This document shows, one piece after another, positions 1-64,000 of a DNA stretch of 64,000 nucleotides. This DNA is from Kiritimatiellia bacterium. GTDB lineage: Bacteria; Verrucomicrobiota; Kiritimatiellia; UBA8416; YA12-FULL-48-11. Positions within the stretch are counted from its first letter, which is position 1; each line of letters starts with the position of its first letter. A program made the position numbers and the translations under genes. The stretch lies in NCBI GenBank assembly GCA_028716365.1, contig JAQUPZ010000001.1, forward strand, positions 124,001 through 188,000, read 5' to 3'. The notes under the pieces were generated by a model that was not told the origin of the DNA, searched no databases, and was given only the letters and a program-made list of their open reading frames with translations.

Positions 1-2
1 CG

Positions 3-200
3 GGTGCGATTTCAGTCTGTTATCGCGGGAGGTTGAGCAGTGGAATGGATGGCGAACAATTAGAAAAGTTTTTATCGGATCTCATGTTGAAACAGCCGGA
101 TACTGTCTGGCGCCGGGCACAGGAAGAATTGGACCTTACTCCGGAAGGTATTGCCAAATCTGAAAAGATGGAACAGGAAATAAAAACGGACCATGAATAA
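3..200 (+). CDS. cdaA: Diadenylate cyclase CdaA, C-terminal end (partial)
   Basis: This gene enters from the left edge and is too short for the ORF track. Frame 3 is open from base 3 to a TAA at 198-200 and encodes about 65 residues. They begin GAISVCYRGRLSSGMDGEQ, which matches the conserved end of the DisA_N domain of CdaA-type cyclases, followed by a short charged tail. CdaA makes cyclic di-AMP at the membrane, where it is controlled by CdaR. The stop overlaps the next start (193) by 8 bases, so the two are translationally coupled. The next gene being a YbbR/CdaR protein supports the call, since cdaA-cdaR is a widespread pair. The catalytic motifs lie outside the window. Confidence 0.75.
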   Translation, partial: GAISVCYRGRLSSGMDGEQLEKFLSDLMLKQPDTVWRRAQEELDLTPEGIAKSEKMEQEIKTDHE

Positions 201-1131
201 CGTGGAAAAACTTAAAACCATTATTCTGAATAATTGGAAATTAAAACTGCTGGCATCAGGTCTGGCAATTCTGGTTATTTATGAAATCAGAGAGGCAACA
301 AGTTTCGAAGTTCCATATGATATTCCCATCAAGGTGGAAGTTGGTGAAGGTATTGCCATTTTGGATCAACCCAAGACAGTACGGGTGGTTTTTAAAGGTT
401 CCCAGGAAGATCTAAGGCGGCTCAGCCAGAATGAAATAGCGGCAATTATACGGCCCAAAGCAACAGACCCGGCAGGTTCGGAAAAAATAACCATCAAGCA
501 AAGTGATGTTCAGGGGGTTTCCGGTGTTAGAGTAATGCAGATAGAACCACGAGTTATAAAAATAGTTTTTGACCGGGAAATCGAAAAAGATGTTGCAGTT
601 GCAAAACCTTCGATTATCGGAACACCTCTTATCGGAAAAGTAGAGCTTGATTATCAGCCGCGGGTAGTCAAAATCCGTGGTTCAAATCTGCGTTTACGGA
701 ATAAGGAAGAAGTCAGTACTGAGCCGATAGATGTGGACGGGCGTGTGGAGTCTTTTTCCAAGACGGTCAGAATACTGCCGTCGCGTGATACATGGGTGTC
801 CAAGATTCAACCGGCTGAGGTTACAGTTGATGTCAACATAGTGACTGAATCGGTGACAAAAGAATGGAATCATGTTGTGGTGCGTGGAATTGTGGATCCG
901 GGCACTGCCGAAGACATGCATTTTGAGCCGAATTATGTAAAAGTTACGCTTAAGGGACGGATGGAAGAAATTGAAAATGTTATCAGTAATTCCATGATGG
1001 CATTTGTTGATTGTACAATGTTGAGTTCCGGCATGGTCATCGACCTGCCGGTCAAAATACATTTGCCGCCAAATGTGGATGTAGAGACAATAATTGAACC
1101 TGCAGCTGTGAAGGCATTCGGCAACAGGTGA
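193..1131 (+). CDS. cdaR: CdaR, YbbR-domain regulator of diadenylate cyclase
   Basis: This 312-residue protein has one N-terminal membrane segment (about residues 15-30, KLLASGLAILVIYEI) followed by an extracytoplasmic region of repeated beta-rich YbbR modules (about 38-115, 125-200 and 215-305). The topology and the WKLKLLASGLA start are typical of CdaR/YbbR proteins, which bind the membrane-bound CdaA and tune c-di-AMP synthesis. It overlaps the preceding cdaA end by 8 bases and lies 53 bases before ftsK, so it probably belongs to the same transcript. The family call is secure; the regulatory role is taken from better studied homologues. Confidence 0.85.
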   Translation: MNNVEKLKTIILNNWKLKLLASGLAILVIYEIREATSFEVPYDIPIKVEVGEGIAILDQPKTVRVVFKGSQEDLRRLSQNEIAAIIRPKATDPAGSEKITIKQSDVQGVSGVRVMQIEPRVIKIVFDREIEKDVAVAKPSIIGTPLIGKVELDYQPRVVKIRGSNLRLRNKEEVSTEPIDVDGRVESFSKTVRILPSRDTWVSKIQPAEVTVDVNIVTESVTKEWNHVVVRGIVDPGTAEDMHFEPNYVKVTLKGRMEEIENVISNSMMAFVDCTMLSSGMVIDLPVKIHLPPNVDVETIIEPAAVKAFGNR

Positions 1132-1184
1132 GAGTTGATAAATAAACAGATTTCCGGGAAAATCCGGGATAATGGAGTATAAAA

Positions 1185-3584
1185 ATGGCAGGAGTAAGTA
1201 AAGAATCTGAACGCAGTGTCCGTTTTGCATGGGGACTGCTTTTGCTGGCACTGAGCGTACTGCTTGGGCTCAGTATTTTTTCTTATGACTGGAAAGACGT
1301 CAGTTCCCTGGTGGTGTTTCCAAATGACCCGCCGACCAATCTTATCGGTCTTGTAGGAGCATGGCTGTCGTTTGTCCTGTTCTTTCTCATGGGTGCAGGA
1401 GCTTATCTGATTCCTTTCTGGTTCCTTCTGATCGGATTCATAATGATATTCAGGCGCGAAGAACGGATATGGCCAAAGATTGTATGGGCGCTGTTTGCCA
1501 TTATATCTCTGGGTTCAATACTGGAACTTCATGAAGCATCATTTAGTGCAATGTGCAAACGGCTTAACATGCCGGATGCGGGCGGTATTTTCAGCCATGT
1601 AATTACCCGGGATTTTCTTGTTACGTGGCTCAACCCGGTTGGCACGGCTACTCTCGCATGGTCGGCGCTTATAGTTTCTCTTGTGATGTTCATTAAGGTG
1701 GAGACGGTGGCGGCTTGGTTTCATTTGGCATTGGCATGTTGCCGGGGTGGGTACGAAAGATATCAGACCTTTATGCTTGAACGTAAAGACATGCGTGAAC
1801 GCATTGAAAGTGAGAAGGAGGCAATAGAAAAGCAACGCAAGCGTCTTGAAAGAGTTATCCAGAAAGAGGAACGCGTTGCAAGGGTGAGAGACGAACAACC
1901 AGAAGTTAAACCATCAGAGAAAGAAGAAACTGCGCCGATTCGAAGTGTGATCGAGCCGAAGATCCCTGTCAAAACAGAGGAAAAAGAACCCGTAGTTGTG
2001 GAGAAAAAAGCAAAAGAGCCAAAATCACGGGAGGAAAAAAAGACGTCTTCCGGTATTTCTCTCCAGCCGCTTGCGAGTGGTTCCGGCAATTATCAGTTGC
2101 CTCCGTTAAGTCTTCTTGAAACTACGCCAACCAGTCAGAATGGTGATTCAAAAGCTGACATCGAAATTACCGGGAAAATCATTGTGGAGACTCTTGCTGA
2201 ATTTGCCATTGAGGCACAAATCACAAATGTTGAAGAAGGCCCGGCTGTAACGCGTTATGAACTGCTTCCGGCGCCAGGTGTAAAAGTAGAAAAAATCGGG
2301 TCTTTGAGCAATAATCTGGCCCTTTCACTGAAAGCCACAAGCGTGCGTGTTCAGGCACCGATACCGGGAAAGGGTGTTGTGGGAATTGAAGTGCCCAATA
2401 CATCTAAGTCAACAGTTTACCTGCGGGAAATGCTGGAAAGTGAAGTCTTCCAAAGCAGAAAGGCAAAGCTTCCTCTTGTTATAGGAAAAGATGTCGGGGG
2501 TAATGTGATTGTTGCCGACCTTGCCGATATGCCGCATCTTCTGGTTGCAGGTGCAACCGGGACGGGCAAGACTGTTTGCATGAACTCGGTTCTTGCCGGA
2601 CTATTGATGTCTATGACGCCTGACCAATTGCGATTGATGCTGATTGATCCAAAGATTGTTGAATTTTCCCATTACAATCATCTGCCTCACCTGGTGGTTC
2701 CTGTGATTACAGATCCCAAAAAAGTCGTGTTGGGTCTTCGGTGGGCAATCAATGAGATGGAAAAGAGGTATAAACTGTTTGCAAAAGTTGGTGTGAGAAA
2801 TATCGAGGGGTATAACACGCGTATTATTGCAAAGCAGGAGAATCTTTTTGCAGAACTGAATACGCCGGAAACGGAGGAAAAAAGACCGCCGGACAAAGTG
2901 CCTTATATCGTGATTGTCGTGGATGAACTGGCAGATCTGATGATAACTGCACAGGCTGATATAGAGAATTGTGTGGCGAGGCTGGCCCAGCTTTCGCGGG
3001 CAGTCGGTATACACATGATTCTTTCCACACAACGTCCGTCGGTAGATGTAATTACAGGCACGATTAAGGCGAATTTTCCGTCACGTATGGCATTCCAGGT
3101 GGCTCAGAAGGTTGACAGCAGAACCATCCTGGACACTGTCGGCGCTGAAAAACTTCTGGGGCGCGGTGACATGCTGTTTCAGCCGCCCGGTACAAGCAAG
3201 GTAATACGTGCACAGGGTGCCCTGACAACGGACGTTGAAATCAAAAGAATCGTGGATTTTATTAATAAACAGGCTGAACCTGAATATGAAAATGAGATCA
3301 AGGAGAAAATTGACAGGCCGGTTGATTCAATGGATGACGGCGGCGAAGATGAAGAGCTGTTAAACCAGTCAATTGCCATTATAAAGGAAACACAGCGTGC
3401 TTCCACGTCATCCCTGCAGAGAAGACTGAGAATTGGTTATACCCGGGCGGCTCGAATAATGGATATTCTTGAGGAAAGAGGGGTTGTGGGACCTCCTCGC
3501 GGTTCTGATCCGCGTGAAATCCTTATTGATCTTGACGGCCAAATTCCCAACAATGCCGGAGAACAGACAACAGAGGAGTTGTAA
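1185..3584 (+). CDS. ftsK: FtsK/SpoIIIE-family DNA translocase
   Basis: This 799-residue protein fits the FtsK plan. About four membrane segments fill residues 10-180, a charged Lys/Glu-rich linker runs about 195-300, and the motor domain follows. Walker A is GATGTGKT near residue 450 and the Walker B-like stretch is IVIVVDELADLM near 575. A winged-helix gamma domain lies at the C terminus (RASTSSLQRRLRIGYTRAARIMD), the part that reads polar DNA motifs. FtsK pumps chromosome dimers to dif at the septum during division. The ATG at 1185 is preceded by GGAG. The rodZ-like gene starts 2 bases after the stop, indicating one operon. The linker is short, as in SpoIIIE-type proteins. Confidence 0.93.
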   Translation: MAGVSKESERSVRFAWGLLLLALSVLLGLSIFSYDWKDVSSLVVFPNDPPTNLIGLVGAWLSFVLFFLMGAGAYLIPFWFLLIGFIMIFRREERIWPKIVWALFAIISLGSILELHEASFSAMCKRLNMPDAGGIFSHVITRDFLVTWLNPVGTATLAWSALIVSLVMFIKVETVAAWFHLALACCRGGYERYQTFMLERKDMRERIESEKEAIEKQRKRLERVIQKEERVARVRDEQPEVKPSEKEETAPIRSVIEPKIPVKTEEKEPVVVEKKAKEPKSREEKKTSSGISLQPLASGSGNYQLPPLSLLETTPTSQNGDSKADIEITGKIIVETLAEFAIEAQITNVEEGPAVTRYELLPAPGVKVEKIGSLSNNLALSLKATSVRVQAPIPGKGVVGIEVPNTSKSTVYLREMLESEVFQSRKAKLPLVIGKDVGGNVIVADLADMPHLLVAGATGTGKTVCMNSVLAGLLMSMTPDQLRLMLIDPKIVEFSHYNHLPHLVVPVITDPKKVVLGLRWAINEMEKRYKLFAKVGVRNIEGYNTRIIAKQENLFAELNTPETEEKRPPDKVPYIVIVVDELADLMITAQADIENCVARLAQLSRAVGIHMILSTQRPSVDVITGTIKANFPSRMAFQVAQKVDSRTILDTVGAEKLLGRGDMLFQPPGTSKVIRAQGALTTDVEIKRIVDFINKQAEPEYENEIKEKIDRPVDSMDDGGEDEELLNQSIAIIKETQRASTSSLQRRLRIGYTRAARIMDILEERGVVGPPRGSDPREILIDLDGQIPNNAGEQTTEEL

Positions 3585-3586
3585 AA

Positions 3587-4342
3587 ATGGCGCTCGGTGA
3601 AAAATTGCGAAATGCCCGTCTCAATGCAAAACTGACAACTACACAGGTTGCTACAGCGACCCGCATAAAAATTCAAATAATTGAGGACATTGAACGGGAA
3701 GATTTCAGGAGAGTGGCTGCTCCAATTTATGGCAAGGGCTTTATTAGGCTTTTTGCAGAGAAAGTAGGGCTGGATCCTGTACCATTGGTTGAAGAGTATG
3801 TCGGGCGATTTGTGAATCCGGTGCAAGTACAGCTTATTACCGATAAGGGACATGTTTTACAGGGGTCTAAAAAACTGGAACCACTTGCTCCTCACCAGCT
3901 GGATGCAAATATTTTGCCGGATCTTCCCAAGGAACAGGATCTTTTTTCCGCGACAAAAAGGACGGAGATTGTGCCACCCTCGGCAGAACAGCCCGTGAAG
4001 ACGGAAAAAGAATTCCCTGAAGACCATTCTAAAACCACCGGTTCTCTGAATAAAATAATCAGCAAATGCAGAGAACGCATAAATAATCTCAGTGAGCAGG
4101 TTAAATCCATTAATGATCCCTGGCGGCGGCGGGATTTCAGTCTTCCTGTAATCCGTTTCGTCGAATCGCCCATCAAGTGGCTTTCCGTTTTACTCGGTAC
4201 GATTGTTATTGTCATACTTTTACTTTCCACCATCAGCCGCGTGTTTCACCGGAACCAGAAAGAAAATGCTGTTCCACGCGTTGAGGAAACACGGGCGCAA
4301 CTGCGTCTTGGCGCTGAACCGCCGGCCCCTTATGTCAACTAA
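3587..4342 (+). CDS. RodZ-like membrane protein with HTH_25 domain (short form)
   Basis: This 251-residue protein starts with a helix-turn-helix of the RodZ/HTH_25 type (GEKLRNARLNAKLTTTQVA, then IYGKGFIRLFAEKVGLD). It continues through a polar linker to a single membrane helix near residues 198-218 (LSVLLGTIVIVILLL). Only about 30 residues follow the helix, so the periplasmic DUF4115 domain of classical RodZ is absent. RodZ links the MreB cytoskeleton to the cell-wall elongation machine. Its HTH is a protein-binding module rather than a DNA-binding one. It starts 2 bases after ftsK. The stop is clean and rimO follows closely, so this looks like a natural short form rather than a frameshift. 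Confidence 0.75.
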   Translation: MALGEKLRNARLNAKLTTTQVATATRIKIQIIEDIEREDFRRVAAPIYGKGFIRLFAEKVGLDPVPLVEEYVGRFVNPVQVQLITDKGHVLQGSKKLEPLAPHQLDANILPDLPKEQDLFSATKRTEIVPPSAEQPVKTEKEFPEDHSKTTGSLNKIISKCRERINNLSEQVKSINDPWRRRDFSLPVIRFVESPIKWLSVLLGTIVIVILLLSTISRVFHRNQKENAVPRVEETRAQLRLGAEPPAPYVN

Positions 4343-4362
4343 CCGTTTTCCCCAGGTCATGT

Positions 4363-5733
4363 ATGCTTTCCAATTGTGAAATAAAGTCAGACAACAGGCC
4401 TGTGTCGGTGGGCTTTATCAGTCTCGGTTGCGCAAAGAACCTGGTGGATTCCCAGCTCATGGCTGGAGTACTGGTCTCGGAAAATATCAAGCTGGCCCGT
4501 TCCCCCGAAGAAGCCGATATAATTATTGTCAACACATGTGCTTTTATAGAAGAGGCAAGAACAGAATCGCTGGAAATGATAGAGTCGGCCTGTAATCTCA
4601 AGAATAACGGCCCGTGCCGTGCCGTTCTGGTGGCCGGCTGTCTGCCTCAACGTTACAAGGAGGACCTTAAAGCGAAGTTACCGGCTGTCGATGCGTTTAT
4701 AGGTCTGGATGAACTGGAAAAAACAGGAACCGTCATTCGACAACTGGCTGAAGGGAAGCGTGGTATATTCAATGTGTCCAGGAAATCCACAAGGATTTAC
4801 GAACCAAAGGTACCCGGGATAATTTTCACCGGTGGCCCATTCGCCTATTTGAAAGTTGCGGAAGGATGCAATCATCGCTGTTCATTTTGCGCGATACCGG
4901 ACATAAGGGGTGCATACCGGTCAAGAACTGTGTCACAGATAGTCAGTGAGGCGGAAAAACTTTTGGCAAATGGCGTGAAAGAACTGAACCTGATTTCGCA
5001 GGATGTAACATCATATGGCCGTGACCTGAAATATGATACCGATTTGGCCAAGCTTATTGAGGCACTGAGGCAGTTGAAAGGGGATTTCTGGGTACGCCTG
5101 CTATATGGTCATCCCGCGATGGTAAGTGACCGCCTGCTGAAGGTCATGGCTGAAACCCCGCAAATGTGTCATTACTTTGACCTTCCCGTTCAACATAGTC
5201 ATCCGGACATACTTCATGCCATGCGGCGGGGTGACACGATTTTACATGTGGAAAGAATGGCAGACCGGATCAGGCATGTTATGCCGGACGTTACGTTACG
5301 AACGACGTGTCTTGTTGGTTTTCCCGGTGAGACGGACGAACATTTTGAACACCTGCTTGATTTTGTTCAGAAGATAGAATTTGATCATCTTGGCGTATTC
5401 ACTTTTTCACCGGAAGAGCATACCGCGGCTTTTGAACTGTCTGCCTGCCCCGATCCGGAGCTTGCCGCGGCACGAAGAGATGATCTTCTTGTTGTTCAGA
5501 TGGGTATTGTGGAAATGAAAGCAACAAAATTGATCGGGCTTGATACACAAGTTTTGCTGGAAAGAAAAGCGCCTGATAATAATATGTGGATTGGGCGTGC
5601 AAGACGCAATGCTCCGGAGGTTGACGGCGTTGTGTTTGTGGAAAACGTGCCGCATGATAAGCAGGCTGGTGATTTTGTGAATGTGCGCTATACTGCACAG
5701 CAGGAATATGACATGGTAGCAGTCAGTATTTAA
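4363..5733 (+). CDS. rimO: Ribosomal protein S12 methylthiotransferase RimO
   Basis: This 456-residue radical-SAM enzyme adds a methylthio group to the conserved aspartate of ribosomal protein S12. Its N-terminal MTTase domain opens VGFISLGCAKNLVDSQ, with the other cluster cysteines at NTCAFIEEA and AGCLPQ. The radical-SAM cluster motif is CNHRCSFCAIP (about residues 168-178), and a TRAM-like domain forms the end. The phrase SLGCAKNLVDSE is diagnostic of RimO rather than MiaB. It starts 20 bases after the rodZ-like stop, so it probably belongs to the ftsK transcript. Confidence 0.95.
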   Translation: MLSNCEIKSDNRPVSVGFISLGCAKNLVDSQLMAGVLVSENIKLARSPEEADIIIVNTCAFIEEARTESLEMIESACNLKNNGPCRAVLVAGCLPQRYKEDLKAKLPAVDAFIGLDELEKTGTVIRQLAEGKRGIFNVSRKSTRIYEPKVPGIIFTGGPFAYLKVAEGCNHRCSFCAIPDIRGAYRSRTVSQIVSEAEKLLANGVKELNLISQDVTSYGRDLKYDTDLAKLIEALRQLKGDFWVRLLYGHPAMVSDRLLKVMAETPQMCHYFDLPVQHSHPDILHAMRRGDTILHVERMADRIRHVMPDVTLRTTCLVGFPGETDEHFEHLLDFVQKIEFDHLGVFTFSPEEHTAAFELSACPDPELAAARRDDLLVVQMGIVEMKATKLIGLDTQVLLERKAPDNNMWIGRARRNAPEVDGVVFVENVPHDKQAGDFVNVRYTAQQEYDMVAVSI

Positions 5734-5807
5734 GATTGATGATTCCCGATTTATGATTTATTCGGGAAGCTCGATCGGCATTCTAAAATCGTAAATGGGG
5801 TATTTTA
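5734..5807 (+). repeat. AT-rich degenerate intergenic repeat
   Basis: The gap after rimO carries a tandem-like series of GATT/GATTTATGATT words. The 12-mer CGATTTATGATT (5747-5758) recurs in the gap upstream of alr (10511-10522). Such low-complexity words are common intergenic filler in several phyla; no function is claimed. Confidence 0.4.
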
Positions 5808-6401
5808 ATGGCTCAAGATTGGGACATAAAAGCGCGCAGTGAGTCCTGTCATGAATGCAAAATGGCTTTTCAGGACAAGCAACAGTATTTTTCAGCGCTT
5901 GTGTTTGGGAATGAAGGTTACGTCAGGGAAGATTACTGCGGACGTTGCTGGATGGGTGGCAAGAAGGATGTAACATCACCTTACAGTCAATGGCAGGGTG
6001 TTTTCCGTCCACCGCCTCCGCCGCCGGAAGAAGCGTTGAAAAAAGAAACGGCTGAAACACTTTTACGTCGATTGATACAGGATGGGGATGCTTCGAAAAA
6101 AAATGTAATGTATATTCTTGCTGTCATGCTTGAGAGAAAACGAATCCTGGCTGAAAGAGATATACAGAAGCATGATGACGGCGCAAAAGTCATTGTTTAC
6201 GAGCATAAGAAGACAGGCGAAACATTTCTTGTCCCTGACCCGGGACTTCATCTTGACCAGCTTGAACACGTTCAGAAGGAAGTAGTTGAAATGCTTGGAG
6301 GACCAAAATCGCCACAAGCTGTTAGTGCTGAGGGGACAGTTCCTGTTCCTGATGGATCTTCCGGACAGAAGACCGGAGAGACATCCGGCGTTTCAAACTG
6401 A
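5808..6401 (+). CDS. Small zinc-ribbon-like protein of unknown function
   Basis: This 197-residue protein is soluble with no signal peptide. Its N terminus carries two Cys pairs, CHECKMAF near residue 15 and CGRCW near residue 45, spaced as a treble-clef or zinc-ribbon site. A proline run (RPPPPPPEEA) follows, then a helical charged region. The tail is low-complexity and Gly/Ser/Thr-rich. The role is unknown. It lies between rimO and the D-aminoacylase gene on the same strand. The Cys pattern and codon use support a real gene. Confidence 0.6.
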   Translation: MAQDWDIKARSESCHECKMAFQDKQQYFSALVFGNEGYVREDYCGRCWMGGKKDVTSPYSQWQGVFRPPPPPPEEALKKETAETLLRRLIQDGDASKKNVMYILAVMLERKRILAERDIQKHDDGAKVIVYEHKKTGETFLVPDPGLHLDQLEHVQKEVVEMLGGPKSPQAVSAEGTVPVPDGSSGQKTGETSGVSN

Positions 6402-6418
6402 CGACGATTTTTCTGCAC

Positions 6419-7990
6419 ATGGGAATCTGCATGTTTGATATCAAAATAACAGATGGACAGGTTCTTGATGGAACGGGTTGTCCTGCAGCTGTTCTTGATA
6501 TAGGTATTACCGGTGACCAGATTAAGGACATGGGAGACCTTTCGAAGGCCGAAGCAAAACTTATAATTTCAGCTGCTGGAAAATGTGTTTGTCCGGGTTT
6601 TATAGATGCACATTCCCATTCGGATACATACTTGCTGATCGAACCTTCTGCCCCTAGCAAAATTTTCCAGGGAATAACCACGGAAATCGTAGGAAACTGT
6701 GGCGCCTCTGCGGCGCCGCTGGTAGGAAAATACCACATGCCCGCGGACTGGCTGGACAAGGAATACCCCGGTAAATGGAATACCGTGACCGAATACCGTC
6801 AGTTGCTGGGAAAAATGAAACCTGCCCCGAATGTTGTTTTATTAATAGGCCATAATACTTTGCGCGCTGGTGTTGCCGGTTATGAGAACAGGCCATTGTC
6901 AGATTCAGAACTGCGCGAGGCAAAAAAACTGCTGGAACAGAGTATGGAAGAAGGTGGTCATGGTTTCAGTACAGGTTTGATTTATGCACCGGCGATGTTT
7001 GCTTCGCGTGAAGAACTGGTTGAACTTGCGAAAGTTGCAGCGAAACATGACGGCATTTATACCAGTCATATGCGTAGTGAAGGAACGTATCTGCTTAAGG
7101 CAATTGAAGAGGCTGTTTCGATAGGAAGAGACGCCGGTCTGCGGGTACAGATTTCTCATCTTAAAACATCGGGACGGAAAAACTGGCCGTTGGTGGACAA
7201 GGCTATTCGACTGATCCGAAAGGCACGGGAAGAAGGATTGGAAGTGGCCGCCGACAGATATCCCTACACCTCAGGATGTACGGATCTTGATGTCATTTTT
7301 CCGGAATGGGCGGCAGAAGGCGGACGTGAAGTTATTTTGTCACGGCTTCGAAACTCTTCTGAACGTAAACGTCTGAGGGAAGATTTGTTAAAAGAGCAAT
7401 CTGAAAATGACTGGTCCGGTATTACGATCGGTTCAACAAATCATCGTGACAACAAGAAGTTCCGGGGAATGCCTTTGTTTGATATTGCGAAAAGGCTTGG
7501 TATGGAGCCTGTTGATACCGTGTTGTATTTTGCAGCGAGCGATGAATTGAAAACATCAGCGTTCTTTGCCGGGATGAGTGAGGAAAACATGATGAAAATT
7601 CTTGCCGAGCCATACGTAATGCTCGGTACGGACGCTTCGCTCCGTGCCCTTGAAGGACCATTGAGTAAAGATTATCCGCATCCAAGGGCATACGGCAGTT
7701 TTCCCCGTTTCCTCCGTATGTCGCTGGACGGGAAAACAGTTTCATTGCCGGAAGCGGTGCGGAAAATGACATCTCTGCCCGCAAAACATTTTCAAATCAA
7801 AGATCGCGGAATAATTGCGAAAGGGAAAAAAGCTGATATTGTGGTTTTTGATGCCGTTAAACTGAGAGATGTTTCCGACTACTCTGTTCCGCATCAACTG
7901 TCGAAAGGGATAGAATATCTTATAGTTAATGGAGTTTTGACAATAACGAAAGGCGCGATAACGGGCAGTCGGGCCGGAAAAATGTTATAG
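6419..7990 (+). CDS. N-acyl-D-amino-acid deacylase (D-aminoacylase)
   Basis: This 523-residue amidohydrolase should hydrolyse N-acyl-D-amino acids to D-amino acids in the cytoplasm. The metal-binding start is GFIDAHSHSDT, the structural and metal Cys motif is VGNCGASAAP, and later ligands are seen at SHMRSEG, ISHLKTSG and LGTDASLR. The C terminus re-enters the small beta-sandwich (IAKGKKADIVVFD), as in D-aminoacylases and dihydroorotase relatives. The track start gives MGICMFDIK; the inner ATG at 6431 (MFDIK) fits family starts better. A carrier and alanine racemase lie nearby, suggesting use of D-amino acid derivatives. Confidence 0.82.
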   Translation: MGICMFDIKITDGQVLDGTGCPAAVLDIGITGDQIKDMGDLSKAEAKLIISAAGKCVCPGFIDAHSHSDTYLLIEPSAPSKIFQGITTEIVGNCGASAAPLVGKYHMPADWLDKEYPGKWNTVTEYRQLLGKMKPAPNVVLLIGHNTLRAGVAGYENRPLSDSELREAKKLLEQSMEEGGHGFSTGLIYAPAMFASREELVELAKVAAKHDGIYTSHMRSEGTYLLKAIEEAVSIGRDAGLRVQISHLKTSGRKNWPLVDKAIRLIRKAREEGLEVAADRYPYTSGCTDLDVIFPEWAAEGGREVILSRLRNSSERKRLREDLLKEQSENDWSGITIGSTNHRDNKKFRGMPLFDIAKRLGMEPVDTVLYFAASDELKTSAFFAGMSEENMMKILAEPYVMLGTDASLRALEGPLSKDYPHPRAYGSFPRFLRMSLDGKTVSLPEAVRKMTSLPAKHFQIKDRGIIAKGKKADIVVFDAVKLRDVSDYSVPHQLSKGIEYLIVNGVLTITKGAITGSRAGKML

Positions 7991-8022
7991 ACTATTCCAG
8001 CGTTGATTGTGAGGAAGTGTTT

Positions 8023-9330
8023 ATGGCCGAAATTACTTCAAAACCGCGGATACGGCAATGGGTGATTGTTTTCGCAATTACACTTGCGGTTATCACGTAT
8101 ATTGACCGTGTATGTATTTCGCAGGCGGCGGTTGACATCCAGCGCGATTTGGGTTTGTCCAAGGAACAGATGAGTTGGGTGTTTGCTGTATTTACGCTGG
8201 CTTATGGATTGTTTGAAGTACCATTCGGCTGGCTTGGCGACAAGCTGGGTCCGCGACGGATGTTGATGCGTGTAGTGATGATGTGGTCGGTTTTCACGGC
8301 AGCAACCGGCTGGGCATGGAGCTGGATTTCCATGATGACCTGCAGGTTTTTATTTGGAGCCGGTGAAGCAGGTTGTTTTCCCAATATCACAAAGGTGTTC
8401 ACAATCTGGCTGCCTTCACGGGAGCGGGTAAGGGCACAGGGACTGATGTGGCTGAGCGCACGTTGGGGTGGGGCATTTACACCATTGCTGGTGGTATGGG
8501 TTCTGGGACTGGTGGGCTGGCGGTGGGCTTTCACCATTTTTGGCGCAATTGGCATAGTATGGGCCGTCTGTTTTTATATTTGGTTTCGGGATGACCCGCG
8601 CAGTCATCCTGCAATGAGCAAGGAAGAACTGGCGCTTCTGGATGGTGCCGATATGAATGCAGCCGGTCACTGCAATGTTCCGTGGAAACAACTGCTTACC
8701 AGTTCCCGTGTCTGGCTATTGTATATTCCCTACTTTTGCATGAACTACGGATGGTATTTTTACATTACATGGCTGCCGACATATTTGCGTGAGGCACGCG
8801 GAGTCAGTCTAGAGAAGGGCGCGTTGTTAGCTGGCTTGCCGCTTTTCTTTGGCGGGTTGGGCAGTTTGTTCAGCGGATTAATTGCTGCACGGGCCGCTGA
8901 AAAATTTGGAACCGCCCGGTCACGTCGCTTGCTGGCATGTACTGGTCTGGCGTGTGCCGCAGCAATGCTTGTTTTGTCGCCTTACATTCAAAGTCCTACA
9001 ATGGCGATGCTTGTGTTGGGCCTGGCAAGTTTTTCCAATGATCTGGCAATGCCCGGTGCGTGGGGAGCCTGTATGGATATTGGTGGCCGTTTTTCCGGCT
9101 CATTGTCCGGTACTATGAATATGCTGGGCCAGGCTGGTGGCACTATATGCCCAATTGCTGTTGCTTATATTCTTAAGTATACTGGTGGTAACTGGAATGT
9201 GGCGTTTTGGGCAGCAGCAACGGCATATGCGATCGGTGCAATCTGCTGGGTGTTTATTGATCCTGTAACACCATTGGAAAAAACGCCGTCTGAATCACAG
9301 GATCAATCTGTAAAAAAAGAAAACGCATAA
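8023..9330 (+). CDS. MFS transporter, anion:cation symporter (ACS)-like
   Basis: This carrier of about 435 residues has around 12 membrane segments. The signature between helices 2 and 3 is GDKLGPRRM and the opening is TYIDRVCISQAA, typical of the ACS family that imports organic anions such as sugar acids. The track begins at GTG 8017. The ATG at 8023 is preferred because GAGGAA sits 6 bases upstream. It lies 32 bases after the D-aminoacylase gene, so it may import that enzyme's N-acyl substrates, though the substrate cannot be read from sequence. It is convergent with alr. Confidence 0.8.
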   Translation: MAEITSKPRIRQWVIVFAITLAVITYIDRVCISQAAVDIQRDLGLSKEQMSWVFAVFTLAYGLFEVPFGWLGDKLGPRRMLMRVVMMWSVFTAATGWAWSWISMMTCRFLFGAGEAGCFPNITKVFTIWLPSRERVRAQGLMWLSARWGGAFTPLLVVWVLGLVGWRWAFTIFGAIGIVWAVCFYIWFRDDPRSHPAMSKEELALLDGADMNAAGHCNVPWKQLLTSSRVWLLYIPYFCMNYGWYFYITWLPTYLREARGVSLEKGALLAGLPLFFGGLGSLFSGLIAARAAEKFGTARSRRLLACTGLACAAAMLVLSPYIQSPTMAMLVLGLASFSNDLAMPGAWGACMDIGGRFSGSLSGTMNMLGQAGGTICPIAVAYILKYTGGNWNVAFWAAATAYAIGAICWVFIDPVTPLEKTPSESQDQSVKKENA

Positions 9331-9360
9331 TAACGTAATTTATAGTGAATAGACTGGATA

Positions 9361-10500
9361 TCAGACAATTCGTGGTGAATTGGGTGTGCGGATACTGGTA
9401 AGGATTTCATAAGGAATGGTTCCACACCACCGGGCAATCTCATCGGCCCAGACAGCTTCATCTCCCTGTGCGCCAATAAGAATAACTTCGTCACCTTCCT
9501 GGGCTTTTGTATCAATTCCCAGATCAATCATCGAAAAATTCATTGTAATACGCCCGATCACAGGGCATCTCCGGCCACTGGTAATAACATGTCCGGTATT
9601 ACTGAGGTTTCTTGAGTAACCATCAGCATAACCGACATCAATTGCTGCAATACATGTTTCACGGGGAGTTATATACGTACTGTCGTAACTTACATGAAAA
9701 CCGGCAGGTACTTTTCTTATTTGAACTATGCGTGTCTTCCACTGCAGAAAGGGTCTCGTTTTGACTTCAACACAGCCACCGAGTTCCGGATTTTGATTTC
9801 CGGGTTCCGAATACTTGTACCCATAACCATAAAGTAATATACCCGGCCTTATACCGTCCATGTTCCACGCGCGATTGCAGATTGTAGCACCACTGTTGGA
9901 GATATGTTTGAACGGAACAGAAAGCCCCTTTTCGTCACAGAGACGAATGACGGTGTTGAAACGTTCAACCTGTGTAATGGCAAAACTTTTGTCTGGACTC
10001 GTCACGGAAGCAAAATGAGTACAAAAACCGCATATGTCCAGTCCGGGCAGACGTGCCAGCCGCGGTAGAATTTCCGGGGCTTCTTCCCAAAGAAATCCAA
10101 CTCGACCCATACCGGTATCGATTTTTGCATGACAACGCAGGACAGCCTTTAAAGACGCGGCCGTTGATGCAAGGGAAACGGCATGTTTTTCACTGATAAC
10201 AATGGGAATGATATTGTTTCCGATTGCCTGTGCAACGGCAGCGGCATCCATGACACCAATGATCATGATTCCGGCATCCGGTAAAATTTCTCTCAATACC
10301 AGTGCTTCATTGATGCTGGTTACAGCAAACCATTTAACCCCGCATTCCCATGCACACTGTGCTACTGGAACCAGGCCGTGACCATAAGCATTAGATTTGA
10401 CAACAAAGATAATTTCAGTGGTACTTTTGAGGACAGACTGAAGATTCCGCAGATTGGTACGGAGAATTCTTAGATCAAGTTCCACCCAGGTATTGCTCAT
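9361..10500 (-). CDS. alr: Alanine racemase
   Basis: This 379-residue fold-type III PLP enzyme interconverts L- and D-alanine for peptidoglycan. The PLP lysine lies in VVKSNAYGHG (about residue 34). Substrate and PLP residues are visible in the HAKIDTGMGRVG region, and the second catalytic tyrosine is within the STYITPRE and GYADGYSR region near 265-290. Length and motif order match Alr. It faces the MFS gene convergently with a gap of only 30 bases and no obvious terminator. The upstream gap carries a repeat rather than a clear promoter. Confidence 0.93.
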   Translation of the reverse strand: MSNTWVELDLRILRTNLRNLQSVLKSTTEIIFVVKSNAYGHGLVPVAQCAWECGVKWFAVTSINEALVLREILPDAGIMIIGVMDAAAVAQAIGNNIIPIVISEKHAVSLASTAASLKAVLRCHAKIDTGMGRVGFLWEEAPEILPRLARLPGLDICGFCTHFASVTSPDKSFAITQVERFNTVIRLCDEKGLSVPFKHISNSGATICNRAWNMDGIRPGILLYGYGYKYSEPGNQNPELGGCVEVKTRPFLQWKTRIVQIRKVPAGFHVSYDSTYITPRETCIAAIDVGYADGYSRNLSNTGHVITSGRRCPVIGRITMNFSMIDLGIDTKAQEGDEVILIGAQGDEAVWADEIARWCGTIPYEILTSIRTPNSPRIV

Positions 10501-10587
10501 GATTAATTGCCGATTTATGATTCAGGATTTCCAACTGGATTTTCTCTCAAAATCGTCAATCAAAAATCTCAAATCAGAAATATTTTA
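10501..10587. repeat. AT-rich intergenic repeat upstream of alr
   Basis: This short gap between alr and the DUF6941 gene repeats words such as GATTTATGATT, AATCGTCAATC and AAATCTCAAATCAG. It shares CGATTTATGATT with the gap after rimO. It probably contains the alr promoter, but no confident -35/-10 pair is seen. Confidence 0.35.
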
Positions 10588-11004
10588 TTATATCATTCCG
10601 TCCATATTTGTCGGGCCGGACATTTGCACTATTTTTGTCTTCAAAGGATATCGTAGCTTGATATCGCCATCGAGAAGGATTTCGACCCAGTAAGTGCCTT
10701 CTTTGTCAAATTTCACGTTAATGAAAAATTCTATGCTTGTTGCAGTGGCTTCACTGTCGGGTAAATTAACGGCCACATCTTTTCCCTCTGTAAGGACCGT
10801 ATTGCCATCCGGCAGAAGAATTCGACTGCGCTGCTTGAATTCGCCTTCACCGCAGCACCAGCGATTTACAACGCAAAGTCGCTGAAATACAAGAGGAAGT
10901 CCGGGAACAGCAAGAGCATCGAAAAGACCGATGAGCATGAATTTCCCGTTCCGTTCCTGGCGGACATCATCGCAGAGAAGGCTTGATTGCAAATCAGGTA
11001 TCAT
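10588..11004 (-). CDS. DUF6941-family protein
   Basis: This 138-residue soluble protein has the opening PDLQSSLLCDDVRQERNGKF, then MLIGLFDAL and a beta-rich body ending in TYWVEILLDGDIKLRYPL. This resembles the DUF6941 family, whose biochemical function is unknown. Its ATG overlaps the stop of the plsC-like gene by 4 bases, a sign of translational coupling. No signal peptide or catalytic motif is visible. Confidence 0.65.
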   Translation of the reverse strand: MIPDLQSSLLCDDVRQERNGKFMLIGLFDALAVPGLPLVFQRLCVVNRWCCGEGEFKQRSRILLPDGNTVLTEGKDVAVNLPDSEATATSIEFFINVKFDKEGTYWVEILLDGDIKLRYPLKTKIVQMSGPTNMDGMI

Positions 11005-11879
11005 GTCGATTCATCCTTTCCCGGCTGTGTATCTTCTTTTTCCACTATTGCACCCCATGTCCGGAGATTTGTTTCTATGAACTCAACTGTTTTCTCATGT
11101 TCCACCCTGCCATTACCAGTAATTTCCATTACCGGACCGAACTTGAAATAAACCGGCTTGGTTCTGTCAAGATCACCGATGTCCTTGAAACGGATACCAT
11201 TGGAGTGGAAATCTGTTTTTAGTGCAATAGGTACAACGGGAACACCGGCTTTTTTGGCGAGCTTTACACCGAGAGAGTTAAATTCACCGGAATTGAATTC
11301 CACGCGGCGGGTTGACTGTGGAAAGATAAGTACAGATCGGCCGGCACGAAGAGTAGATTCTCCTTTGGTAAGTACTTCCTTCAGATCGTCTCTCGGATTT
11401 TTTCGTGAGACACTGATGGGATCCACGGCACACATTATATGACCGAATACGGGGTAGGTGAGGAGACTTTCTTTCACCACTGTGGAAAGACCACCGAATG
11501 CAAGCAGAATGCCGGGATAAAGCATTGTTTCCAGCATGCTCATGTGGTTGGACACAAACACGACTGGCTTGTTGAATTTTGCCACGCTTTCACAACCGGA
11601 TATCGTAATCTTTGCGCCACAGACTTCTGCTGCCTGGAGGATTTCGTATGACTGATGTCCCCAACATGATGTATCATATTTGCCACAGCGGGCAATGATT
11701 GCCCCGGAAGCAATGACACGGAAGATTTTCAGGTAATACCAAGTATCGGTTCTACCCAGCAAACGGTCAAGTGGAGAATACACACTTTTCTCCGATGTTG
11801 TGTAAATTCCCTTTTCCCTCAATGTTTTATGAAATTCCAGAACATTCATGGTTATTATGTAAACGGCTTTTTCTATCAT
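11001..11879 (-). CDS. PlsC-like 1-acylglycerol-3-phosphate acyltransferase
   Basis: This protein of up to 292 residues belongs to the LPLAT family that acylates lysophosphatidate or related lipids at the membrane. Motif I reads SNHMSMLETM, giving H-x4-E where the classical motif is H-x4-D. Motif III is FPQSTRRVEF instead of FPEGTR, and VPVVPIALK is motif IV. The substitutions suggest a divergent subfamily whose substrate may not be lysophosphatidate. The start could also be the later ATG giving MNVLEFHKTL. It is coupled to the DUF6941 gene. Confidence 0.75.
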   Translation of the reverse strand: MIEKAVYIITMNVLEFHKTLREKGIYTTSEKSVYSPLDRLLGRTDTWYYLKIFRVIASGAIIARCGKYDTSCWGHQSYEILQAAEVCGAKITISGCESVAKFNKPVVFVSNHMSMLETMLYPGILLAFGGLSTVVKESLLTYPVFGHIMCAVDPISVSRKNPRDDLKEVLTKGESTLRAGRSVLIFPQSTRRVEFNSGEFNSLGVKLAKKAGVPVVPIALKTDFHSNGIRFKDIGDLDRTKPVYFKFGPVMEITGNGRVEHEKTVEFIETNLRTWGAIVEKEDTQPGKDEST

Positions 11880-12054
11880 TCACGCTTGGTCAACGCAAGT
11901 GCAGAGAATAGGAACAATATTTTGGATGGGGTGGTGATACTGGAATGCGGAAACAAAGACAACGTCTGGCACTGGTACTGCTCGACATTTTATTCTGCTG
12001 TGCAAAGCAGTCGACAAAATGCCATTTTCTCACGGAAGAGGCTGTTTAAAGTTT

Positions 12055-12084
12055 TTGACAACCGCCATGTATCTGATGCATAAC
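12055..12084 (+). promoter_or_regulatory. Candidate sigma-70-type promoter for the STAS gene
   Basis: A perfect TTGACA at 12055-12060 is followed after 18 bases by CATAAC (4 of 6 to TATAAT) at 12079-12084. The STAS ATG lies 56 bases downstream. This is the best promoter in the 233-base divergent gap, but it is sequence similarity only. Confidence 0.4.
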
Positions 12085-12139
12085 TCTCAACAGGATCAGA
12101 AACTGAGATTCATTGGAATCAGCAACGAAGGGTATTTTT

Positions 12140-12529
12140 ATGCCACTAAAGATCAGTTTGCACGAACGACGGCCGACGGTATACGAGGTTGCCCTGAACG
12201 GCAGCATCGACGGGGAAACAAACAGGCAGCTGGACAAGTTTGTCGATGACATCTTCAAATTCCCGGTACGGGGGTTGACGTTCAACATGCACGGGGTAGA
12301 TTACGTGAGCAGCGCCGGAATACGCAGCGTACTGCTGGCCATGCGAAAGACCAAAGCGGGAGGCGGTGTATTTGCAATGATCGACATGCAGACACCGGTG
12401 AAGACGGTGTTCGAAATTGCCCAGATCCTGCCTCAAGCGAAGCTGTTTGCCAGTGTCGAGGAGGCCGACAAATACTTTGACATCATCCAGAAGCAGGAAC
12501 GAGAGAAGGATCAGCAAAAACCGGCATGA
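12140..12529 (+). CDS. STAS-domain protein (anti-sigma factor antagonist-like)
   Basis: This protein of about 129 residues has the SpoIIAA/STAS fold. It starts MPLKISLHERR, runs through the strand VYEVALNGSIDGETN, and has the signature VDYVSSAGIRSVLLAM with the serine normally phosphorylated in partner-switching antagonists. The track uses a TTG start at 12113; the ATG at 12140, with GAAGGG upstream, fits the domain boundary. No cognate anti-sigma kinase or phosphatase lies nearby, so partners are unknown. The tail is charged (EREKDQQKPA). Confidence 0.8.
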   Translation: MPLKISLHERRPTVYEVALNGSIDGETNRQLDKFVDDIFKFPVRGLTFNMHGVDYVSSAGIRSVLLAMRKTKAGGGVFAMIDMQTPVKTVFEIAQILPQAKLFASVEEADKYFDIIQKQEREKDQQKPA

Positions 12530-12677
12530 ACGCGGCTGGCTGGATCGCGAAACCCATCGGCCCCGGATTCAATGGCTCAAGCAGTGCTTGTCCTGGCTGT
12601 TCCAGACGCAAACTGTTCGCAGTGGAAAATGATCTCAAATCATGTTAGTCCGATGGCATAACTTTTAACACGAGTTT

Positions 12678-12758
12678 ACGGAGGATATGTTAGCAGGTTG
12701 ATACCTGCTGAGTGTCTGATACAGGATTTTCTAACGGAGGAGCAGGTTAACACCTCTT
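12678..12758 (+). promoter_or_regulatory. Paired palindromes upstream of the DUF4838 lipoprotein gene
   Basis: The gap holds two related units. Each begins with ACGGAGGA (12678 and 12734) and then carries a palindrome: AGCAGGT-TGAT-ACCTGCT at 12692-12709, and the looser AGGT-TAAC-ACCT core at 12744-12755. The units are offset by 56 bases and lie just before the gene at 12784. They could be operators or mRNA hairpins. No partner protein can be assigned. Confidence 0.35.
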
Positions 12759-12783
12759 AAGCGATAACGTGGAGGAGCTTAAA

Positions 12784-15273
12784 ATGCGAATACTATGCGT
12801 TACCGTCGTGTGTATGCTGATTACACTGAGTCTCGGATGCGTACCTAAGAAGGTGGTTATTGTGCAGGACGGCCAATCGATGGCCAGGATTGTGATTGCA
12901 CAGAAAGCATCTGACGAAATCAAAGCTGCGGCACAGGTCATGTCCCGATACATCGAGCAGGCCTCGGGTGCCCACCTCGAGGTATTGAGCGACGAGGCCG
13001 AACAGGCCGGTGACGGACTCGTCATTCAGGTAGGGCGAACCAAACTCTCCGCCAACGAGCTGCAATTTCCGAAGGACTTGGATGAGGATGGGTTTGTCAT
13101 TCAGGTACGACCCAAAAGCATTATCATCGTCGGCCCGACTGACTGGGGCACGGAGTTCGGGGTGTATGGCTTCCTTGAGAAGATTGTCGGTGTACGCTGG
13201 CTAATGCCCGGGCCCGATGGTGATGATGTTCCCGTGATGAAAACCATCACCGTCCCTGAAGGATGCATCAGCGATCAACCAGTGTTCTTCTCCCGGCTGT
13301 TCAGTGGGCTGCGCGGCACGTGTCAGACGCAGTGGGCGCGGTTCAATCGCATGCATGGGCGCGTCTCTTTTCATCACAATCTGCTGCATCTTCTACCGCC
13401 TGCTAAGTATACAAAAACCCATCCCGAGTTCTTTCCTATAAAAGACGGTAAGACGAGGCACCTGCCCACTCCAGATGAGCACGGTTGGCAACCCTGTTTC
13501 AGCGCGCCCGGCTTGGCGGACGAGGCGATCCGCAACATTATTGCCTACTTCAAGGAGCATCCGGAAAGCTCCTCGTACTCCCTGGGTGCCAACGACAGCA
13601 GTGGCTACTGCCGGTGCACTAACTGCCTGGCCCGCATCTCCGGCGAGAAGAATTTCATTGGTCGGACAGATTTTTCCGATCTGTACTATGACTGGTGTAA
13701 TCAGGTGATCGAGGGAGTTCTGAAGGTGTACCCGGATAAGTGGTTCGGCTGCCTGGCTTACAGCGAGGTGGCCGGCCAGCCGAAAAAAACAAAAGTTCAC
13801 CCGAGGCTGATCCCCTACATGACCTATGACCGCATGAAATGGATCCAGCCCAAGATCGAAGCCGATGGTCACAATGCCACCGAAGTCTGGCACGCCGCAA
13901 GCCCGACCCTTGGTTGGTATGACTACATTTACGGCACACCCTATTGCCTGCCACGGGTATTCTTTCACAAGAGCGAGCAGTACCTGCGTTATGCACAGAC
14001 GCAAGGCGTAAAGGCGCATTATGCCGAGATCTATCCGAACTTCGGAGAAGGACCCAAACCTTATGTCTTCCTGAAACTTTGGTGGAACCCAAACCAGGAC
14101 GTGGACGCTCTGCTCAAGGAGTGGTACGAGCGGTGTGTTGGTCCTGATGCTGCTCCTGCATTGGCGGGTTACTACGCGATTTGGGAACGTTTCTGGACAC
14201 AGGACATCCTCCAGTCCAAGTGGTTCACGCCGGGCGGTCAATACCTGAGCTTCTACTCTCCCGGTTACCTGGCCGACGTAAAGAAGGAGGACATTCAACA
14301 GAGCCGCAAACTCCTTGATGAATGTATTGCCAAGTGCCGGACCGACAAGCAGCAGGCACGCGCGAAACTGTTAGAGCTTGCTTTCCAGTATTACGAGGCA
14401 TCGGCACTCGCGTATCTTGCCGATAAGGAATTGCGCTCCGTACAGGTGACTACAGAGGATCAAGCCCTGGCTGTACTCGATCAGAGCGTGACCGCCCTGG
14501 AAATGGCGCAGAAGCGACGAAAGCTCGCCCTCGAGGTTTTTCCCAAGGACCCGGTGTTGGTGAATCCGCTGGGACTGGAAAGGTTCCCGATACTCGCCGG
14601 AGAGACATGGGGCGGTAACGGGATATGGACGATAGCGGACTGGGTTGTGAGAGAAGATAACCGTGTACGAAAACGTGTCGAGGAATTGGCGGCGAAATCA
14701 TCGTCTCCATTAGTGCGTGAGCAGGCAACGATCATGCTGTCTATCCTCAGGGGCAAGGCGGCCATGGAGAGTGTTAATGGTTCATTCGAAGAAGGCCAGG
14801 GGCCAGCGTCAGCAAACTGGAGTTACTGGCGGAAGCCAGATGTGCCACCTGAGAAACCGATCGGGCGCATGTTACGGACCGAGGAGATCGCTCATACCGG
14901 TAAGGCAAGTTTACTCTGCGACGGCATGCAGCGCGGAGGACCAGTGCAGAAAATGGAGTTCAAGAAGCCGGGAAGATTCTGCGCACTGGCATGGGTTTAT
15001 GCACCGCAGGGAATGGAGTCCAAGGGTACCGTCGAGATGTCAGTCACTCCCTTGGACGAAAAGGGCGGCAATCTGCCAGGTTATAGTACAACGGCCACAC
15101 CGATCCCCGGCAAATGGATGCTCCTCGTGGTCGGCTTCGACGTACCGGCACAGATCAAGGGGAAAAAGGTGTGCGGTATCCGAATCGTCCCCATTGTGAA
15201 CGGCTTCGAGAGTGGAGGCAAAGTCTATCTGGACGATGTTGGACTATATCGGGTTGACGCCGAAAACAGGTAA
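12784..15273 (+). CDS. DUF4838-domain lipoprotein with C-terminal CBM-like domain
   Basis: This is a protein of about 829 residues when started at ATG 12784, which has a GGAGG site upstream. The N terminus (MRILCVTVVCMLITLSLGC) ends in a lipobox, so it is probably a lipoprotein. Residues 30-150 form the small alpha/beta domain seen before GH20/GH67-type barrels, and 160-430 match DUF4838, a predicted TIM-barrel glycosidase-like domain. A C-x-C-x2-C cluster (YCRCTNCL) is present. From about residue 665 a jelly-roll of CBM4/9 type begins (NGSFEEGQG) and ends LDDVGLYRV. The enzymatic activity of DUF4838 is not established. A GH42-like gene follows. Confidence 0.72.
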   Translation: MRILCVTVVCMLITLSLGCVPKKVVIVQDGQSMARIVIAQKASDEIKAAAQVMSRYIEQASGAHLEVLSDEAEQAGDGLVIQVGRTKLSANELQFPKDLDEDGFVIQVRPKSIIIVGPTDWGTEFGVYGFLEKIVGVRWLMPGPDGDDVPVMKTITVPEGCISDQPVFFSRLFSGLRGTCQTQWARFNRMHGRVSFHHNLLHLLPPAKYTKTHPEFFPIKDGKTRHLPTPDEHGWQPCFSAPGLADEAIRNIIAYFKEHPESSSYSLGANDSSGYCRCTNCLARISGEKNFIGRTDFSDLYYDWCNQVIEGVLKVYPDKWFGCLAYSEVAGQPKKTKVHPRLIPYMTYDRMKWIQPKIEADGHNATEVWHAASPTLGWYDYIYGTPYCLPRVFFHKSEQYLRYAQTQGVKAHYAEIYPNFGEGPKPYVFLKLWWNPNQDVDALLKEWYERCVGPDAAPALAGYYAIWERFWTQDILQSKWFTPGGQYLSFYSPGYLADVKKEDIQQSRKLLDECIAKCRTDKQQARAKLLELAFQYYEASALAYLADKELRSVQVTTEDQALAVLDQSVTALEMAQKRRKLALEVFPKDPVLVNPLGLERFPILAGETWGGNGIWTIADWVVREDNRVRKRVEELAAKSSSPLVREQATIMLSILRGKAAMESVNGSFEEGQGPASANWSYWRKPDVPPEKPIGRMLRTEEIAHTGKASLLCDGMQRGGPVQKMEFKKPGRFCALAWVYAPQGMESKGTVEMSVTPLDEKGGNLPGYSTTATPIPGKWMLLVVGFDVPAQIKGKKVCGIRIVPIVNGFESGGKVYLDDVGLYRVDAENR

Positions 15274-15337
15274 TATTCATATCGTTCATGGTCGCTGTTT
15301 TACGATAGACCACAGACTCGATAGCAACGGAGGAAAC

Positions 15338-18088
15338 ATGATAACGAAAAAGTTATTTATCGGGTTCGTGTTACTGGCATCGGCGTTGACTACATCAGCC
15401 GACTGGTCGCTGTACGAACAATTTGATCGAGTCCTTGTTTATGATGGCCAATTCCTGCGCGAATATACTTACAAGCCGCGTGACATCCGTGGACCACACA
15501 GTGGCCTGCTTATCTGGGCGGCGTTACCGCAAAAGGACGGCAAGCTGAAACCGTATGGGAAGGGAATGGAGGTCAAGGGTGAGTTACGATCGAACCAGTT
15601 GTTGTTGTCGGGCGAGTCGACGATTAATCCAACAGTGGTTGAATTCGTCGTGATTGGTGGCAGCAAACTCGATCTGGAATTTGGTTTGTGTGACCTTGCG
15701 CTCGAGAAAGGTAGCAAAGGCACGTTGCTGAAGATTGAGATGCTTGTCGGCGGCAAGTCGTCCACAGAGACGGTGACGATCGGCGAGAACCGTTGGGAGA
15801 AAAAGACGGTGGTATTGCCAAAAGCGGAGCGCGTATTGGTAAGGCTGATGGCTTCGCGTCGCGGTGGTGGCACAAACTGGACGGGACTGGTCGTACGCGG
15901 TGACGGCGAGATCGGTTCACGCGATCAGGCGCGTGCATTGTCGCCGAACTGTGATCGAATCGGCAAACTCGACGTGACATTGAAACCGTCGCCGAATCGC
16001 GTTACGATAAAATCCGGCTATGATATCCTTTTTTACCGCGACAAACCGTTTCTGAGCTTCGCCACCAAGGGTAATCCCGCTGGCTCCGAGGAAATGCAAG
16101 GGAAACTCGGCTTCAACACGTTCTATGTCGAAGGCATGGGCTTCATGCCGTATTGGCCGGAAGGAACGCCGGGCGTGGTCATACCGCCGAACTCCAGCAT
16201 TCATCATGATCTGCGGCTCAGTCAGCAGTTCGACATGCCGTTCAAAGCCACCATCAGTATGGCACATTGCTCGCCGTTCCTGCCGAAGTGGCTGGTAAAA
16301 AAGGAGAACCTTGGTCTCGAAGGTCACAAGTTGCGCCGTGGCGGTGACACGCATACGTCATTCATCAAGCCTGCCACGCTACGATGGCACAAGACCGGGC
16401 TCGAGGGCTGGGTGAAACCGTTCCTTGACCAGCCGACGCTCTTCGTGTTCGGCCAGGAGGATGACGCGAGTTTGTGGGATGATTATTCTGCCGACGCAGT
16501 GGCAAACTGGCGCGCGTGGCTGAAGAAACGTTTCGGCGGCGATTTCCGCACGTTCGGTAATTACGTCGGTGGTGTGCGCGGTGTCGACGGTTTCGATGGT
16601 ATACCGCAGCCGAAACGGTTCGAGCCGGACGAACGCTTTGGTTTTCCGATGCGGCTGGCGTACCTGAAACTTCAGTGGATTACCGAAAGCTACGGCGATT
16701 ATCTGGCGGAATTATTTGTGCACATGCGTAAGCTTGTGCCGGGCGTACCGCTGACACAGCGATTTGTTAACTGGGCTGGCGCACCAACCATCTGCAAACG
16801 TGTCGGGTTCGACTACAATTACACATTTGGTCATCTGACTTCTGAGGGTGTGCCGAACAGTTACGGTATCGGTAAAAAAATCTGGACTGGTATCTACGCG
16901 CACATGGGTACACTGCCGTTGCCCCGAGGCGGCTCCATTGGCAAGACATACAGCCCGAAAATCCGTCGCGGCGCGATGACCCGGGCTGAGTGGGAACTTA
17001 ATGCATTTACCATCATTGCAAACGGCGGTTGTGGATTTGAGTATTCAACACTGGTGCCGACATGGGGACCGGAATGGGAACAGTCGGCGCTTTACGACGC
17101 CGATGGCAAACTCACGCCTACCGGCGAAGCCGGCGCGCCGGTAATCAAGGAAGCGCTGGAGAACGCGCGATACATGATGCACTATGAGCAATATCCCGAT
17201 GTGGCGGTATTCCACGACGCAAGCTTTAACTCCGGACCCTTTGGCGGACGTTGGGGCCATTCGAAAGTTGGTATTTATACGCTTATTCGCGAAACCGGTT
17301 TCCACTTTGATCCGCTTTCCGAGGGCGACATGACTGCGGAGAAACTGCGCGGTCGCAAGGTACTCGTGCTGGCGGGCAGTCTTTCACTCGCGCCGGAGGT
17401 TCAAGCCGCGATCCGCGACTACGTGCGCGGTGGTGGTACGCTGGTGACGGCATTCTGCTCCGACGGTCAGGGTTTTCCCGGCTGTAACAGCTACGACTAT
17501 GCCTGCAAAGTACGCGAGAGCGCCGCGCAAAAGTCGTTCGACGAGCCGAAAGCCGCGGCCCATCTTGGAGACGTACTCGGTATCCGCGCTGGCAGTGGTG
17601 TGACGGTGCACGAGCAGGTGAAGTACGACCGTCACGGTACTATCTCGCTGAAAGATTTCAATACGCTTGCCAAGGAAGGTAGATGGGTCAAACAGGATGC
17701 GTGCTGCGCGAATCTGTCACCACGGCCGGAAGCGAAAGTGCTCGCGACGTTCGAGGATAATTCGCCCGCTGCCATCGAGCATCGTTTCGGCAACGGTCGT
17801 GCCATTACATTCGCGTTTGATATCGGTCTTATTGCCAACAACCTGACCATACCGCCGCTCTACGCGTGGTGGTCAGACACACTTGTCCCGCTCGGCTGCC
17901 GCAAAGTAGTGGACACGGGTAACTGGTTTGTCGAAGCCGGCGCGTGGCACGATGACGCCGGCAACCGTCTCATCATCCTTGTCAATCACGACGCTGTTAA
18001 CGCACAGGACGCGAAGTTGCCCGACGGCAAAACGGTGCGGCTTGATCCGGGACGGGCGAAGACAGTTGTTTGCTCAAAAAATCAATAA
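15338..18088 (+). CDS. Exported GH42/beta-galactosidase-like protein
   Basis: The track ORF starts 42 codons early, inside the previous gene. The ATG at 15338 with a GGAGGA site gives 916 residues and a signal peptide (KKLFIGFVLLASALTTSADW). A beta-sandwich fills about 20-230. A TIM-barrel region follows with GQEDDASLWDDYSADAVANW, resembling the GH42-type barrel. A glutamine-amidotransferase-like trimerisation domain lies at about 630-850 (RGRKVLVLAGSLSLAPEVQA, then VRGGGTLVTAF). This domain order resembles GH42 beta-galactosidases and relatives. The catalytic acids cannot be fixed by eye, so the exact family is uncertain. It is noticeably GC-rich compared with the next gene. Confidence 0.6.
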   Translation: MITKKLFIGFVLLASALTTSADWSLYEQFDRVLVYDGQFLREYTYKPRDIRGPHSGLLIWAALPQKDGKLKPYGKGMEVKGELRSNQLLLSGESTINPTVVEFVVIGGSKLDLEFGLCDLALEKGSKGTLLKIEMLVGGKSSTETVTIGENRWEKKTVVLPKAERVLVRLMASRRGGGTNWTGLVVRGDGEIGSRDQARALSPNCDRIGKLDVTLKPSPNRVTIKSGYDILFYRDKPFLSFATKGNPAGSEEMQGKLGFNTFYVEGMGFMPYWPEGTPGVVIPPNSSIHHDLRLSQQFDMPFKATISMAHCSPFLPKWLVKKENLGLEGHKLRRGGDTHTSFIKPATLRWHKTGLEGWVKPFLDQPTLFVFGQEDDASLWDDYSADAVANWRAWLKKRFGGDFRTFGNYVGGVRGVDGFDGIPQPKRFEPDERFGFPMRLAYLKLQWITESYGDYLAELFVHMRKLVPGVPLTQRFVNWAGAPTICKRVGFDYNYTFGHLTSEGVPNSYGIGKKIWTGIYAHMGTLPLPRGGSIGKTYSPKIRRGAMTRAEWELNAFTIIANGGCGFEYSTLVPTWGPEWEQSALYDADGKLTPTGEAGAPVIKEALENARYMMHYEQYPDVAVFHDASFNSGPFGGRWGHSKVGIYTLIRETGFHFDPLSEGDMTAEKLRGRKVLVLAGSLSLAPEVQAAIRDYVRGGGTLVTAFCSDGQGFPGCNSYDYACKVRESAAQKSFDEPKAAAHLGDVLGIRAGSGVTVHEQVKYDRHGTISLKDFNTLAKEGRWVKQDACCANLSPRPEAKVLATFEDNSPAAIEHRFGNGRAITFAFDIGLIANNLTIPPLYAWWSDTLVPLGCRKVVDTGNWFVEAGAWHDDAGNRLIILVNHDAVNAQDAKLPDGKTVRLDPGRAKTVVCSKNQ

Positions 18089-18208
18089 CGGCAAAACAAG
18101 ACAGAAATGGTTATAGTTTCTACCAATGTCAAAAAAGCAAGTTCTTATACAAAAATCTTTATGGTTCAAAATTAGATTAATTGTTTTTTACTGAAAGAAT
18201 CATAGAAA

Positions 18209-19240
18209 ATGCATAGAAGAAATTTCATTAATCTACTTGGACTGGCCTGCTACGGGGCAGTAATGCCTCACAGCTTATTAAGAACTATTCAAAGTAATAA
18301 GAAAATCAAGCCCGTTGAAGGAGCATGGTTTGAATTTCAGCATCATAACGTAGTTGAAGGTAAATACTGGGACCATGTTCTGAAGAGTTTTACTGCTGAC
18401 CAGTGGGACAGAAAGGTTAAGGAGATATCAGAAACTGGAATAAAATATCTTGTGTTGCTGCATGTGGCCATTGACGGAAAAACATTCTATCCGTCAAAAC
18501 TAGTGCCTAAATATCAGCTGGGTTGCGAGGATCCTCTGGAAACAGTACTCACTGCTGCAGACAAATATGGAATCAGATTTTTCGTTAGTAATGATTTCTT
18601 CGGGAATTGGCTCAATGTTGAAGCAATGATGAAAGATAAAGCAATTCATTCACTAAGGGTAAAAGCTATGAGCGAAATAGCCCGAAAATACTCGCACCAT
18701 AAGAGCTTCTATGGCTGGTATTTCCCGAATGAGACTGCAATAAACGGGCATTATAGGGACTTCTTTATTGATTATGTCAATTCATGCTCTGGTGAAGCAA
18801 GAAGGCTGACCCCGGGAGCAAAAACTCTTATCGCTCCATATGGTACACGAAAGGTCACTCCGGATGACCAGTTTATAAAACAGCTTGAAACGTTAGATAT
18901 CAGTTTTATTGCATATCAGGATGAGATTGGTGTGAATAAAACAAAGGTTGAAGAGAGTGCAGGGTTCTTTGAAAAGTTGTATAAAATCCATTCAAAAGCA
19001 GGAAGGTCAGAACTCTGGGCTGATGTGGAGTTATTCAGGTTTGAAGGAGAGACCTATAAAAGTGCTCTTCTGCCGGCTAATCCTGAGAGGGTGATACAGC
19101 AGATTCAGGCTGTCTCACCTTTTGTTGAGAAGATACTTATCTATCAGTATATTGGACTTGTAAACAAGTCGGGAACAGATATTTTTGCGGGCCATCCCGA
19201 TTCAGCTTTGCTTTATGAAAAGATATTTGCCCGAAAATAG
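18209..19240 (+). CDS. DUF4434-like TIM-barrel protein, Tat-type signal
   Basis: This 343-residue protein opens with a twin-arginine-like signal (HRRNFINLLGLACYGAVM). The body resembles DUF4434: GAWFEFQHHNVVE, KVKEISETGIKYLVLLHVAI, YGIRFFVSNDFFGNW and YGWYFPNETAI read as strands of a glycosidase-like barrel. The glutamate in WYFPNE is a plausible catalytic residue, though this is inference. It is clearly more AT-rich than the two genes before it, suggesting a different origin. The activity is unknown. Confidence 0.55.
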   Translation: MHRRNFINLLGLACYGAVMPHSLLRTIQSNKKIKPVEGAWFEFQHHNVVEGKYWDHVLKSFTADQWDRKVKEISETGIKYLVLLHVAIDGKTFYPSKLVPKYQLGCEDPLETVLTAADKYGIRFFVSNDFFGNWLNVEAMMKDKAIHSLRVKAMSEIARKYSHHKSFYGWYFPNETAINGHYRDFFIDYVNSCSGEARRLTPGAKTLIAPYGTRKVTPDDQFIKQLETLDISFIAYQDEIGVNKTKVEESAGFFEKLYKIHSKAGRSELWADVELFRFEGETYKSALLPANPERVIQQIQAVSPFVEKILIYQYIGLVNKSGTDIFAGHPDSALLYEKIFARK

Positions 19241-19346
19241 GATCGGCGCTCTAAACCTACATTTTATACTGTTTTTTATTCATTTTGACATTCCCATGGG
19301 GCTGTGTTTTTGTACGGGTCGAATGGTTTAAAAGGGAGGAAGAAGT

Positions 19347-20918
19347 ATGATTCCTGGTCTGAAATTTGCTAAGAATCCTCAAAAGCAATTCACTGTTACA
19401 CGTCGTACTTTTTTGCAAAGTTCAGCCGCAGCAACTGGTTTTACTTTTCTTGGCAGTCCGGAACTCAAACACGTTATATCTGCAGAGGAAAAGAGCGGGA
19501 AAATGTATGCGTTGATCTATTTCGATACCGAGGATTATATTTCGCCACCGGATTCGCCGACTCATACGTTGCCAGCTCAACTTGCAGATATCATGAATAA
19601 ACACGGCCTGCAGGGATGCTTTCATATATTTGGCGAGAGAGCGCGGTTTTGGGAACGGCATGGGATGAAAAGTGTCATTGAATCCATTAAGAAACATGAT
19701 GTCAGCCTGCATTATGATCGTGGTTCTATTCATCCAACTACAGCAGAAGAAGTTTCAGAACTGGATTGGTTTCGTGGCGTGGAACGGGTACTGTTTCGAG
19801 AATTACCCGGTTTCCAGTCCCACGAACGTATTTTCGGCAAATGCAGTGCCCTCACTCAGCACGGTGGTACTTTTGCAGCGCAGATCGTTTATGCGGCAGG
19901 TAAATTAGGGAAACCTTTCTTTTATTCTCCTTTTCGATTACCGGCTAGAAACGTTGTTTGGTATTGCAATAATCTTCTGATTGGCGGTTACCAGGCACCG
20001 TTCTATTTCGATCGATATTACCGGGACACTCAGAAATTTGACACCTCTCTTGCAAAGGTAAATCCGTATCTCGATGAACGTGCAAAAACTTTTGACTTTA
20101 CTGCCATGTTTGGGTGTCATCCGGTCATCACGATCGTGGAAGAATTTCCTGATGCAGTTAATTTCAAAAACGGTGCTTCACCTTCTCCTAAAGATTGGGT
20201 TGCACCACCACTGGTCAAAGATGTATCCATCCCGCTGATCCTGAAAAATTTTGAACGTCTTATTGTAACACTTGTAAAACATCCAAAAGTGGAGTGGACA
20301 ACAGTTGCGGGTATTCACAAACTCTACGGGCAGAGGCCGGTGCAGGTAAGGGACAGTGACGTTCTGGCTGGAGCGGAGGAAGTTGTGAAAAACGGTGGGC
20401 CTACATACACAAATCTTTTGACAGCTGGCGAATTGTTGTACCTTCTGGCCAGGCGCGCCATTGCTTCAGCAGAAGTTTATGAAGTTCCTCAAGTCATGGG
20501 GCCGACTGAAGAATCGAAGATAACAAACCAAAATCCTGATGCGGCGAATGTGGTTACAATGGCCCATGAAATTGTCAAAGCGGTCATGTCGTCGGGTTAC
20601 CTGCCATCGCAATTGGATTGTTGTTCCCTTGAATTTGCGCTTCTTCGATTAGCCTGTCACGCAACGGGTTGCAGTCTGCCACCGGAGAAAGATCGTAAGC
20701 TGTCACTGGAGGCTATCCCGGGAGTATGTGAAGCCATGGAGAACGTGAAACGTTATAAAAACTGGAGAATTCACGGTGAACGTTATCATCAGGCCGAGAT
20801 TCTGAAACACTTTCGACTACAATGCTGGACAATTAAACCAGCTTTCACGGAACACGAATATGCTTCTGATATCAAATTAAGCCGAAATCTTAATTCCATG
20901 TTAGATCGAAAAATCTAG
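19347..20918 (+). CDS. Tat-exported NodB-like (polysaccharide deacetylase-fold) protein
   Basis: This 523-residue protein has a good GGGAGG ribosome site and a Tat signal (TRRTFLQSSAAATGF). The N-terminal half looks like a NodB barrel: YALIYFDTEDYISPP gives the acidic first strand, and a His pair spaced HYDRGSIH could provide the metal site. Classical TFDD and H-x3-H motifs are altered, so deacetylase activity is uncertain. The C-terminal 170 residues are helical (LTAGELLYLLARRAIAS) and not recognised. The next gene starts 19 bases downstream, so they are probably co-transcribed. Confidence 0.5.
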   Translation: MIPGLKFAKNPQKQFTVTRRTFLQSSAAATGFTFLGSPELKHVISAEEKSGKMYALIYFDTEDYISPPDSPTHTLPAQLADIMNKHGLQGCFHIFGERARFWERHGMKSVIESIKKHDVSLHYDRGSIHPTTAEEVSELDWFRGVERVLFRELPGFQSHERIFGKCSALTQHGGTFAAQIVYAAGKLGKPFFYSPFRLPARNVVWYCNNLLIGGYQAPFYFDRYYRDTQKFDTSLAKVNPYLDERAKTFDFTAMFGCHPVITIVEEFPDAVNFKNGASPSPKDWVAPPLVKDVSIPLILKNFERLIVTLVKHPKVEWTTVAGIHKLYGQRPVQVRDSDVLAGAEEVVKNGGPTYTNLLTAGELLYLLARRAIASAEVYEVPQVMGPTEESKITNQNPDAANVVTMAHEIVKAVMSSGYLPSQLDCCSLEFALLRLACHATGCSLPPEKDRKLSLEAIPGVCEAMENVKRYKNWRIHGERYHQAEILKHFRLQCWTIKPAFTEHEYASDIKLSRNLNSMLDRKI

Positions 20919-20937
20919 GTGAATAACCGGGGAGATC

Positions 20938-21852
20938 ATGAAATATGTTATTGCAGTAATGACGATGATTCTGGTTTTCCGTGCTGAAGCCGGGCTTTCC
21001 TCTACGAATGGCGTGTGGTTCGATGCAAAACATACCGATGGGAAATCGCTCTTTGTGAGATCGGGAGACTATACCATGCGGTTTGCGGAGAAATCGAGTT
21101 GGACATTCCGGGAGGCATCGTACAGGGGAAAACAATTTCTCACAACTTCGGGCTGGCAGCAGCCTGTTCTCAATGAGGCTAAAGTCCCCAAGGGTAAAGA
21201 TACGTTTCTCGGTACTGGTCATCGCAGGGAAGCAGTCGAATCTATTGCCGTGACGGTATCGAACGCGAGTGAATCGGTCCTCACTTATCCCGTGGTGGAA
21301 GGATTATCAATTACGAACGGCGATATGTTTATAATTGAAAAGAAAAGCAAATTTATCTCTGAATTCAGCGGGCTTTTATATGAACATCGATCATGGGTGA
21401 CCGTATCGCCGGATGGTATTCATGAACGCTATTGGTTTCGTGCTGCAGGGGAGGGTACGACAAATGTGAATTACATGTACGTATTCATGCATATATTCCG
21501 GAACTCGACGAAACAGTGGATTGTCGGCGACGATAAAGGTGAAATAACGAAAGGTGAATTTATTGATGACATGTCGTTTTCGTTGAAAAAGGACATAAGA
21601 TGGGCATTTATCTATGATCCCATGGAAATCGTGGGTGTGGTATATGTGTACCCGAAAATATATGAGGGTAAACGGGGATTTAAGAATTCATTCTGGAACC
21701 GTTCGTACGATAATAAGCTTTATTTACAAATTGATCCAAAGCGGAAGATGGGCGAAGAATTCGAATACGAGGTAACATTAAAAGTGTTCATTGCCCCGGC
21801 GGAAATCTGGGAGACTGAGGCAAAGAAAACACTTACCCTGTTTCTTCGGTAA
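20938..21852 (+). CDS. Exported protein of unknown function, beta-rich
   Basis: This 304-residue protein has a signal peptide (KYVIAVMTMILVFRAEAG) and a GGGGAG site 3 bases before the ATG. The body is beta-rich, with many Trp/Tyr residues and alternating strand patterns (SWTFREASYRGKQFL, GIHERYWFRAAGEG). It could be a sugar-mutarotase-like or carbohydrate-binding sandwich, but no family is recognised. It follows the NodB-like gene by 19 bases and converges with the DJ-1/PfpI gene. Confidence 0.55.
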   Translation: MKYVIAVMTMILVFRAEAGLSSTNGVWFDAKHTDGKSLFVRSGDYTMRFAEKSSWTFREASYRGKQFLTTSGWQQPVLNEAKVPKGKDTFLGTGHRREAVESIAVTVSNASESVLTYPVVEGLSITNGDMFIIEKKSKFISEFSGLLYEHRSWVTVSPDGIHERYWFRAAGEGTTNVNYMYVFMHIFRNSTKQWIVGDDKGEITKGEFIDDMSFSLKKDIRWAFIYDPMEIVGVVYVYPKIYEGKRGFKNSFWNRSYDNKLYLQIDPKRKMGEEFEYEVTLKVFIAPAEIWETEAKKTLTLFLR

Positions 21853-21885
21853 AAACTGATTATCTCGTAAGAAACCGGCAATTTC

Positions 21886-22572
21886 TTATTTTTTACCTGC
21901 ATAAGACTTGAGCATCTTCATGAACTCACACATGCAGGGTGCATAGTCATGCCATGTCCGACAGGAGACCATGTTACCATCGAGAACCATCGGCTGATCA
22001 ACGTACTTGGCCCCGCCTTGTTCGGCATCCATCGCGCATTTGGCAACTGTGGTGACTGTTCGTCCGCGAATCACTCCTGCAGCACTGACGATTTCAATTC
22101 CATGGCACACCACGGCCACCGGTTTATTGGCTTCGAAAAAATGTTTGGTGATACGCATCAGGTCTTTGTCGTAGCGAAGATATTCCGGCGCCCGGCCGCC
22201 CGACACAAACATTCCGATGTATTGGGTAGGATCCACATCACGGAAAGCGACTTCAGCCTTGATGTGATATCCCGGCCGTTCCTCGGTAATGTCCCAGGGT
22301 ACGACGCTGTTCGGTGGGACTTCGTGAAGCACCATGTGGTATAGCCGCGCCTGGGGACCCGACACAACCACCTGGAAACCATCTTCGGCAATCCGGAAAA
22401 ATGGATAAAGGGTGTCCACAACCTCGGTAGCGTCACCGATGGGCATTAGAACTTTACCCCCTTTCGCTTTTTCTTCAGCGGCAATCAGGGAAGATGACAT
22501 CATGGCAACCGCAGAAGTTCCACTTGCCAGCATGGTACACATTTTCCGTCGGCTTATAGGCTTTTGTTTCAT
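21886..22572 (-). CDS. DJ-1/PfpI-family protein with Tat-type signal
   Basis: The ATG at 22572 is preferred over the track start because GGAAAGGA lies just upstream. It gives about 228 residues with a twin-arginine-like leader (SRRKMCTMLASGTSAVAMM). The class I glutamine-amidotransferase-like fold follows, with the nucleophile elbow AVVCHGIEI and the preceding MFVSGGRAPEYL. These match DJ-1/PfpI proteins, which act as glyoxalases, chaperones or proteases. Export of a PfpI-like protein is unusual and recurs in PVC genomes as far as I recall. Activity is unknown. Confidence 0.72.
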   Translation of the reverse strand: MKQKPISRRKMCTMLASGTSAVAMMSSSLIAAEEKAKGGKVLMPIGDATEVVDTLYPFFRIAEDGFQVVVSGPQARLYHMVLHEVPPNSVVPWDITEERPGYHIKAEVAFRDVDPTQYIGMFVSGGRAPEYLRYDKDLMRITKHFFEANKPVAVVCHGIEIVSAAGVIRGRTVTTVAKCAMDAEQGGAKYVDQPMVLDGNMVSCRTWHDYAPCMCEFMKMLKSYAGKK

Positions 22573-22732
22573 CGTGATTTTCCTTTCCATTTGTATTTCT
22601 GCCTCTGAGATCGTGAGTCTTTTCCAGTTAGAAATCCAGAAAAAACCAGTCGTAGATTCTGTAAAATTTCGCCTGCCTCATATAGTTCCCGGCCGCCGTT
22701 TCGGATACCTTTTGGAAAAAGAGAAAAAGTTC

Positions 22733-22760
22733 TGTCCGTCGGCTGTGACTGTGCTAAAGT
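22733..22760 (+). promoter_or_regulatory. Candidate promoter upstream of the PQQ-type propeller gene
   Basis: TGTCCG and TAAAGT are separated by 16 bases and share an internal TGACTGTG with the region 25456-25483, which has the same spacing. It lies 97 bases before the start at 22857. The match between the two sites is the main support. Confidence 0.35.
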
Positions 22761-22856
22761 CTTTTCAGTAACCGGGACAAGAGCACTGGAGTGGGTGCTT
22801 CAGATTTGCTCCCCAAAAAAGTAATTTGTTGTCAACTGGCGTTGGAGCCAACCTAT

Positions 22857-24140
22857 ATGCGAACATCCTTTAAATCCGTCTTCATCCATAATGTAACCTT
22901 TGTCCTTTTTGCACTGGTGATTTTATGTTCGACCGTTTTTGCCGCGGAAAACTGGCCGCGTTGGCGTGGACCGCGTGATAACAGTACCGGTGTGCCCGGC
23001 AAATATCCAGTGATGTGGAGTGAAACGTCGAACATGCTGTGGAAAATCGAGTTACCCGGTAAAGGTTGTTCAACGCCCGTTGTGTGGGACCACAATATTT
23101 ATTTGACCGCGCCGGTTGAAGGTTGCGACGCAATCCTCGCTTACGACTGGAATGGAAAAAGGCAGTGGGAAACGGCTTTTGGACCTGAACGTCCCGGAAA
23201 ACATCGTGCGGGTTCCGGTAGTAATCCATCGGTTGTTACTGATGGCAGCGGATTATTTGTCTACTACAAAAGCGGTACACTGGCCGCATTGGACATGAAC
23301 GGTAAAGTACGTTGGAAAACCAACCTGCAGGAACGATACGGACCGGACAACATGGTCTGGGATATCGGTTCTTCACCCGTGTTGACCGAGAAAGACGTTG
23401 TGGCAACGATGATGCGTTCCGGTGACTCGTACCTGGCGGCATTTGACAAGGTTACGGGCGAACTCCACTGGAAGGTGGCGCGCGACTACGATGTGGCCTA
23501 TGAAGCTGATCAGGCCTACACTACGCCCATTGTGATAAACTTCAAGGGGTGTGAGTCGTTACTTGTGTGGGGCGCCGAACATCTCACTGTACATGCCGCC
23601 GCAGACGGCAAAGTTCTGTGGTCGTGCGGTGATTTCAATCCCGAGAAAAAAAGTAACTGGCCGCCTGTTGCTTCGCCGGTAATCGAGAACGGTATTGTTG
23701 TGGTACCCTATGGCCGTGGTATGCGTTGCCACGGAATCCGGCTTGATGGTGAGGGTGATGTAACCGCCAGTAATCGGCTATGGTTACGTGAGGATACTGG
23801 TTCCTATACACCAAGTCCCACAGTTTACAAGGGATGTGTCTGCATTGTTACGGAAAAATCGCGTGTTGACGGGCTCGAAATTACAACCGGTAAAACCCTC
23901 TGGAGTGTGAATATTCCGCGGGCTGTTGGCGGCTTTTTCGCATCGCCAATGGTGGCGGGTGACAGGCTTTACATTACACGCGAGAAGGGAAGCATCTTCG
24001 TTATTCAACTTGGCGGCAACACACCGGAGATTATTGCTCACAATAATCTTGGTGAACAACTCTGTGCCACGCCAGTACCCGTCGAAGGTCGTCTCCTGAT
24101 TCGCAGTGATAAACACCTCTTCTGTGTAGGTGAACGATGA
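22857..24140 (+). CDS. Exported PQQ-type beta-propeller protein
   Basis: Using the ATG at 22857 (GGAG 9 bases upstream) gives 427 residues with a signal peptide ending near VFAAENWPRWRG. The phrase NWPRWRGPRDNSTG is the typical opening of PQQ-like or BamB-like propellers of planctomycetes and relatives. Repeated blades end in motifs such as GKRQWETAFG, GKVRWKTNL, GELHWKVA and GKVLWSCG. It is probably a structural or binding propeller rather than a true quinoprotein, since no PQQ ligand set is evident. The sialidase-like gene overlaps or abuts its end. Confidence 0.75.
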   Translation: MRTSFKSVFIHNVTFVLFALVILCSTVFAAENWPRWRGPRDNSTGVPGKYPVMWSETSNMLWKIELPGKGCSTPVVWDHNIYLTAPVEGCDAILAYDWNGKRQWETAFGPERPGKHRAGSGSNPSVVTDGSGLFVYYKSGTLAALDMNGKVRWKTNLQERYGPDNMVWDIGSSPVLTEKDVVATMMRSGDSYLAAFDKVTGELHWKVARDYDVAYEADQAYTTPIVINFKGCESLLVWGAEHLTVHAAADGKVLWSCGDFNPEKKSNWPPVASPVIENGIVVVPYGRGMRCHGIRLDGEGDVTASNRLWLREDTGSYTPSPTVYKGCVCIVTEKSRVDGLEITTGKTLWSVNIPRAVGGFFASPMVAGDRLYITREKGSIFVIQLGGNTPEIIAHNNLGEQLCATPVPVEGRLLIRSDKHLFCVGER

Positions 24141-24168
24141 TGAATCAAAAATGTCAGGTTTCAAAAAT

Positions 24169-25392
24169 ATGAAATTGATTAAAAATACTACCGAAATACT
24201 GGCGCTGTTTTTATGGGTAATAACGCTTGTTGCCGGGGAAACAAGAAATTCCAGGCCGGCCACTGCTTTTCTTGAAATGGCTCTTGAACCACCAGTTGTC
24301 AATACAGTCCCAGGCCCGGAGTATTCCGACGAACAACGTGATTATGGGATGACTATAGGCATTGAACGTACACGTGGCGGGCGATTTTGGGCTGTCTGGG
24401 TTGCGGGTGGTGATAGCGACAAAGGTTACTTCGTCACCGCCACAAGTGATGATGAGGGGAAAACGTGGTCAAAGCCGCGTTTTGTAATTGATCCACCTGA
24501 AGCGCCAAATGGTCTGCGTCGCCGTATCCTTGTCGGTAATTTCTGGTGCGACCCGACAGGACGGTTGTGGCTGTTCTTTGATCAGTCCATGGGTTACTTT
24601 GACGGCCGTGCAGGTGATTGGGCCATCACCTGCGATGATCCCGATGCCGCACAGCCCGTGTGGTCTGCGCCACGTCGAATTTATCACGGCATGACGCTCA
24701 ACAAACCTACAGTTTTACGTAACGGGGACTGGTTGTTGCCAATCTCGCTTTGGACGCGTGATCGCATCGGACCGGCAGAATTACGAAATTCTTTTCATGA
24801 ACTCGATGATCAACGCATGGCACACACTTTTGTCTCGGTTGATCAGGGAAAAACATGGACACGGCGCGGAGGAGTAATAGTTCCACAAAGTGACTTTGAT
24901 GAACATATGTTTGTTGAACTCAAAGACGGCCGACTCTGGATGCTGGCGCGTACGAAGTATGGTATTGCAGATACATTTTCGCCGGATGGCGGACGTACAT
25001 GGAGTGAACCGAAACCGTCGCCCATCCAGAATCCAAATGCACGATTTTTTATACGTCGTCTCATATCGGACCGTTTGCTGATGGTAAAGAACGGTCCGCT
25101 TGGTAAGCGTACAGGCCGTTCAGAAATGACGGCATTCCTCTCGGATGATGACGGCAAGACCTGGCTCGGTGGACTTGTACTGGATGAACGAAACGGTGTC
25201 TCTTACCCCGACGGTTTCCAGGCGCCGGATGGTAGAATATTCATCTCTTATGACCATAATCGTGCGGCAGATCGCGAAATTCTTCTCGCCGTTTTTACGG
25301 AAGAAGACATACTTGCCTGTAGAGCAACATCCGGAAAGGCGTGTCTTAAAGGCATTATTAACAAAGCGATTGGGCCGACAAAAGTGCGATGA
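24169..25392 (+). CDS. Sialidase/BNR-repeat exo-glycosidase-like exported protein
   Basis: The track begins at GTG 24130, overlapping the previous stop. The ATG at 24169 is more likely because it starts a signal peptide (KLIKNTTEILALFLWVITLVAG), giving 407 residues. Several Asp-box blades are visible: SDDEGKTWS, VDQGKTWTR, SPDGGRTWSE and SDDDGKTWL. These define a six-blade sialidase-like propeller (GH33-type or exo-alpha-sialidase-like). The sialidase Arg triad cannot be assigned by eye, so the substrate may not be sialic acid. The gene is coupled to the upstream propeller gene. Confidence 0.7.
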   Translation: MKLIKNTTEILALFLWVITLVAGETRNSRPATAFLEMALEPPVVNTVPGPEYSDEQRDYGMTIGIERTRGGRFWAVWVAGGDSDKGYFVTATSDDEGKTWSKPRFVIDPPEAPNGLRRRILVGNFWCDPTGRLWLFFDQSMGYFDGRAGDWAITCDDPDAAQPVWSAPRRIYHGMTLNKPTVLRNGDWLLPISLWTRDRIGPAELRNSFHELDDQRMAHTFVSVDQGKTWTRRGGVIVPQSDFDEHMFVELKDGRLWMLARTKYGIADTFSPDGGRTWSEPKPSPIQNPNARFFIRRLISDRLLMVKNGPLGKRTGRSEMTAFLSDDDGKTWLGGLVLDERNGVSYPDGFQAPDGRIFISYDHNRAADREILLAVFTEEDILACRATSGKACLKGIINKAIGPTKVR

Positions 25393-25455
25393 TTCCGAAT
25401 ATAATTTGAACCCACCGTATTTTTTACAGGATCCTTTTTTGAAAATACAAACTTC

Positions 25456-25483
25456 TTGCCGTGGAACATGACTGTGTTAGAGT
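25456..25483 (+). promoter_or_regulatory. Candidate promoter upstream of the TIM-barrel/propeller pair
   Basis: TTGCCG and TAGAGT are separated by 16 bases, with TGACTGTG inside the spacer exactly as in 22733-22760. It lies 53 bases before the ATG at 25536. Confidence 0.35.
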
Positions 25484-25535
25484 TTCTTGAACAGCGCGAA
25501 ATCTGGTTGCTATATATAGAGGAAAGGAACAAACA

Positions 25536-26444
25536 ATGAATATATCAATGAACCGTCGGGAATTTCTTCGGAACAGCAGCGGGATAGTGGCGGGTGTTGC
25601 TGCGGCCAGTTTATGGAATGGCTCGTCTGTGTCCGCAGAGCAGGTCAAGGTAAGTACACCCAACGCGGAAAAACTGGGATGGAAGATGAGCGTTGCGACA
25701 TACACCTACCGGCGTTTTCCATTATACGAGGCACTGGACAAAATTGCCGCACTCGGAGTCAGGCACATCGAGCCGGCTTTCTTCCTGAAACTTGACAAGG
25801 CACGTCCGACACTCCAGATAAACGAGAATCTTTCTGCGGAGGTCCGCAAGGAATTCAAAAGCAAGCTAGCAGACATGGGCATATCCATGTCGAGTTTCTA
25901 TTCCTCACTGAACGCCGACGAGGACAAAGCGAAAAAGATTTTCGAGTTCTGCAAGGAAATGGGCGCAGGGACAATCGTGGCGGAACCACCGGATAACGCG
26001 TTTGATATGATTGAAAAACTTTGCGAGGAGTACAAAATCAACGTGGCCATCCATAATCATCCTGAAAAGCAGAATTACAAAAACTGGAAACCGGAAAATG
26101 TACTGGAATTGTGCAAAAACCGGAGTAAGAGGATAGGTGGCTGCTGTGATACCGGGCATTGGGTACGTTCCGGCCTCGATGCGGTTGAATGCCTGAAGAA
26201 AATGGAAGGACGGATTGTCAGCTTCCATCTCAAGGACGCGGCCGAGATGGGTAACAGGAAGTCCCCTGACTCTATTCTAGGCGAAGGCAAGGCCAACTAC
26301 AAAGAAGTCCTCAAGGAACTCAAGCGTCAAGGGTACAAGGGACTCACGGCCATTGAGTATGAAAATGACACATCTGCGCTCCAGGAAGAAATGGTCAAGA
26401 ATGTTGCTTTCGTCGAATCCGTAGCCAAAGAACTGGTTGGATGA
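25536..26444 (+). CDS. Tat-exported sugar phosphate isomerase/epimerase-like TIM barrel
   Basis: This 302-residue AP-endonuclease-2-type TIM barrel carries a Tat signal (NRREFLRNSSGIVAGVAAA) and a GAGGAAAGG ribosome site. Metal-site motifs of the family are visible: VAIHNHPE, CCDTGHWVRSG, VSFHLKD and TAIEYEN. Such proteins isomerise, epimerise or eliminate sugars. An exported one cannot act on cytoplasmic sugar phosphates, so a free or oxidised sugar substrate is likelier. The stop overlaps the next start by 4 bases (ATGA), so the two proteins are probably made together. Confidence 0.78.
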   Translation: MNISMNRREFLRNSSGIVAGVAAASLWNGSSVSAEQVKVSTPNAEKLGWKMSVATYTYRRFPLYEALDKIAALGVRHIEPAFFLKLDKARPTLQINENLSAEVRKEFKSKLADMGISMSSFYSSLNADEDKAKKIFEFCKEMGAGTIVAEPPDNAFDMIEKLCEEYKINVAIHNHPEKQNYKNWKPENVLELCKNRSKRIGGCCDTGHWVRSGLDAVECLKKMEGRIVSFHLKDAAEMGNRKSPDSILGEGKANYKEVLKELKRQGYKGLTAIEYENDTSALQEEMVKNVAFVESVAKELVG

Positions 26445-29400
26445 TGAAATGTTACATGTTACAGCGACGGACAGTTGTTGTGGCATTTAGACTTTTTGTT
26501 TTCGCGGGTGTGATGTTTTCAGCTACGGCTGGTGATTGGCCCACTTTCAGGGCAGATGCTTCACGCAGTGGTTACACTCCGGAAGTACTGTCGACCAATC
26601 TAAATCTGACTTGGACATATCAATCGGTTCACCCGCCGATGCCTGCCTGGCCGACGCGGAATCGCCTGCGTTATGACACCGTATATCAGCCGGTAATTTC
26701 CGGTGGAGCTCTTTTTTTCGGCAGCTCGGCTGATGGCAAGGTGTATGCATTGGATGCCGTCACCGGTCGATTGAAATGGGAATTCTTCACTGATGGACCG
26801 GTACGGTTTGCACCAGCAGCCTGGAAAGACCGCGTGTTTGCGGTAAGTGACGATGGCCATTTGTACTGTCTGTCGGCGAAGGACGGACGACTACTCTGGA
26901 AGCGACATGGTGGTTCGCGACCGGACATGATCCTGGGTAATGACCGTATGATCTCACGCTGGCCAGCACGCGGTGGTCCGGTGGTGGCCGATAATATTGT
27001 CTATTTTGCTGCAGGTATCTGGCCCAGTGAAGGCATCTTTATCTGTGCTCTCAATCCACTTAATGGAAAAGTATTATGGTGTAACAATTCTTCCGGTTCC
27101 CTGGAAATGGATCAACCCCATCCCACGGCCCGTTCAAAAAGCGGCGTGGCCGCCCAGGGTTATCTGGCCATAGACGGCGATCGACTGGTGGTACCCACGG
27201 GTCGGGCAGTACCTGCGTTCTTTGATCGAAGTGATGGAAAATTCCTGTACTGCTGGCTCCAGCCAAATGTACACGTCGGCGGTTGTGATGTCATGACTTT
27301 TGACAGATGGTTTTTTAATGGTGGGGCAGTTTTCACTCTCATTGATGAAACAATGATTGGAAAAATGGGAACTGTCGCGGCCCTTCATCCAGATTATCTT
27401 CTGGTTTCAGGCAAAACACCTTCTCTTAATGTCATCGATAGAAAAGCTCTCGTGGTTGAAAAGCAAATCACCGGCCCAAAGGGACAGAAGAAAACAGGTA
27501 AAGGTCTGGCTGCTCCTCTGTGGACAATTAAATTGCCGGAAGAAGTCATGCTCAAACAGGTTCGACTGAAAGGATCCGAGACACCAGGGTACAAAACGAT
27601 GGGTTCAACTGCCTGGTATGATTTGTCCATCGAGGGGCAACCCGCGGCGTTGATTACAGCCGGTGATTACGTAATTGTGGGTGGCCGGGATCGTGTCCTG
27701 ATGTTTGATTTACGATCACGTAATCAGGTTTGGAGCGCTGATGTTGAAGGTGAGGCCGGCGGGTTGGCGATGGCCGATGGCCGGTTGTTTGTAAGTACCG
27801 ATAAAGGGATGATTTATTGTTTTTGTGGAACGGTAACAGGAAAACCGGCCACCATCAAAGCTGCAATAGAGACAGAACCGGAAGACCCGTTATACCAGGC
27901 CGCTGCGGACGAAATAATTCGACGCACGGGTATCAAGGAAGGTTACTGTGTTGATTTTGGCTGCGGTGATGGGCGGTTGGCTTTGGCGCTGGCCCGGCGT
28001 ACCAGTTTACAGATTTACGGTGTTGAGCAAGATGCAACCAAAGTTGAAGCGGCCAGACGCATGCTTGATAGGGCAGGATTCTACGGGAAAAGAGTAATGA
28101 TCCATCAAACCAATTTGGCGAAAGTACCTTATCCTAATTCTTTTGCTGATTTAATTGTATCTCAACAATCGGTTGAAAAGGGGACAAAAGATTTTATTAA
28201 CAATGATGTTCGGCGAATGCAACGGCCTTACGGGGGTGTAGTCTGTGTGGGACGTTCTGGTGCCATGGAGTTATACACCCGCGGTCCGGTGGAAGGAGCT
28301 GGTAACTGGACGCACCAGCATACGGATTCCGCAAATACACTTTGTTCTGAAGACCTTGTCATTCGTGCACCTGTGTCTATGCTCTGGTTCCGCGATACGG
28401 ATTTTGTCCTGCCTTTACGTCACGGCCGCGGTCCCGCTCCACTGGTTGATTCCGGGAGGATGTTTATCGGAGGATTACACGGAATGCGAGCAATGAATAT
28501 CTACAACGGCCGGACCCTGTGGGAATACCCTCTGGAAAATCTGCTCCTTTCTTACCATAGTGAGCATAGCATTGGCGCCGCATGGACCGATGGACATTAC
28601 TGTCTTGGTGGGAACCGTCTTTACGTAAATACCGGTGACCGATGTGTATGTCTTGACGTGGAAAGCGGTAAAAAGATTCGTGAGTTAAATCCGCCAGCTT
28701 ATCCTAACGGCAAACCGGGAACCTGGGGATACATCGCCTATGAGGGTGGTTTGTTATTTGGTACACTTGCCGAAACAAACTATCTCGTGCGGTGCTGGTC
28801 ACCGTTATGGAATACCGGTGGCCAGTTTATCCAGTCGGTCATGTTCTTTGCAATGGATCCGGATACCGGTAAAATCAAATGGACCTACAAACCTGAACGA
28901 TCCATACGAAACAATGCCATTGCCATCAGTAAAGGACGGGTTTATCTCATAGATCGCGATATTGCGCGCGTTGACGACATTCAATATCCGGTACAGGACC
29001 TTCAAGCCGAGGCCAAGCGGTTGGCCAAGGCCAATGATACCCACGAAGATGATGAAATACGGGCACTTGCCCCGCAACCTCCCAATGGCCGGTTACTGGC
29101 ACTGGCCGCTTCGACGGGGCAGGTCTTATGGAAGACCGACGAGAATGTGTTCGGCAGTCAGCTGGCGGTGAGCGAAAAATACGGTTTGCTTCTGATGTGT
29201 TATCAACCGGTCCATCAGGCATCGCTGGCTGTGGAGCGGGGTGACCGTATGGCTGTTTTCAAAACCGTTGACGGTTCGCGAGTGTGGGATGTTTCGGCAA
29301 ATTATGAGGCCCGGCCAATACTCAATGACCGGACGATCTACGCAGAACCGGGCGCGTGGGACCTGCTCACCGGCCAGAAAACGCCGTTTATGCTAAAGCG

Positions 29401-29662
29401 ATCTTATGGATGTGGTATTCCGGCGGGTTCACGGAACCTGCTTGTCTTTCGTTCGGGGACGCTGGGATATGTTGATCTGACAAAGGGCGATCAGGTTGAA
29501 AACTATGGAGGAATCCGGCCCGGTTGCTGGGTGAATGTGATTCCAGCCGGAGGTTTGTTGGTGATGGCCGATGCGGCCAGTTGGTGTACATGCAGTTATC
29601 TTAACCAGGCAACAATCGCCCTCGAACCGGCATCAGCTTCTTTATTGCCTCCAATCCTGTGA
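26441..29662 (+). CDS. Exported PQQ-type propeller with embedded SAM-methyltransferase domain
   Basis: This 1073-residue protein has a signal peptide (about residues 8-30, ending SATAGDWPTF). Residues 30-470 are PQQ-type propeller blades (GRLKWEFFTDG, GRLLWKRHG, GKVLWCNN). Residues 490-620 then read as a class I methyltransferase: VDFGCGDGRLALALARR is the SAM-binding loop, YGVEQDATKV the acidic second strand, and FADLIVSQQ motif IV. Propeller blades resume from about 670 to the end (GRTLWEYPL, GKIKWTYKPE, GQVLWKTDE). The open frame shows no break, so this is a true insertion or fusion. SAM is not known to be available outside the cytoplasm, so the domain may be degenerate or reused. Confidence 0.75.
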   Translation: MMKCYMLQRRTVVVAFRLFVFAGVMFSATAGDWPTFRADASRSGYTPEVLSTNLNLTWTYQSVHPPMPAWPTRNRLRYDTVYQPVISGGALFFGSSADGKVYALDAVTGRLKWEFFTDGPVRFAPAAWKDRVFAVSDDGHLYCLSAKDGRLLWKRHGGSRPDMILGNDRMISRWPARGGPVVADNIVYFAAGIWPSEGIFICALNPLNGKVLWCNNSSGSLEMDQPHPTARSKSGVAAQGYLAIDGDRLVVPTGRAVPAFFDRSDGKFLYCWLQPNVHVGGCDVMTFDRWFFNGGAVFTLIDETMIGKMGTVAALHPDYLLVSGKTPSLNVIDRKALVVEKQITGPKGQKKTGKGLAAPLWTIKLPEEVMLKQVRLKGSETPGYKTMGSTAWYDLSIEGQPAALITAGDYVIVGGRDRVLMFDLRSRNQVWSADVEGEAGGLAMADGRLFVSTDKGMIYCFCGTVTGKPATIKAAIETEPEDPLYQAAADEIIRRTGIKEGYCVDFGCGDGRLALALARRTSLQIYGVEQDATKVEAARRMLDRAGFYGKRVMIHQTNLAKVPYPNSFADLIVSQQSVEKGTKDFINNDVRRMQRPYGGVVCVGRSGAMELYTRGPVEGAGNWTHQHTDSANTLCSEDLVIRAPVSMLWFRDTDFVLPLRHGRGPAPLVDSGRMFIGGLHGMRAMNIYNGRTLWEYPLENLLLSYHSEHSIGAAWTDGHYCLGGNRLYVNTGDRCVCLDVESGKKIRELNPPAYPNGKPGTWGYIAYEGGLLFGTLAETNYLVRCWSPLWNTGGQFIQSVMFFAMDPDTGKIKWTYKPERSIRNNAIAISKGRVYLIDRDIARVDDIQYPVQDLQAEAKRLAKANDTHEDDEIRALAPQPPNGRLLALAASTGQVLWKTDENVFGSQLAVSEKYGLLLMCYQPVHQASLAVERGDRMAVFKTVDGSRVWDVSANYEARPILNDRTIYAEPGAWDLLTGQKTPFMLKRSYGCGIPAGSRNLLVFRSGTLGYVDLTKGDQVENYGGIRPGCWVNVIPAGGLLVMADAASWCTCSYLNQATIALEPASASLLPPIL

Positions 29663-30087
29663 TGTGCATGGAACGGGTACAGTCCTTAGAACAATCGGTG
29701 CGCATTTTGGGAGAAAATCTTTCGCGTGATCCAGCCTTCGTCGAGAAACTACGGTGGACAAGTGCATCCATGCTGGCAGTGTTGTCGGAGAGCCCGCGTA
29801 TATTTATACAGCGGGCTCTCCGAACGCCTTGTCGGACATGGCGCCTGACGCTAAATCTTTCCTCCAGGAATGCAAAATGCGCACCGAAGATTGCCATCCC
29901 TCGGACAGAAGCCTCGGGAAATCGAGAAAGAAACGATTTGAGCGAATGTATGGGCATTCTGGTTTTCGCCATTTTCAATCGGTAAAAGATGTTACGAGAA
30001 TCAACAATCAGTGCGAACAGTCCTTTGACATTGACAGTTCCATGTTGCAGTACCAGAATTCATTTAAAGAAAAATGCGAGGTGCTAA
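29663..30087. other. 425-base gap without a recognised gene
   Basis: No convincing gene is seen. Three ORFs of 108-135 codons overlap here on both strands, but none has a domain, ribosome site or conserved look. The notable item is the long hairpin at 29785-29823. The last 25 bases carry the ribosome site of the serine hydrolase gene. The rest may be decayed coding sequence. Confidence 0.4.
29785..29823. repeat. Perfect 13-bp inverted repeat (long hairpin)
   Basis: TCGGAGAGCCCGC is followed 13 bases later by its exact complement GCGGGCTCTCCGA. The loop can pair further (GTAT-ATTT-ATAC) with one unpaired A. No T-run follows on either side, so a standard terminator is unlikely. It could be a mobile-element end or a REP-like palindrome. 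Confidence 0.6.
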
Positions 30088-31332
30088 TTGAAAAAACTTA
30101 TAAAACAATCTTCTATAATTTCATCTGTCTGTATTTCAGTAATTCTTTTTTTTACCATTGATATCGGGTTGGTCCCGGCCGCGGAATTTGATGCGGAAAA
30201 ACTCGCTGCGATCCGCACAAAGATGCAGAAATTCGTCGATGAACAGGGATCGAATCAGGTGGCCGGATTAGTAATGGTGGTTGGAAGTTCAAAGGGAATC
30301 GCCGCTCTCGAAGCAATTGGACAACAGAACATCGAAGAGAAAAAGCCCATGCTGAAAAACGGGCTCTTTCGCATTGCTTCGATGACCAAGCCTGTCACTT
30401 CAATTGGAATCATGATTTTACAGGATGATGGAAAACTCTCAGTGGAAGACCCGGTCGAAAAGTACCTTCCGGAATTCAAGGGGCAGATGCTTTTGGAAAG
30501 TCGGGAAGGGAGCAAAGTTATTTTGAAGAAGCCGGAACGTCCTATCACGATTCGCGACCTGCTTACACACACTTCAGGGCTTCCGGGAGGTTTTCCACCG
30601 GGACTGGCCGATCTGTATTTCAAGCGGAATTACAGTCTGGCGGAAGCAACAATGATCCAATCCCAGCGGCCGCTGGATTTTCCACCCGGGAGCAAGTGGT
30701 CGTATTGCAATGCAGGAATGGATACACTCGGTCGGATCATTGAAGTGGTCAGCGGTATGTCATACGAGGATTTTCTTAAAAAGCGCATTTTCAAGCCGCT
30801 TGGTATGAAGCAGACTTCTCCCTATCCAACGGATAAACAGCTCAAGCGGCTCGCCGGACTTTATAATTTCAAGGATGGAAAGCTGAATTATCTCGGCTTT
30901 CAGCTTCTCGGTCCGACAAAAGGCGCGCGGCATCCAATTCCAGCCGGCGGACTTTATTCCACCGGAAGTGACTTGGCAAAAATATACCAGATGATGCTCA
31001 ACCAGGGAAAAGCAGGTGACAAACAGATTCTTTCCCGGGCTGCAGTGAAGCAAATGACCACCCTCCAAACAGGAGATATTCAATGCGGCTTTACCAATGG
31101 TATGGGATTTGGTTTCGGTTGGGGCGTTGTGAAACAGCCACAGGGTGTACACGAGATGATGTCCGCCGGAACCTATGGTCATGGCGGCGCATTCGGTACA
31201 CAGGCATGGATTGACCCTCAGAAAGATCTCTTCATTATTCTTCTTATCCAGCGTGTCGGCATTCCCAACGCCGACGCCAGTGATTTGCGGCGTACTCTTC
31301 AAATCGGCGCTGTCGAAGCCTTGAAGAAATAA
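30088..31332 (+). CDS. Exported serine hydrolase, class C beta-lactamase-like
   Basis: This 414-residue protein starts at TTG 30088 with GAGGTG upstream and has a signal peptide (about residues 10-33). The penicilloyl-serine-transferase motifs are present: SMTK (S-x2-K) near residue 97 and YCNAG (Y-x-N) near 210. An HGGAFGT stretch near residue 370 stands where KTG or HxG is expected. Such proteins are esterases, D-peptidases or beta-lactamases; the carbohydrate context favours an esterase, but this is not shown. It precedes the XylR-type regulator on the same strand. Confidence 0.82.
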   Translation: MKKLIKQSSIISSVCISVILFFTIDIGLVPAAEFDAEKLAAIRTKMQKFVDEQGSNQVAGLVMVVGSSKGIAALEAIGQQNIEEKKPMLKNGLFRIASMTKPVTSIGIMILQDDGKLSVEDPVEKYLPEFKGQMLLESREGSKVILKKPERPITIRDLLTHTSGLPGGFPPGLADLYFKRNYSLAEATMIQSQRPLDFPPGSKWSYCNAGMDTLGRIIEVVSGMSYEDFLKKRIFKPLGMKQTSPYPTDKQLKRLAGLYNFKDGKLNYLGFQLLGPTKGARHPIPAGGLYSTGSDLAKIYQMMLNQGKAGDKQILSRAAVKQMTTLQTGDIQCGFTNGMGFGFGWGVVKQPQGVHEMMSAGTYGHGGAFGTQAWIDPQKDLFIILLIQRVGIPNADASDLRRTLQIGAVEALKK

Positions 31333-31403
31333 TAGAAAACAAGGATGAAATGGATTACCGTTCAAAGGTGATAGTATCCCTTCCCGGATAATGACGACAA
31401 AAG

Positions 31404-32576
31404 ATGGTTATGAAAAGGGGTAGAAGAGTTTCGTACGTGGCGGTGGTGGTGGATACCACGGATGAATGGGGACGCTCGATTGTCCGTGGTATTGGTAAAT
31501 ATGCCCGGACATGCGGTTCATGGCGTATCTGGCTTTGGTCTTGGGGGCGTCGTGCGCCAATGCCTCTGCCGGTAACATGGGGCGGCCATGGAATCATTGC
31601 AGGTGTATATAATCATGACCTCGCAAAAACTTTGACGGCAATTAAAAAACCGATCGTCAATATTTCGGCCGCCAGAATTCAAGACATGGACCTGCCACGA
31701 GTCACTACTGACATCCGTGCAGCTGCCCGCCTTGCAGCGGAATATATGCTTGATTGCGGACTTCGCCACTTTGCCTACTACGGTCTGCATCGTGATATCT
31801 ACATACAGAACTATTGCCGGGAATTTGTGAACGCATTAGGCAAGGCTGGCTACGAATGCCGGGTCTTCGACTCCGGTGACGAAACGGGCACCTCGGTCGA
31901 TTCAGATGTGCGTCAGCGTGCCCTGACGTGCTGGCTCAAGGCCCTGCCCAAGCCAGTCGGTGTTCTGGCGTGGCCGACCCAATATGCGCGGCAGGTGGTC
32001 CATGCGTGCAACGAGGCGGAGTTGGTTGTACCGGAACAGGTTGCCGTCTTGGCGGGGGATGAGGACAACGTGCTTTGTGACGTATGTTATCCCTCGTTGT
32101 CCGGTGTGGCTCTCAACTCCGAACGAATCGGTTACGAAGCGGCCGCCTTGCTTGAGAAGTTGATGCAGGGTAGACGACAGCCCAAAAAGCCGATCCTTAT
32201 TGAACCCGTTGGAGTGGTGGCGCGTCAGTCGACCGACACTCTGGCCGTTGACGACGCCGACGTGGCCCGTGCAGTGGCTTTCATCCGCGACAACGTCACC
32301 AGGCCTATTGGGGTCGAAGACGTGCTTCGTTCGGTTTCACTATCGCGCCGCCGGCTGGAATTGCGTTTTCGTGACGTTCTTGGAAGAACTCCCGCAGACG
32401 AGATTCGGCGCGTGCACCTTGAACGCGCCAAACAGCTCCTGGTGGAAACGAACATGTCTGTTCCAGCCGTTGCCGCTGGTTCAGGATTCGGCTCGTCGGA
32501 ATACCTTGCGCGTATTTTCAAGCGCAATATCGGTCTGACACCGTATAAATACCGGTGTAAAGTTCACGGTAGATAA
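31404..32576 (+). CDS. XylR-type AraC-family transcriptional regulator
   Basis: This 390-residue cytoplasmic regulator has a LacI/periplasmic-binding-protein-like sensor (about 8-275: SYVAVVVDTTDEWGRSIVRG, VNISAARIQDMDLPRVTTD). A double HTH of AraC type follows (about 285-388: VEDVLRSVSLSRRRLELRF, AVAAGSGFGSSEYLARIFKR). This architecture is that of XylR, which senses a sugar and activates catabolic genes by binding direct repeats. The next gene, 190 bases away, is a DUF4838 gene with two 21-bp-spaced TTGCGCAA boxes in front, a likely target. Confidence 0.87.
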   Translation: MVMKRGRRVSYVAVVVDTTDEWGRSIVRGIGKYARTCGSWRIWLWSWGRRAPMPLPVTWGGHGIIAGVYNHDLAKTLTAIKKPIVNISAARIQDMDLPRVTTDIRAAARLAAEYMLDCGLRHFAYYGLHRDIYIQNYCREFVNALGKAGYECRVFDSGDETGTSVDSDVRQRALTCWLKALPKPVGVLAWPTQYARQVVHACNEAELVVPEQVAVLAGDEDNVLCDVCYPSLSGVALNSERIGYEAAALLEKLMQGRRQPKKPILIEPVGVVARQSTDTLAVDDADVARAVAFIRDNVTRPIGVEDVLRSVSLSRRRLELRFRDVLGRTPADEIRRVHLERAKQLLVETNMSVPAVAAGSGFGSSEYLARIFKRNIGLTPYKYRCKVHGR

Positions 32577-32643
32577 AGCCGGGTCGGCATCCTATGATCA
32601 TTCACAACCTTTGGTGCTTTTACTGGAAGGCTGTTGTCGGTGG

Positions 32644-32672
32644 TTGCGCAATTATCCAGTTTTTTTGCGCAA
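32644..32672 (+). promoter_or_regulatory. Twin TTGCGCAA boxes, candidate operator of the XylR-type regulator
   Basis: The palindrome TTGCGCAA occurs at 32644-32651 and again at 32665-32672, exactly 21 bases start to start, about two helical turns. AraC/XylR proteins typically bind two half-sites at this spacing. The boxes lie 95 bases before the GTG start at 32767 and just after the regulator gene. Confidence 0.5.
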
Positions 32673-32766
32673 AATTACATTTGGTGTTTGGAATGAACTA
32701 GGATGACTATAGGCTCTATGAATATTATCAACCAATTTGCGTGCATGCCATAGGGGAGGAAAGAAC

Positions 32767-34659
32767 GTGAAATATAAAAATACGGCAGGATTGCGATTAC
32801 AGGAATGGAGAATCATGGCAGCGGTTATCATGGTTTACGCCGGTTCAGTGGCTTCGCGAGGAGCTGTGCCCATTACGGAACAAGGAGAGGCGAAGGCGAT
32901 GATCGTCAAGCCGGCCGGGGCGTCTGAGGTGGTGAATTTCGCCGCAACCGAGCTGCAGAAGTATGTGGAGAAGATATCCGGCGCTGAGTTGCCGATACGC
33001 GACGACAAGGCGAATGTATCCGGCCCGGCCATCGTCCTGGAGCGAGCCAACCTTGACCCGTTGCGTCAGGGGTTGGAGGTCGATAGCTTCACCGTCAAGA
33101 GCGAAGGTGATCGGCTGCGGCTGAGGGGCAACACGGACCGCGCGGTGCTTTATGCGGTTTACGCCTTTCTGGAGTCGCTTGGTGCCGCGTGGCTGGAGCC
33201 GGGCGAGGCGGGCGAGATCGTGCCGCACATGTCGACGATTACCGTCTCGGACCTCGATCTAGCCTTCAAGCCCTCGTTCGATCTCCGCGGTGTGGTTCTT
33301 TACGACCAAGGGGAAGGCAGAGCGGCCGTCGATTGGATGGCGAAAATGCGCAAGAACCTCATCATGCACCCCAGCAAAATCACGGTCAAGGATTGCGAGC
33401 AGCGCGGGATACTCGTGATGGAAGGCACAATGCACGGCTTTGACACAAGAATGGGCGTCAGCCCCGATTGGCACAAGGACCCGGCCAATTACAAGTACGT
33501 CGCAATGCTTGGTGGCAAGCGCAAGCCGTTTCGATATACAGATCAGACGGAGCCGTGCCTCGCGAACGAAGAGTCCGTGAAGATGCTTATCGCGACGTCG
33601 CTTAAATTTATTGAAAGCTATCGTCCAAGCGTTTTTATTTTCGACGCCCGCGCGGATGACATTATGAACAATTGGTGCGAGTGCGAGGAGTGCAGCAAAC
33701 GTATGTCCACGGACGATCACATTAGATACGTCAACCGGCTGGCAAAGATTATTCACGATAAATGGCCGGAGAAGAAGGTTTCGCTGATTGCCTATTTTGA
33801 CACGATGTCGCCACCCAAGGAGATCTTACCCGATCTTTCGATGGGCAACATGATCCTGTGGTTTGCGCCTATCACTCGAACCTATCAAAATCCGATTCAA
33901 TCGGCGACTAACGAAAAGGTGAAGCTGCAATTCCCCCGCAACAAGGCGGTTTGGCCGAGAACGGACGGCGCCTGGCTGCCCTTTCTCCGCGAGTGGCGCA
34001 GCGCATTCAGCGGGCCGATTCTAATGTTGGATTATTACCTCTGGTCAGGGCAGAGCAACGTGCGGCCGGGTTACTTTTACGTCCGGCCCGACGTGATTGC
34101 CGCCGATCTGAAATTCTACAAGGAATTGGGGCTAAGTGGCTCGATCGGAGTCGATCCCTACCCGCTAAAAATCCCCAACGGCTGGAACCAGTATTTGAAG
34201 GCCAGGTTGCTGTGGGATCCGTCGCAAGACGTGGAGAAGCTGGAGCGTCAATATTACGAACAGCTCTACGGGAATTACGCAGCGGCGGTACGGAAGCATC
34301 TCACGGTAATGACCGAGATAGTCAATCTGGAACGGAACGATGCCGAGAGCGTGCTGAAGCTGCGCAACGCGGCTGCGGCGTTCGCCGCCGACACGGCGGA
34401 CTGCGAGAAGTCCCCGGCCGTGGAAGAAAGATTGAACCGCATATCGCTTTGGGCATCGTATGTTACGCTAAGGAAAGACTATTATTACCGCTTGCGGGAG
34501 AAAAAGGCGGATGCGGCGGAAATGGAAAAAGCCGCGATGAAGTTGGTGGATTTCATCGAGGCCAATCACGACAAGTTCAAAGGCCGCTACAACCTGGTGG
34601 ATGACATGATACCCGCTGGGATCAAGAACATGTTGAAACGCAAAGCCGCAAAGAAGTAA
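32767..34659 (+). CDS. Exported DUF4838-domain protein
   Basis: The GTG at 32767 is the likely start because GGGGAGG sits just upstream, giving 630 residues. A hydrophobic leader follows a longer charged start (EWRIMAAVIMVYAGSVASRG). Residues about 40-150 form the N-terminal alpha/beta domain (VVNFAATELQKYVEKISGAE, VLYAVYAFLESLGAAWLEPG). DUF4838 follows with the C-x-C-x2-C cluster WCECEECSKR near residue 310. It has no C-terminal binding module, unlike the 12,784 and 38,695 copies. It is GC-rich, as is the fucosidase gene 32 bases downstream, so the two may have arrived together. Confidence 0.72.
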   Translation: MKYKNTAGLRLQEWRIMAAVIMVYAGSVASRGAVPITEQGEAKAMIVKPAGASEVVNFAATELQKYVEKISGAELPIRDDKANVSGPAIVLERANLDPLRQGLEVDSFTVKSEGDRLRLRGNTDRAVLYAVYAFLESLGAAWLEPGEAGEIVPHMSTITVSDLDLAFKPSFDLRGVVLYDQGEGRAAVDWMAKMRKNLIMHPSKITVKDCEQRGILVMEGTMHGFDTRMGVSPDWHKDPANYKYVAMLGGKRKPFRYTDQTEPCLANEESVKMLIATSLKFIESYRPSVFIFDARADDIMNNWCECEECSKRMSTDDHIRYVNRLAKIIHDKWPEKKVSLIAYFDTMSPPKEILPDLSMGNMILWFAPITRTYQNPIQSATNEKVKLQFPRNKAVWPRTDGAWLPFLREWRSAFSGPILMLDYYLWSGQSNVRPGYFYVRPDVIAADLKFYKELGLSGSIGVDPYPLKIPNGWNQYLKARLLWDPSQDVEKLERQYYEQLYGNYAAAVRKHLTVMTEIVNLERNDAESVLKLRNAAAAFAADTADCEKSPAVEERLNRISLWASYVTLRKDYYYRLREKKADAAEMEKAAMKLVDFIEANHDKFKGRYNLVDDMIPAGIKNMLKRKAAKK

Positions 34660-34691
34660 GTGAAAAATATTGAACCGGAAAGATGTATTTT

Positions 34692-35780
34692 ATGACAATC
34701 TCAAGAAAACAATCTGTCATGAATTTAACCCGTCGCGACTTTATTGGTACTACTGCAGGGGCGGTTGGTACTGTTGCTTACTGTCTCGGAGCCGCCTCGG
34801 TTGCCGGTAGTCGCGCGGCGGAGCAAGACAGTCGCCGCGGCAGCCAGCGTTTGTCGCTGGAACGGCTAAAGCAGTTTGAGGCGCTGGGTTACGGGATGTT
34901 CATCTCTTTTGACGTTGAAGCCTTTTGCGGCGTTCCCCTGCTGTCCAAGAACAACAAGGATAAGGGCGGCCCGCCGGCCAAGGCCTATGCACCGGACAAA
35001 CTTGACGTCGGGCAATGGATTTCAGTGGCGCGGGATGCGGGCATGAAGTACGCGGTGTTGACCGCCAAACGATATAGCGGATTTTGCCTGTGGCCGAGCA
35101 AGCACACCGACTACACAGTTGCCAACAGCGGCAACAAGACTGACGTTGTTGAAGAATTCGTCAAGGCTTGTACAGAGCGCGGGGTTCAGCCGGGCCTATA
35201 CTACGACTCGCTTGACCTGCATCACTGCTTCGGGCGCCGGCAAGAAGATGTCTGGCGCCATACCACATCCCTCTATCAGGCGTTTATGACGAACCAGATT
35301 ACCGAGCTGTTGACCAATTACGGTTCGATTGCCGAGGTATGGATCGACATTCCTTCTGTTCTAGGACGCGGATATCGTACTTTCTTATACGAGCACATTG
35401 CACGACTCCAACCGAATGCCGTAGTCTTGATGAACGGCGGATTTCACGACGGCACGAAGATTCCGGTTGATAGAATCTGGCCAACCGATCTGATTTCACT
35501 CGAACGAACATTGCCGTCCCAAAAAACTTACTCTCAGTGGAAAATCGTTGAAGGGAAGGAATACTACATACCCGGTGAGTTTTGTGACTCCATTATGCCG
35601 TCGTGGTACTGGCGACAAGACGAAAAGCCGAGGGACGATCAGAAGGTGTTGGCCCAGTTTCAGGCCTGTCGCGAGGCCGGAGTCAATTTTCTGCTCGATG
35701 CGCCGCCGGACAACCATGGCCTGATTCCTGAAACAACGGTTAAGGCATTAATGAGACTCCGTCACAGTACCGGGATATAA
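34692..35780 (+). CDS. GH29 alpha-L-fucosidase-like, Tat-exported
   Basis: The start at ATG 34692 has GGAAAG upstream; the track start is 9 bases earlier. About 362 residues begin with a Tat signal (TRRDFIGTTAGAVGTVAY). The GH29 barrel is clear: YGMFISFDVEAF, ARDAGMKYAVLTAKRYSGFCLW, HTDYTV and VQPGLYYDSLDLHH. The nucleophile region is EVWIDIPS, and the late stretch is GVNFLLDAPPDNHGLIP. It ends just after the barrel, without the usual C-terminal beta-sandwich, so it is a short form. It should release fucose from glycans in the periplasm or outside. Confidence 0.82.
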   Translation: MTISRKQSVMNLTRRDFIGTTAGAVGTVAYCLGAASVAGSRAAEQDSRRGSQRLSLERLKQFEALGYGMFISFDVEAFCGVPLLSKNNKDKGGPPAKAYAPDKLDVGQWISVARDAGMKYAVLTAKRYSGFCLWPSKHTDYTVANSGNKTDVVEEFVKACTERGVQPGLYYDSLDLHHCFGRRQEDVWRHTTSLYQAFMTNQITELLTNYGSIAEVWIDIPSVLGRGYRTFLYEHIARLQPNAVVLMNGGFHDGTKIPVDRIWPTDLISLERTLPSQKTYSQWKIVEGKEYYIPGEFCDSIMPSWYWRQDEKPRDDQKVLAQFQACREAGVNFLLDAPPDNHGLIPETTVKALMRLRHSTGI

Positions 35781-35810
35781 ATAACAAGACGACCAGTAAG
35801 TTATTAAAAA

Positions 35811-35945
35811 TGTGTATTCAGTCGACCGATCCGGCAATCGTACTCAGAAAAGAAGCTTGCGCAGTACTACATGGGTATTAAATACCTGATTCCTCAGGTT
35901 GTCCTGCAGGAAAGAAAAGCCAGAGACAATGGCCAACGCAAGTAA
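35811..35945 (+). pseudogene. Short open stretch, possible C-terminal gene remnant
   Basis: This frame is open for about 44 codons between two TAA stops. It reads like protein (KKLAQYYMGIKYLIPQVVLQ, ending RKARDNGQRK) rather than random translation. It has no good start and no recognised family. It may be the tail of a lost gene. Confidence 0.25.
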
Positions 35946-36067
35946 GGTGTAACTTAAAGTTCTCGATGAAAAAAACTTTAGATCGAAAACCTGTCAAAAA
36001 TATATTAACTTCACGTCACAATGCCTGACAATAGCCATCCAAGCTTGACACCCAAAAAGCGTTGCCC

Positions 36068-36131
36068 CATGATTCGTAATATACGGTCAATGTATAATGC
36101 CTGCAATTCAGTAACATGTCTGTGAATAAAC
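36068..36131 (-). pseudogene. Relic of a DUF4838-type gene (last 21 codons)
   Basis: On the minus strand this reads HRHVTELQALYIDRILRIM, which aligns without gaps to HGHIPEVQALYVDRVVLIM at the end of the intact DUF4838 gene at 38695-40908. By hand count 45 of 64 bases match the segment 38701-38764. The stop codon has been lost. No upstream part of the gene is left, so it is a decayed fragment from duplication or rearrangement. Confidence 0.65.
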
Positions 36132-36170
36132 AAGACAGTTGCACCCTCGAAGAAAGGAAAGGAGCCGAAG

Positions 36171-37460
36171 ATGATACCCATGAAACGACGCGAGTTTATG
36201 TACCTTGCGGGGACGGCCGCCGCGCTGGGGGCGATCTCCAGACAGACGGCGTCCGTCGCTGGAGAATCCACAACGTCCAGCCTGGCGGTCGCGGGTAACA
36301 CCTTTGTCAGCGGCCGGGAAGACAACCGTTTCATCCAGACGGCCGGCTTCCTCCACAAGTATCTCCAGACACTCCAACCCCGGCTTGCGTTTCGTCCGGA
36401 TATGAGCCGTCAGCAGTTCATCGACTGGCAGTCGACTGTCCGGAAAAAGCTGATGGAATTGATGTGTTTTCCCGAGGTACCGGTCCAGCCTGAGCCCAAG
36501 CGGATCTGGGCACAGCCGCGTGATGGTTATCAACTCCAGCGATGGGAACTCTACCCGGAACCGTACAGCGTGGTACCGTTCTACCTGCTGGTACCCGACG
36601 GTGTGAGCCAGCAATCGCCCGCTCCGGCAGTGCTCTGTTTCCCCGGTTCGACCGGCAGCAAGGAGATGCTGGCCGGTGAGCCGGAACAGGAGGGGAATCC
36701 GGCCCCAGTCAAGGAAAAGTGGAACGATAATCGTATGGCCTACCATTATGCCCGTCGCGGCATCGTGGCTGCAGTGGCCGAGAATCCTGCCACCAACGAA
36801 TTGGCAAACACCCGAGGAGAGAAGACCCCGCTCCCGTCCTCAGACGCCTGGCGCTCGCGGAGTGTGCTGTCGCTGGTGGCAATCTGGATGGGCCGTTGCT
36901 ATGAGGCCGTTTCCGTGTTTCAGAAGGCATGCCTTCTCCAGTGGCTCGTGAAGCAGCCATATGTGGATGCGAAGCGCGTGGCCACCAGCGGTCATTCGCT
37001 GGGGGCCAAGCCGGCCGATATTCTGGGCGTACTCTATCCTGAGCTGATCCGCGCGGTGGTGCACAATGATTTCGTCTGCAACTGGCAGGAACGGAGTGTA
37101 GCCATGAACTTGAACGATCCGGGTTCGCAACAGGTCGTGCCCGGCATCTTCCAGTGGTTCGACTACACGGACCTCGAGGCCTGCCTGGCACCCCGGCCGT
37201 TGCTGTTTACCGAGGGAGGGCGGCCTAACCAGATCGCCAAGATACACCGGGCTTACGAACTGATGGGCGCGGCTGACGCCATGCAATTGTTCCACTACGA
37301 CAAGTACAGCGACCCGAAATCGCGAACGCTCGATAGCGCAGAGCTGCCCGTGGGTATTAGCGGCGAGCAGTATTTCCGCTATGCTTACGTGGATGCGGCT
37401 GAGCACCGTTTCCGTCCCAACCGGGCGGTTCCGTGGCTGGCCAAGGTCTTTGGAATCTGA
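36171..37460 (+). CDS. Tat-exported alpha/beta hydrolase (acetyl xylan esterase-like)
   Basis: This 429-residue protein has a Tat signal (KRREFMYLAGTAAALGAIS) and an AGGAG site upstream. The alpha/beta-hydrolase fold shows AVLCFPGSTGSKEML (oxyanion region), the nucleophile elbow SGHSLGAKPAD (G-x-S-x-G) and a late His, probably in AAEHRF or earlier. It resembles large carbohydrate esterase-like hydrolases of PVC bacteria, so removal of acyl or aryl esters from polysaccharides is plausible. A second hydrolase gene starts 68 bases after it. It is more GC-rich than that neighbour. Confidence 0.72.
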   Translation: MIPMKRREFMYLAGTAAALGAISRQTASVAGESTTSSLAVAGNTFVSGREDNRFIQTAGFLHKYLQTLQPRLAFRPDMSRQQFIDWQSTVRKKLMELMCFPEVPVQPEPKRIWAQPRDGYQLQRWELYPEPYSVVPFYLLVPDGVSQQSPAPAVLCFPGSTGSKEMLAGEPEQEGNPAPVKEKWNDNRMAYHYARRGIVAAVAENPATNELANTRGEKTPLPSSDAWRSRSVLSLVAIWMGRCYEAVSVFQKACLLQWLVKQPYVDAKRVATSGHSLGAKPADILGVLYPELIRAVVHNDFVCNWQERSVAMNLNDPGSQQVVPGIFQWFDYTDLEACLAPRPLLFTEGGRPNQIAKIHRAYELMGAADAMQLFHYDKYSDPKSRTLDSAELPVGISGEQYFRYAYVDAAEHRFRPNRAVPWLAKVFGI

Positions 37461-37528
37461 GAAAACAATAACATTGCAGAATAAGAATCAATTGTGATTT
37501 GTTACTGCCGGGAACGGGAGGTTTGAAA

Positions 37529-38653
37529 ATGAATAAACAGTACCGCAACAGTGTTGTCAGATTTGTTGTATGTACGTTAAGTTTGGCAGGTATAATGGCG
37601 TTGAGTTGGGCAAGTGAAGCATCATCTGCAGATGCGGGAAATTTGCCGCCTTTTTACCAAGATAAAATGAACTTGCTTGTCTGGCTGGATGCCCAGGGAC
37701 AATCGCATCCGATAAAAGATGTTGAAGCATGGCAACAGCGACGCCGGCATATCCTTGCCAATATGCAACTCGTGATGGGGCCATTGCCTGGAAACGAGCG
37801 AAAGGTACCGCTTGATGTTCAGGTTGTTGAAACTGAAAAATTATCGAAAGTAACCAGGAAGAAAATTACATATGCCCCTGAAGAAGGCGACCGGATTCCT
37901 GCCTACCTGCTGATGCCGAACGAACTCAAGGGGCGCGCGCCTGCCATGTTATGTTTACACGGTACCGGCGGCAGTAAGGGACGGACAGCCGGGCTGGGCG
38001 CCGATTACCCGCGTTATACTCTGGAGCTGGCCGAGCGCGGTTATGTCACCATTGCTCCTGATTATCCGCTACTTGGTGAAAATCAGAAGGATCCAAAAGT
38101 TTTGGGTTACGACAGCGGAACGATGAAGGGTATATGGGACCACATGCGTGCCGTGGATTTGCTCCAGTCATTACCCGAAGTTGACGGGGAACGAATCGGA
38201 TGTGTGGGAGTTTCGTTGGGCGGACACAATTCTTTGTTCGTCGGTGTTTTTGATCCGCGGCTCAAGGTTATAGTTACCAGTTCCGGGTTTGATTCTTTTA
38301 CCGATTATATGAAGGGTAATTTGAAGGGCTGGTGCCAGACTCGTTATATGCCTCGTATCGAATCGGTATATGAAAAAGTTCCTGCGAAAATGCCTTTTGA
38401 TTTTCCAGAAGTACTTGCCGCGATTGCGCCACGACACCTTTACATCCAGGCTCCGCAGAGTGACAGCAATTTCCGCCTGGAGAGCGTGAAGCGATGCGTA
38501 CAGGCGGCAACAACCGTTTACGATCTATGCGGCGCTGCCGACCGCATCAAAGCAGTCTATCCACCCGGCGGGCATGGTTTTCCTAAAGATGATCGTGAAG
38601 AGGCCTATAAGTTCATTGACAAAGTACTGGGGATGAATCGTCCGCAACCTTGA
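37529..38653 (+). CDS. Exported alpha/beta hydrolase (dienelactone hydrolase/esterase-like)
   Basis: The ATG at 37529 with GGGAGG upstream gives 374 residues and a signal peptide (VVRFVVCTLSLAGIMALSWA). The fold is clear: PAMLCLHGTGGSKGR (oxyanion loop), a nucleophile elbow VGVSLGGHNS and a late YPPGGHGFPKDDR carrying the likely catalytic His. It is a paralogue-like partner of the preceding hydrolase. It converges with the minus-strand DUF4838 gene, with only 41 bases between stops. Substrates are probably esterified sugars, by context only. Confidence 0.78.
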   Translation: MNKQYRNSVVRFVVCTLSLAGIMALSWASEASSADAGNLPPFYQDKMNLLVWLDAQGQSHPIKDVEAWQQRRRHILANMQLVMGPLPGNERKVPLDVQVVETEKLSKVTRKKITYAPEEGDRIPAYLLMPNELKGRAPAMLCLHGTGGSKGRTAGLGADYPRYTLELAERGYVTIAPDYPLLGENQKDPKVLGYDSGTMKGIWDHMRAVDLLQSLPEVDGERIGCVGVSLGGHNSLFVGVFDPRLKVIVTSSGFDSFTDYMKGNLKGWCQTRYMPRIESVYEKVPAKMPFDFPEVLAAIAPRHLYIQAPQSDSNFRLESVKRCVQAATTVYDLCGAADRIKAVYPPGGHGFPKDDREEAYKFIDKVLGMNRPQP

Positions 38654-38694
38654 TTTTTTAACTTACGCGTGATTCGTGGTATTGTCGTCGAACA

Positions 38695-40908
38695 CTACTC
38701 CATGATCAATACCACACGGTCAACGTACAGTGCCTGAACTTCAGGAATGTGTCCGTGTGCGAACCAGATGCCTGCGCCAGCTGAGAAATCGACAACACCG
38801 AGATCAATCCAGCGATATTTTTCTCCTTTAAGTTCCTCGATCTTAAGCTGTTTGCTGACAAGTCCGCGCTTTTCCTGGAAATTGTACACGCCGAGCGAGC
38901 CGGCCTTACCCTTGTCGATTGTCGCGTCGCATCGCATGCTGGCATAAACCTGGAATTTACCCTTTACGGCTGGTTTGTATCCTGTGTTCCAATCGACTTT
39001 TGTCGGCATTCGTGTTGTCCATCCATCCGAGGCGTTGGCGTCTTTAACGCGTGTTGCGGTATCGTGGTAGTTTTCAAATAACGCATCGTCGAAAACAATC
39101 CATGTGTCCTCGGGAATATCCTTGCACATTTCCGGCGGGAATTTTCGTGAAGTAAACGTGCTCGAAAGGTTGTTTAAATACGTTTCAAATTGTTTCGCAT
39201 CCTTGTCGGTGATGCGATGCGCTTTTGTTTTATTTTCGTGGCATAATTCAACGAATTCAGTCACTGCTTTCAGCGGGTCTTTCGGGCCGAGAAAAGAAAG
39301 GTTCTTCTCGCGTGATTCGCATCGCAGCGGGTAATAACGCGAAATCCAAACGTGATCGACAGCCATTTTTACCTTGCGAAGACGCTTCAATTCGGCAGAA
39401 CCATCACCGTAAACCTCGGTAGATTCCCTGACGGCATTGTCCATGATTTCTGTTGCGCGATTAAGCGTTTCGAGATCAATCCATTGTGCGGATGTCATTC
39501 CAAAGCATCCGAGATAGATTTTAGATTTCTCCGCCTGATTAATTAAAACGTCCCAGTAATCGTGAATGAACGGAGCGATTTCCTTTCCATAATATCCCTC
39601 GCTGAAATCACGAAATAGAACTTTATCATCAAGTGACGGGTCCCACATCAACCGCATCAATACCCAGTTTCGCATGTCGGCAAAGTCGTCGCCTTCGCCT
39701 TCTGCAAAAAGTCCGACGGCGCCGTTTTCGACAAAATAACGCACGTTCGGTGCAAGTACGCGGAGGTTGGGATGGGGGCCAATGTAATCCGTGTAATTCG
39801 TGACATAATCCCAGATGAATAAATGCTTTGCGATTTTGCTCCATCCCTCCATGTCCTCGGCGAATTTTTTGTTTTGCTCGCCCGTGAGAGGCTGAATATA
39901 GGAACATTCAATCGTACAGAGACGAATCAGCACGTTGTCCCGTGGTTTCACGAATTTCGGCGGCTTTCGTGTGTACTGATAAGCAAGTGATTCGACAAGT
40001 ACATCCGGGAATTCCTTCTCCACCTCCGCAGCAACTTTGTTCAGAAAATGTACGAGCGAGCCGGCGGGAGAGCCTTCATTTTCGTCCAGCGCCTTGCATT
40101 TTTCGCATGTACAGTTTTTGTGCCAGTCGTTCTGGCTGATGTCGATGAAACGTGCGTCGGGATTCTTGCGCAGAGTTTCGAGTATGTTTTTCGTAACTTC
40201 CTTGCACAGTTCGTCGTTTGTCAAACAGAGCTGGGCATTATCGCATGTCCGTTTTCCTTTGATTTCGCTGAACCACTCAGGATGTTTGTCGAAGTATTTC
40301 TCCGGCGGGATGATTTTGTAAAATGAATGCACGAAATGAATGATGCTCACTTTTCCGCCATATTCCGGGGGAATATTTCCGTTTCCCTTCATCCGCGCGG
40401 AGAAAATGCCGGATTGTACCCAGCGATGGTACATTTCGCGGGAAATCATTTTCGGTGCGTATGAAATATTCAGATCCCCGGGGATCTCAAGAGATTCTTT
40501 TTTCGGAATGAACGTTTCATCCGGTGTCCACCATCGCACACCCACAATATCCTGAAGGAATGAATACACGGCATAAAGTGTACCGCGGCGGGAATGGCCG
40601 GTGAGAATCAGATTTCCATCTTTTGATTGGATAAGGATCTCATCAAACGCAAAGTTTTTTTGCGGCGATTTTGAAGTTTTACCGACGAAAATTAATGATT
40701 TCACATCTTTCGGAACGTCCTTTTCCGCGACGATGGGAAAATCACCTTTAGTAACTTTCTGCAAATGTAACTGAAGTTCATTTGCGGCGGTTTTTTCCAC
40801 TGGAGTTGGAGAATCGGGGAGAACGATTTTCCAGTTCGTCGCGGCACTTGAAATAGAGAGAGTGAAAGTCAGAAAAGTACAAAGTAGATAAAAGATTTTT
40901 TGTTTCAT
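38695..40908 (-). CDS. Exported DUF4838-domain protein with C-terminal beta domain
   Basis: This 737-residue protein has a signal peptide (KQKIFYLLCTFLTFTLSISSAAT) and GGAG upstream. The N-terminal alpha/beta domain (ELQLHLQKVTKGDFPIVAEKD, LYAVYSFLQDIVGVRWWTPD) is followed by DUF4838 with the C-x-C-x2-C cluster NCTCEKCKALDE. From about residue 600 a beta-sandwich follows (GKFQVYASMRCDATIDKGKA) that ends VQALYVDRVVLIME. That end recurs as a relic at 36068-36131. It is the only one of the three DUF4838 genes on the minus strand. Confidence 0.75.
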   Translation of the reverse strand: MKQKIFYLLCTFLTFTLSISSAATNWKIVLPDSPTPVEKTAANELQLHLQKVTKGDFPIVAEKDVPKDVKSLIFVGKTSKSPQKNFAFDEILIQSKDGNLILTGHSRRGTLYAVYSFLQDIVGVRWWTPDETFIPKKESLEIPGDLNISYAPKMISREMYHRWVQSGIFSARMKGNGNIPPEYGGKVSIIHFVHSFYKIIPPEKYFDKHPEWFSEIKGKRTCDNAQLCLTNDELCKEVTKNILETLRKNPDARFIDISQNDWHKNCTCEKCKALDENEGSPAGSLVHFLNKVAAEVEKEFPDVLVESLAYQYTRKPPKFVKPRDNVLIRLCTIECSYIQPLTGEQNKKFAEDMEGWSKIAKHLFIWDYVTNYTDYIGPHPNLRVLAPNVRYFVENGAVGLFAEGEGDDFADMRNWVLMRLMWDPSLDDKVLFRDFSEGYYGKEIAPFIHDYWDVLINQAEKSKIYLGCFGMTSAQWIDLETLNRATEIMDNAVRESTEVYGDGSAELKRLRKVKMAVDHVWISRYYPLRCESREKNLSFLGPKDPLKAVTEFVELCHENKTKAHRITDKDAKQFETYLNNLSSTFTSRKFPPEMCKDIPEDTWIVFDDALFENYHDTATRVKDANASDGWTTRMPTKVDWNTGYKPAVKGKFQVYASMRCDATIDKGKAGSLGVYNFQEKRGLVSKQLKIEELKGEKYRWIDLGVVDFSAGAGIWFAHGHIPEVQALYVDRVVLIME

Positions 40909-40960
40909 ATTAATTTCTCCAATGGCAAATAATCGTTCGAGGTCATATGTCTCTAATAAC

Positions 40961-41070
40961 GAGATTCCTCACTACGTTCGGAATGACAAGCCCCTATAAT
41001 GATAATGACGCTAACAAAACGTTGTCATTCTGAGTCCCAATTCCTGAATAGCGGGACGAAGAATCTTTCT
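40961..41070. repeat. Inverted pair of a common intergenic repeat
   Basis: GAGATTCCTCACTACGTTCGGAATGACAA (left arm, 40961-40989) and GTTGTCATTCTGAG...GACGAAGAATCT (right arm, from 41021) face each other. Such GAATGACAA/TTGTCATTC words with GAATCT ends are a dispersed repeat type in many environmental bacteria. The right arm contains an inner GTCCC...GGGAC pair. Confidence 0.5.
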
Positions 41071-41078
41071 TTCCAAAA

Positions 41079-42050
41079 TCATGCCGGACTCAGGAGTTTG
41101 CGTACTTCGTCGAATTCGTGCTTTGCCACGGCGGCGGGATCATCTCCACCACTGGCTTCGCATGAGATGTAACCTTTATAACCGATTTTTTTCAGCGCAT
41201 TAAACAATGGCCGATGGTTCACGTTTCCTTCGTTCAGTAATGCCCGCTTATAACGGCCAGCCGGGTAATCGTGGGCGGTTTTGTCATCGGCTGCAGCCTT
41301 GACCATGTCTTTAACGTGTACATGGAATATCCGGTCACCCAGGCACTTGACAGAGTCCTCGCCGTAAATGTCCCCGGTGATAGCAAGATTGCCCGCATCA
41401 TGAATGACACCAAAATTTGGCCGGGCCACGAGGTCAATGATTTTGCGGGCCATTGCAACGGTCTCGCAATACTGGCCGAAATGAATTTCCGCCACGACCC
41501 TGGTATTGTGTTTCGCGGCCCTGTCACATGCTTCGCCGAGCCATGTTGCAACGATCTGCACCTCATCATCCTTGTACGCGCTTTTCTTCAATTGGCCAGC
41601 CGTGACCTTGAGCATTTTAGAAGACAGCCGGTCGCAGATATCAAGTGACTTTTCCACGTCTTCGAGTCCTTTTTTCCTTTGTTGTTCACTGGCGAGAATA
41701 TTTCCGCCCAGAGATGTGTAGATCAAACAGATGTCGATCTTGTTATCATTGGCAGTTTTTTTTATTTCAGCTGTCTGTTCTGCAGTAGAGTTCAAATCAA
41801 GATGCTTCAATGCCGGGTTGGTATAGATTTCAATACCGTCGTATCCAATTTTACCGGCACATTCTATTGCCGCCTGCAGGGGAAGACCTTTGAACATTCC
41901 GGCGAACATTGCGATTTTCAAAGGGTGGTTTGCATCGGCCCCTTTAATGGAGGTTGTACCCAGCACCAGTCCCGATGTTACCGCCATGGCGGATAAGCGT
42001 GTCAGAAATTCTCTTCGGTCCATTGATTGTCTTGCATCATTTTGAATCAT
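41079..42050 (-). CDS. Tat-exported sugar isomerase/epimerase-like TIM barrel
   Basis: This 323-residue AP2Ec-type barrel has a Tat signal near residue 12 (DRREFLTRLSAMAVTSGLVLG) and GGGAGG 9 bases before the ATG. Metal-site phrases are VVAEIHFGQYCE, VIHDAGNLAIT, FHVHVKDM and ISCEASGGDD. It is the second of three Tat-tagged barrels of this family in the window and lies upstream of the minus-strand DUF4838 gene, possibly co-transcribed across the repeat. The substrate is unknown; an exported location argues against sugar phosphates. Confidence 0.78.
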   Translation of the reverse strand: MIQNDARQSMDRREFLTRLSAMAVTSGLVLGTTSIKGADANHPLKIAMFAGMFKGLPLQAAIECAGKIGYDGIEIYTNPALKHLDLNSTAEQTAEIKKTANDNKIDICLIYTSLGGNILASEQQRKKGLEDVEKSLDICDRLSSKMLKVTAGQLKKSAYKDDEVQIVATWLGEACDRAAKHNTRVVAEIHFGQYCETVAMARKIIDLVARPNFGVIHDAGNLAITGDIYGEDSVKCLGDRIFHVHVKDMVKAAADDKTAHDYPAGRYKRALLNEGNVNHRPLFNALKKIGYKGYISCEASGGDDPAAVAKHEFDEVRKLLSPA

Positions 42051-42261
42051 GAATATGTTCCTCCCGTTTCAACGGTTGTTGTAGTCCGGTGACTATTAAT
42101 CAATAAGAAATTATTTCTTTGAACATGTCAAGTAATAGACCTGATTTTTATGTGCGCATTTCTGTATTCGATATTTTCCTTTGGCATTGACAGTTGTTGT
42201 ACTGCGGTGACAGACTGCCGGTATAGTATTTTCCTGTAATCTCATCATAGGAGGAACAATC

Positions 42262-44316
42262 ATGGACCGCGTACATTTCATTAAACTCACCGCTTGTATC
42301 GTCGTAGGTCTGATGATGACAGCAAGAGACGGACTGACAATAGAACCAAGAACGCAACTCGTGGAGGACCAATGGTCATTGAAACTCATTCCGCCGTGGA
42401 CGCCAGTAACGGCTGAAGCCGGGAAATCCGGGGTTGAAGTTGGTATGTGGGGGCGGACATATCATTTTGCCAATGCACCACTGCCTACTTCCATTATCAC
42501 TGCGGGCGAGGAAATTCTTGCCGCACCCATCCGGCTTGTCGGTCAGGTGAGCGGCAAACCCATCGAATGGAAACGCGGTGGAACCTATATCTACAGTAAA
42601 AACGATGCGAATGTCATAGTGTCGGGCTGGCAGGCGGGTGACGATCTGATTGTAAATTCAACAACGCGGGTTGAGTTTGACGGCATGATGCGTGTGGATT
42701 TTGTCGTGATGCCGCAGAACCGTACTTCGCCGAAACTGGAGAAACTCTGGCTGGAAGTACCGTTAAAAAGAGCAAAGGCGGGTCTTTATCATTTCTGGCC
42801 GGGTGCCTGGGGTGCGGCAAAGAACAGCGGAGCGGTACCTGAAGCCGGCATGAATATACCATTTAAACCTTTTGTCTGGCTGGGATGGGAAGAGGGTGGC
42901 TTGGGGTGGTTCACGGAATCTGACAAAGGCTGGCAACCGAAGGATGTAAAACAACCCATTGACGTGGTTGTGAACGGGAACCAGACTATTCTGCGACTGC
43001 ATCTGCTGGATTCACTACCACCGCGATTGCCTGTCACTTATACCGTTGGTTTCCAGGCGACACCTGTAAAACCGTGGAAGCAGGATTTCCATGAACTGCG
43101 TGTGTGCCATGGTGCATCATACGGTATGGAAACCAGGCCGTTTAAACCGGATACAAAAGAAACCGTACTTGATCATGCGGCGAAACTGGGCGTGAAGACG
43201 TTCGTCTTTCACGAACATTGGACGCCAATCCAGAATTATCCGTTGACAACACAGGAAGAGGAGCTGAAAAATCTTGTCAAGGCATGTCATCAGCGTGACA
43301 TCAAGCTGCTGCTGTACTTTGGTTACGAATTTTCGTCAATCGCACCGGAGTGGGGGACAATGTCGGATGAAGTACTCGTAAAAGGAACAACGGGTGGTTA
43401 CACGGGTGGTTATTATCGCCAGCCTGAACAGCGTGATTACATTGTGTGTTACAACAGCCGATGGCGCGAGATCCTGCTGAACGGTATTACGAGTTCACTT
43501 GATCGTTATGGTTATGATGGAGTTTATCTTGATGGTACCATTGAGCCATGGGCATGTACCAACGAGAAGCATGGCTGTGGTTATCGCACGGCTGATGGAA
43601 TCCTGCATTCAACTTACCCGATTTTCGCCGTACGTAAACTCATGCACGGACTTGCCGCTGTGATACATCCGCGCGGTGGACTGGTGAATCCGCACCAGAG
43701 TACATGCTGCGTAACACCAACGCTGGCGTTCGCGGATTCCTACTGGGACGGTGAGCAATTCGGGGGTGGGGAACTGTCGAGTAACTTGATACAGAAACTT
43801 CCGCTCGCGACATTCCGTGCGGAGTTCATGGGCCGTAATTATGGCGTACCTGCCGAGTTCCTGGTTTATGAAAAACCGCCACAATGGACTTTCGATCATG
43901 CGCTGGCTTTTACGATGTTACATGATGTTCGCGTACGGCCCGGTGGTGTGAGTACTGCGCTGGAAAGGATGGCGCCAATCTGGGAAGTAATGACCCGCTT
44001 TGATGTCAGTAAAGCTGAATGGCATCCGTACTGGGAAACAAAACCATTGGCCACAGTACAGTCTGATACAGTCAAAGTAAGTTTGTATCTCGGCGGCGGT
44101 AAAAAAGCAGGAGATGGGCGCGTATTACTGATTGTTTCAAATCTTGGCATGGAAGATACAACTGCGCAAGTGGTCCTTGATTCGAAGCAGTTACGCCTGC
44201 GCAAATCCGGAACAACTACCAAAGACGCGCTTACAGGCGAAACGCTCAAACTGGAGGGTGATCGCTTAACGGTTCCATTATCATCGATGCGAATGCGAAT
44301 GGTATGGGTGGAATAA
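42262..44316 (+). CDS. Exported glycoside hydrolase-like protein (GH123-N/DUF6067-like)
   Basis: This 684-residue protein has AGGAGG before the ATG and a short leader (IKLTACIVVGLMMTARDG). The first 280 residues are beta-sandwich (FVWLGWEEGGLGWFTESDKGW, typical of the GH123 N-terminal/DUF6067 family as I recall). A TIM barrel follows: VKTFVFHEHWTP, IKLLLYFGYEFSS and YGYDGVYLDGTIEPW. The D-G-T-I-E stretch is a plausible catalytic site. Its end (VPLSSMRMRMVWVE) is a C-terminal beta-domain strand. The activity could be an exo-hexosaminidase or galactosidase but is not shown. Confidence 0.62.
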   Translation: MDRVHFIKLTACIVVGLMMTARDGLTIEPRTQLVEDQWSLKLIPPWTPVTAEAGKSGVEVGMWGRTYHFANAPLPTSIITAGEEILAAPIRLVGQVSGKPIEWKRGGTYIYSKNDANVIVSGWQAGDDLIVNSTTRVEFDGMMRVDFVVMPQNRTSPKLEKLWLEVPLKRAKAGLYHFWPGAWGAAKNSGAVPEAGMNIPFKPFVWLGWEEGGLGWFTESDKGWQPKDVKQPIDVVVNGNQTILRLHLLDSLPPRLPVTYTVGFQATPVKPWKQDFHELRVCHGASYGMETRPFKPDTKETVLDHAAKLGVKTFVFHEHWTPIQNYPLTTQEEELKNLVKACHQRDIKLLLYFGYEFSSIAPEWGTMSDEVLVKGTTGGYTGGYYRQPEQRDYIVCYNSRWREILLNGITSSLDRYGYDGVYLDGTIEPWACTNEKHGCGYRTADGILHSTYPIFAVRKLMHGLAAVIHPRGGLVNPHQSTCCVTPTLAFADSYWDGEQFGGGELSSNLIQKLPLATFRAEFMGRNYGVPAEFLVYEKPPQWTFDHALAFTMLHDVRVRPGGVSTALERMAPIWEVMTRFDVSKAEWHPYWETKPLATVQSDTVKVSLYLGGGKKAGDGRVLLIVSNLGMEDTTAQVVLDSKQLRLRKSGTTTKDALTGETLKLEGDRLTVPLSSMRMRMVWVE

Positions 44317-44356
44317 GGTATACGATAAAATTGTTGGTGTCGTGGTTTAAACATCT

Positions 44357-44526
44357 GTTCCGCGGCTTGGGCCGTCTGAGTCACGCGTGATTTCGCCCCG
44401 TCCACTTTGTTCTCGAACGCGGCGCGGATATTTATCCAGCACCGCATTCGACGCCTTGTGGTCGGAGCGAACTGACGCGTTCTCATACGGGGGCGAAACA
44501 ATCTCGCCCGACCCAAGCCGCGGAAC
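44357..44526. repeat. 170-bp element with 15-bp perfect terminal inverted repeats
   Basis: GTTCCGCGGCTTGGG (44357-44371) and its exact complement (44512-44526) bound the element. A second inner pair, TTTCGCCCC/GGGGCGAAA, lies at 44391-44399 and 44490-44498. The centre also folds (CGAACGCGGCGCGGATA against TATCCAGCACCGCATTCG, one bulge). It sits between convergent genes. It may be a small non-autonomous mobile element, a structured RNA or a two-way terminator. Confidence 0.6.
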
Positions 44527-44591
44527 GGTTACCATTGCCCGTCAGCCGACGGGCAAATTTTCTTATCCTGCACGTAATGGAATAAACAAAG

Positions 44592-45452
44592 TCAATGTGT
44601 CAATTGATTGCGAAAACCCCGAGGAGTGGTTTTCTTCAGACGAAAGAACTGCCGGTTGAAATTGGAGAGATTGGTAAATCCGCTGGTCAATGCAATTTCA
44701 GTGATATTCATTTCACTTTCCGCCAGCAGACGACAGGCGCGTCCGATCCGTAACTCATTAACAAATGCCGGAAAAGTGCGGGCGGTATGCTGGTGGAAAA
44801 AACGGCTGAATGCACCGGTACTTAAATGGACCAACCTGGCAGCATCTTCAAGGCAGATGGATTGATCCATGTGTTCGTTAATGTACTGGATCACCTTGTT
44901 CATGCGTTCCTGGCTGAAGGGATTCAGCTCCGAAGAATAACCGGGGCTGGCAATGGAATGATATTCACGGGAAGAGGCCAAAAGGTCGAAAATTGATAGA
45001 AATATGACCATGCGGTGAAGACCAGTTGTGCCTTTCATTTGCATCATTAATTCAACCGCCTGTTCGCGTGTTTTACCGGTAAAGTAAAGTCCTACCGAGG
45101 CGCGCTGGAATAATTGTTTTAACGGCAGGAAACTGGGCATTTGCAGCCAGTATTCGCCCAGGAAGGATTTTTCAAACTGTATTAAATGAATTTCCACTGA
45201 GGGATTATGTTCACTGGCGGTACTTTCGTACTGCCAGAGGTGCGGTAGGTTGGCACCCACAAAAACCAAGTCGCCGGTCTTTAGCGGGGAGATGTTGTCA
45301 CCAACAAGGCGATATCCCGGACAGCGCATGGTCAAGATGAGTTCATATTCAGGGTGAAAATGCCAGTAATTGTCAAATTTTCGTGTCCGGATGGTTTTAA
45401 AGGTGAAGCCTTCATCTGATCCCACCGCTAGTTTCTGGTAAATCAATTTCAT
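44592..45452 (-). CDS. AraC-family transcriptional regulator with cupin sensor
   Basis: This 286-residue regulator has an N-terminal cupin-type AraC sensor (KFDNYWHFHPEYELILTMRC and GDLVFVGANLPHLWQ) and a C-terminal double HTH (LEDAARLVHLSTGAFSRFFHQ, ITEIALTSGFTNLSNFNRQFF). It should sense a small sugar-like ligand and bind direct repeats. It is divergent from the Gfo/Idh gene at 45621, the usual layout for a regulator of that operon. It lies downstream of nothing obvious on its strand and ends at the 170-bp inverted-repeat element. Confidence 0.85.
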   Translation of the reverse strand: MKLIYQKLAVGSDEGFTFKTIRTRKFDNYWHFHPEYELILTMRCPGYRLVGDNISPLKTGDLVFVGANLPHLWQYESTASEHNPSVEIHLIQFEKSFLGEYWLQMPSFLPLKQLFQRASVGLYFTGKTREQAVELMMQMKGTTGLHRMVIFLSIFDLLASSREYHSIASPGYSSELNPFSQERMNKVIQYINEHMDQSICLEDAARLVHLSTGAFSRFFHQHTARTFPAFVNELRIGRACRLLAESEMNITEIALTSGFTNLSNFNRQFFRLKKTTPRGFRNQLTH

Positions 45453-45567
45453 AAGGTCAGAAAAGTATCAAAACTGGTGACAAAACGTGTAGTATAATAT
45501 TTAAGTTTATGATTTATTCTTGAGATATAAGCGCAGGTTATATAAAGTATTTTGTGCTTGGAGGGCT

Positions 45568-45584
45568 GCGCTGCATTACAGCGC
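45568..45584. promoter_or_regulatory. Palindrome in the AraC/Gfo divergent gap
   Basis: GCGCTG-CATTA-CAGCGC is a perfect 6-bp inverted repeat in the gap between the divergent AraC and Gfo/Idh genes. A TATAAT box lies at 45493-45498. It could be a regulator site, but AraC proteins usually bind direct repeats, so this is tentative. Confidence 0.3.
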
Positions 45585-45620
45585 TTAGTATTTAATATTT
45601 TAATCAAACTCAGGTGACCT

Positions 45621-46661
45621 ATGAAAAAATATAATGTCGGAATTGCAGGGTATGGTTGGGCAGCGGGTGCGCATATTGCCGCGATTAACGCCGGAGAACT
45701 GGGACAAGTAACGGCAATCTGTTCTTCTCGAAAGCTGGATGCAGCCCAGGTTTCTGCAAAACATGGTTCTCCCATGAAAGTGTATCAGGATTACAATGCC
45801 ATGCTTAAGGATCCCGATTTACATGCGGTTTCCATCTGCAGTTACCATCATCAACACCCGGAACAAGTCATTCTCGCCGCCCGTGCGGGCAAGCATATCA
45901 TTGTCGAAAAACCGCTTGCGCTGAACTTGAAAGATGTCCATAAAATTGAGAAAGAGGTAAAAGCTGCAGGCGTTAAATTTTGTATTTGTTTTGAAGTACG
46001 TTTCGCAAGTCAGTTTCGCGTAATCAAGTCGGTAATTGATCGCGGTCTGCTTGGAAAACTTCATTACGGTGAAATTGACTACTATCATGGAATGGGTCCG
46101 TGGTATCGCGAATACGAGTGGGTTGTGACCAATAAAAACTGTGGAAGCAGCCTGCTGGCCGCAGGATGCCATGCGATGGACGCACTGCTGCTCTGCATGG
46201 GCGACGATGTAGAGGAAGTGTTCACAATTGGATGTAATTCCCAGAGTTCTACATTTGATAAATACGAATATCCTACAACATCGGTAACTGTATTGAAATT
46301 CAAGAGCGGCAAAACCGCGAAATGCGCTTCCGTCATCGATTGTCTTCAGCCGTACTATTTCCATACTCATTTAGTTGGCAGTGAAGGCAGTCTGCTTGAC
46401 AACAAATTCCATTCCAACGTGGTGCAGGGCCTGGACAAAAATCGGTGGAGTCAGCTTTCCTTCAGTCCGGTCGATTCCGGGGATGTTGCGGATCATCCTT
46501 ACAAAACACAATTCGATGCCTTCTTTAACGCCATCAATAAAAACGAGGAAATGCCCCTCACGGGACTCAAAGAAGCGGTATTGACACACGAAGTGATCTT
46601 TGCCGCCGAGAAGTCATTGAATTTAAAGCGGCCGGTTAAAATGGAAGAAGTGCGTTCCTGA
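45621..46661 (+). CDS. Gfo/Idh/MocA-family oxidoreductase, cytoplasmic
   Basis: This 346-residue enzyme starts with a Rossmann phrase (YNVGIAGYGWAAGAHIAAI) and has no signal. The family hallmark EKP (HIIVEKPLALNLKDV) provides the lysine that binds substrate and cofactor. The rest is the Gfo/Idh C-terminal sheet domain (LLGKLHYGEIDYYHG, SSLLAAGCHAMDALLLCMG). It oxidises a sugar, cyclitol or glycoside hydroxyl with NAD(P). The start has AGGTGA upstream. It is divergent from the AraC gene and first of three apparently related genes. Confidence 0.85.
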   Translation: MKKYNVGIAGYGWAAGAHIAAINAGELGQVTAICSSRKLDAAQVSAKHGSPMKVYQDYNAMLKDPDLHAVSICSYHHQHPEQVILAARAGKHIIVEKPLALNLKDVHKIEKEVKAAGVKFCICFEVRFASQFRVIKSVIDRGLLGKLHYGEIDYYHGMGPWYREYEWVVTNKNCGSSLLAAGCHAMDALLLCMGDDVEEVFTIGCNSQSSTFDKYEYPTTSVTVLKFKSGKTAKCASVIDCLQPYYFHTHLVGSEGSLLDNKFHSNVVQGLDKNRWSQLSFSPVDSGDVADHPYKTQFDAFFNAINKNEEMPLTGLKEAVLTHEVIFAAEKSLNLKRPVKMEEVRS

Positions 46662-46816
46662 TAAGCCGTTATGGGCCGAACTTGCCGTGTTTGTAATAGC
46701 AATATATCTTCTCTTTCGTCTCATAGCGTAGATGCAGAAAAGAACGGAAAAAGCTCAAGGAATAAAACTGCAGAGGAATTGTTCACTCAATTCAATCAGC
46801 AAAGGAGTTCCAAACT

Positions 46817-48070
46817 ATGAACATAACCTGTAATCGCAGAGATTTTCTCAAAACAGCCACAATCGGCGTGACGGCGATGTCGTTTTCCGCGCGTAGTTAT
46901 GCCCGTATTATGGGCGCCAATGAACGGATTCGTATTGGTCAAATTGGTTGTGGTGGACGTGGCCGGCTGGCGCACATGGTTGGAATACACAAACACGACA
47001 AGATAGAGAATGCTGAGTATGTTGCGGTAAGTGATCCATGGCGTATTGTGCGCGAGCAGGCCGCAGAGCAGTGTAAGGAATGGTATGGTACCAACGTGAA
47101 ACAGTTCGTCAGTTATCGTGATGTTCTGGCCTGCAAGGATGTGGATGCAGTCATGATCGCTTCGCCTGATCATCATCATTCCATACAACTTGAAGCGGCG
47201 GCAAAGGCAGGGAAACACATTTACGTTGAAAAACCAATGGCGCGAAACATGAAGGAACTTCTTCGCGCAGTGGATGCCGTCAAGGAAGCGGGTGTGGTGG
47301 TACAGGTTGGCACGCAGGTCCGCAGTCTGCCGACCAGTACAGGTTGCAATGAACTCTGGAAATCCGGTCTGCTGGGTAAGGCTTCACGGATCGAACAGTG
47401 TCGTAATTCCGAGAAGCCCTACTGGTATCGTTACGTTAAGCAGGAAGTGAAGAAAGAAGATCTCGATTGGGATGAATTCACAATGGGTATCACAAAGCGG
47501 CCATTTGACCCTGTTTTGTACTCAGGCTGGTATGGTTATCTCGAGTTCAATGATGGTCCAGTCAGCCAATTTGGCAGTCATTATATTGATCTGGTTCACT
47601 ATATCACAGGTGCGGAGCATCCGACGAGTTGCGTGTGTAATGGCGGTATCTTTACATGGATAGATGAAAATAAATTTAGCGTTCCTGATCACGTGGAAGC
47701 ACTCTGGGTTTATCCTCAAGGTTTCATGGTGACCTTCTCGTGCAATACGGGACAGAGTGGCGGCAGTCGTCACAGATATTTTTGCGAGAAAGGTCAGCTG
47801 AACCTCGATAACTGGAGTGCGCCAAACTATACTGCAGAAGGTGGTCCGAAACGTGACGGCAGTATCCGTGGTGTCAACGAGGTAAAGGCCATAGAGACGC
47901 CCGATCATTTCCAGGACTGGTTACAGTGCATGCGTTCCGGTAAAACCACCCGTGCGCCTATCGAGGCTGGTTACCGGCACGCTGTCGCCTGCCTCATGGG
48001 GGTTGAATCATTTAAGACCGGCCACCGGATGCTTTTTAATGCGGAAAAACGCAAGATTTACGCCGGTTAA
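46817..48070 (+). CDS. Gfo/Idh/MocA-family oxidoreductase with Tat signal
   Basis: This 417-residue enzyme carries a Tat leader (CNRRDFLKTATIGVTAMSF) ahead of the Rossmann domain (IRIGQIGCGGRGRLAHM). The EKP motif is HIYVEKPMARNM and the C-terminal domain has YLEFNDGPVSQFGSHYIDLVHY, the His-bearing stretch of the family. Export with a bound cofactor is known for glucose-fructose oxidoreductase-type members. It has AAGGAG upstream and is followed by a Tat-tagged TIM barrel, suggesting a periplasmic oxidation step. Exact sugar unknown. Confidence 0.85.
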   Translation: MNITCNRRDFLKTATIGVTAMSFSARSYARIMGANERIRIGQIGCGGRGRLAHMVGIHKHDKIENAEYVAVSDPWRIVREQAAEQCKEWYGTNVKQFVSYRDVLACKDVDAVMIASPDHHHSIQLEAAAKAGKHIYVEKPMARNMKELLRAVDAVKEAGVVVQVGTQVRSLPTSTGCNELWKSGLLGKASRIEQCRNSEKPYWYRYVKQEVKKEDLDWDEFTMGITKRPFDPVLYSGWYGYLEFNDGPVSQFGSHYIDLVHYITGAEHPTSCVCNGGIFTWIDENKFSVPDHVEALWVYPQGFMVTFSCNTGQSGGSRHRYFCEKGQLNLDNWSAPNYTAEGGPKRDGSIRGVNEVKAIETPDHFQDWLQCMRSGKTTRAPIEAGYRHAVACLMGVESFKTGHRMLFNAEKRKIYAG

Positions 48071-48087
48071 TCTTATCTTCATTCGTC

Positions 48088-48113
48088 GTCCCGATTTCTG
48101 GGAGAATCAGGAC
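48088..48113. repeat. Short hairpin repeat after the Gfo/Idh gene
   Basis: GTCCCGATT pairs with AATCAGGAC across an 8-base loop with one mismatch. The GTCCC...GGAC words resemble the inner part of the 41021-41070 repeat. It could serve as a weak terminator or be part of a dispersed repeat. Confidence 0.35.
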
Positions 48114-48201
48114 AACGATGGATTTCGCCGGGAAATAATGGACTTCATTTCATAGAGTTTCATGCCGCCGGCATAATCCGGATATCAATTCTACTGTTGA
48201 A

Positions 48202-48226
48202 TTTTTTTACGGCTTGCGTAAAAAAA
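48202..48226. promoter_or_regulatory. Symmetric TTTTTTTACG/CGTAAAAAAA palindrome
   Basis: A 10-bp perfect inverted repeat, TTTTTTTACG-GCTTG-CGTAAAAAAA (11 bp counting flanking A/T), lies 40 bases before the ATG at 48267. Its symmetry suits a dimeric repressor site (TTTACG-N5-CGTAAA) or a start-proximal hairpin. Confidence 0.35.
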
Positions 48227-48266
48227 TCAGAAGAGATAAATCTGCACGTATCAAAGGGAGGTACCT

Positions 48267-49169
48267 ATGAGCTCTTTTAACCAATTGACTCGCCGAAGTT
48301 TTCTGGAGGAAGCTATTAAATTCGGGGCGGCTGGACTAGCGGTTTCCTGTACTGGAATATCGTCTGCAGCCGGGACTTCATGGCAGATTGGCTGTTACAC
48401 GCGGCCCTGGGACAAGTATGATTATCGCGTGGCACTTGATGCCATTGCTGAGGCTGGTTTTAAATATGCAGGATTGATGACAACCAAATCAGAGTCGCAT
48501 TTAATAATCTCGGTTTCAACTACACCCGAAGAAGCAAAGCAAGTAGGCGAAGAAATTAAAAAGCGCGGTTTAACTGTACCATCATTATATGGCGGCGGAA
48601 TTCCTGTAAATAAATCTCTTGAAGCCGGCATTGAGGGGCTTAGAAAACTCATCGACAATTGTGCTGCCTGTGGTGCGAAAAACCTCATGATGGGTGGAGT
48701 CGGTGATGCGAAACTTTACCAGTCTTATTACAAAGCCATCTCCGAATGCTGCGGTTATGCGGCTGAAAAGGGTGTCGGTATCAGTGTAAAACCGCACGGC
48801 GGTCTCAATGCAACCGGACCACAGTGCCGTAAGACTGTTGAGATGGTTGGGTACCAAAACTTCCGTGTCTGGTATGATCCGGGTAATATCCTGTACTACT
48901 CAAACGGCGAACTTGATCCGGTTACTGATGCTGCCACTGTTGATGGCCTTGTAGTGGGGATGTGTATCAAAGATTACAAACATCCCAAAAATGTTGCTGT
49001 GACACCCGGAACGGGCAAGGTGGACTTTACAGCGGTTTTATCACGACTTAAAAAAGGTGGATTTGCCGGTGGTTCCTTGATTGTAGAATGTCTTGAACCG
49101 GGAGATTCTGATAAACTTCTAGCGGAGGCAAAAAAGGCTCGGCAGTTTATAGAATCTTTACAGATTTAA
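48267..49169 (+). CDS. Tat-exported sugar isomerase/epimerase-like TIM barrel
   Basis: This 300-residue AP2Ec-type barrel has a Tat-like signal (TRRSFLEEAIKFGAAGLAVSC) and GGGAGG upstream. The barrel shows VSVKPHGGLNATGP in place of the usual His-Asn stretch, then FRVWYDPGNILYYS and MCIKDYKHP, with GGSLIVECLEPGD near the end, consistent with the metal site of the family. Following two Gfo/Idh genes, it could isomerise or eliminate a keto-sugar made by them. The third copy of this family in the window. Confidence 0.75.
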   Translation: MSSFNQLTRRSFLEEAIKFGAAGLAVSCTGISSAAGTSWQIGCYTRPWDKYDYRVALDAIAEAGFKYAGLMTTKSESHLIISVSTTPEEAKQVGEEIKKRGLTVPSLYGGGIPVNKSLEAGIEGLRKLIDNCAACGAKNLMMGGVGDAKLYQSYYKAISECCGYAAEKGVGISVKPHGGLNATGPQCRKTVEMVGYQNFRVWYDPGNILYYSNGELDPVTDAATVDGLVVGMCIKDYKHPKNVAVTPGTGKVDFTAVLSRLKKGGFAGGSLIVECLEPGDSDKLLAEAKKARQFIESLQI

Positions 49170-49280
49170 ATTGAGAGCCATGATAAAGCCCTGGTCATTG
49201 TTATTGATGGGAGTGACACTGCTGGCGTCCGAATAAGGGTACGATGGCAGGGAGGTGTCACGTTATTTTCAGCCTGAATA

Positions 49281-50774
49281 CTAATTCAAGTCAGCACCGA
49301 ATGCGCCACTGGCAGATGCGGCAGAGCCATGCTGAAAACTGAAACTTCCGGCAACACCGCTTATGGGCGGGGTTCCCATTCCCGGCTTTATCAAAGTACC
49401 GTTCATGCTTTGAGCAGTTAAAGACCCTTGATTAAGGGTCGTTCCATTTACAAGTAATGTGTAGGTTGCAAAAGGTATAGCAGGATCAAGGGACAGATTA
49501 CCGCCCGCATCTATCTTTCCCTTACCGCTTGCACGGGTAACTTCGAAAGAAAGAGAATCCCCACCGCCTGTAAGGTTGAATATTGCTCCCCAAGCTGGGT
49601 TAGCAGGTCCTGTCATGACTTCAAAAGTTATGGGTGTGGTTGGTGAAGACGCCAGGCTGGTATTCTTGTAGCTTCCCGCTGTTACAACAGCAGCTGCAGA
49701 ACCGCTTCCGGTCAAAAGTATATTTGGGGTGGATGAGATTATTGACTGATATTCCGCGGCTGACAGAAATGCCGCTCCGTTTTCCGTACTGGCTCTTATT
49801 TCGACAGAACCATCGGCCCACAGCCCCCAGGCCCAATCACCCATTGGAGTTCCTCCATTAGTGATAAATGGCGGTTTGTCAGGCGGCGGCACATACGGGG
49901 CTGATGTAGGTTCAGTAAATGACTGCGATTTGGATTTCTGTGTATGTTGCTTGGAGGCATTCAATAGAGCAAGCATTTCTTCGCTATGGATAGACTCATC
50001 CATCTTTTCTCGAGCTTCATCAACAGTACTCCTCATGGATTTATTCTGGGAACCGACGTCATTGTTTACAACATCCCCGCCGCCGCCTGCCGATTTTGAA
50101 GGTGTTGAATCATTGATCAGTTGCCTGCCTTCTGAAGCCGGGATTGGCCGTTCGACAAGACTTGCAGATGCAGAAATGGTGACTGCCACTCCTTCATTGA
50201 TAATGTTCAGGATACGGTCTGCCGCTCCCAGTACGCCGCCTTTTCCTGTCTCATCTGCCACAATCTTCTCGATGACAATACTATCGCCGGGCGGCAGGCT
50301 TATTACATAAATATCCTCCCGGTTCGCCTGAAGCCTGAACCCCAGTTCACAACCCCTGATGCCGATTGTTGCCAGATTGGTTTTAACCTTGAAGCGTTCC
50401 GGATTTATTTCTGTGATCTTGCCGGTAATTGTTCTGAAAACTCCTTTCATCATTCTGAAAGAACAACTGTCATCTTTTCTTGCTTTTGGATTATAGACAT
50501 ACTGATCAATCGTCATTTCGCTTTTTTCACCCTGCGAAATCATGGTGTCATCATTGAACTGTATCTGCAATTTGGCGCCGGCAGCGGTAACAATCCTGTC
50601 GTTCGTGAAAACGTCGGATTTCAGATCAAGTCGTCTTTCCCTGCCATCTGTACCTGTGGCTTTTACCTGTCCTTCCACGGCAATTATCTGGCCAATGGAA
50701 TTATCAGCCGCCATGCATCTTGGGAGAGTAAGAAAACAGGAAAAGAAAATGGCAACTATCATCCATTTTTTCAT
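49281..50774 (-). CDS. Exported FecR-domain protein
   Basis: This 497-residue protein has a signal peptide (KKWMIVAIFFSCFLTLPRCMAA). Residues about 28-170 form a FecR domain (IGQIIAVEGQVKATGTDG, KLQIQFNDDTMISQGEKSEM, FRTITGKITEINPERFKV). No N-terminal anti-sigma region is present, so it is probably a surface or periplasmic protein, not a sigma regulator. The middle is low-complexity and the C-terminal 200 residues are Gly/Thr-rich beta repeats (LTGSGSAAAVVTAGSYKN). The stand-alone FecR domain may bind a ligand. A promoter candidate lies at 50801-50830. Confidence 0.75.
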   Translation of the reverse strand: MKKWMIVAIFFSCFLTLPRCMAADNSIGQIIAVEGQVKATGTDGRERRLDLKSDVFTNDRIVTAAGAKLQIQFNDDTMISQGEKSEMTIDQYVYNPKARKDDSCSFRMMKGVFRTITGKITEINPERFKVKTNLATIGIRGCELGFRLQANREDIYVISLPPGDSIVIEKIVADETGKGGVLGAADRILNIINEGVAVTISASASLVERPIPASEGRQLINDSTPSKSAGGGGDVVNNDVGSQNKSMRSTVDEAREKMDESIHSEEMLALLNASKQHTQKSKSQSFTEPTSAPYVPPPDKPPFITNGGTPMGDWAWGLWADGSVEIRASTENGAAFLSAAEYQSIISSTPNILLTGSGSAAAVVTAGSYKNTSLASSPTTPITFEVMTGPANPAWGAIFNLTGGGDSLSFEVTRASGKGKIDAGGNLSLDPAIPFATYTLLVNGTTLNQGSLTAQSMNGTLIKPGMGTPPISGVAGSFSFQHGSAASASGAFGADLN

Positions 50775-50800
50775 AAAAATGACAACCCTTGTAATGCCAT

Positions 50801-50830
50801 AGTATACAATATCCGACTGTTTTTTGTAAA
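50801..50830 (-). promoter_or_regulatory. Candidate promoter of the FecR-domain gene
   Basis: On the minus strand TTTACA (5 of 6 to TTGACA) is followed after 18 bases by TATACT (5 of 6). It ends 26 bases before the ATG at 50774, a sensible short leader. Confidence 0.5.
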
Positions 50831-50876
50831 GCCGGCAACTAGTTTGGACAATTCCGTGGTTCGCTCCAGTATGATT

Positions 50877-50905
50877 TTGACTTTAATCCATCAGAATAGT
50901 AACAT
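50877..50905 (+). promoter_or_regulatory. Candidate promoter of the beta-helix gene
   Basis: TTGACT (50877) and TAACAT (50900) are separated by 17 bases. They lie 48 bases before the GTG at 50954 and back-to-back with the FecR promoter. Confidence 0.45.
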
Positions 50906-50953
50906 AATGTCGTTTTTAACGAAGAGGTGTATTCTTTTGAAGGGGAGGAAACT

Positions 50954-52030
50954 GTGAAAAAGTGTGTATTTTTCAGAATAATTGGGATTTCTCTTATTTT
51001 TTCGACAATAACATGGCTGCTCTTTGCCGCTGATGACTATTGGACACCCAAGGGTGATCCGTTGACAGAAGGGGGCAAAATCAAAACCCTGGAACAGCTC
51101 GAACCGCGGACAATAGTGACAAACCTGCCTTTCCATATCACAAACTCAGGATCATATTACCTGACATGTTCACTTACAGGTAAAGACGGTTTGGACGGCA
51201 TTACAATCTCGACCAACGAAGTCAAGCTTGACCTTAATGGTTATGCTCTTAATGGATCAACAGGATCATATGATGCAATCACAGTGGATATAATGTGCCA
51301 GAATATAGCTATCCGGAACGGTGTGATCAGGGGCTGGAAGCATATGGCGCTTGATGCAACCAATGCTGCTGATGTTGTTTTGGAGTCTTTGAAAGCTTTC
51401 GGAAACGGGTGGGGTGGTTTATACGTGGGGCCTAATTCCCTTATTGAAAGATGTTCGGCATATGGTAACGGATGGTCAACAGACGATATGCCGCTTGTGG
51501 ATCCTCCACTGAACGATGCAATTTTTGTCGGTTCGTTCAGCACAATCAAAGAGTGCAAGGTTAGAGGAAATAGAGGCGCCGGCATTCATACGTTTTACCA
51601 TAGCCGGATTATTGAATGTACTTCCTGCGGGAGTATCAATGCCAACGGTTTTTATGTGCAGGATTATTGTACCATTAAGGATTGTACCGCATCACAGAAT
51701 TTCAGCCACGGGATCAGGGTTGCCAACAGATGCCGGGTTGTGGGTAATACTTGCGGGGAAAACGGTTTCGGTAATGCGACCAACGATATTTGCGGAATTC
51801 TTATTGATGGGAACAATAATGTAATAGACAACAACAGTATTATGGGCAATCAACTTGGTATTCGGATATTTGATGGGAAAATGGGTAACTGGGTGGTTCG
51901 TAATCTTGCCAGTAAAAATACTGAGAATAACTGGCCTTTCCCCCCGTCTGAAAACTTTGTTGCTCCAGTAGATTTACTAGGAGGTTCTTTTACAAACAAT
52001 AATCCCTGGTCAAATTTTGCAATGCCATAA
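50954..52030 (+). CDS. Exported right-handed parallel beta-helix protein
   Basis: The GTG at 50954, with GGGGAGG upstream, starts a 358-residue protein with a signal peptide (KKCVFFRIIGISLIFSTITWLLFA). The body repeats short strands of NosD/pectate-lyase type: NIAIRNGVIRGW, GLYVGPNSLIERCSAYGNG, STIKECKVRGNRGAGIHTF, GFYVQDYCTIKDCTA. This is a carbohydrate-processing or surface-binding fold, but no catalytic set is assigned. The GW-repeat protein starts 15 bases after its stop, so the two form a pair. Confidence 0.75.
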   Translation: MKKCVFFRIIGISLIFSTITWLLFAADDYWTPKGDPLTEGGKIKTLEQLEPRTIVTNLPFHITNSGSYYLTCSLTGKDGLDGITISTNEVKLDLNGYALNGSTGSYDAITVDIMCQNIAIRNGVIRGWKHMALDATNAADVVLESLKAFGNGWGGLYVGPNSLIERCSAYGNGWSTDDMPLVDPPLNDAIFVGSFSTIKECKVRGNRGAGIHTFYHSRIIECTSCGSINANGFYVQDYCTIKDCTASQNFSHGIRVANRCRVVGNTCGENGFGNATNDICGILIDGNNNVIDNNSIMGNQLGIRIFDGKMGNWVVRNLASKNTENNWPFPPSENFVAPVDLLGGSFTNNNPWSNFAMP

Positions 52031-52045
52031 TGAAGAATCAGACCT

Positions 52046-52936
52046 ATGCGTATTTTAAAAACATGGATAGTGGTTGGATTCGCAGGTGTGTTTGCTGTGT
52101 CGTCTTTTGCCGCCACAAATTCAACGATCAATTCCACCCAAAAATGGACATGGTCATCGAGTGTAGGCTGGTTGAATTGTAAATCGGATTCAACTAGTGG
52201 TGTAGTAGTCGGTCAGTACTTTTGTTCAGGATTCATGTACAATTCATCTGTCGGCTGGATTTGTCTTGGCGACGGTTCTCCGTCGAACGGTTTTCAGTAT
52301 GCAACTAATTCAGCCACGGATTATGGTGTTAACCACGACGGACAAGGGCACCTTTCGGGTTATGCCTGGAGTCCCAGTGCCGGCTGGATCAGCTTCTGCT
52401 GGACGAATGCCACCGACCCGCAGGCCCCGAAGGTCGATCTGCAAACCGGGCATTTAAGCGGTTATGTGTGGGGAACCGGTGTCGGCTGGATAAGTCTCAG
52501 TAATTCAACCTGGGGACTCAAGACCGATATATTGTATCAGGGTGAAACGACATCTAATACCAACGGAATTCCCGATGCATGGGTATGGGAAAACTTTACT
52601 ACTACAAACGGTTTTTTGGCCTACGATGACGCTGATACCGATGGTGTTTATAATGTGGATGAATATATTGCAGACACAGATCCAAGAAATAGTAACGATT
52701 ATCTTAGTATTTCCGGCGTAGAAGTGTCGACTAATGGCCTGCAATTAACATGGTCCAGCAAAGAATCAAGATTCTACAGCATAGACATGAAAACCAGTCT
52801 TTTTGATACTGTTTGGATTGACAGTGGACTGGGTACAAATGCGCCTGACGTTGGTTCAAATACTGTCGTTCTTTTGCCTGTCAATACCCAGGGATATTTC
52901 AGAATTAAAGCTGCCATTCCTCCACTGGTCCAGTGA
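52046..52936 (+). CDS. Exported GYxW/GWI-repeat protein with TSP3-like calcium loop
   Basis: This 296-residue protein has a signal peptide (LKTWIVVGFAGVFAVSSFA). Four repeats follow with a core W-x3-GW(I/L): WSSSVGWLNC, NSSVGWICLG, GYAWSPSAGWISF and GYVWGTGVGWISL. They are probably beta-strand pairs of a repeated surface domain. A calcium loop of TSP3 type comes next (DADTDGVYNVDEYIADTDPR), then a beta domain (LQLTWSSKESRFYSID). Function unknown; the spacing of aromatic residues suggests a cell-surface or binding role. Confidence 0.6.
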   Translation: MRILKTWIVVGFAGVFAVSSFAATNSTINSTQKWTWSSSVGWLNCKSDSTSGVVVGQYFCSGFMYNSSVGWICLGDGSPSNGFQYATNSATDYGVNHDGQGHLSGYAWSPSAGWISFCWTNATDPQAPKVDLQTGHLSGYVWGTGVGWISLSNSTWGLKTDILYQGETTSNTNGIPDAWVWENFTTTNGFLAYDDADTDGVYNVDEYIADTDPRNSNDYLSISGVEVSTNGLQLTWSSKESRFYSIDMKTSLFDTVWIDSGLGTNAPDVGSNTVVLLPVNTQGYFRIKAAIPPLVQ

Positions 52937-52940
52937 AGCT

Positions 52941-53011
52941 CTGCGGGCTGACCTGTCCGCCATAGCTCCCCGAGCGACGGCGGAAGCCCGCAGTTTCTTA
53001 GCGGAATCCGC
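52941..53011. repeat. Compound inverted repeats after the GW-repeat gene
   Basis: CTGCGGGCT (52941-52949) pairs with AGCCCGCAG (52985-52993), with inner TCCGCC/GGCGGA. A second palindrome, GCGGA-A-TCCGC, follows at 53001-53011. The words CCGCCATAGCT and CGACGGCGG look like a dispersed REP-like repeat. It may also end the upstream transcript, but no long T-run follows. Confidence 0.45.
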
Positions 53012-53156
53012 CGTAGCAAAACCGTCATTCATCCCTCGGACTCCAAGTCCGGGGTCTTCTGCGAAGGAGGATAGAGTAAAACTTCTCATAATCCTCTTGT
53101 CGATTGGCAGGTTTCTGGCAACATGTTTTCCGACACAGCAAAAAACGGGGTAAAGG

Positions 53157-54173
53157 ATGGCTTTTGCAAAGAAAAGTACATTAGGATCAAAGCTCCTTTC
53201 GGGTTACAAACTTTTGAAAGGCCGTGATCTTGAGCGCGTAAATGACGAATTGCTGACACTCGGGAAAAATATCCGTTCTGTTCAGAAAGGTCGCGGACTT
53301 GGCGGACGCCTTTCATTTACCGAGAAAGGCCGTGTACTCGGCTGTTTCCCCCAGGTCCGTCGTCCTTCGGCAAAAACGGTATGGAGTGCGCACTATCACA
53401 ACTTCTTTGAGCTTTCTTTTATTCTCGAAGGCGAAGCGAAACACAGGATCGGAGATAATGTTTACCCGGTAAAGCCGGGGGATATAGTTTTTCTCAACAA
53501 CGAACTTCCGCATAATTACGTCATAGGTCCAAAAGAAAGACTCACTGTGCTTAATATTGCCTTTCTTCCGGAGTTTCTCGAATCCGCGATCACCCTCGAT
53601 AAGCTGGTTACCGGTGTACAGTTTTTCATGGTGGAACCGTTCTTCCGTTCGCTTGACGATGTCGGCGGCAAACTTACCGTTACCGGTGATGTCTTCTTCC
53701 GGCTGGCTACGCTCGCGCTTTCAATAGTTGATGCATTTAACCGGAGTTATCCTGCCAAAAGCGATCTAGTGCCGCTCCTGTTCAAGGCATTCATCATCAG
53801 CGTTAATGCTGCGTATGAGGAACGTGTTGCCGAGAGGCCAAGATTCTACGAGAAGAGAGAAGCGCTGTTTCGCGAGATCGTTTCCTTCATTGATGGGCGT
53901 CTTTCCGGGAAGATAACTCTTGCGAATATTGGAACGGCGGTCCGGCTCGGACGGACACAATTAGCTGAGATTTTCAAAGAGAAACAGGGAATGACCATTG
54001 TGGCATACGTCAACCGGCGTCGAGTTGAGCAGGCTCAGCATTTACTGCGTACTACCGACATGCCCATCCTTGATATTGCTTTTGAAACAGGCTTTGGCGA
54101 TGTCTCTCACTTCAACCACACTTTCAAGCGTATTGCAGGGGTCTCGCCCCGGCAATATCGCGGCGGTAAATAA
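53157..54173 (+). CDS. AraC-family transcriptional regulator
   Basis: This 338-residue regulator has a cupin sensor (AHYHNFFELSFILEGEAKHRIG, GDIVFLNNELPHNYV) and a C-terminal double HTH (IGTAVRLGRTQLAEIFKEKQG, ILDIAFETGFGDVSHFNHTF). The N terminus (about 70 residues) is basic and longer than usual. The start has a short-spaced GGGG/AAAGG site. It lies 50 bases before the DUF5107 gene on the same strand, so it probably controls the galactan-type operon that follows. Confidence 0.82.
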   Translation: MAFAKKSTLGSKLLSGYKLLKGRDLERVNDELLTLGKNIRSVQKGRGLGGRLSFTEKGRVLGCFPQVRRPSAKTVWSAHYHNFFELSFILEGEAKHRIGDNVYPVKPGDIVFLNNELPHNYVIGPKERLTVLNIAFLPEFLESAITLDKLVTGVQFFMVEPFFRSLDDVGGKLTVTGDVFFRLATLALSIVDAFNRSYPAKSDLVPLLFKAFIISVNAAYEERVAERPRFYEKREALFREIVSFIDGRLSGKITLANIGTAVRLGRTQLAEIFKEKQGMTIVAYVNRRRVEQAQHLLRTTDMPILDIAFETGFGDVSHFNHTFKRIAGVSPRQYRGGK

Positions 54174-54223
54174 GCCAACTTTTTGGGGACAATCCTCCAA
54201 GATCATCACATCATGTCAGGCTT

Positions 54224-57200
54224 ATGATGCATGACATGAAAACTAAAACTATCCTGTCGTTTAATTTCACCATCAAATTGATCCTGCCAATATTGTTGTC
54301 GTTATCAGGAATTACTGCAGACGCGGCTGTCAAGGTAAAGGAGAAAAAGGTTGTCGTTCCGACCTATCCGCCAGGCCCGTGCGACAAGAACCCGGTATTT
54401 TACACGGGACGCGTTTACCAGGGCGCGCAGGGCCGTGTTTATCCATACCCGCTCCAGGATGTTCTTCATGACGAGAAGGTGGACAGGGAATACACTGCGC
54501 TCTGGCTCGAGAATGATTACCTGAGCATGTCGGTTCTGCCGGAGATTGGCGGACGGCTTTTCAGTTTTACCGATAAGGACAGCGGGTATGAGACTTTCTA
54601 CCGGCAGTCGGTAGTCAAGCCTGCCTTGATCGGGATGTTGGGCGCATGGACGTCGGGCGGCGTGGAATGGAATTTTCCCCATCATCACCGGGCAACAACG
54701 TTCATGCCGGTTGACTACACGACCACCAAGAATGATGACGGAAGCAAGACCGTGTGGATTGGCGAAACCGAACTTCGTCACAGGATGAAGTGGTCGATAG
54801 GGCTAACAATGAAACCAGGCCGTTCGTATCTTGAAGCCACCTGCAAGTTTATGAACCGCCAGTCGTACATTGAGTCCATGCTTTACTGGGCCAATGTTTC
54901 CGTGCACTGCGGAACGAATTACCAGGTGATTTTCCCGCCCTCCTGCCGGGTCGGGATGGACCATCACAAGGATTACTTTACCCGTTTCCCCATGGGGCGT
55001 CCCTGTGTGGCGATAGATGAGATCGCGGACCTGAGCTGGTGGAAGAATTTTACCACGGATCACCGTTCGATTTTCGCTGTTGATCCGGATAACGATTTCC
55101 TGGCCGGTTACGACTATGGCCGGCAAATTGGTACGGCACATGTTGCCAACCGCCATATTGTCTGTGGCAAGAAGTTCTTTCTTTGGGGAAATAATCCCGG
55201 CGGTTTCGTGTGGGACAAGGTGTTGACCGATACCGATGGTCCATATCTTGAACTGATGGTTGGTGCTTATTCCGACAACCAGCCGGATTACAGCTGGATA
55301 TCGCCCTACGAAACACGCGAGTGCAAGCAGTACTGGTATCCCATCAAGAAAATCGGCGGGGTCAAGTGCGCCAATCTTGACGCTGCCATCAATCTTGAGC
55401 GTTGCGCGCTGGACAAGGTCTTCCTCGGTCTCAATGCGACGGCTAAAATCAAGAATGCCCGCGTCTGTCTGAAATACGGGGCAAAAGAATTCAACGAGTT
55501 GATTAATATCGATCCCAACACACCTTATATAAAAGAAATTACGGTGGATGTAAATGTCAGTGACCAGCAGATCACCGGTATCCTGTGCGATTCTAACGGA
55601 CGTGAGCTTGTTCGATATACGCCGGTAAAAGTTGAAGAAAAGCCGCTTCCTGAAATCGTTGAGAATCCGAAGTCTCCTTCCGAATACAAGACGGTGGAGG
55701 AACTGTACCTGGTCGGCCTGCGGCTGGAACAGTTTCACAATGGTATCGTTGATCCCGTACCGTACTATGAGGAAGCGCTCAAGCGTGACCCGAACGATCT
55801 GCGTGTTAATACTGTGCTTGGTATCAGGCGGGCTCGGGAAGCCAGGTTTGAAGAGGCCGAAAAACATCTGCGCCGTGCAGTTGAGCGTACAACCCGCAAT
55901 TATACGCGCGCAAAAGACGCCGAGCCGCACTACTACCTCGGGGTTGTGCTGAAGGAGCAGGGCAAATTGAAGGAGGCGCAGGATGAACTCTGGAAAGCGG
56001 TCTGGCGTGACAGCTTCCAGCGCGCAGCTTATATCGAACTGGCCAAGATTGACTGCGTGAAAGGTGATTATAGTCACGCCCTTGAGATGATTAATAATGC
56101 CCTGGCCGTGGCCATACGGTCCAGTAAGGCACATACGCTGCGTGCATATATTCTGCGTAAACTCGGGCAGAAAAAAGATGCGGAACTCGAACTGGACCTG
56201 GCTGTTAAGAACGACCCCCTCGATTACTGGTCTGTGGCAGAGTGTTGTTTCCTTAAAGGTAAGGGAGAAAAGGCGCTGGCGGCGGCTGAGAAGAATCGCG
56301 GGAACAAACTGCAGCAGATGCTTGAGACAGTTACCGACTACGGTGATATCGGTGCCATCGATGAGGCGCTCTCGCTGCTGACACAGGCTGAAAATGCCGG
56401 GACCGCGTATGCCAGCCCGCTCGTTAAATATTATGCCGCTTATTACAATCTTCAGAGCGGCAAAACCGGTGTGGCACGTGATCTTTTTGCCAAAGCGGCG
56501 GCGATGCCCACAGATTACTGTTTCCCGTTCCGGCACGAAGAACTGCGAATGCTTTCCGCCGCCCTTGAGTTGTGTCCATCAGATGCGAACACCTGGTACT
56601 ATCTCGGTAACCTCTGCTACTACTTTGAGCAGCGTGAACGCGGAGTTGCCGCATGGGAGAAAGCCGTTTCGCTCAACCCGTCGCACGGTCTGGCCCTGCG
56701 TAATCTCGGCTTTGCCTACGGAAGGATACTGGAGAAACGCGATCTGGCGGTTGCCCGTTATGAGGCTGCGATCAAGGCTGATCCGCAGAACGTTGCGCCT
56801 GTCCTTGAGCTGGACAAGCTGTGGGAGAAGATGGGCCGTGACTCCGCAGCCAGGTTGGCGTTTCTCGAGGGCCGTATGGAGACGGTACAGAAGAGTGATC
56901 CAACCATCCTGCGACTGGCTTACCTATATAATGAAACAGAACAGTATGATAAATCGCTGGCGATCCTGACAACCCGGCGTTTCCATGTATGGGAAGGTGC
57001 TGCTGCGCTGCACCAGCCGTTTGTAGACGCGTGCCTGCTGCGCGGCCTGGCAAAACTCAAAGCCGGGCAGAGTGCTGCTGCACTGAAGGACCTCGAGGCG
57101 GCGAATACCTATCCCGAGAACCTGCAGGCTGGACGTCCCGGCGATGCGGGACAGGCTCCCAAGATTCATTATTACACTGCCCTGGCTTACAAAGCGGTTG

Positions 57201-57571
57201 GCGATTCAGGGAAGGCAAAAGCTGAACTGCGAAAGGCGCTCGATGGCCGCGTGGCAGATGGTGAGATGAATTACTATCGCATCCTGTCTCTTCGCGAACT
57301 GGGTGAGGCAGCGGGCGAGGCTGAACAGATACAACGTCTTCGTTCTGCAATTGCGGAATTGGATAAACCCGCGACTGTTTATGCATACGCGAAGTTTGGC
57401 GGTGAGAATACACCGTTGGAACGCGTGATGCACCGCTCGGCACAGAAGTCATATCTCCAGGGGTTGATGTCGCTGGCAGAAGGCAAGTCTGTGGAAGCGA
57501 AAGCGAGTTTTGCTGCAGCGGTCAAGGAACGTCCGGCCATGATCTGGGCAAAGTCATTCCTGGCAAAATAG
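54224..57571 (+). CDS. Exported DUF5107 and TPR repeat protein
   Basis: This 1115-residue protein has a signal peptide (about residues 10-35). Residues about 45-330 match DUF5107 (LENDYLSMSVLPEIGGRLFSF, SGGVEWNFPHHHRATTFMPVDY), an aldose-epimerase-like/galactose-mutarotase-type sandwich often linked to sugar loci. From about 475 to the end the protein is a long TPR array (KRDPNDLRVNTVLGIRRAREA, PHYYLGVVLKEQGKLKEAQDEL, WYYLGNLCYYFEQRERG). It may scaffold or bind oligosaccharides at the outer surface. The GH16 gene begins 9 bases after it. The reading frame is intact. Confidence 0.82.
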   Translation: MMHDMKTKTILSFNFTIKLILPILLSLSGITADAAVKVKEKKVVVPTYPPGPCDKNPVFYTGRVYQGAQGRVYPYPLQDVLHDEKVDREYTALWLENDYLSMSVLPEIGGRLFSFTDKDSGYETFYRQSVVKPALIGMLGAWTSGGVEWNFPHHHRATTFMPVDYTTTKNDDGSKTVWIGETELRHRMKWSIGLTMKPGRSYLEATCKFMNRQSYIESMLYWANVSVHCGTNYQVIFPPSCRVGMDHHKDYFTRFPMGRPCVAIDEIADLSWWKNFTTDHRSIFAVDPDNDFLAGYDYGRQIGTAHVANRHIVCGKKFFLWGNNPGGFVWDKVLTDTDGPYLELMVGAYSDNQPDYSWISPYETRECKQYWYPIKKIGGVKCANLDAAINLERCALDKVFLGLNATAKIKNARVCLKYGAKEFNELINIDPNTPYIKEITVDVNVSDQQITGILCDSNGRELVRYTPVKVEEKPLPEIVENPKSPSEYKTVEELYLVGLRLEQFHNGIVDPVPYYEEALKRDPNDLRVNTVLGIRRAREARFEEAEKHLRRAVERTTRNYTRAKDAEPHYYLGVVLKEQGKLKEAQDELWKAVWRDSFQRAAYIELAKIDCVKGDYSHALEMINNALAVAIRSSKAHTLRAYILRKLGQKKDAELELDLAVKNDPLDYWSVAECCFLKGKGEKALAAAEKNRGNKLQQMLETVTDYGDIGAIDEALSLLTQAENAGTAYASPLVKYYAAYYNLQSGKTGVARDLFAKAAAMPTDYCFPFRHEELRMLSAALELCPSDANTWYYLGNLCYYFEQRERGVAAWEKAVSLNPSHGLALRNLGFAYGRILEKRDLAVARYEAAIKADPQNVAPVLELDKLWEKMGRDSAARLAFLEGRMETVQKSDPTILRLAYLYNETEQYDKSLAILTTRRFHVWEGAAALHQPFVDACLLRGLAKLKAGQSAAALKDLEAANTYPENLQAGRPGDAGQAPKIHYYTALAYKAVGDSGKAKAELRKALDGRVADGEMNYYRILSLRELGEAAGEAEQIQRLRSAIAELDKPATVYAYAKFGGENTPLERVMHRSAQKSYLQGLMSLAEGKSVEAKASFAAAVKERPAMIWAKSFLAK

Positions 57572-57580
57572 GAGGCTGAA

Positions 57581-58453
57581 ATGAAAATTACTATTGGCAC
57601 AGTTTTGGTTGTACTTGCATTTATTGGAGTCGGACAGTCGGAGCCCGTCTGCCCCATGGGCGAGGGCTGGGAGTTCGATCAGCAGTTCAGTGATGAATTC
57701 AATGGACAGGAGTTGGATGGGCAGAAGTGGTGGGATTTCAATCCCGAATGGTACGGACGCAAGCCCGGTTATTTCTCGCGTGAGAATGTAACGGTCAAGG
57801 ATGGAAAACTGTGTCTGACAGCAAAAGTTCAGAAACCGGAAGAAGTGACGGTGGAAAATAAAGTGCGTGGCTATGATAAGTTCACCACATCTACTGTTAA
57901 AAGTAAGAAAAGAATCCTGTACGGTTATTTTGAAGCCCGTTGCAAGTCGATGAAAGCAAGCGTTTGCAATGCGTTCTGGCTATATGACCCGCTCAATCCA
58001 CCCGCCAAGTACAAGGAAGGCAGTTTCTCGGAGGAGATTGATATTTTTGAAATCTTTGGCAAGCCGGCCAAGAAGGAGTATGACCGGGTGTATTGCACAA
58101 CGGTACACCGCTTTTACACGCCTTATGTAGAGTCCATCGCAAATGCAAAGCAAACCCCGTTGCCAAAAAAAGGTATGAAACAGAAGGTACCATTTGATTT
58201 TCATGCAGATTTCCACGTTTATGGATTCCTCTGGACGCCGACGGAGATGAAATGGTTTGTCGATGGCAAGGAGGTTTTCGCGCGTGATAACGATTACTAT
58301 CATGCGGCGCTATACATCATGTTTGATTGCGAGATCATGAAAGACTGGGTCGGGTTGCCGGATCCGGCTGATCTGCCCAGCACTTTCGAGATAGATTATC
58401 TGCGCGTATGGAAACACAAGGACCAGCCATTCCCGATGGCCAAGGGGTTCTAA
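57581..58453 (+). CDS. GH16-family endo-glycanase (agarase/carrageenase-like)
   Basis: This 290-residue exported enzyme has GGAGG upstream and a signal peptide (KITIGTVLVVLAFIGVGQS). The jelly-roll GH16 fold is clear: DEFNGQELDGQKWW, NVTVKDGKLCLTAKV, RILYGYFEARCKSM, and the catalytic motif EIDIFE (E-x-D-x2-E) in EEIDIFEIFGK. The last strands are FEIDYLRVWKH. The WFDGKEV-type stretch is WFVDGKEVFAR. It should cleave internal beta bonds of a galactan or related polymer. The agar/carrageenan subfamily is an inference from overall look and context. Confidence 0.87.
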   Translation: MKITIGTVLVVLAFIGVGQSEPVCPMGEGWEFDQQFSDEFNGQELDGQKWWDFNPEWYGRKPGYFSRENVTVKDGKLCLTAKVQKPEEVTVENKVRGYDKFTTSTVKSKKRILYGYFEARCKSMKASVCNAFWLYDPLNPPAKYKEGSFSEEIDIFEIFGKPAKKEYDRVYCTTVHRFYTPYVESIANAKQTPLPKKGMKQKVPFDFHADFHVYGFLWTPTEMKWFVDGKEVFARDNDYYHAALYIMFDCEIMKDWVGLPDPADLPSTFEIDYLRVWKHKDQPFPMAKGF

Positions 58454-58478
58454 TCAAAGCGGATTGAAAGGAATAACA

Positions 58479-60056
58479 ATGATGAGCGAGAAAATATTAC
58501 GAATGTCTGTAATTCTTTGTCTTTTGATGGCTGGTTCAGAACAATGTGTGGAGGCCGAAGAATCCATACCGGACCTTTCGGCTTATATCCTGACGCCGCC
58601 GGCGAAACCCGAGCCGCGGATAAACGGAGCGAAAGTATTCGGCGTGAGGCCGGGGAGCCCGATCCTTTACACGATTGCGGCAACGGGGAACAAGCCGATG
58701 AAATTCTCGGTCAAGGACCTGCCGAGCGGTGCAAAACTCGATCCAGTGAATGGTCGCATCAGCGGCGCGATTGCGAAACGCGGCACATACCGCATGATGC
58801 TGAAAGCCGAAAACTCGCTTGGCAGTGCCGAACGCGAACTGAAGATTGTTGTGGGCGATGATACTTGTCTGACGCCGTTGCTTGGTTGCAACACATGGGG
58901 CGGCTGGGGTTCAAAGGTTGCTGATGCCAACCTGCGTGCAGCCGCAGAGGCGATGGTGCGGCTCGATCTTATCAATCACGGCTGGCAGTACATCAACATT
59001 GATGACGGCTGGCAGGGGAAGCGCGGCGGCAAATATAATGCGATCCAGCCCAACGAGAAATTTCCTGACATGAAAGCGCTGTGTGATTATATCCACAGCC
59101 TCGGTCTGAAGGCCGGGATTTACTCAACACCCTGGGTTACCAGTTATGCGGGATTCGTCGGCGGATCGAGCGATGACCCACAGGGCTCATGGACGAAACC
59201 CGCAAAGCCAAGAGATGGCTGGCATTACGGCAAACATTTCTTCGAAAAGAACGACGCGCAGCAGTGGGCCGAGTGGGGGTTCGATTACGCAAAATATGAT
59301 TCAAGTATCACAAGCGTGGAAATAACCCGCCGGTTTGCCGACGCACTGGCTGCATGTAACCGTGACATTGTTTATGAGCTTTCCAATGAAGTACCGCTGA
59401 AACTGGCCGAATGCATCAGTATTGCGCAGCTTACCCGGACGACAGGTGATCTTGTCGATTTCTGGGACCGTTCCCAGATGGATGAGAATCTCAGGAAATG
59501 GGCTGAAGGTGTTCGAGAGGTATGGATTAAGCAGGATGCTTTCGCACCCTTCCAGAAACCCGGACATTGGAATCATGCGTGCAATTTGCGTATTGGCCTG
59601 CTTGGCGGCTGGCGCGACAAGCCGCTCACGCCGTCGCATCTTACCGTTAACGAACAATATTCGCATGTCAGTCTCTGGTGTCTGTGGGGTTCGCCGATGA
59701 TCATTGGAACACCAATCGAACGGCTGGACAAATTTACTTTGAGTCTGCTCTCGAACGACGATGTTCTCGATGTGAACCAGGATCCTCTCGGAAAACAGGC
59801 CTGCCGGCAGGTTCTTGCTGATGGCGGCGAGGTGCTTGTGAAGGAATTGGAAGATGGTTCCAGGGCGGCTGGGCTGTTCAACCCGGGTCCGAAAGAGCTG
59901 ACTGTAACTGTGAAATGGACGGACATTGGACTGAAAGAAAAACAGAAAGTGCGCGACCTGTGGCGCCAGAAGGACCTGGGTGAGTTTGCCGAAAGTTTCA
60001 GTACGGCTGTACCGTCGCACGGCGTGGTCATGGTCAGGCTTACCGGTGCAAAATAA
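58479..60056 (+). CDS. GH27 alpha-galactosidase with N-terminal Ig-like domain
   Basis: The ATG at 58479 (AAAGGA upstream) gives 525 residues with a signal peptide. An Ig-like putative binding domain (He_PIG type: MKFSVKDLPSGAKLDPVNGRISG) spans about 50-120. The GH27 barrel follows: LLGCNTWGGWGS, QYINIDDGWQG, nucleophile FDYAKYDSS, and the acid/base region TRTTGDLVDFWDRS. The C-terminal sheet domain is present. It should release terminal alpha-galactose from oligosaccharides, feeding the oxidation genes downstream. GH27 nucleophile and acid/base are both visible, so activity is likely. Confidence 0.9.
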   Translation: MMSEKILRMSVILCLLMAGSEQCVEAEESIPDLSAYILTPPAKPEPRINGAKVFGVRPGSPILYTIAATGNKPMKFSVKDLPSGAKLDPVNGRISGAIAKRGTYRMMLKAENSLGSAERELKIVVGDDTCLTPLLGCNTWGGWGSKVADANLRAAAEAMVRLDLINHGWQYINIDDGWQGKRGGKYNAIQPNEKFPDMKALCDYIHSLGLKAGIYSTPWVTSYAGFVGGSSDDPQGSWTKPAKPRDGWHYGKHFFEKNDAQQWAEWGFDYAKYDSSITSVEITRRFADALAACNRDIVYELSNEVPLKLAECISIAQLTRTTGDLVDFWDRSQMDENLRKWAEGVREVWIKQDAFAPFQKPGHWNHACNLRIGLLGGWRDKPLTPSHLTVNEQYSHVSLWCLWGSPMIIGTPIERLDKFTLSLLSNDDVLDVNQDPLGKQACRQVLADGGEVLVKELEDGSRAAGLFNPGPKELTVTVKWTDIGLKEKQKVRDLWRQKDLGEFAESFSTAVPSHGVVMVRLTGAK

Positions 60057-60109
60057 AATTTGATAATCAAAAGCAAGGTTGAGAAGAGAAAATAATAAGG
60101 AGTCGAGTC

Positions 60110-60883
60110 ATGCGTTTTGAAAAAAAGGTTGTTTTGGTTACGGGTGCCAGTCGCAATACCGGTGTGGAGATTGCCGCTGCTTTCGCAAAAGAAGGCGCAA
60201 CGGTACTGGTTAACGGTACAACAGCGGAAGGGGTACATAAGGCAGTAAAGGAGCTGGAGTCACGCGGATTGCGCGGATTTATTGAGGCACCCGCCGATAT
60301 CGGTAATCCGGCATCGGTTGATACACTATTTGCCATGATCCGGCAGAAAGCAGGTAGACTCGATGTGTTGGTCAACAATGCTGTTCTGCAGGGGATTGGT
60401 CCTTCATTCGAGGATACACCGTTGGACCTGTTTGAGAAAGTCATCAGGGTGAATCTCGTTGGCGCGTTTCATGTGGCGCGCGAAGCAGCAAAGATAATGA
60501 TCGCGCAGGGCGGCGGTACAATTGTCAACGTAGGATCTAATGTTTCGACCCGCGCGATCCGTAAACGAAGCGCTTATGTAGCCAGCAAAGGTGGGATTGA
60601 TGGCCTGACTCTTGCCATGGCTCTTGATCTTGGCCCGAAGAAGATACGGGTGAATACGGTCTCGCCCGGTTATATTCATACTGAGCGCTGGGATTCTCTT
60701 TCCGAGGGTGATACGATCAGACGCAGAAAAAATGTTCCGTTGGGGAAAGAAGCCAGTGGTGCGGAAATTGCCGCGGCGATTCTGTTCATGGCATCCGACG
60801 AGGCATCCAGTGTACACGGAGCAAGGCTTGTAGTGGATGGAGGATGCTCGGCGCAGCATATGCCGTATGATGTAGATGTGTGA
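60110..60883 (+). CDS. Short-chain dehydrogenase/reductase (sugar dehydrogenase candidate)
   Basis: This 257-residue SDR has AAGGAG upstream. The cofactor loop is LVTGASRNTGVEIA, where the usual TGxxxGIG is TGASRNTG. NNAV stands at the NNAG position, and the catalytic set is NVGSNVS (Ser) and YVASKGG (Y-x3-K). In an operon with a UlaG-like lactonase and a galactonate-dehydratase-like enzyme, it is the best candidate for the aldose 1-dehydrogenase that turns galactose (or a derivative) into its lactone. The stop overlaps the MFS start by 4 bases. Confidence 0.85.
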   Translation: MRFEKKVVLVTGASRNTGVEIAAAFAKEGATVLVNGTTAEGVHKAVKELESRGLRGFIEAPADIGNPASVDTLFAMIRQKAGRLDVLVNNAVLQGIGPSFEDTPLDLFEKVIRVNLVGAFHVAREAAKIMIAQGGGTIVNVGSNVSTRAIRKRSAYVASKGGIDGLTLAMALDLGPKKIRVNTVSPGYIHTERWDSLSEGDTIRRRKNVPLGKEASGAEIAAAILFMASDEASSVHGARLVVDGGCSAQHMPYDVDV

Positions 60884-62190
60884 GTTATTCTATGAATGAC
60901 AAACCCGATCAGGTAATACACGGGAAGGCATTTCATCCTTCGTATAAGTGGGAATTACTGGCATTACTGTTCTTTACTTTCTTTCTGCATCAGGGAGACA
61001 GGGCAATTTTTGGCGTGGTTCTTTCGTCAATCAAGACCGACCTGCATCTTACCGATGCGCAACTCGGGCTTGTGGGCTCTGCTCTCTTTTTCACGCTGGC
61101 GCTGCTGGTACCGGTGGCGGGCTACCTTGGCGATATATGGAGCCGCAAGCGGATTATTACTGTCAGCCTGATGTTCTGGAGCGCGGCTACAATGGTTACC
61201 GGCGCGGCCCGCGGGCTGATCAGTTTGATTCTTTTCCGTAGTATTGCCACGGCTGGAGGAGAATCATTTTATGCGCCTTCCGCGTATTCGCTTATTGCTG
61301 TATTCCACAAGAAGACCCGCGCCTTCGCGCTGGCCATACACCAGTCATCGCTCTATGTCGGAGTGATAACGAGCGGCTTTCTTGGTGGTTACATTGCCGA
61401 GAGGTGGGGATGGAGATCCGCCTTCTATGTTTTCGGCTTTGTCGGAATTTTACTCGGGATAATACTGATGATACGGCTCAAGGATGCACCGCGCGATAAT
61501 TCCGACAGCAGGGGCCGGGTCGGATTGAGGGAAGCTTTTGGTGTGGTGTTTCGTACTAAAACAGCATGGCTGTTGACGACCGGGTTTGTGGCCATTGTCT
61601 TCGTGAACAATGCGTATATCGTATGGGCTCCGAACTTTGTACAGCAGAAATTCAATCTCTCCCTGACGGTGGCCGGCGGATATTCAATGCTCTACCATCA
61701 CATAGCTGCGATGATTGGTGTCCTGATCGGGGGACGTTTGTCGGATGCAATGGTTATTTCACGACGCCAGTTCCGCCTGCAGCTTCAGACTGTATCCATG
61801 TTACTGGGTGCTCCGATGATATTTCTAATGGGATATTCCAGCACGCTTGCGGCCACGTGGGTAACCATGGCGGCAATGGGATTTTTCCGCGGCCTTTACG
61901 AGGCTAATACGCATGCGTCGTTGTTTGACGTGATCGAGCCGCGTTACCGCGCTTCCGCAGTGGGTGTTATGACGACGATCGGGTTTCTTGCCGGGTCAGC
62001 CTCGCCGCTGTTGATGGGATACTGTCGTCGGGCTTTCGGAGAGGCACAGGGATTATCATACGGCTTCTCGGCTCTCTCAATTGCATACCTTATCGGAGGA
62101 ATTGCAGTGCTTGTAGCTTTGAAGTTTACATTCCATCACGATTACTATTCGGAAACGCCTGACAATCAGGCAGGAGTGTCCAAGTCGTGA
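60880..62190 (+). CDS. MFS transporter (sugar carrier candidate)
   Basis: This 436-residue protein has about 12 membrane segments. The loop 2-3 motif is GDIWSRKRI and the opening FLHQGDRAIFGVVLSSIK. It resembles Spinster-like or sugar-acid MFS carriers. The GTG at 60880 overlaps the SDR stop (GTGA), and the next gene overlaps its stop in the same way, a sign of tight coupling; the inner ATG at 60892 is the alternative. It probably imports the galactose or oligosaccharide product of the GH16/GH27 enzymes across the inner membrane. Confidence 0.82.
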   Translation: MSYSMNDKPDQVIHGKAFHPSYKWELLALLFFTFFLHQGDRAIFGVVLSSIKTDLHLTDAQLGLVGSALFFTLALLVPVAGYLGDIWSRKRIITVSLMFWSAATMVTGAARGLISLILFRSIATAGGESFYAPSAYSLIAVFHKKTRAFALAIHQSSLYVGVITSGFLGGYIAERWGWRSAFYVFGFVGILLGIILMIRLKDAPRDNSDSRGRVGLREAFGVVFRTKTAWLLTTGFVAIVFVNNAYIVWAPNFVQQKFNLSLTVAGGYSMLYHHIAAMIGVLIGGRLSDAMVISRRQFRLQLQTVSMLLGAPMIFLMGYSSTLAATWVTMAAMGFFRGLYEANTHASLFDVIEPRYRASAVGVMTTIGFLAGSASPLLMGYCRRAFGEAQGLSYGFSALSIAYLIGGIAVLVALKFTFHHDYYSETPDNQAGVSKS

Positions 62191-62894
62191 AAATTACCTG
62201 GATCGGACAAGGCGGGTACCTGGTTGAACATGACGGACAGCGGCTTGTGATTGATCCGTATCTGAGTGATTCAGTGACAAAAAAATTTGGTTTGCACAGG
62301 CTTGCTCTGCCGGCAATGGCAATCTCAGAATTAAAGCCTGATGTGATATTCATCACCCACGATCATCTTGATCACTTTGATCCTGATACTCTTCAGCCGC
62401 TGATGTTGCAGTCGACCGCATCGTTGCTCGGGCCGCAGAGTGTTATCAATCATGGCCGGCAGATAGGATTCGATGAGAAACGGCTGGTTCTGGTGAAAGT
62501 AGGAAAATCAACGCGTTTTAGCGGATTTATTTTCACGCCGACACCTGCGATGCACAGCGATGAGTTTTCTGTGGGATTGCTTCTCGAGGCTGATGGCAGG
62601 CGGCTATATTTCAGTGGCGACACGCTGTACGATCCTGATCTTGTTAAGCGGGTTTGTACATTGACCAGTAAACCATTGAATGCCGCTTTTGTCTGCATGA
62701 ACGGCCGACTTAACAACATGAACATAACAGAAGCGGCCGAGTTTGTTGTACAATTAAAGCCGGAAATAGCAGTTCCCATGCATTACGGCATGTTTGCCGA
62801 AAATACTGCTGACCCCAACAGCTTTGCCGATGCTTGTAATGCAAAAGGCGTACCGACATTAATTTTAGAAATAGGAGGATCAACAGAGATATGA
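62187..62894 (+). CDS. Metallo-beta-lactamase-fold lactonase, UlaG-like
   Basis: This 235-residue MBL-fold protein starts at GTG 62187 within the MFS stop. The metal motif is THDHLDHFD (H-x-H-x-D-H), with later His at PAMHSDEF and an Asp at FSGDTLYD. This short form, with the opening MKITWIGQGGYLVEHDG, resembles UlaG-type sugar lactonases. In this operon it should open the sugar lactone made by the SDR. Its stop overlaps the next start (ATGA). Confidence 0.8.
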   Translation: MKITWIGQGGYLVEHDGQRLVIDPYLSDSVTKKFGLHRLALPAMAISELKPDVIFITHDHLDHFDPDTLQPLMLQSTASLLGPQSVINHGRQIGFDEKRLVLVKVGKSTRFSGFIFTPTPAMHSDEFSVGLLLEADGRRLYFSGDTLYDPDLVKRVCTLTSKPLNAAFVCMNGRLNNMNITEAAEFVVQLKPEIAVPMHYGMFAENTADPNSFADACNAKGVPTLILEIGGSTEI

Positions 62895-64000
62895 AAATTA
62901 CTGCTATCAAAACGTTCATCTGTCACGTTTATCGTACCAACTGGGTGTTTGTGAAAGTCCTGACCGATGTGCCCGGCCTTTATGGTGTGGGTGAGGCCAC
63001 GCTGGAATACCGCGAGTTGACAGTTGCCCAGGCATGCCGGGAAATTGAACGCGATCTCAAGGGAAAAGATCCGTCTGATATTGAAGCCATCTGGCACGAC
63101 AGTTTCCGTGATGCCTATTTCCGCGGTGGACCGGTGCTGATGAGTGCCATTTCTGCCATTGATATGGCGCTCTGGGATATCCAGGGAAAACATTTTGGTG
63201 TGCCGGTCTACCGCCTTATTGGAGGCAAGGTTCGCGACAAGGTTCTGTGCTACGCAAATGGCTGGTTTGCCGGGGCCAAAACGCCGGAACAATTTGCGGA
63301 AAAAGCGAAGAAAGCGCTGAAGATCGGATTTCAGGCACTCAAGTGGGATCCGTTCGGTTCCTCGTACAGGACGATTGAACCTAAACAGTTTCGCGAAGCG
63401 ATCAAGTGCGTGGAAAAGGTGTATGAGGCCACGCATGGCAAGGGTGACCTGATTATCGAGGGACATGGCAGGCTGGATTTGCCGACCGCTCTCAGGGTTG
63501 CGCATGCCCTTGAGGATTTTGACATTCTTTGGCTGGAAGAACCGCTTATACCTGACAGCCTTGAGGCTCTTGCTGAACTCAAAAAACGCGTCAAGGTTCC
63601 TATAGCCTGTGGCGAACGATTGTACAACCGCTGGCAGTTCCGCAGTCTGCTTGAACTGCGTGCTGCTGATTACATTCAGCCGGACGTTTCACATGCAGGC
63701 GGAATTACCGAACTCAAAAAAATAGCCGCCATGGTTGAAACCCATTACATTCCAATCTGCCCGCATAATCCGAGCGGACCGGTGGCTAATGCCGCCACAT
63801 TGCAACTGGCTGCCAACCTCACGAATTTCTACCTGCTTGAAACCATGAGCAGTGATGTTGCCTGGCGCAAAGATGTGTGTACGGAGAAGGTACAGATCAA
63901 CAACGGTTTTATGCAGATTCCGGATGCGCCCGGTCTCGGGGTTGATATTTGTGAAAAAGCAATTGCCAAACATCCATACCAGCCGACCTCACTGCGCCAT
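62891..64000 (+). CDS. Mandelate racemase/enolase-superfamily sugar-acid dehydratase, partial at 3' end
   Basis: This gene is missing from the ORF track because it runs off the right edge. Starting at ATG 62891 (ATGA overlap, GGAGG 13 bases upstream), 370 codons are open. The enolase-superfamily layout is clear: a capping domain (VFVKVLTDVPGLYGVGEA), FRGGPVLMSAISAIDMALWDI, then metal-site strands DLIIEGHGR, LWLEEPLIP and ACGERLYNR, and late PHNPSGP with the catalytic-type His. PVYRLIGGKVRDKV and QPDVSHAGGITE are characteristic of the galactonate-dehydratase-like branch. It should dehydrate a sugar acid to a 2-keto-3-deoxy acid. Probably only the last few residues are missing. Confidence 0.88.
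   Translation, partial: MKITAIKTFICHVYRTNWVFVKVLTDVPGLYGVGEATLEYRELTVAQACREIERDLKGKDPSDIEAIWHDSFRDAYFRGGPVLMSAISAIDMALWDIQGKHFGVPVYRLIGGKVRDKVLCYANGWFAGAKTPEQFAEKAKKALKIGFQALKWDPFGSSYRTIEPKQFREAIKCVEKVYEATHGKGDLIIEGHGRLDLPTALRVAHALEDFDILWLEEPLIPDSLEALAELKKRVKVPIACGERLYNRWQFRSLLELRAADYIQPDVSHAGGITELKKIAAMVETHYIPICPHNPSGPVANAATLQLAANLTNFYLLETMSSDVAWRKDVCTEKVQINNGFMQIPDAPGLGVDICEKAIAKHPYQPTSLRH

Follow-up and report, generated by a model that had tools for sequence, protein, structure and literature searches.

The gene at 26441-29662 (plus strand) of the window, the 64,000-nucleotide stretch of a Kiritimatiellia bacterium contig analysed here, encodes a protein in which a signal peptide is followed by a beta propeller (A), a class I methyltransferase (MT) fold domain and a second propeller (B). 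We put a probability of roughly 0.5 on the reading that this is an envelope protein, with the two propellers as a scaffold and the MT-fold module binding a SAM-like or nucleoside ligand in envelope uptake or processing. SAM is cytoplasmic, which is why class I MTs are assumed to be cytoplasmic as well, and since to our knowledge SAM is not available outside the cell interior, an exported MT fold is odd. The first-pass annotation had raised the same puzzle, and it stands: the literature searched described no periplasmic SAM pool, no exported SAM methyltransferase and no periplasmic methyltransferase.

Architecture of the propeller-MT protein

The gene is a single open frame of 1073 codons without interruption, as first described, and its N-terminus, LQRRTVVVAFRLFVFAGVMFSATA ahead of GDW, reads as a signal peptide both by eye and in a hydropathy test. 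The AF2 model of the protein has a pLDDT of 91.6, and shows a helix at residues 10-25 of the signal-peptide region with low pLDDT. The features of the gene and its neighbours are as follows.

22791-24140, plus strand: a further exported propeller gene, BamB/PQQ-like, within the same run of plus-strand genes (Pfam PQQ_2, E 6e-31)
24130-25392, plus strand: exported BNR/sialidase-like gene (Pfam BNR_2, E 5.1e-35), overlapping the preceding propeller gene by 11 bases
25536-26444, plus strand: TIM-barrel gene, Tat-type (MNRREFLRNSS), xylose-isomerase-like (Pfam AP_endonuc_2, E 2.4e-23)
26441-26533, plus strand: Sec-type signal peptide, residues 1-31, ending in VVVAFRLFVFAGVMFSATA before GDW (sequence, hydropathy test)
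26534-27865, plus strand: propeller A, residues 32-475, BamB/PQQ-like (Pfam PQQ_2, AF2, Foldseek)
27872-28288, plus strand: class I MT-fold domain, residues 478-616 (Pfam, AF2, Foldseek)
27941-27979, plus strand: motif I, GYCVDFGCGDGRL, residues 501-513, SAM-type glycine loop with Asp505 (clade conservation counts)
28016-28033, plus strand: post-I acidic strand end YGVEQD, residues 526-531 (acidic at 529 in both clades)
28289-29635, plus strand: propeller B, residues 617-1065 (hhalign to propeller A)

The protein matches Pfam PQQ_2 with an E-value of 5.5e-34. Propeller A is all-beta in the AF2 model, with pLDDT mostly above 90, and its top Foldseek hits are BamB, tetrathionate hydrolase and PQQ-ADH. 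The two propellers align with each other (hhalign 98.4%, E 7e-15) and share the opening segment W...D..RS/ANT...LxW. Propeller B opens with the family-specific segment GxWTH..AD.ANT.CS..L..LWF, and in alignment A2 its C991 is invariant and its C1029, C1049 and C1051 are near-invariant. At one related locus (L155) the propellers are split across two genes, one encoding the MT domain with B and the other A. Because the flanking halves are separate, homologous propellers, the MT domain lies between two tandem propellers, and not embedded inside a single one as had been proposed.

Each half matches the PQQ_2 and BamB profiles and resembles BamB (YfgL) and BamB-like propellers in fold (Foldseek top hits, with a TMt of about 0.7 for BamB), and export is a further likeness. 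The window protein differs in its two tandem propellers and its MT domain, and with 65 bits against a cut-off of 285 in the BamB equivalog model TIGR03300 it falls outside the BamB of the BAM complex. The PQQ-dependent alcohol dehydrogenases and 'empty quinoproteins' share its propeller blades and fold, and here too the scores are far below the cut-offs: 51 (51.5) bits against 480 for TIGR03075 and 47 bits against 650 for TIGR04528; TIGR03074 gives 25.6 bits against 833. By these models the protein would not be classed as a PQQ dehydrogenase, and we make no PQQ enzyme call. In the planctomycete Tuwongella immobilis, 28 genes of 43-193 kDa are annotated as BamB (PMC8567305), and some members of the two-propeller MT family may fall within that size range.

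The upstream TIM-barrel gene overlaps the propeller-MT gene by 4 bases. The first-pass annotation had taken the two as coupled; the overlap is real, but the coupling does not extend to a system, as no TIM-barrel homolog was seen near related propeller-MT loci, and the gene seems to be a local partner only. The propeller-MT gene's own neighbours in the window resemble polysaccharide-degradation genes, unlike the TonB/ABC cluster of its relatives.

Family, export and loci of relatives

A search for the same domain order in other genomes, suggested at the outset, found it: the sequences examined with the A-MT-B order number about 95 and come from many phyla, with 78 full-length members read from 80 contigs of other genomes and 12 family members in the window's own genome. 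Members occur in 21 of 289 sampled genomes of the same phylum and in 51 of 294 of another, and several lie on what appear to be chromosome-sized contigs, for example the apparently closed chromosomes G589:C1 and G609:C1. The family has hundreds of members, is PVC-centred and reaches a dozen copies per genome; the literature searched gave no account of a propeller-MT-propeller architecture. It splits into two clades, clade I (n=37), which includes the window protein, and clade II (n=58). Three paralogs are circularly permuted, so that the MT domain comes directly after the signal peptide, and retain all three modules.

Signal peptides across the family were called by hydropathy and position only (95 members). 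A hydrophobic, signal-like segment stands directly before the mature start in 89 of the 95, compared with 67 of 485 internal control stretches. None of the 95 members scanned has a strict Tat motif, and Tat export carrying bound SAM was rejected as unsupported on that ground. Judged from sequence, the export route of the family appears to be Sec rather than Tat.

The loci of relatives hold TonB receptors, ModA/B/C-like importers and FtsX/LolD-type (MacB-like) ABC pairs, often directly adjacent, a transporter context seen mostly around clade II members. They also hold an exported C(N/R)xxxx protein, again often directly adjacent. A second type of exported MT recurs there, a lipoprotein with fully canonical motifs (IGIDLGSGPGTL, NADINP, ADAxxLPF), whose genes adjoin TonB receptor, ExbB/D and propeller-MT genes. 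In one genome this second exported MT forms the front part of a fusion with a TonB receptor plug, and no such fusions were described in the literature searched. Few genomes carry the lipoprotein MT (1 of 289 and 6 of 248 sampled), and a search of the window's own genome for a lipoprotein MT or TonB-receptor MT returned no strong relative.

The methyltransferase-fold domain

Pfam, AF2 and Foldseek agree on the MT fold, bearing out the class I core first noticed in the sequence. Pfam Methyltransf_25 matches residues 504-580 (E 1.2e-9, above the gathering cut-off), and Methyltransf_25, 11 and 31 are all above cut-off on this domain. The AF2 model, with pLDDT mostly 96-98 here, places helices at 483-496, 512-520 and 532-544 and strands at 500-506, 522-529, 552-556, 571-573 and 600-603, an alternating beta-alpha Rossmann core with a 3-2-1-4-5 sheet whose strand order is taken from the fold match. 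Foldseek with the MT domain alone finds 3dlc (E 3.4e-12, TMq 0.70) and also RebM, TleD and SpnF, and the matches to SAM methyltransferases have a probability of 1.00. The window protein carries motif I, D/E-x-G-x-G-x-G, as VDFGCGDG, and the acidic end of strand 2 as E529, the ribose-hydroxyl-type acid of YGVEQD. By its fold and motif I the domain falls within the class I SAM methyltransferase superfamily.

Its likeness to class I SAM MTs of the Methyltransf_11/25 kind (3dlc MMP1179, RebM, TleD) extends over fold, motif I, the post-I acid and the strand-4 motif FADLIVS, then RPYGG. Unlike them, the MT of this family is exported; its clade I version seems to be missing the segment after strand 5, and its clade II version has no motif I Asp. 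SpnF (4pne; TMq 0.65) is a single-domain biosynthetic enzyme from an unrelated setting, unlike the window protein. It is a [4+2]-cyclase with an MT fold, so the fold can serve non-methylating chemistry.

In clade I, whose members come from several phyla, D505 is kept in 36/37, G509 in 34/37 and G511 in 36/37, position 529 is acidic in 28/37, and the adenine-side position 558 is D, N or E in 30/37. Few positions of the MT domain in this clade are better conserved than these pocket residues; D505, G509, G511 and an acidic 529 occur together in only 23 of the 37. Clade II has D505 in 0/58 and retains the acidic ribose-type residue at 529 in 55/58, and for this clade binding of another ligand is the likeliest reading. 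In clade I, G599 and W623 are joined by a fixed link of 24 residues that contains one short strand; clade II mostly has 44-66 residues there. The clade I MT has a shortened end: some 25-35 residues found after strand 5 in clade II are missing from it, in the part of the fold from which many MTs form their acceptor side. Several members (L036, L038, L043 and L028 7327-10398) have a degenerate motif I.

A dN/dS of 0.09-0.36 shows purifying selection on the MT segment. In most close pairs it has changed faster than propeller B, and in clade I it is conserved about as well as the propellers. The earlier suggestion that the domain is a relic was rejected on its dN/dS and conservation.

Possible roles in the envelope

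In the reading we prefer, the protein would be exported by Sec to the cell envelope, where the two propellers would form a scaffold. The clade I MT module, which keeps the SAM-type pocket signature, probably binds SAM, a SAM-like compound or an adenosine-type nucleoside, with the ligand provided within the periplasm or coming from outside the cell. The module would then be a binding, possibly catalytic, element of an envelope uptake or processing system. We infer this ligand, periplasmic site and role from the MT fold, the near-invariant motif I of clade I, the low dN/dS, the signal peptides and the transporter and TonB neighbours, together with the permuted paralogs that keep three modules and the second exported MT in relatives' loci. 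Counted against it were the 23/37 full pocket signatures, the absence of D505 from clade II, the literature null on periplasmic SAM, a transporter context that is mostly clade II and the polysaccharide-type neighbours in the window.

Methyl groups may indeed be transferred outside the cytoplasm. As a full account, a true extracytoplasmic SAM methyltransferase, with SAM exported or taken up and the domain methylating a glycan, metallophore, metal(loid) or surface polymer that the propellers hold, is doubtful. Conservation of the canonical DxGCGDG loop in clade I members from different phyla argues for it, as do the complete motifs of the lipoprotein MTs beside TonB receptor, ExbB/D and propeller-MT genes. 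However, clade I is without the extra residues that follow strand 5 in clade II, no precedent was found in the literature searched, and Sec export speaks against a folded protein carrying SAM out.

It is unlikely that the Rossmann domain is a pseudo-methyltransferase that binds no small molecule and only spaces the propellers or provides a surface for protein-protein contacts between them. Degenerate motif I sequences, the loss of D505 throughout clade II and the pace of the MT segment relative to propeller B are consistent with this, but conservation of D505 and G511, each in 36/37 clade I members, is not what one expects of a simple spacer, and 55/58 of clade II retain the ribose-type acid.

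An ordinary SAM methyltransferase in or facing the cytoplasm, behind an uncleaved or non-functional signal, would agree with where SAM is found, and the signal peptides were called by hydropathy only. This version, in which the protein stays inside the cell, is very improbable given that a signal-like segment immediately precedes the mature domain in 89/95 members, that permuted members have one too, with the MT right after it, and that BamB-type propellers, like the relatives' neighbours, are envelope proteins. A sequencing artefact joining two genes, one of the refutations first envisaged, has a negligible chance: nothing was found in its favour, and other genomes show the same order in 78 full-length homologs, also on chromosomes that look closed.

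A wider and rather unlikely extension is that PVC-type bacteria run SAM or SAM-analogue chemistry extracytoplasmically, with an exported MT repertoire of propeller-MT proteins, lipoproteins and TonB-receptor fusions tied to outer-membrane uptake. An exported family with a SAM-type pocket makes envelope use of SAM or a related nucleoside directly testable. Should the pocket bind something else, the family would clearly exemplify the reuse of an enzyme fold as a binding module outside the cytoplasm, with ties to TonB/ABC uptake in relatives.

Architecture and predicted fold

The window gene is a single open frame of 1073 codons:

26441-29662 (+), propeller-methyltransferase (propeller-MT) protein

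Its product starts with a Sec-type signal peptide, contains PQQ_2 stretches (Pfam, E 5.5e-34) and matches Methyltransf_25, Methyltransf_11 and Methyltransf_31 at residues 504-594, all above the Pfam cut-offs. The first-pass annotation had described an uninterrupted exported frame, which holds, with the methyltransferase domain (MT) embedded in one propeller, which does not. The two propeller halves flanking the MT are identified by hhalign as homologs of one another (probability 98.4%, E 7e-15) and share the opening motif W-x-x-x-x-x-D-x-x-[RN]-[ST] ... L-x-W, so the order runs from the signal peptide through propeller A and the MT to propeller B. Four invariant or near-invariant cysteines (residues 991, 1029, 1049 and 1051; window 29411-29593) lie in the end region of propeller B. 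Two of them form a CxC, and the four are candidates for disulfides or a metal site.

The AlphaFold2 model of the whole protein (60-sequence alignment) has a mean pLDDT of 91.6 (mostly 96-98 in the MT core) and a pTM of 0.91, and Foldseek matched it to BamB, tetrathionate hydrolase and PQQ dehydrogenases. The MT segment modelled alone (pLDDT 92.4) matched SAM methyltransferases: 3dlc (E 3.4e-12, TMq 0.70), then RebM, TleD, SpnF and others. Structure prediction thus supports the class I methyltransferase fold that had been proposed for this segment.

Export and the methyltransferase pocket

A hydrophobic signal-like segment lies within 60 residues before the mature start in 89 of the 95 family members with upstream sequence, versus 67 of 485 internal control stretches, which bears out the export signal initially noted in the window protein. 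A strict Tat motif is found in none of the 95. From how Sec works, the protein is therefore probably exported unfolded, bringing no SAM out with it.

We favour, with a probability of about one half, a reading in which the MT is an envelope binding module. It would bind SAM, a SAM-like or an adenosine-type ligand, the two propellers would act as scaffolds holding it between them, and the protein would cooperate with uptake or carbohydrate-processing systems. What the data establish is the fold, the domain order, the sequence conservation, the presence of an export signal and the gene neighbourhoods; the ligand, the cellular site and the function are inferences. True methyl transfer outside the cytoplasm would require a supply of SAM there, and none is described in the literature searched; we consider it unlikely.

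The family divides into clade I (37 sequences, window protein included) and clade II (58). The completeness of the SAM pocket was assessed from sequence alone. In clade I the motif I glycine loop reads GYCxDLGCGDGxLA, and D505 (window protein numbering) is kept in 36/37, G509 in 34/37, G511 in 36/37 and the ribose-type acid at 529 in 28/37. Exactly 24 residues connect G599 to W623, so the segment forming the last helix and strands in other methyltransferases appears absent or reduced. None of the 58 clade II sequences has D505 (V mostly takes its place), 55 of the 58 have an acidic 529, and this link usually spans 44-66 residues; on one reading, the ribose side of the pocket is retained and the methionine side lost. 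The clade I MT is about as conserved as its propellers (mean entropy 1.70 vs 1.69 and 1.55), and the pairwise dN/dS of the MT segment (0.09-0.36) indicates purifying selection.

Three circularly permuted paralogs in the window's own genome run signal peptide, MT, B, A. Their MT has a degenerate motif I and weak or no match to Pfam methyltransferase models:

L028:7327-10398 (-), permuted paralog
L033:4869-7958 (+), permuted paralog
L034:4853-8095 (+), permuted paralog

A split member consists of adjacent exported genes:

L155:11589-13961 and 13958-15571 (+), purple-acid-phosphatase-N domain, MT and propeller B; propeller A alone

An extra C-terminal malectin domain is frequent in the clade II members examined, and one clade II member has an extra N-terminal 3-keto-disaccharide-hydrolase domain. 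A purely structural role for the MT, which fits clade I less well than it does clade II and the degenerate members, seems improbable.

Gene neighbourhoods and other exported methyltransferases

A recurrent set of neighbours, mostly around clade II, comprises an exported CRYN protein (starting C(N/R)xPVFRY or CRYNVRE after the signal peptide), an FtsX/MacB-type permease with ATPase, a ModA/B/C-like importer, sulfatases and TonB receptors with the plug motif RGRKVKQFxSFRGQ. One cluster, parts of which recur in L039, L057, L089, L090, L108, L109, L116 and L123, and one exported family are:

L142:4227-18544, porin, ModA-like protein (above the TIGR01256 cut-off), exported MT lipoprotein, ModB, ModC, CRYN protein, propeller-MT, FtsX permease, ATPase
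L093:9844-10989 (+), exported family with C(N/S/D)(V/I)PV(F/Y)(R/K)(Y/W)A directly after the signal peptide, relatives in about 13 loci

The L093-type family has no match in Pfam or NCBIfam; several members carry a further CxC motif, and propeller-MT genes are often directly adjacent.

The motifs of the MT lipoprotein are fully canonical, and other genomes encode it too. Stand-alone exported methyltransferases with canonical motifs, mostly lipoproteins and in several loci alongside TonB receptor/ExbB or propeller-MT genes, are:

L142:15332-16186 (-), lipoprotein
L153:2783-3607 (+), flanked by a TonB receptor on one side and ExbB/ExbD/TonB-like genes on the other
L155:9651-10508 (-)
L154:5417-6223 (+)
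L156:9197-9955 (-)
L146:8942-9694 (+)

In one TonB-dependent receptor, a canonical class I MT of the lipoprotein's kind sits between signal peptide and plug:

L053:5043-7748 (-), receptor with MT (Methyltransf_11, E 3e-18)

Its gene is convergent with an adjacent clade I propeller-MT gene, which is frame-broken in that assembly.

The neighbourhood of the window gene looks like carbohydrate use: the gene belongs to a series of exported genes (PQQ_2 propeller, BNR, TIM barrel), after which come a serine hydrolase, a XylR-type regulator and a DUF4838 protein. The window gene overlaps an upstream Tat-type TIM-barrel gene by 4 bases, but the coupling previously drawn from this overlap is not conserved in relatives. 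DJ-1/PfpI proteins are normally cytoplasmic, and a Tat-like N-terminus is unusual there; the window holds one whose N-terminus, SRRKMCTMLASG, resembles a Tat signal:

21886-22590 (-), DJ-1/PfpI protein

Large proteins with a hydrazine synthase alpha middle domain, or relatives of one, also lie near propeller-MT genes, including beside the window's closest paralog (L026:15913-18999, L034:8553-11774, L098:1481-3991, L114:299-3157).

Distribution of the family

A pattern-based scan of named genomes gave at least 575 confirmed relatives, the best 80 of which come from Planctomycetota, Verrucomicrobiota (including Lentisphaerae and Kiritimatiellota), Armatimonadota, Hydrogenedentota, Sumerlaeota, Omnitrophota and a few others. 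The window's own genome has 12 members. A profile of MT plus junction detected members in 21 of the 289 genomes sampled from the window's phylum and in 51 of the 294 from that of G201, a Sedimentisphaerales genome (Planctomycetota), with up to at least 12 per genome. Among the matches listed, the window protein's closest homologs (63-57% identity) are in Planctomycetota while the window is from Verrucomicrobiota, which suggests that the gene moved between phyla. The genome of the closest of these (L045) also encodes a further methyltransferase with a signal-like N-terminus (L135:459-1223, -).

No description of the architecture was found in the literature searched. The proteome of the planctomycete Tuwongella immobilis includes 28 genes annotated BamB (43-193 kDa), a few detected in different fractions (PMC8567305), and some of the 28 may be propeller-MT members. 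The propeller-MT proteins are a real, widespread family, so far carrying generic annotations only, which combines known parts, BamB-like propellers and a class I methyltransferase fold, in an unusual place.
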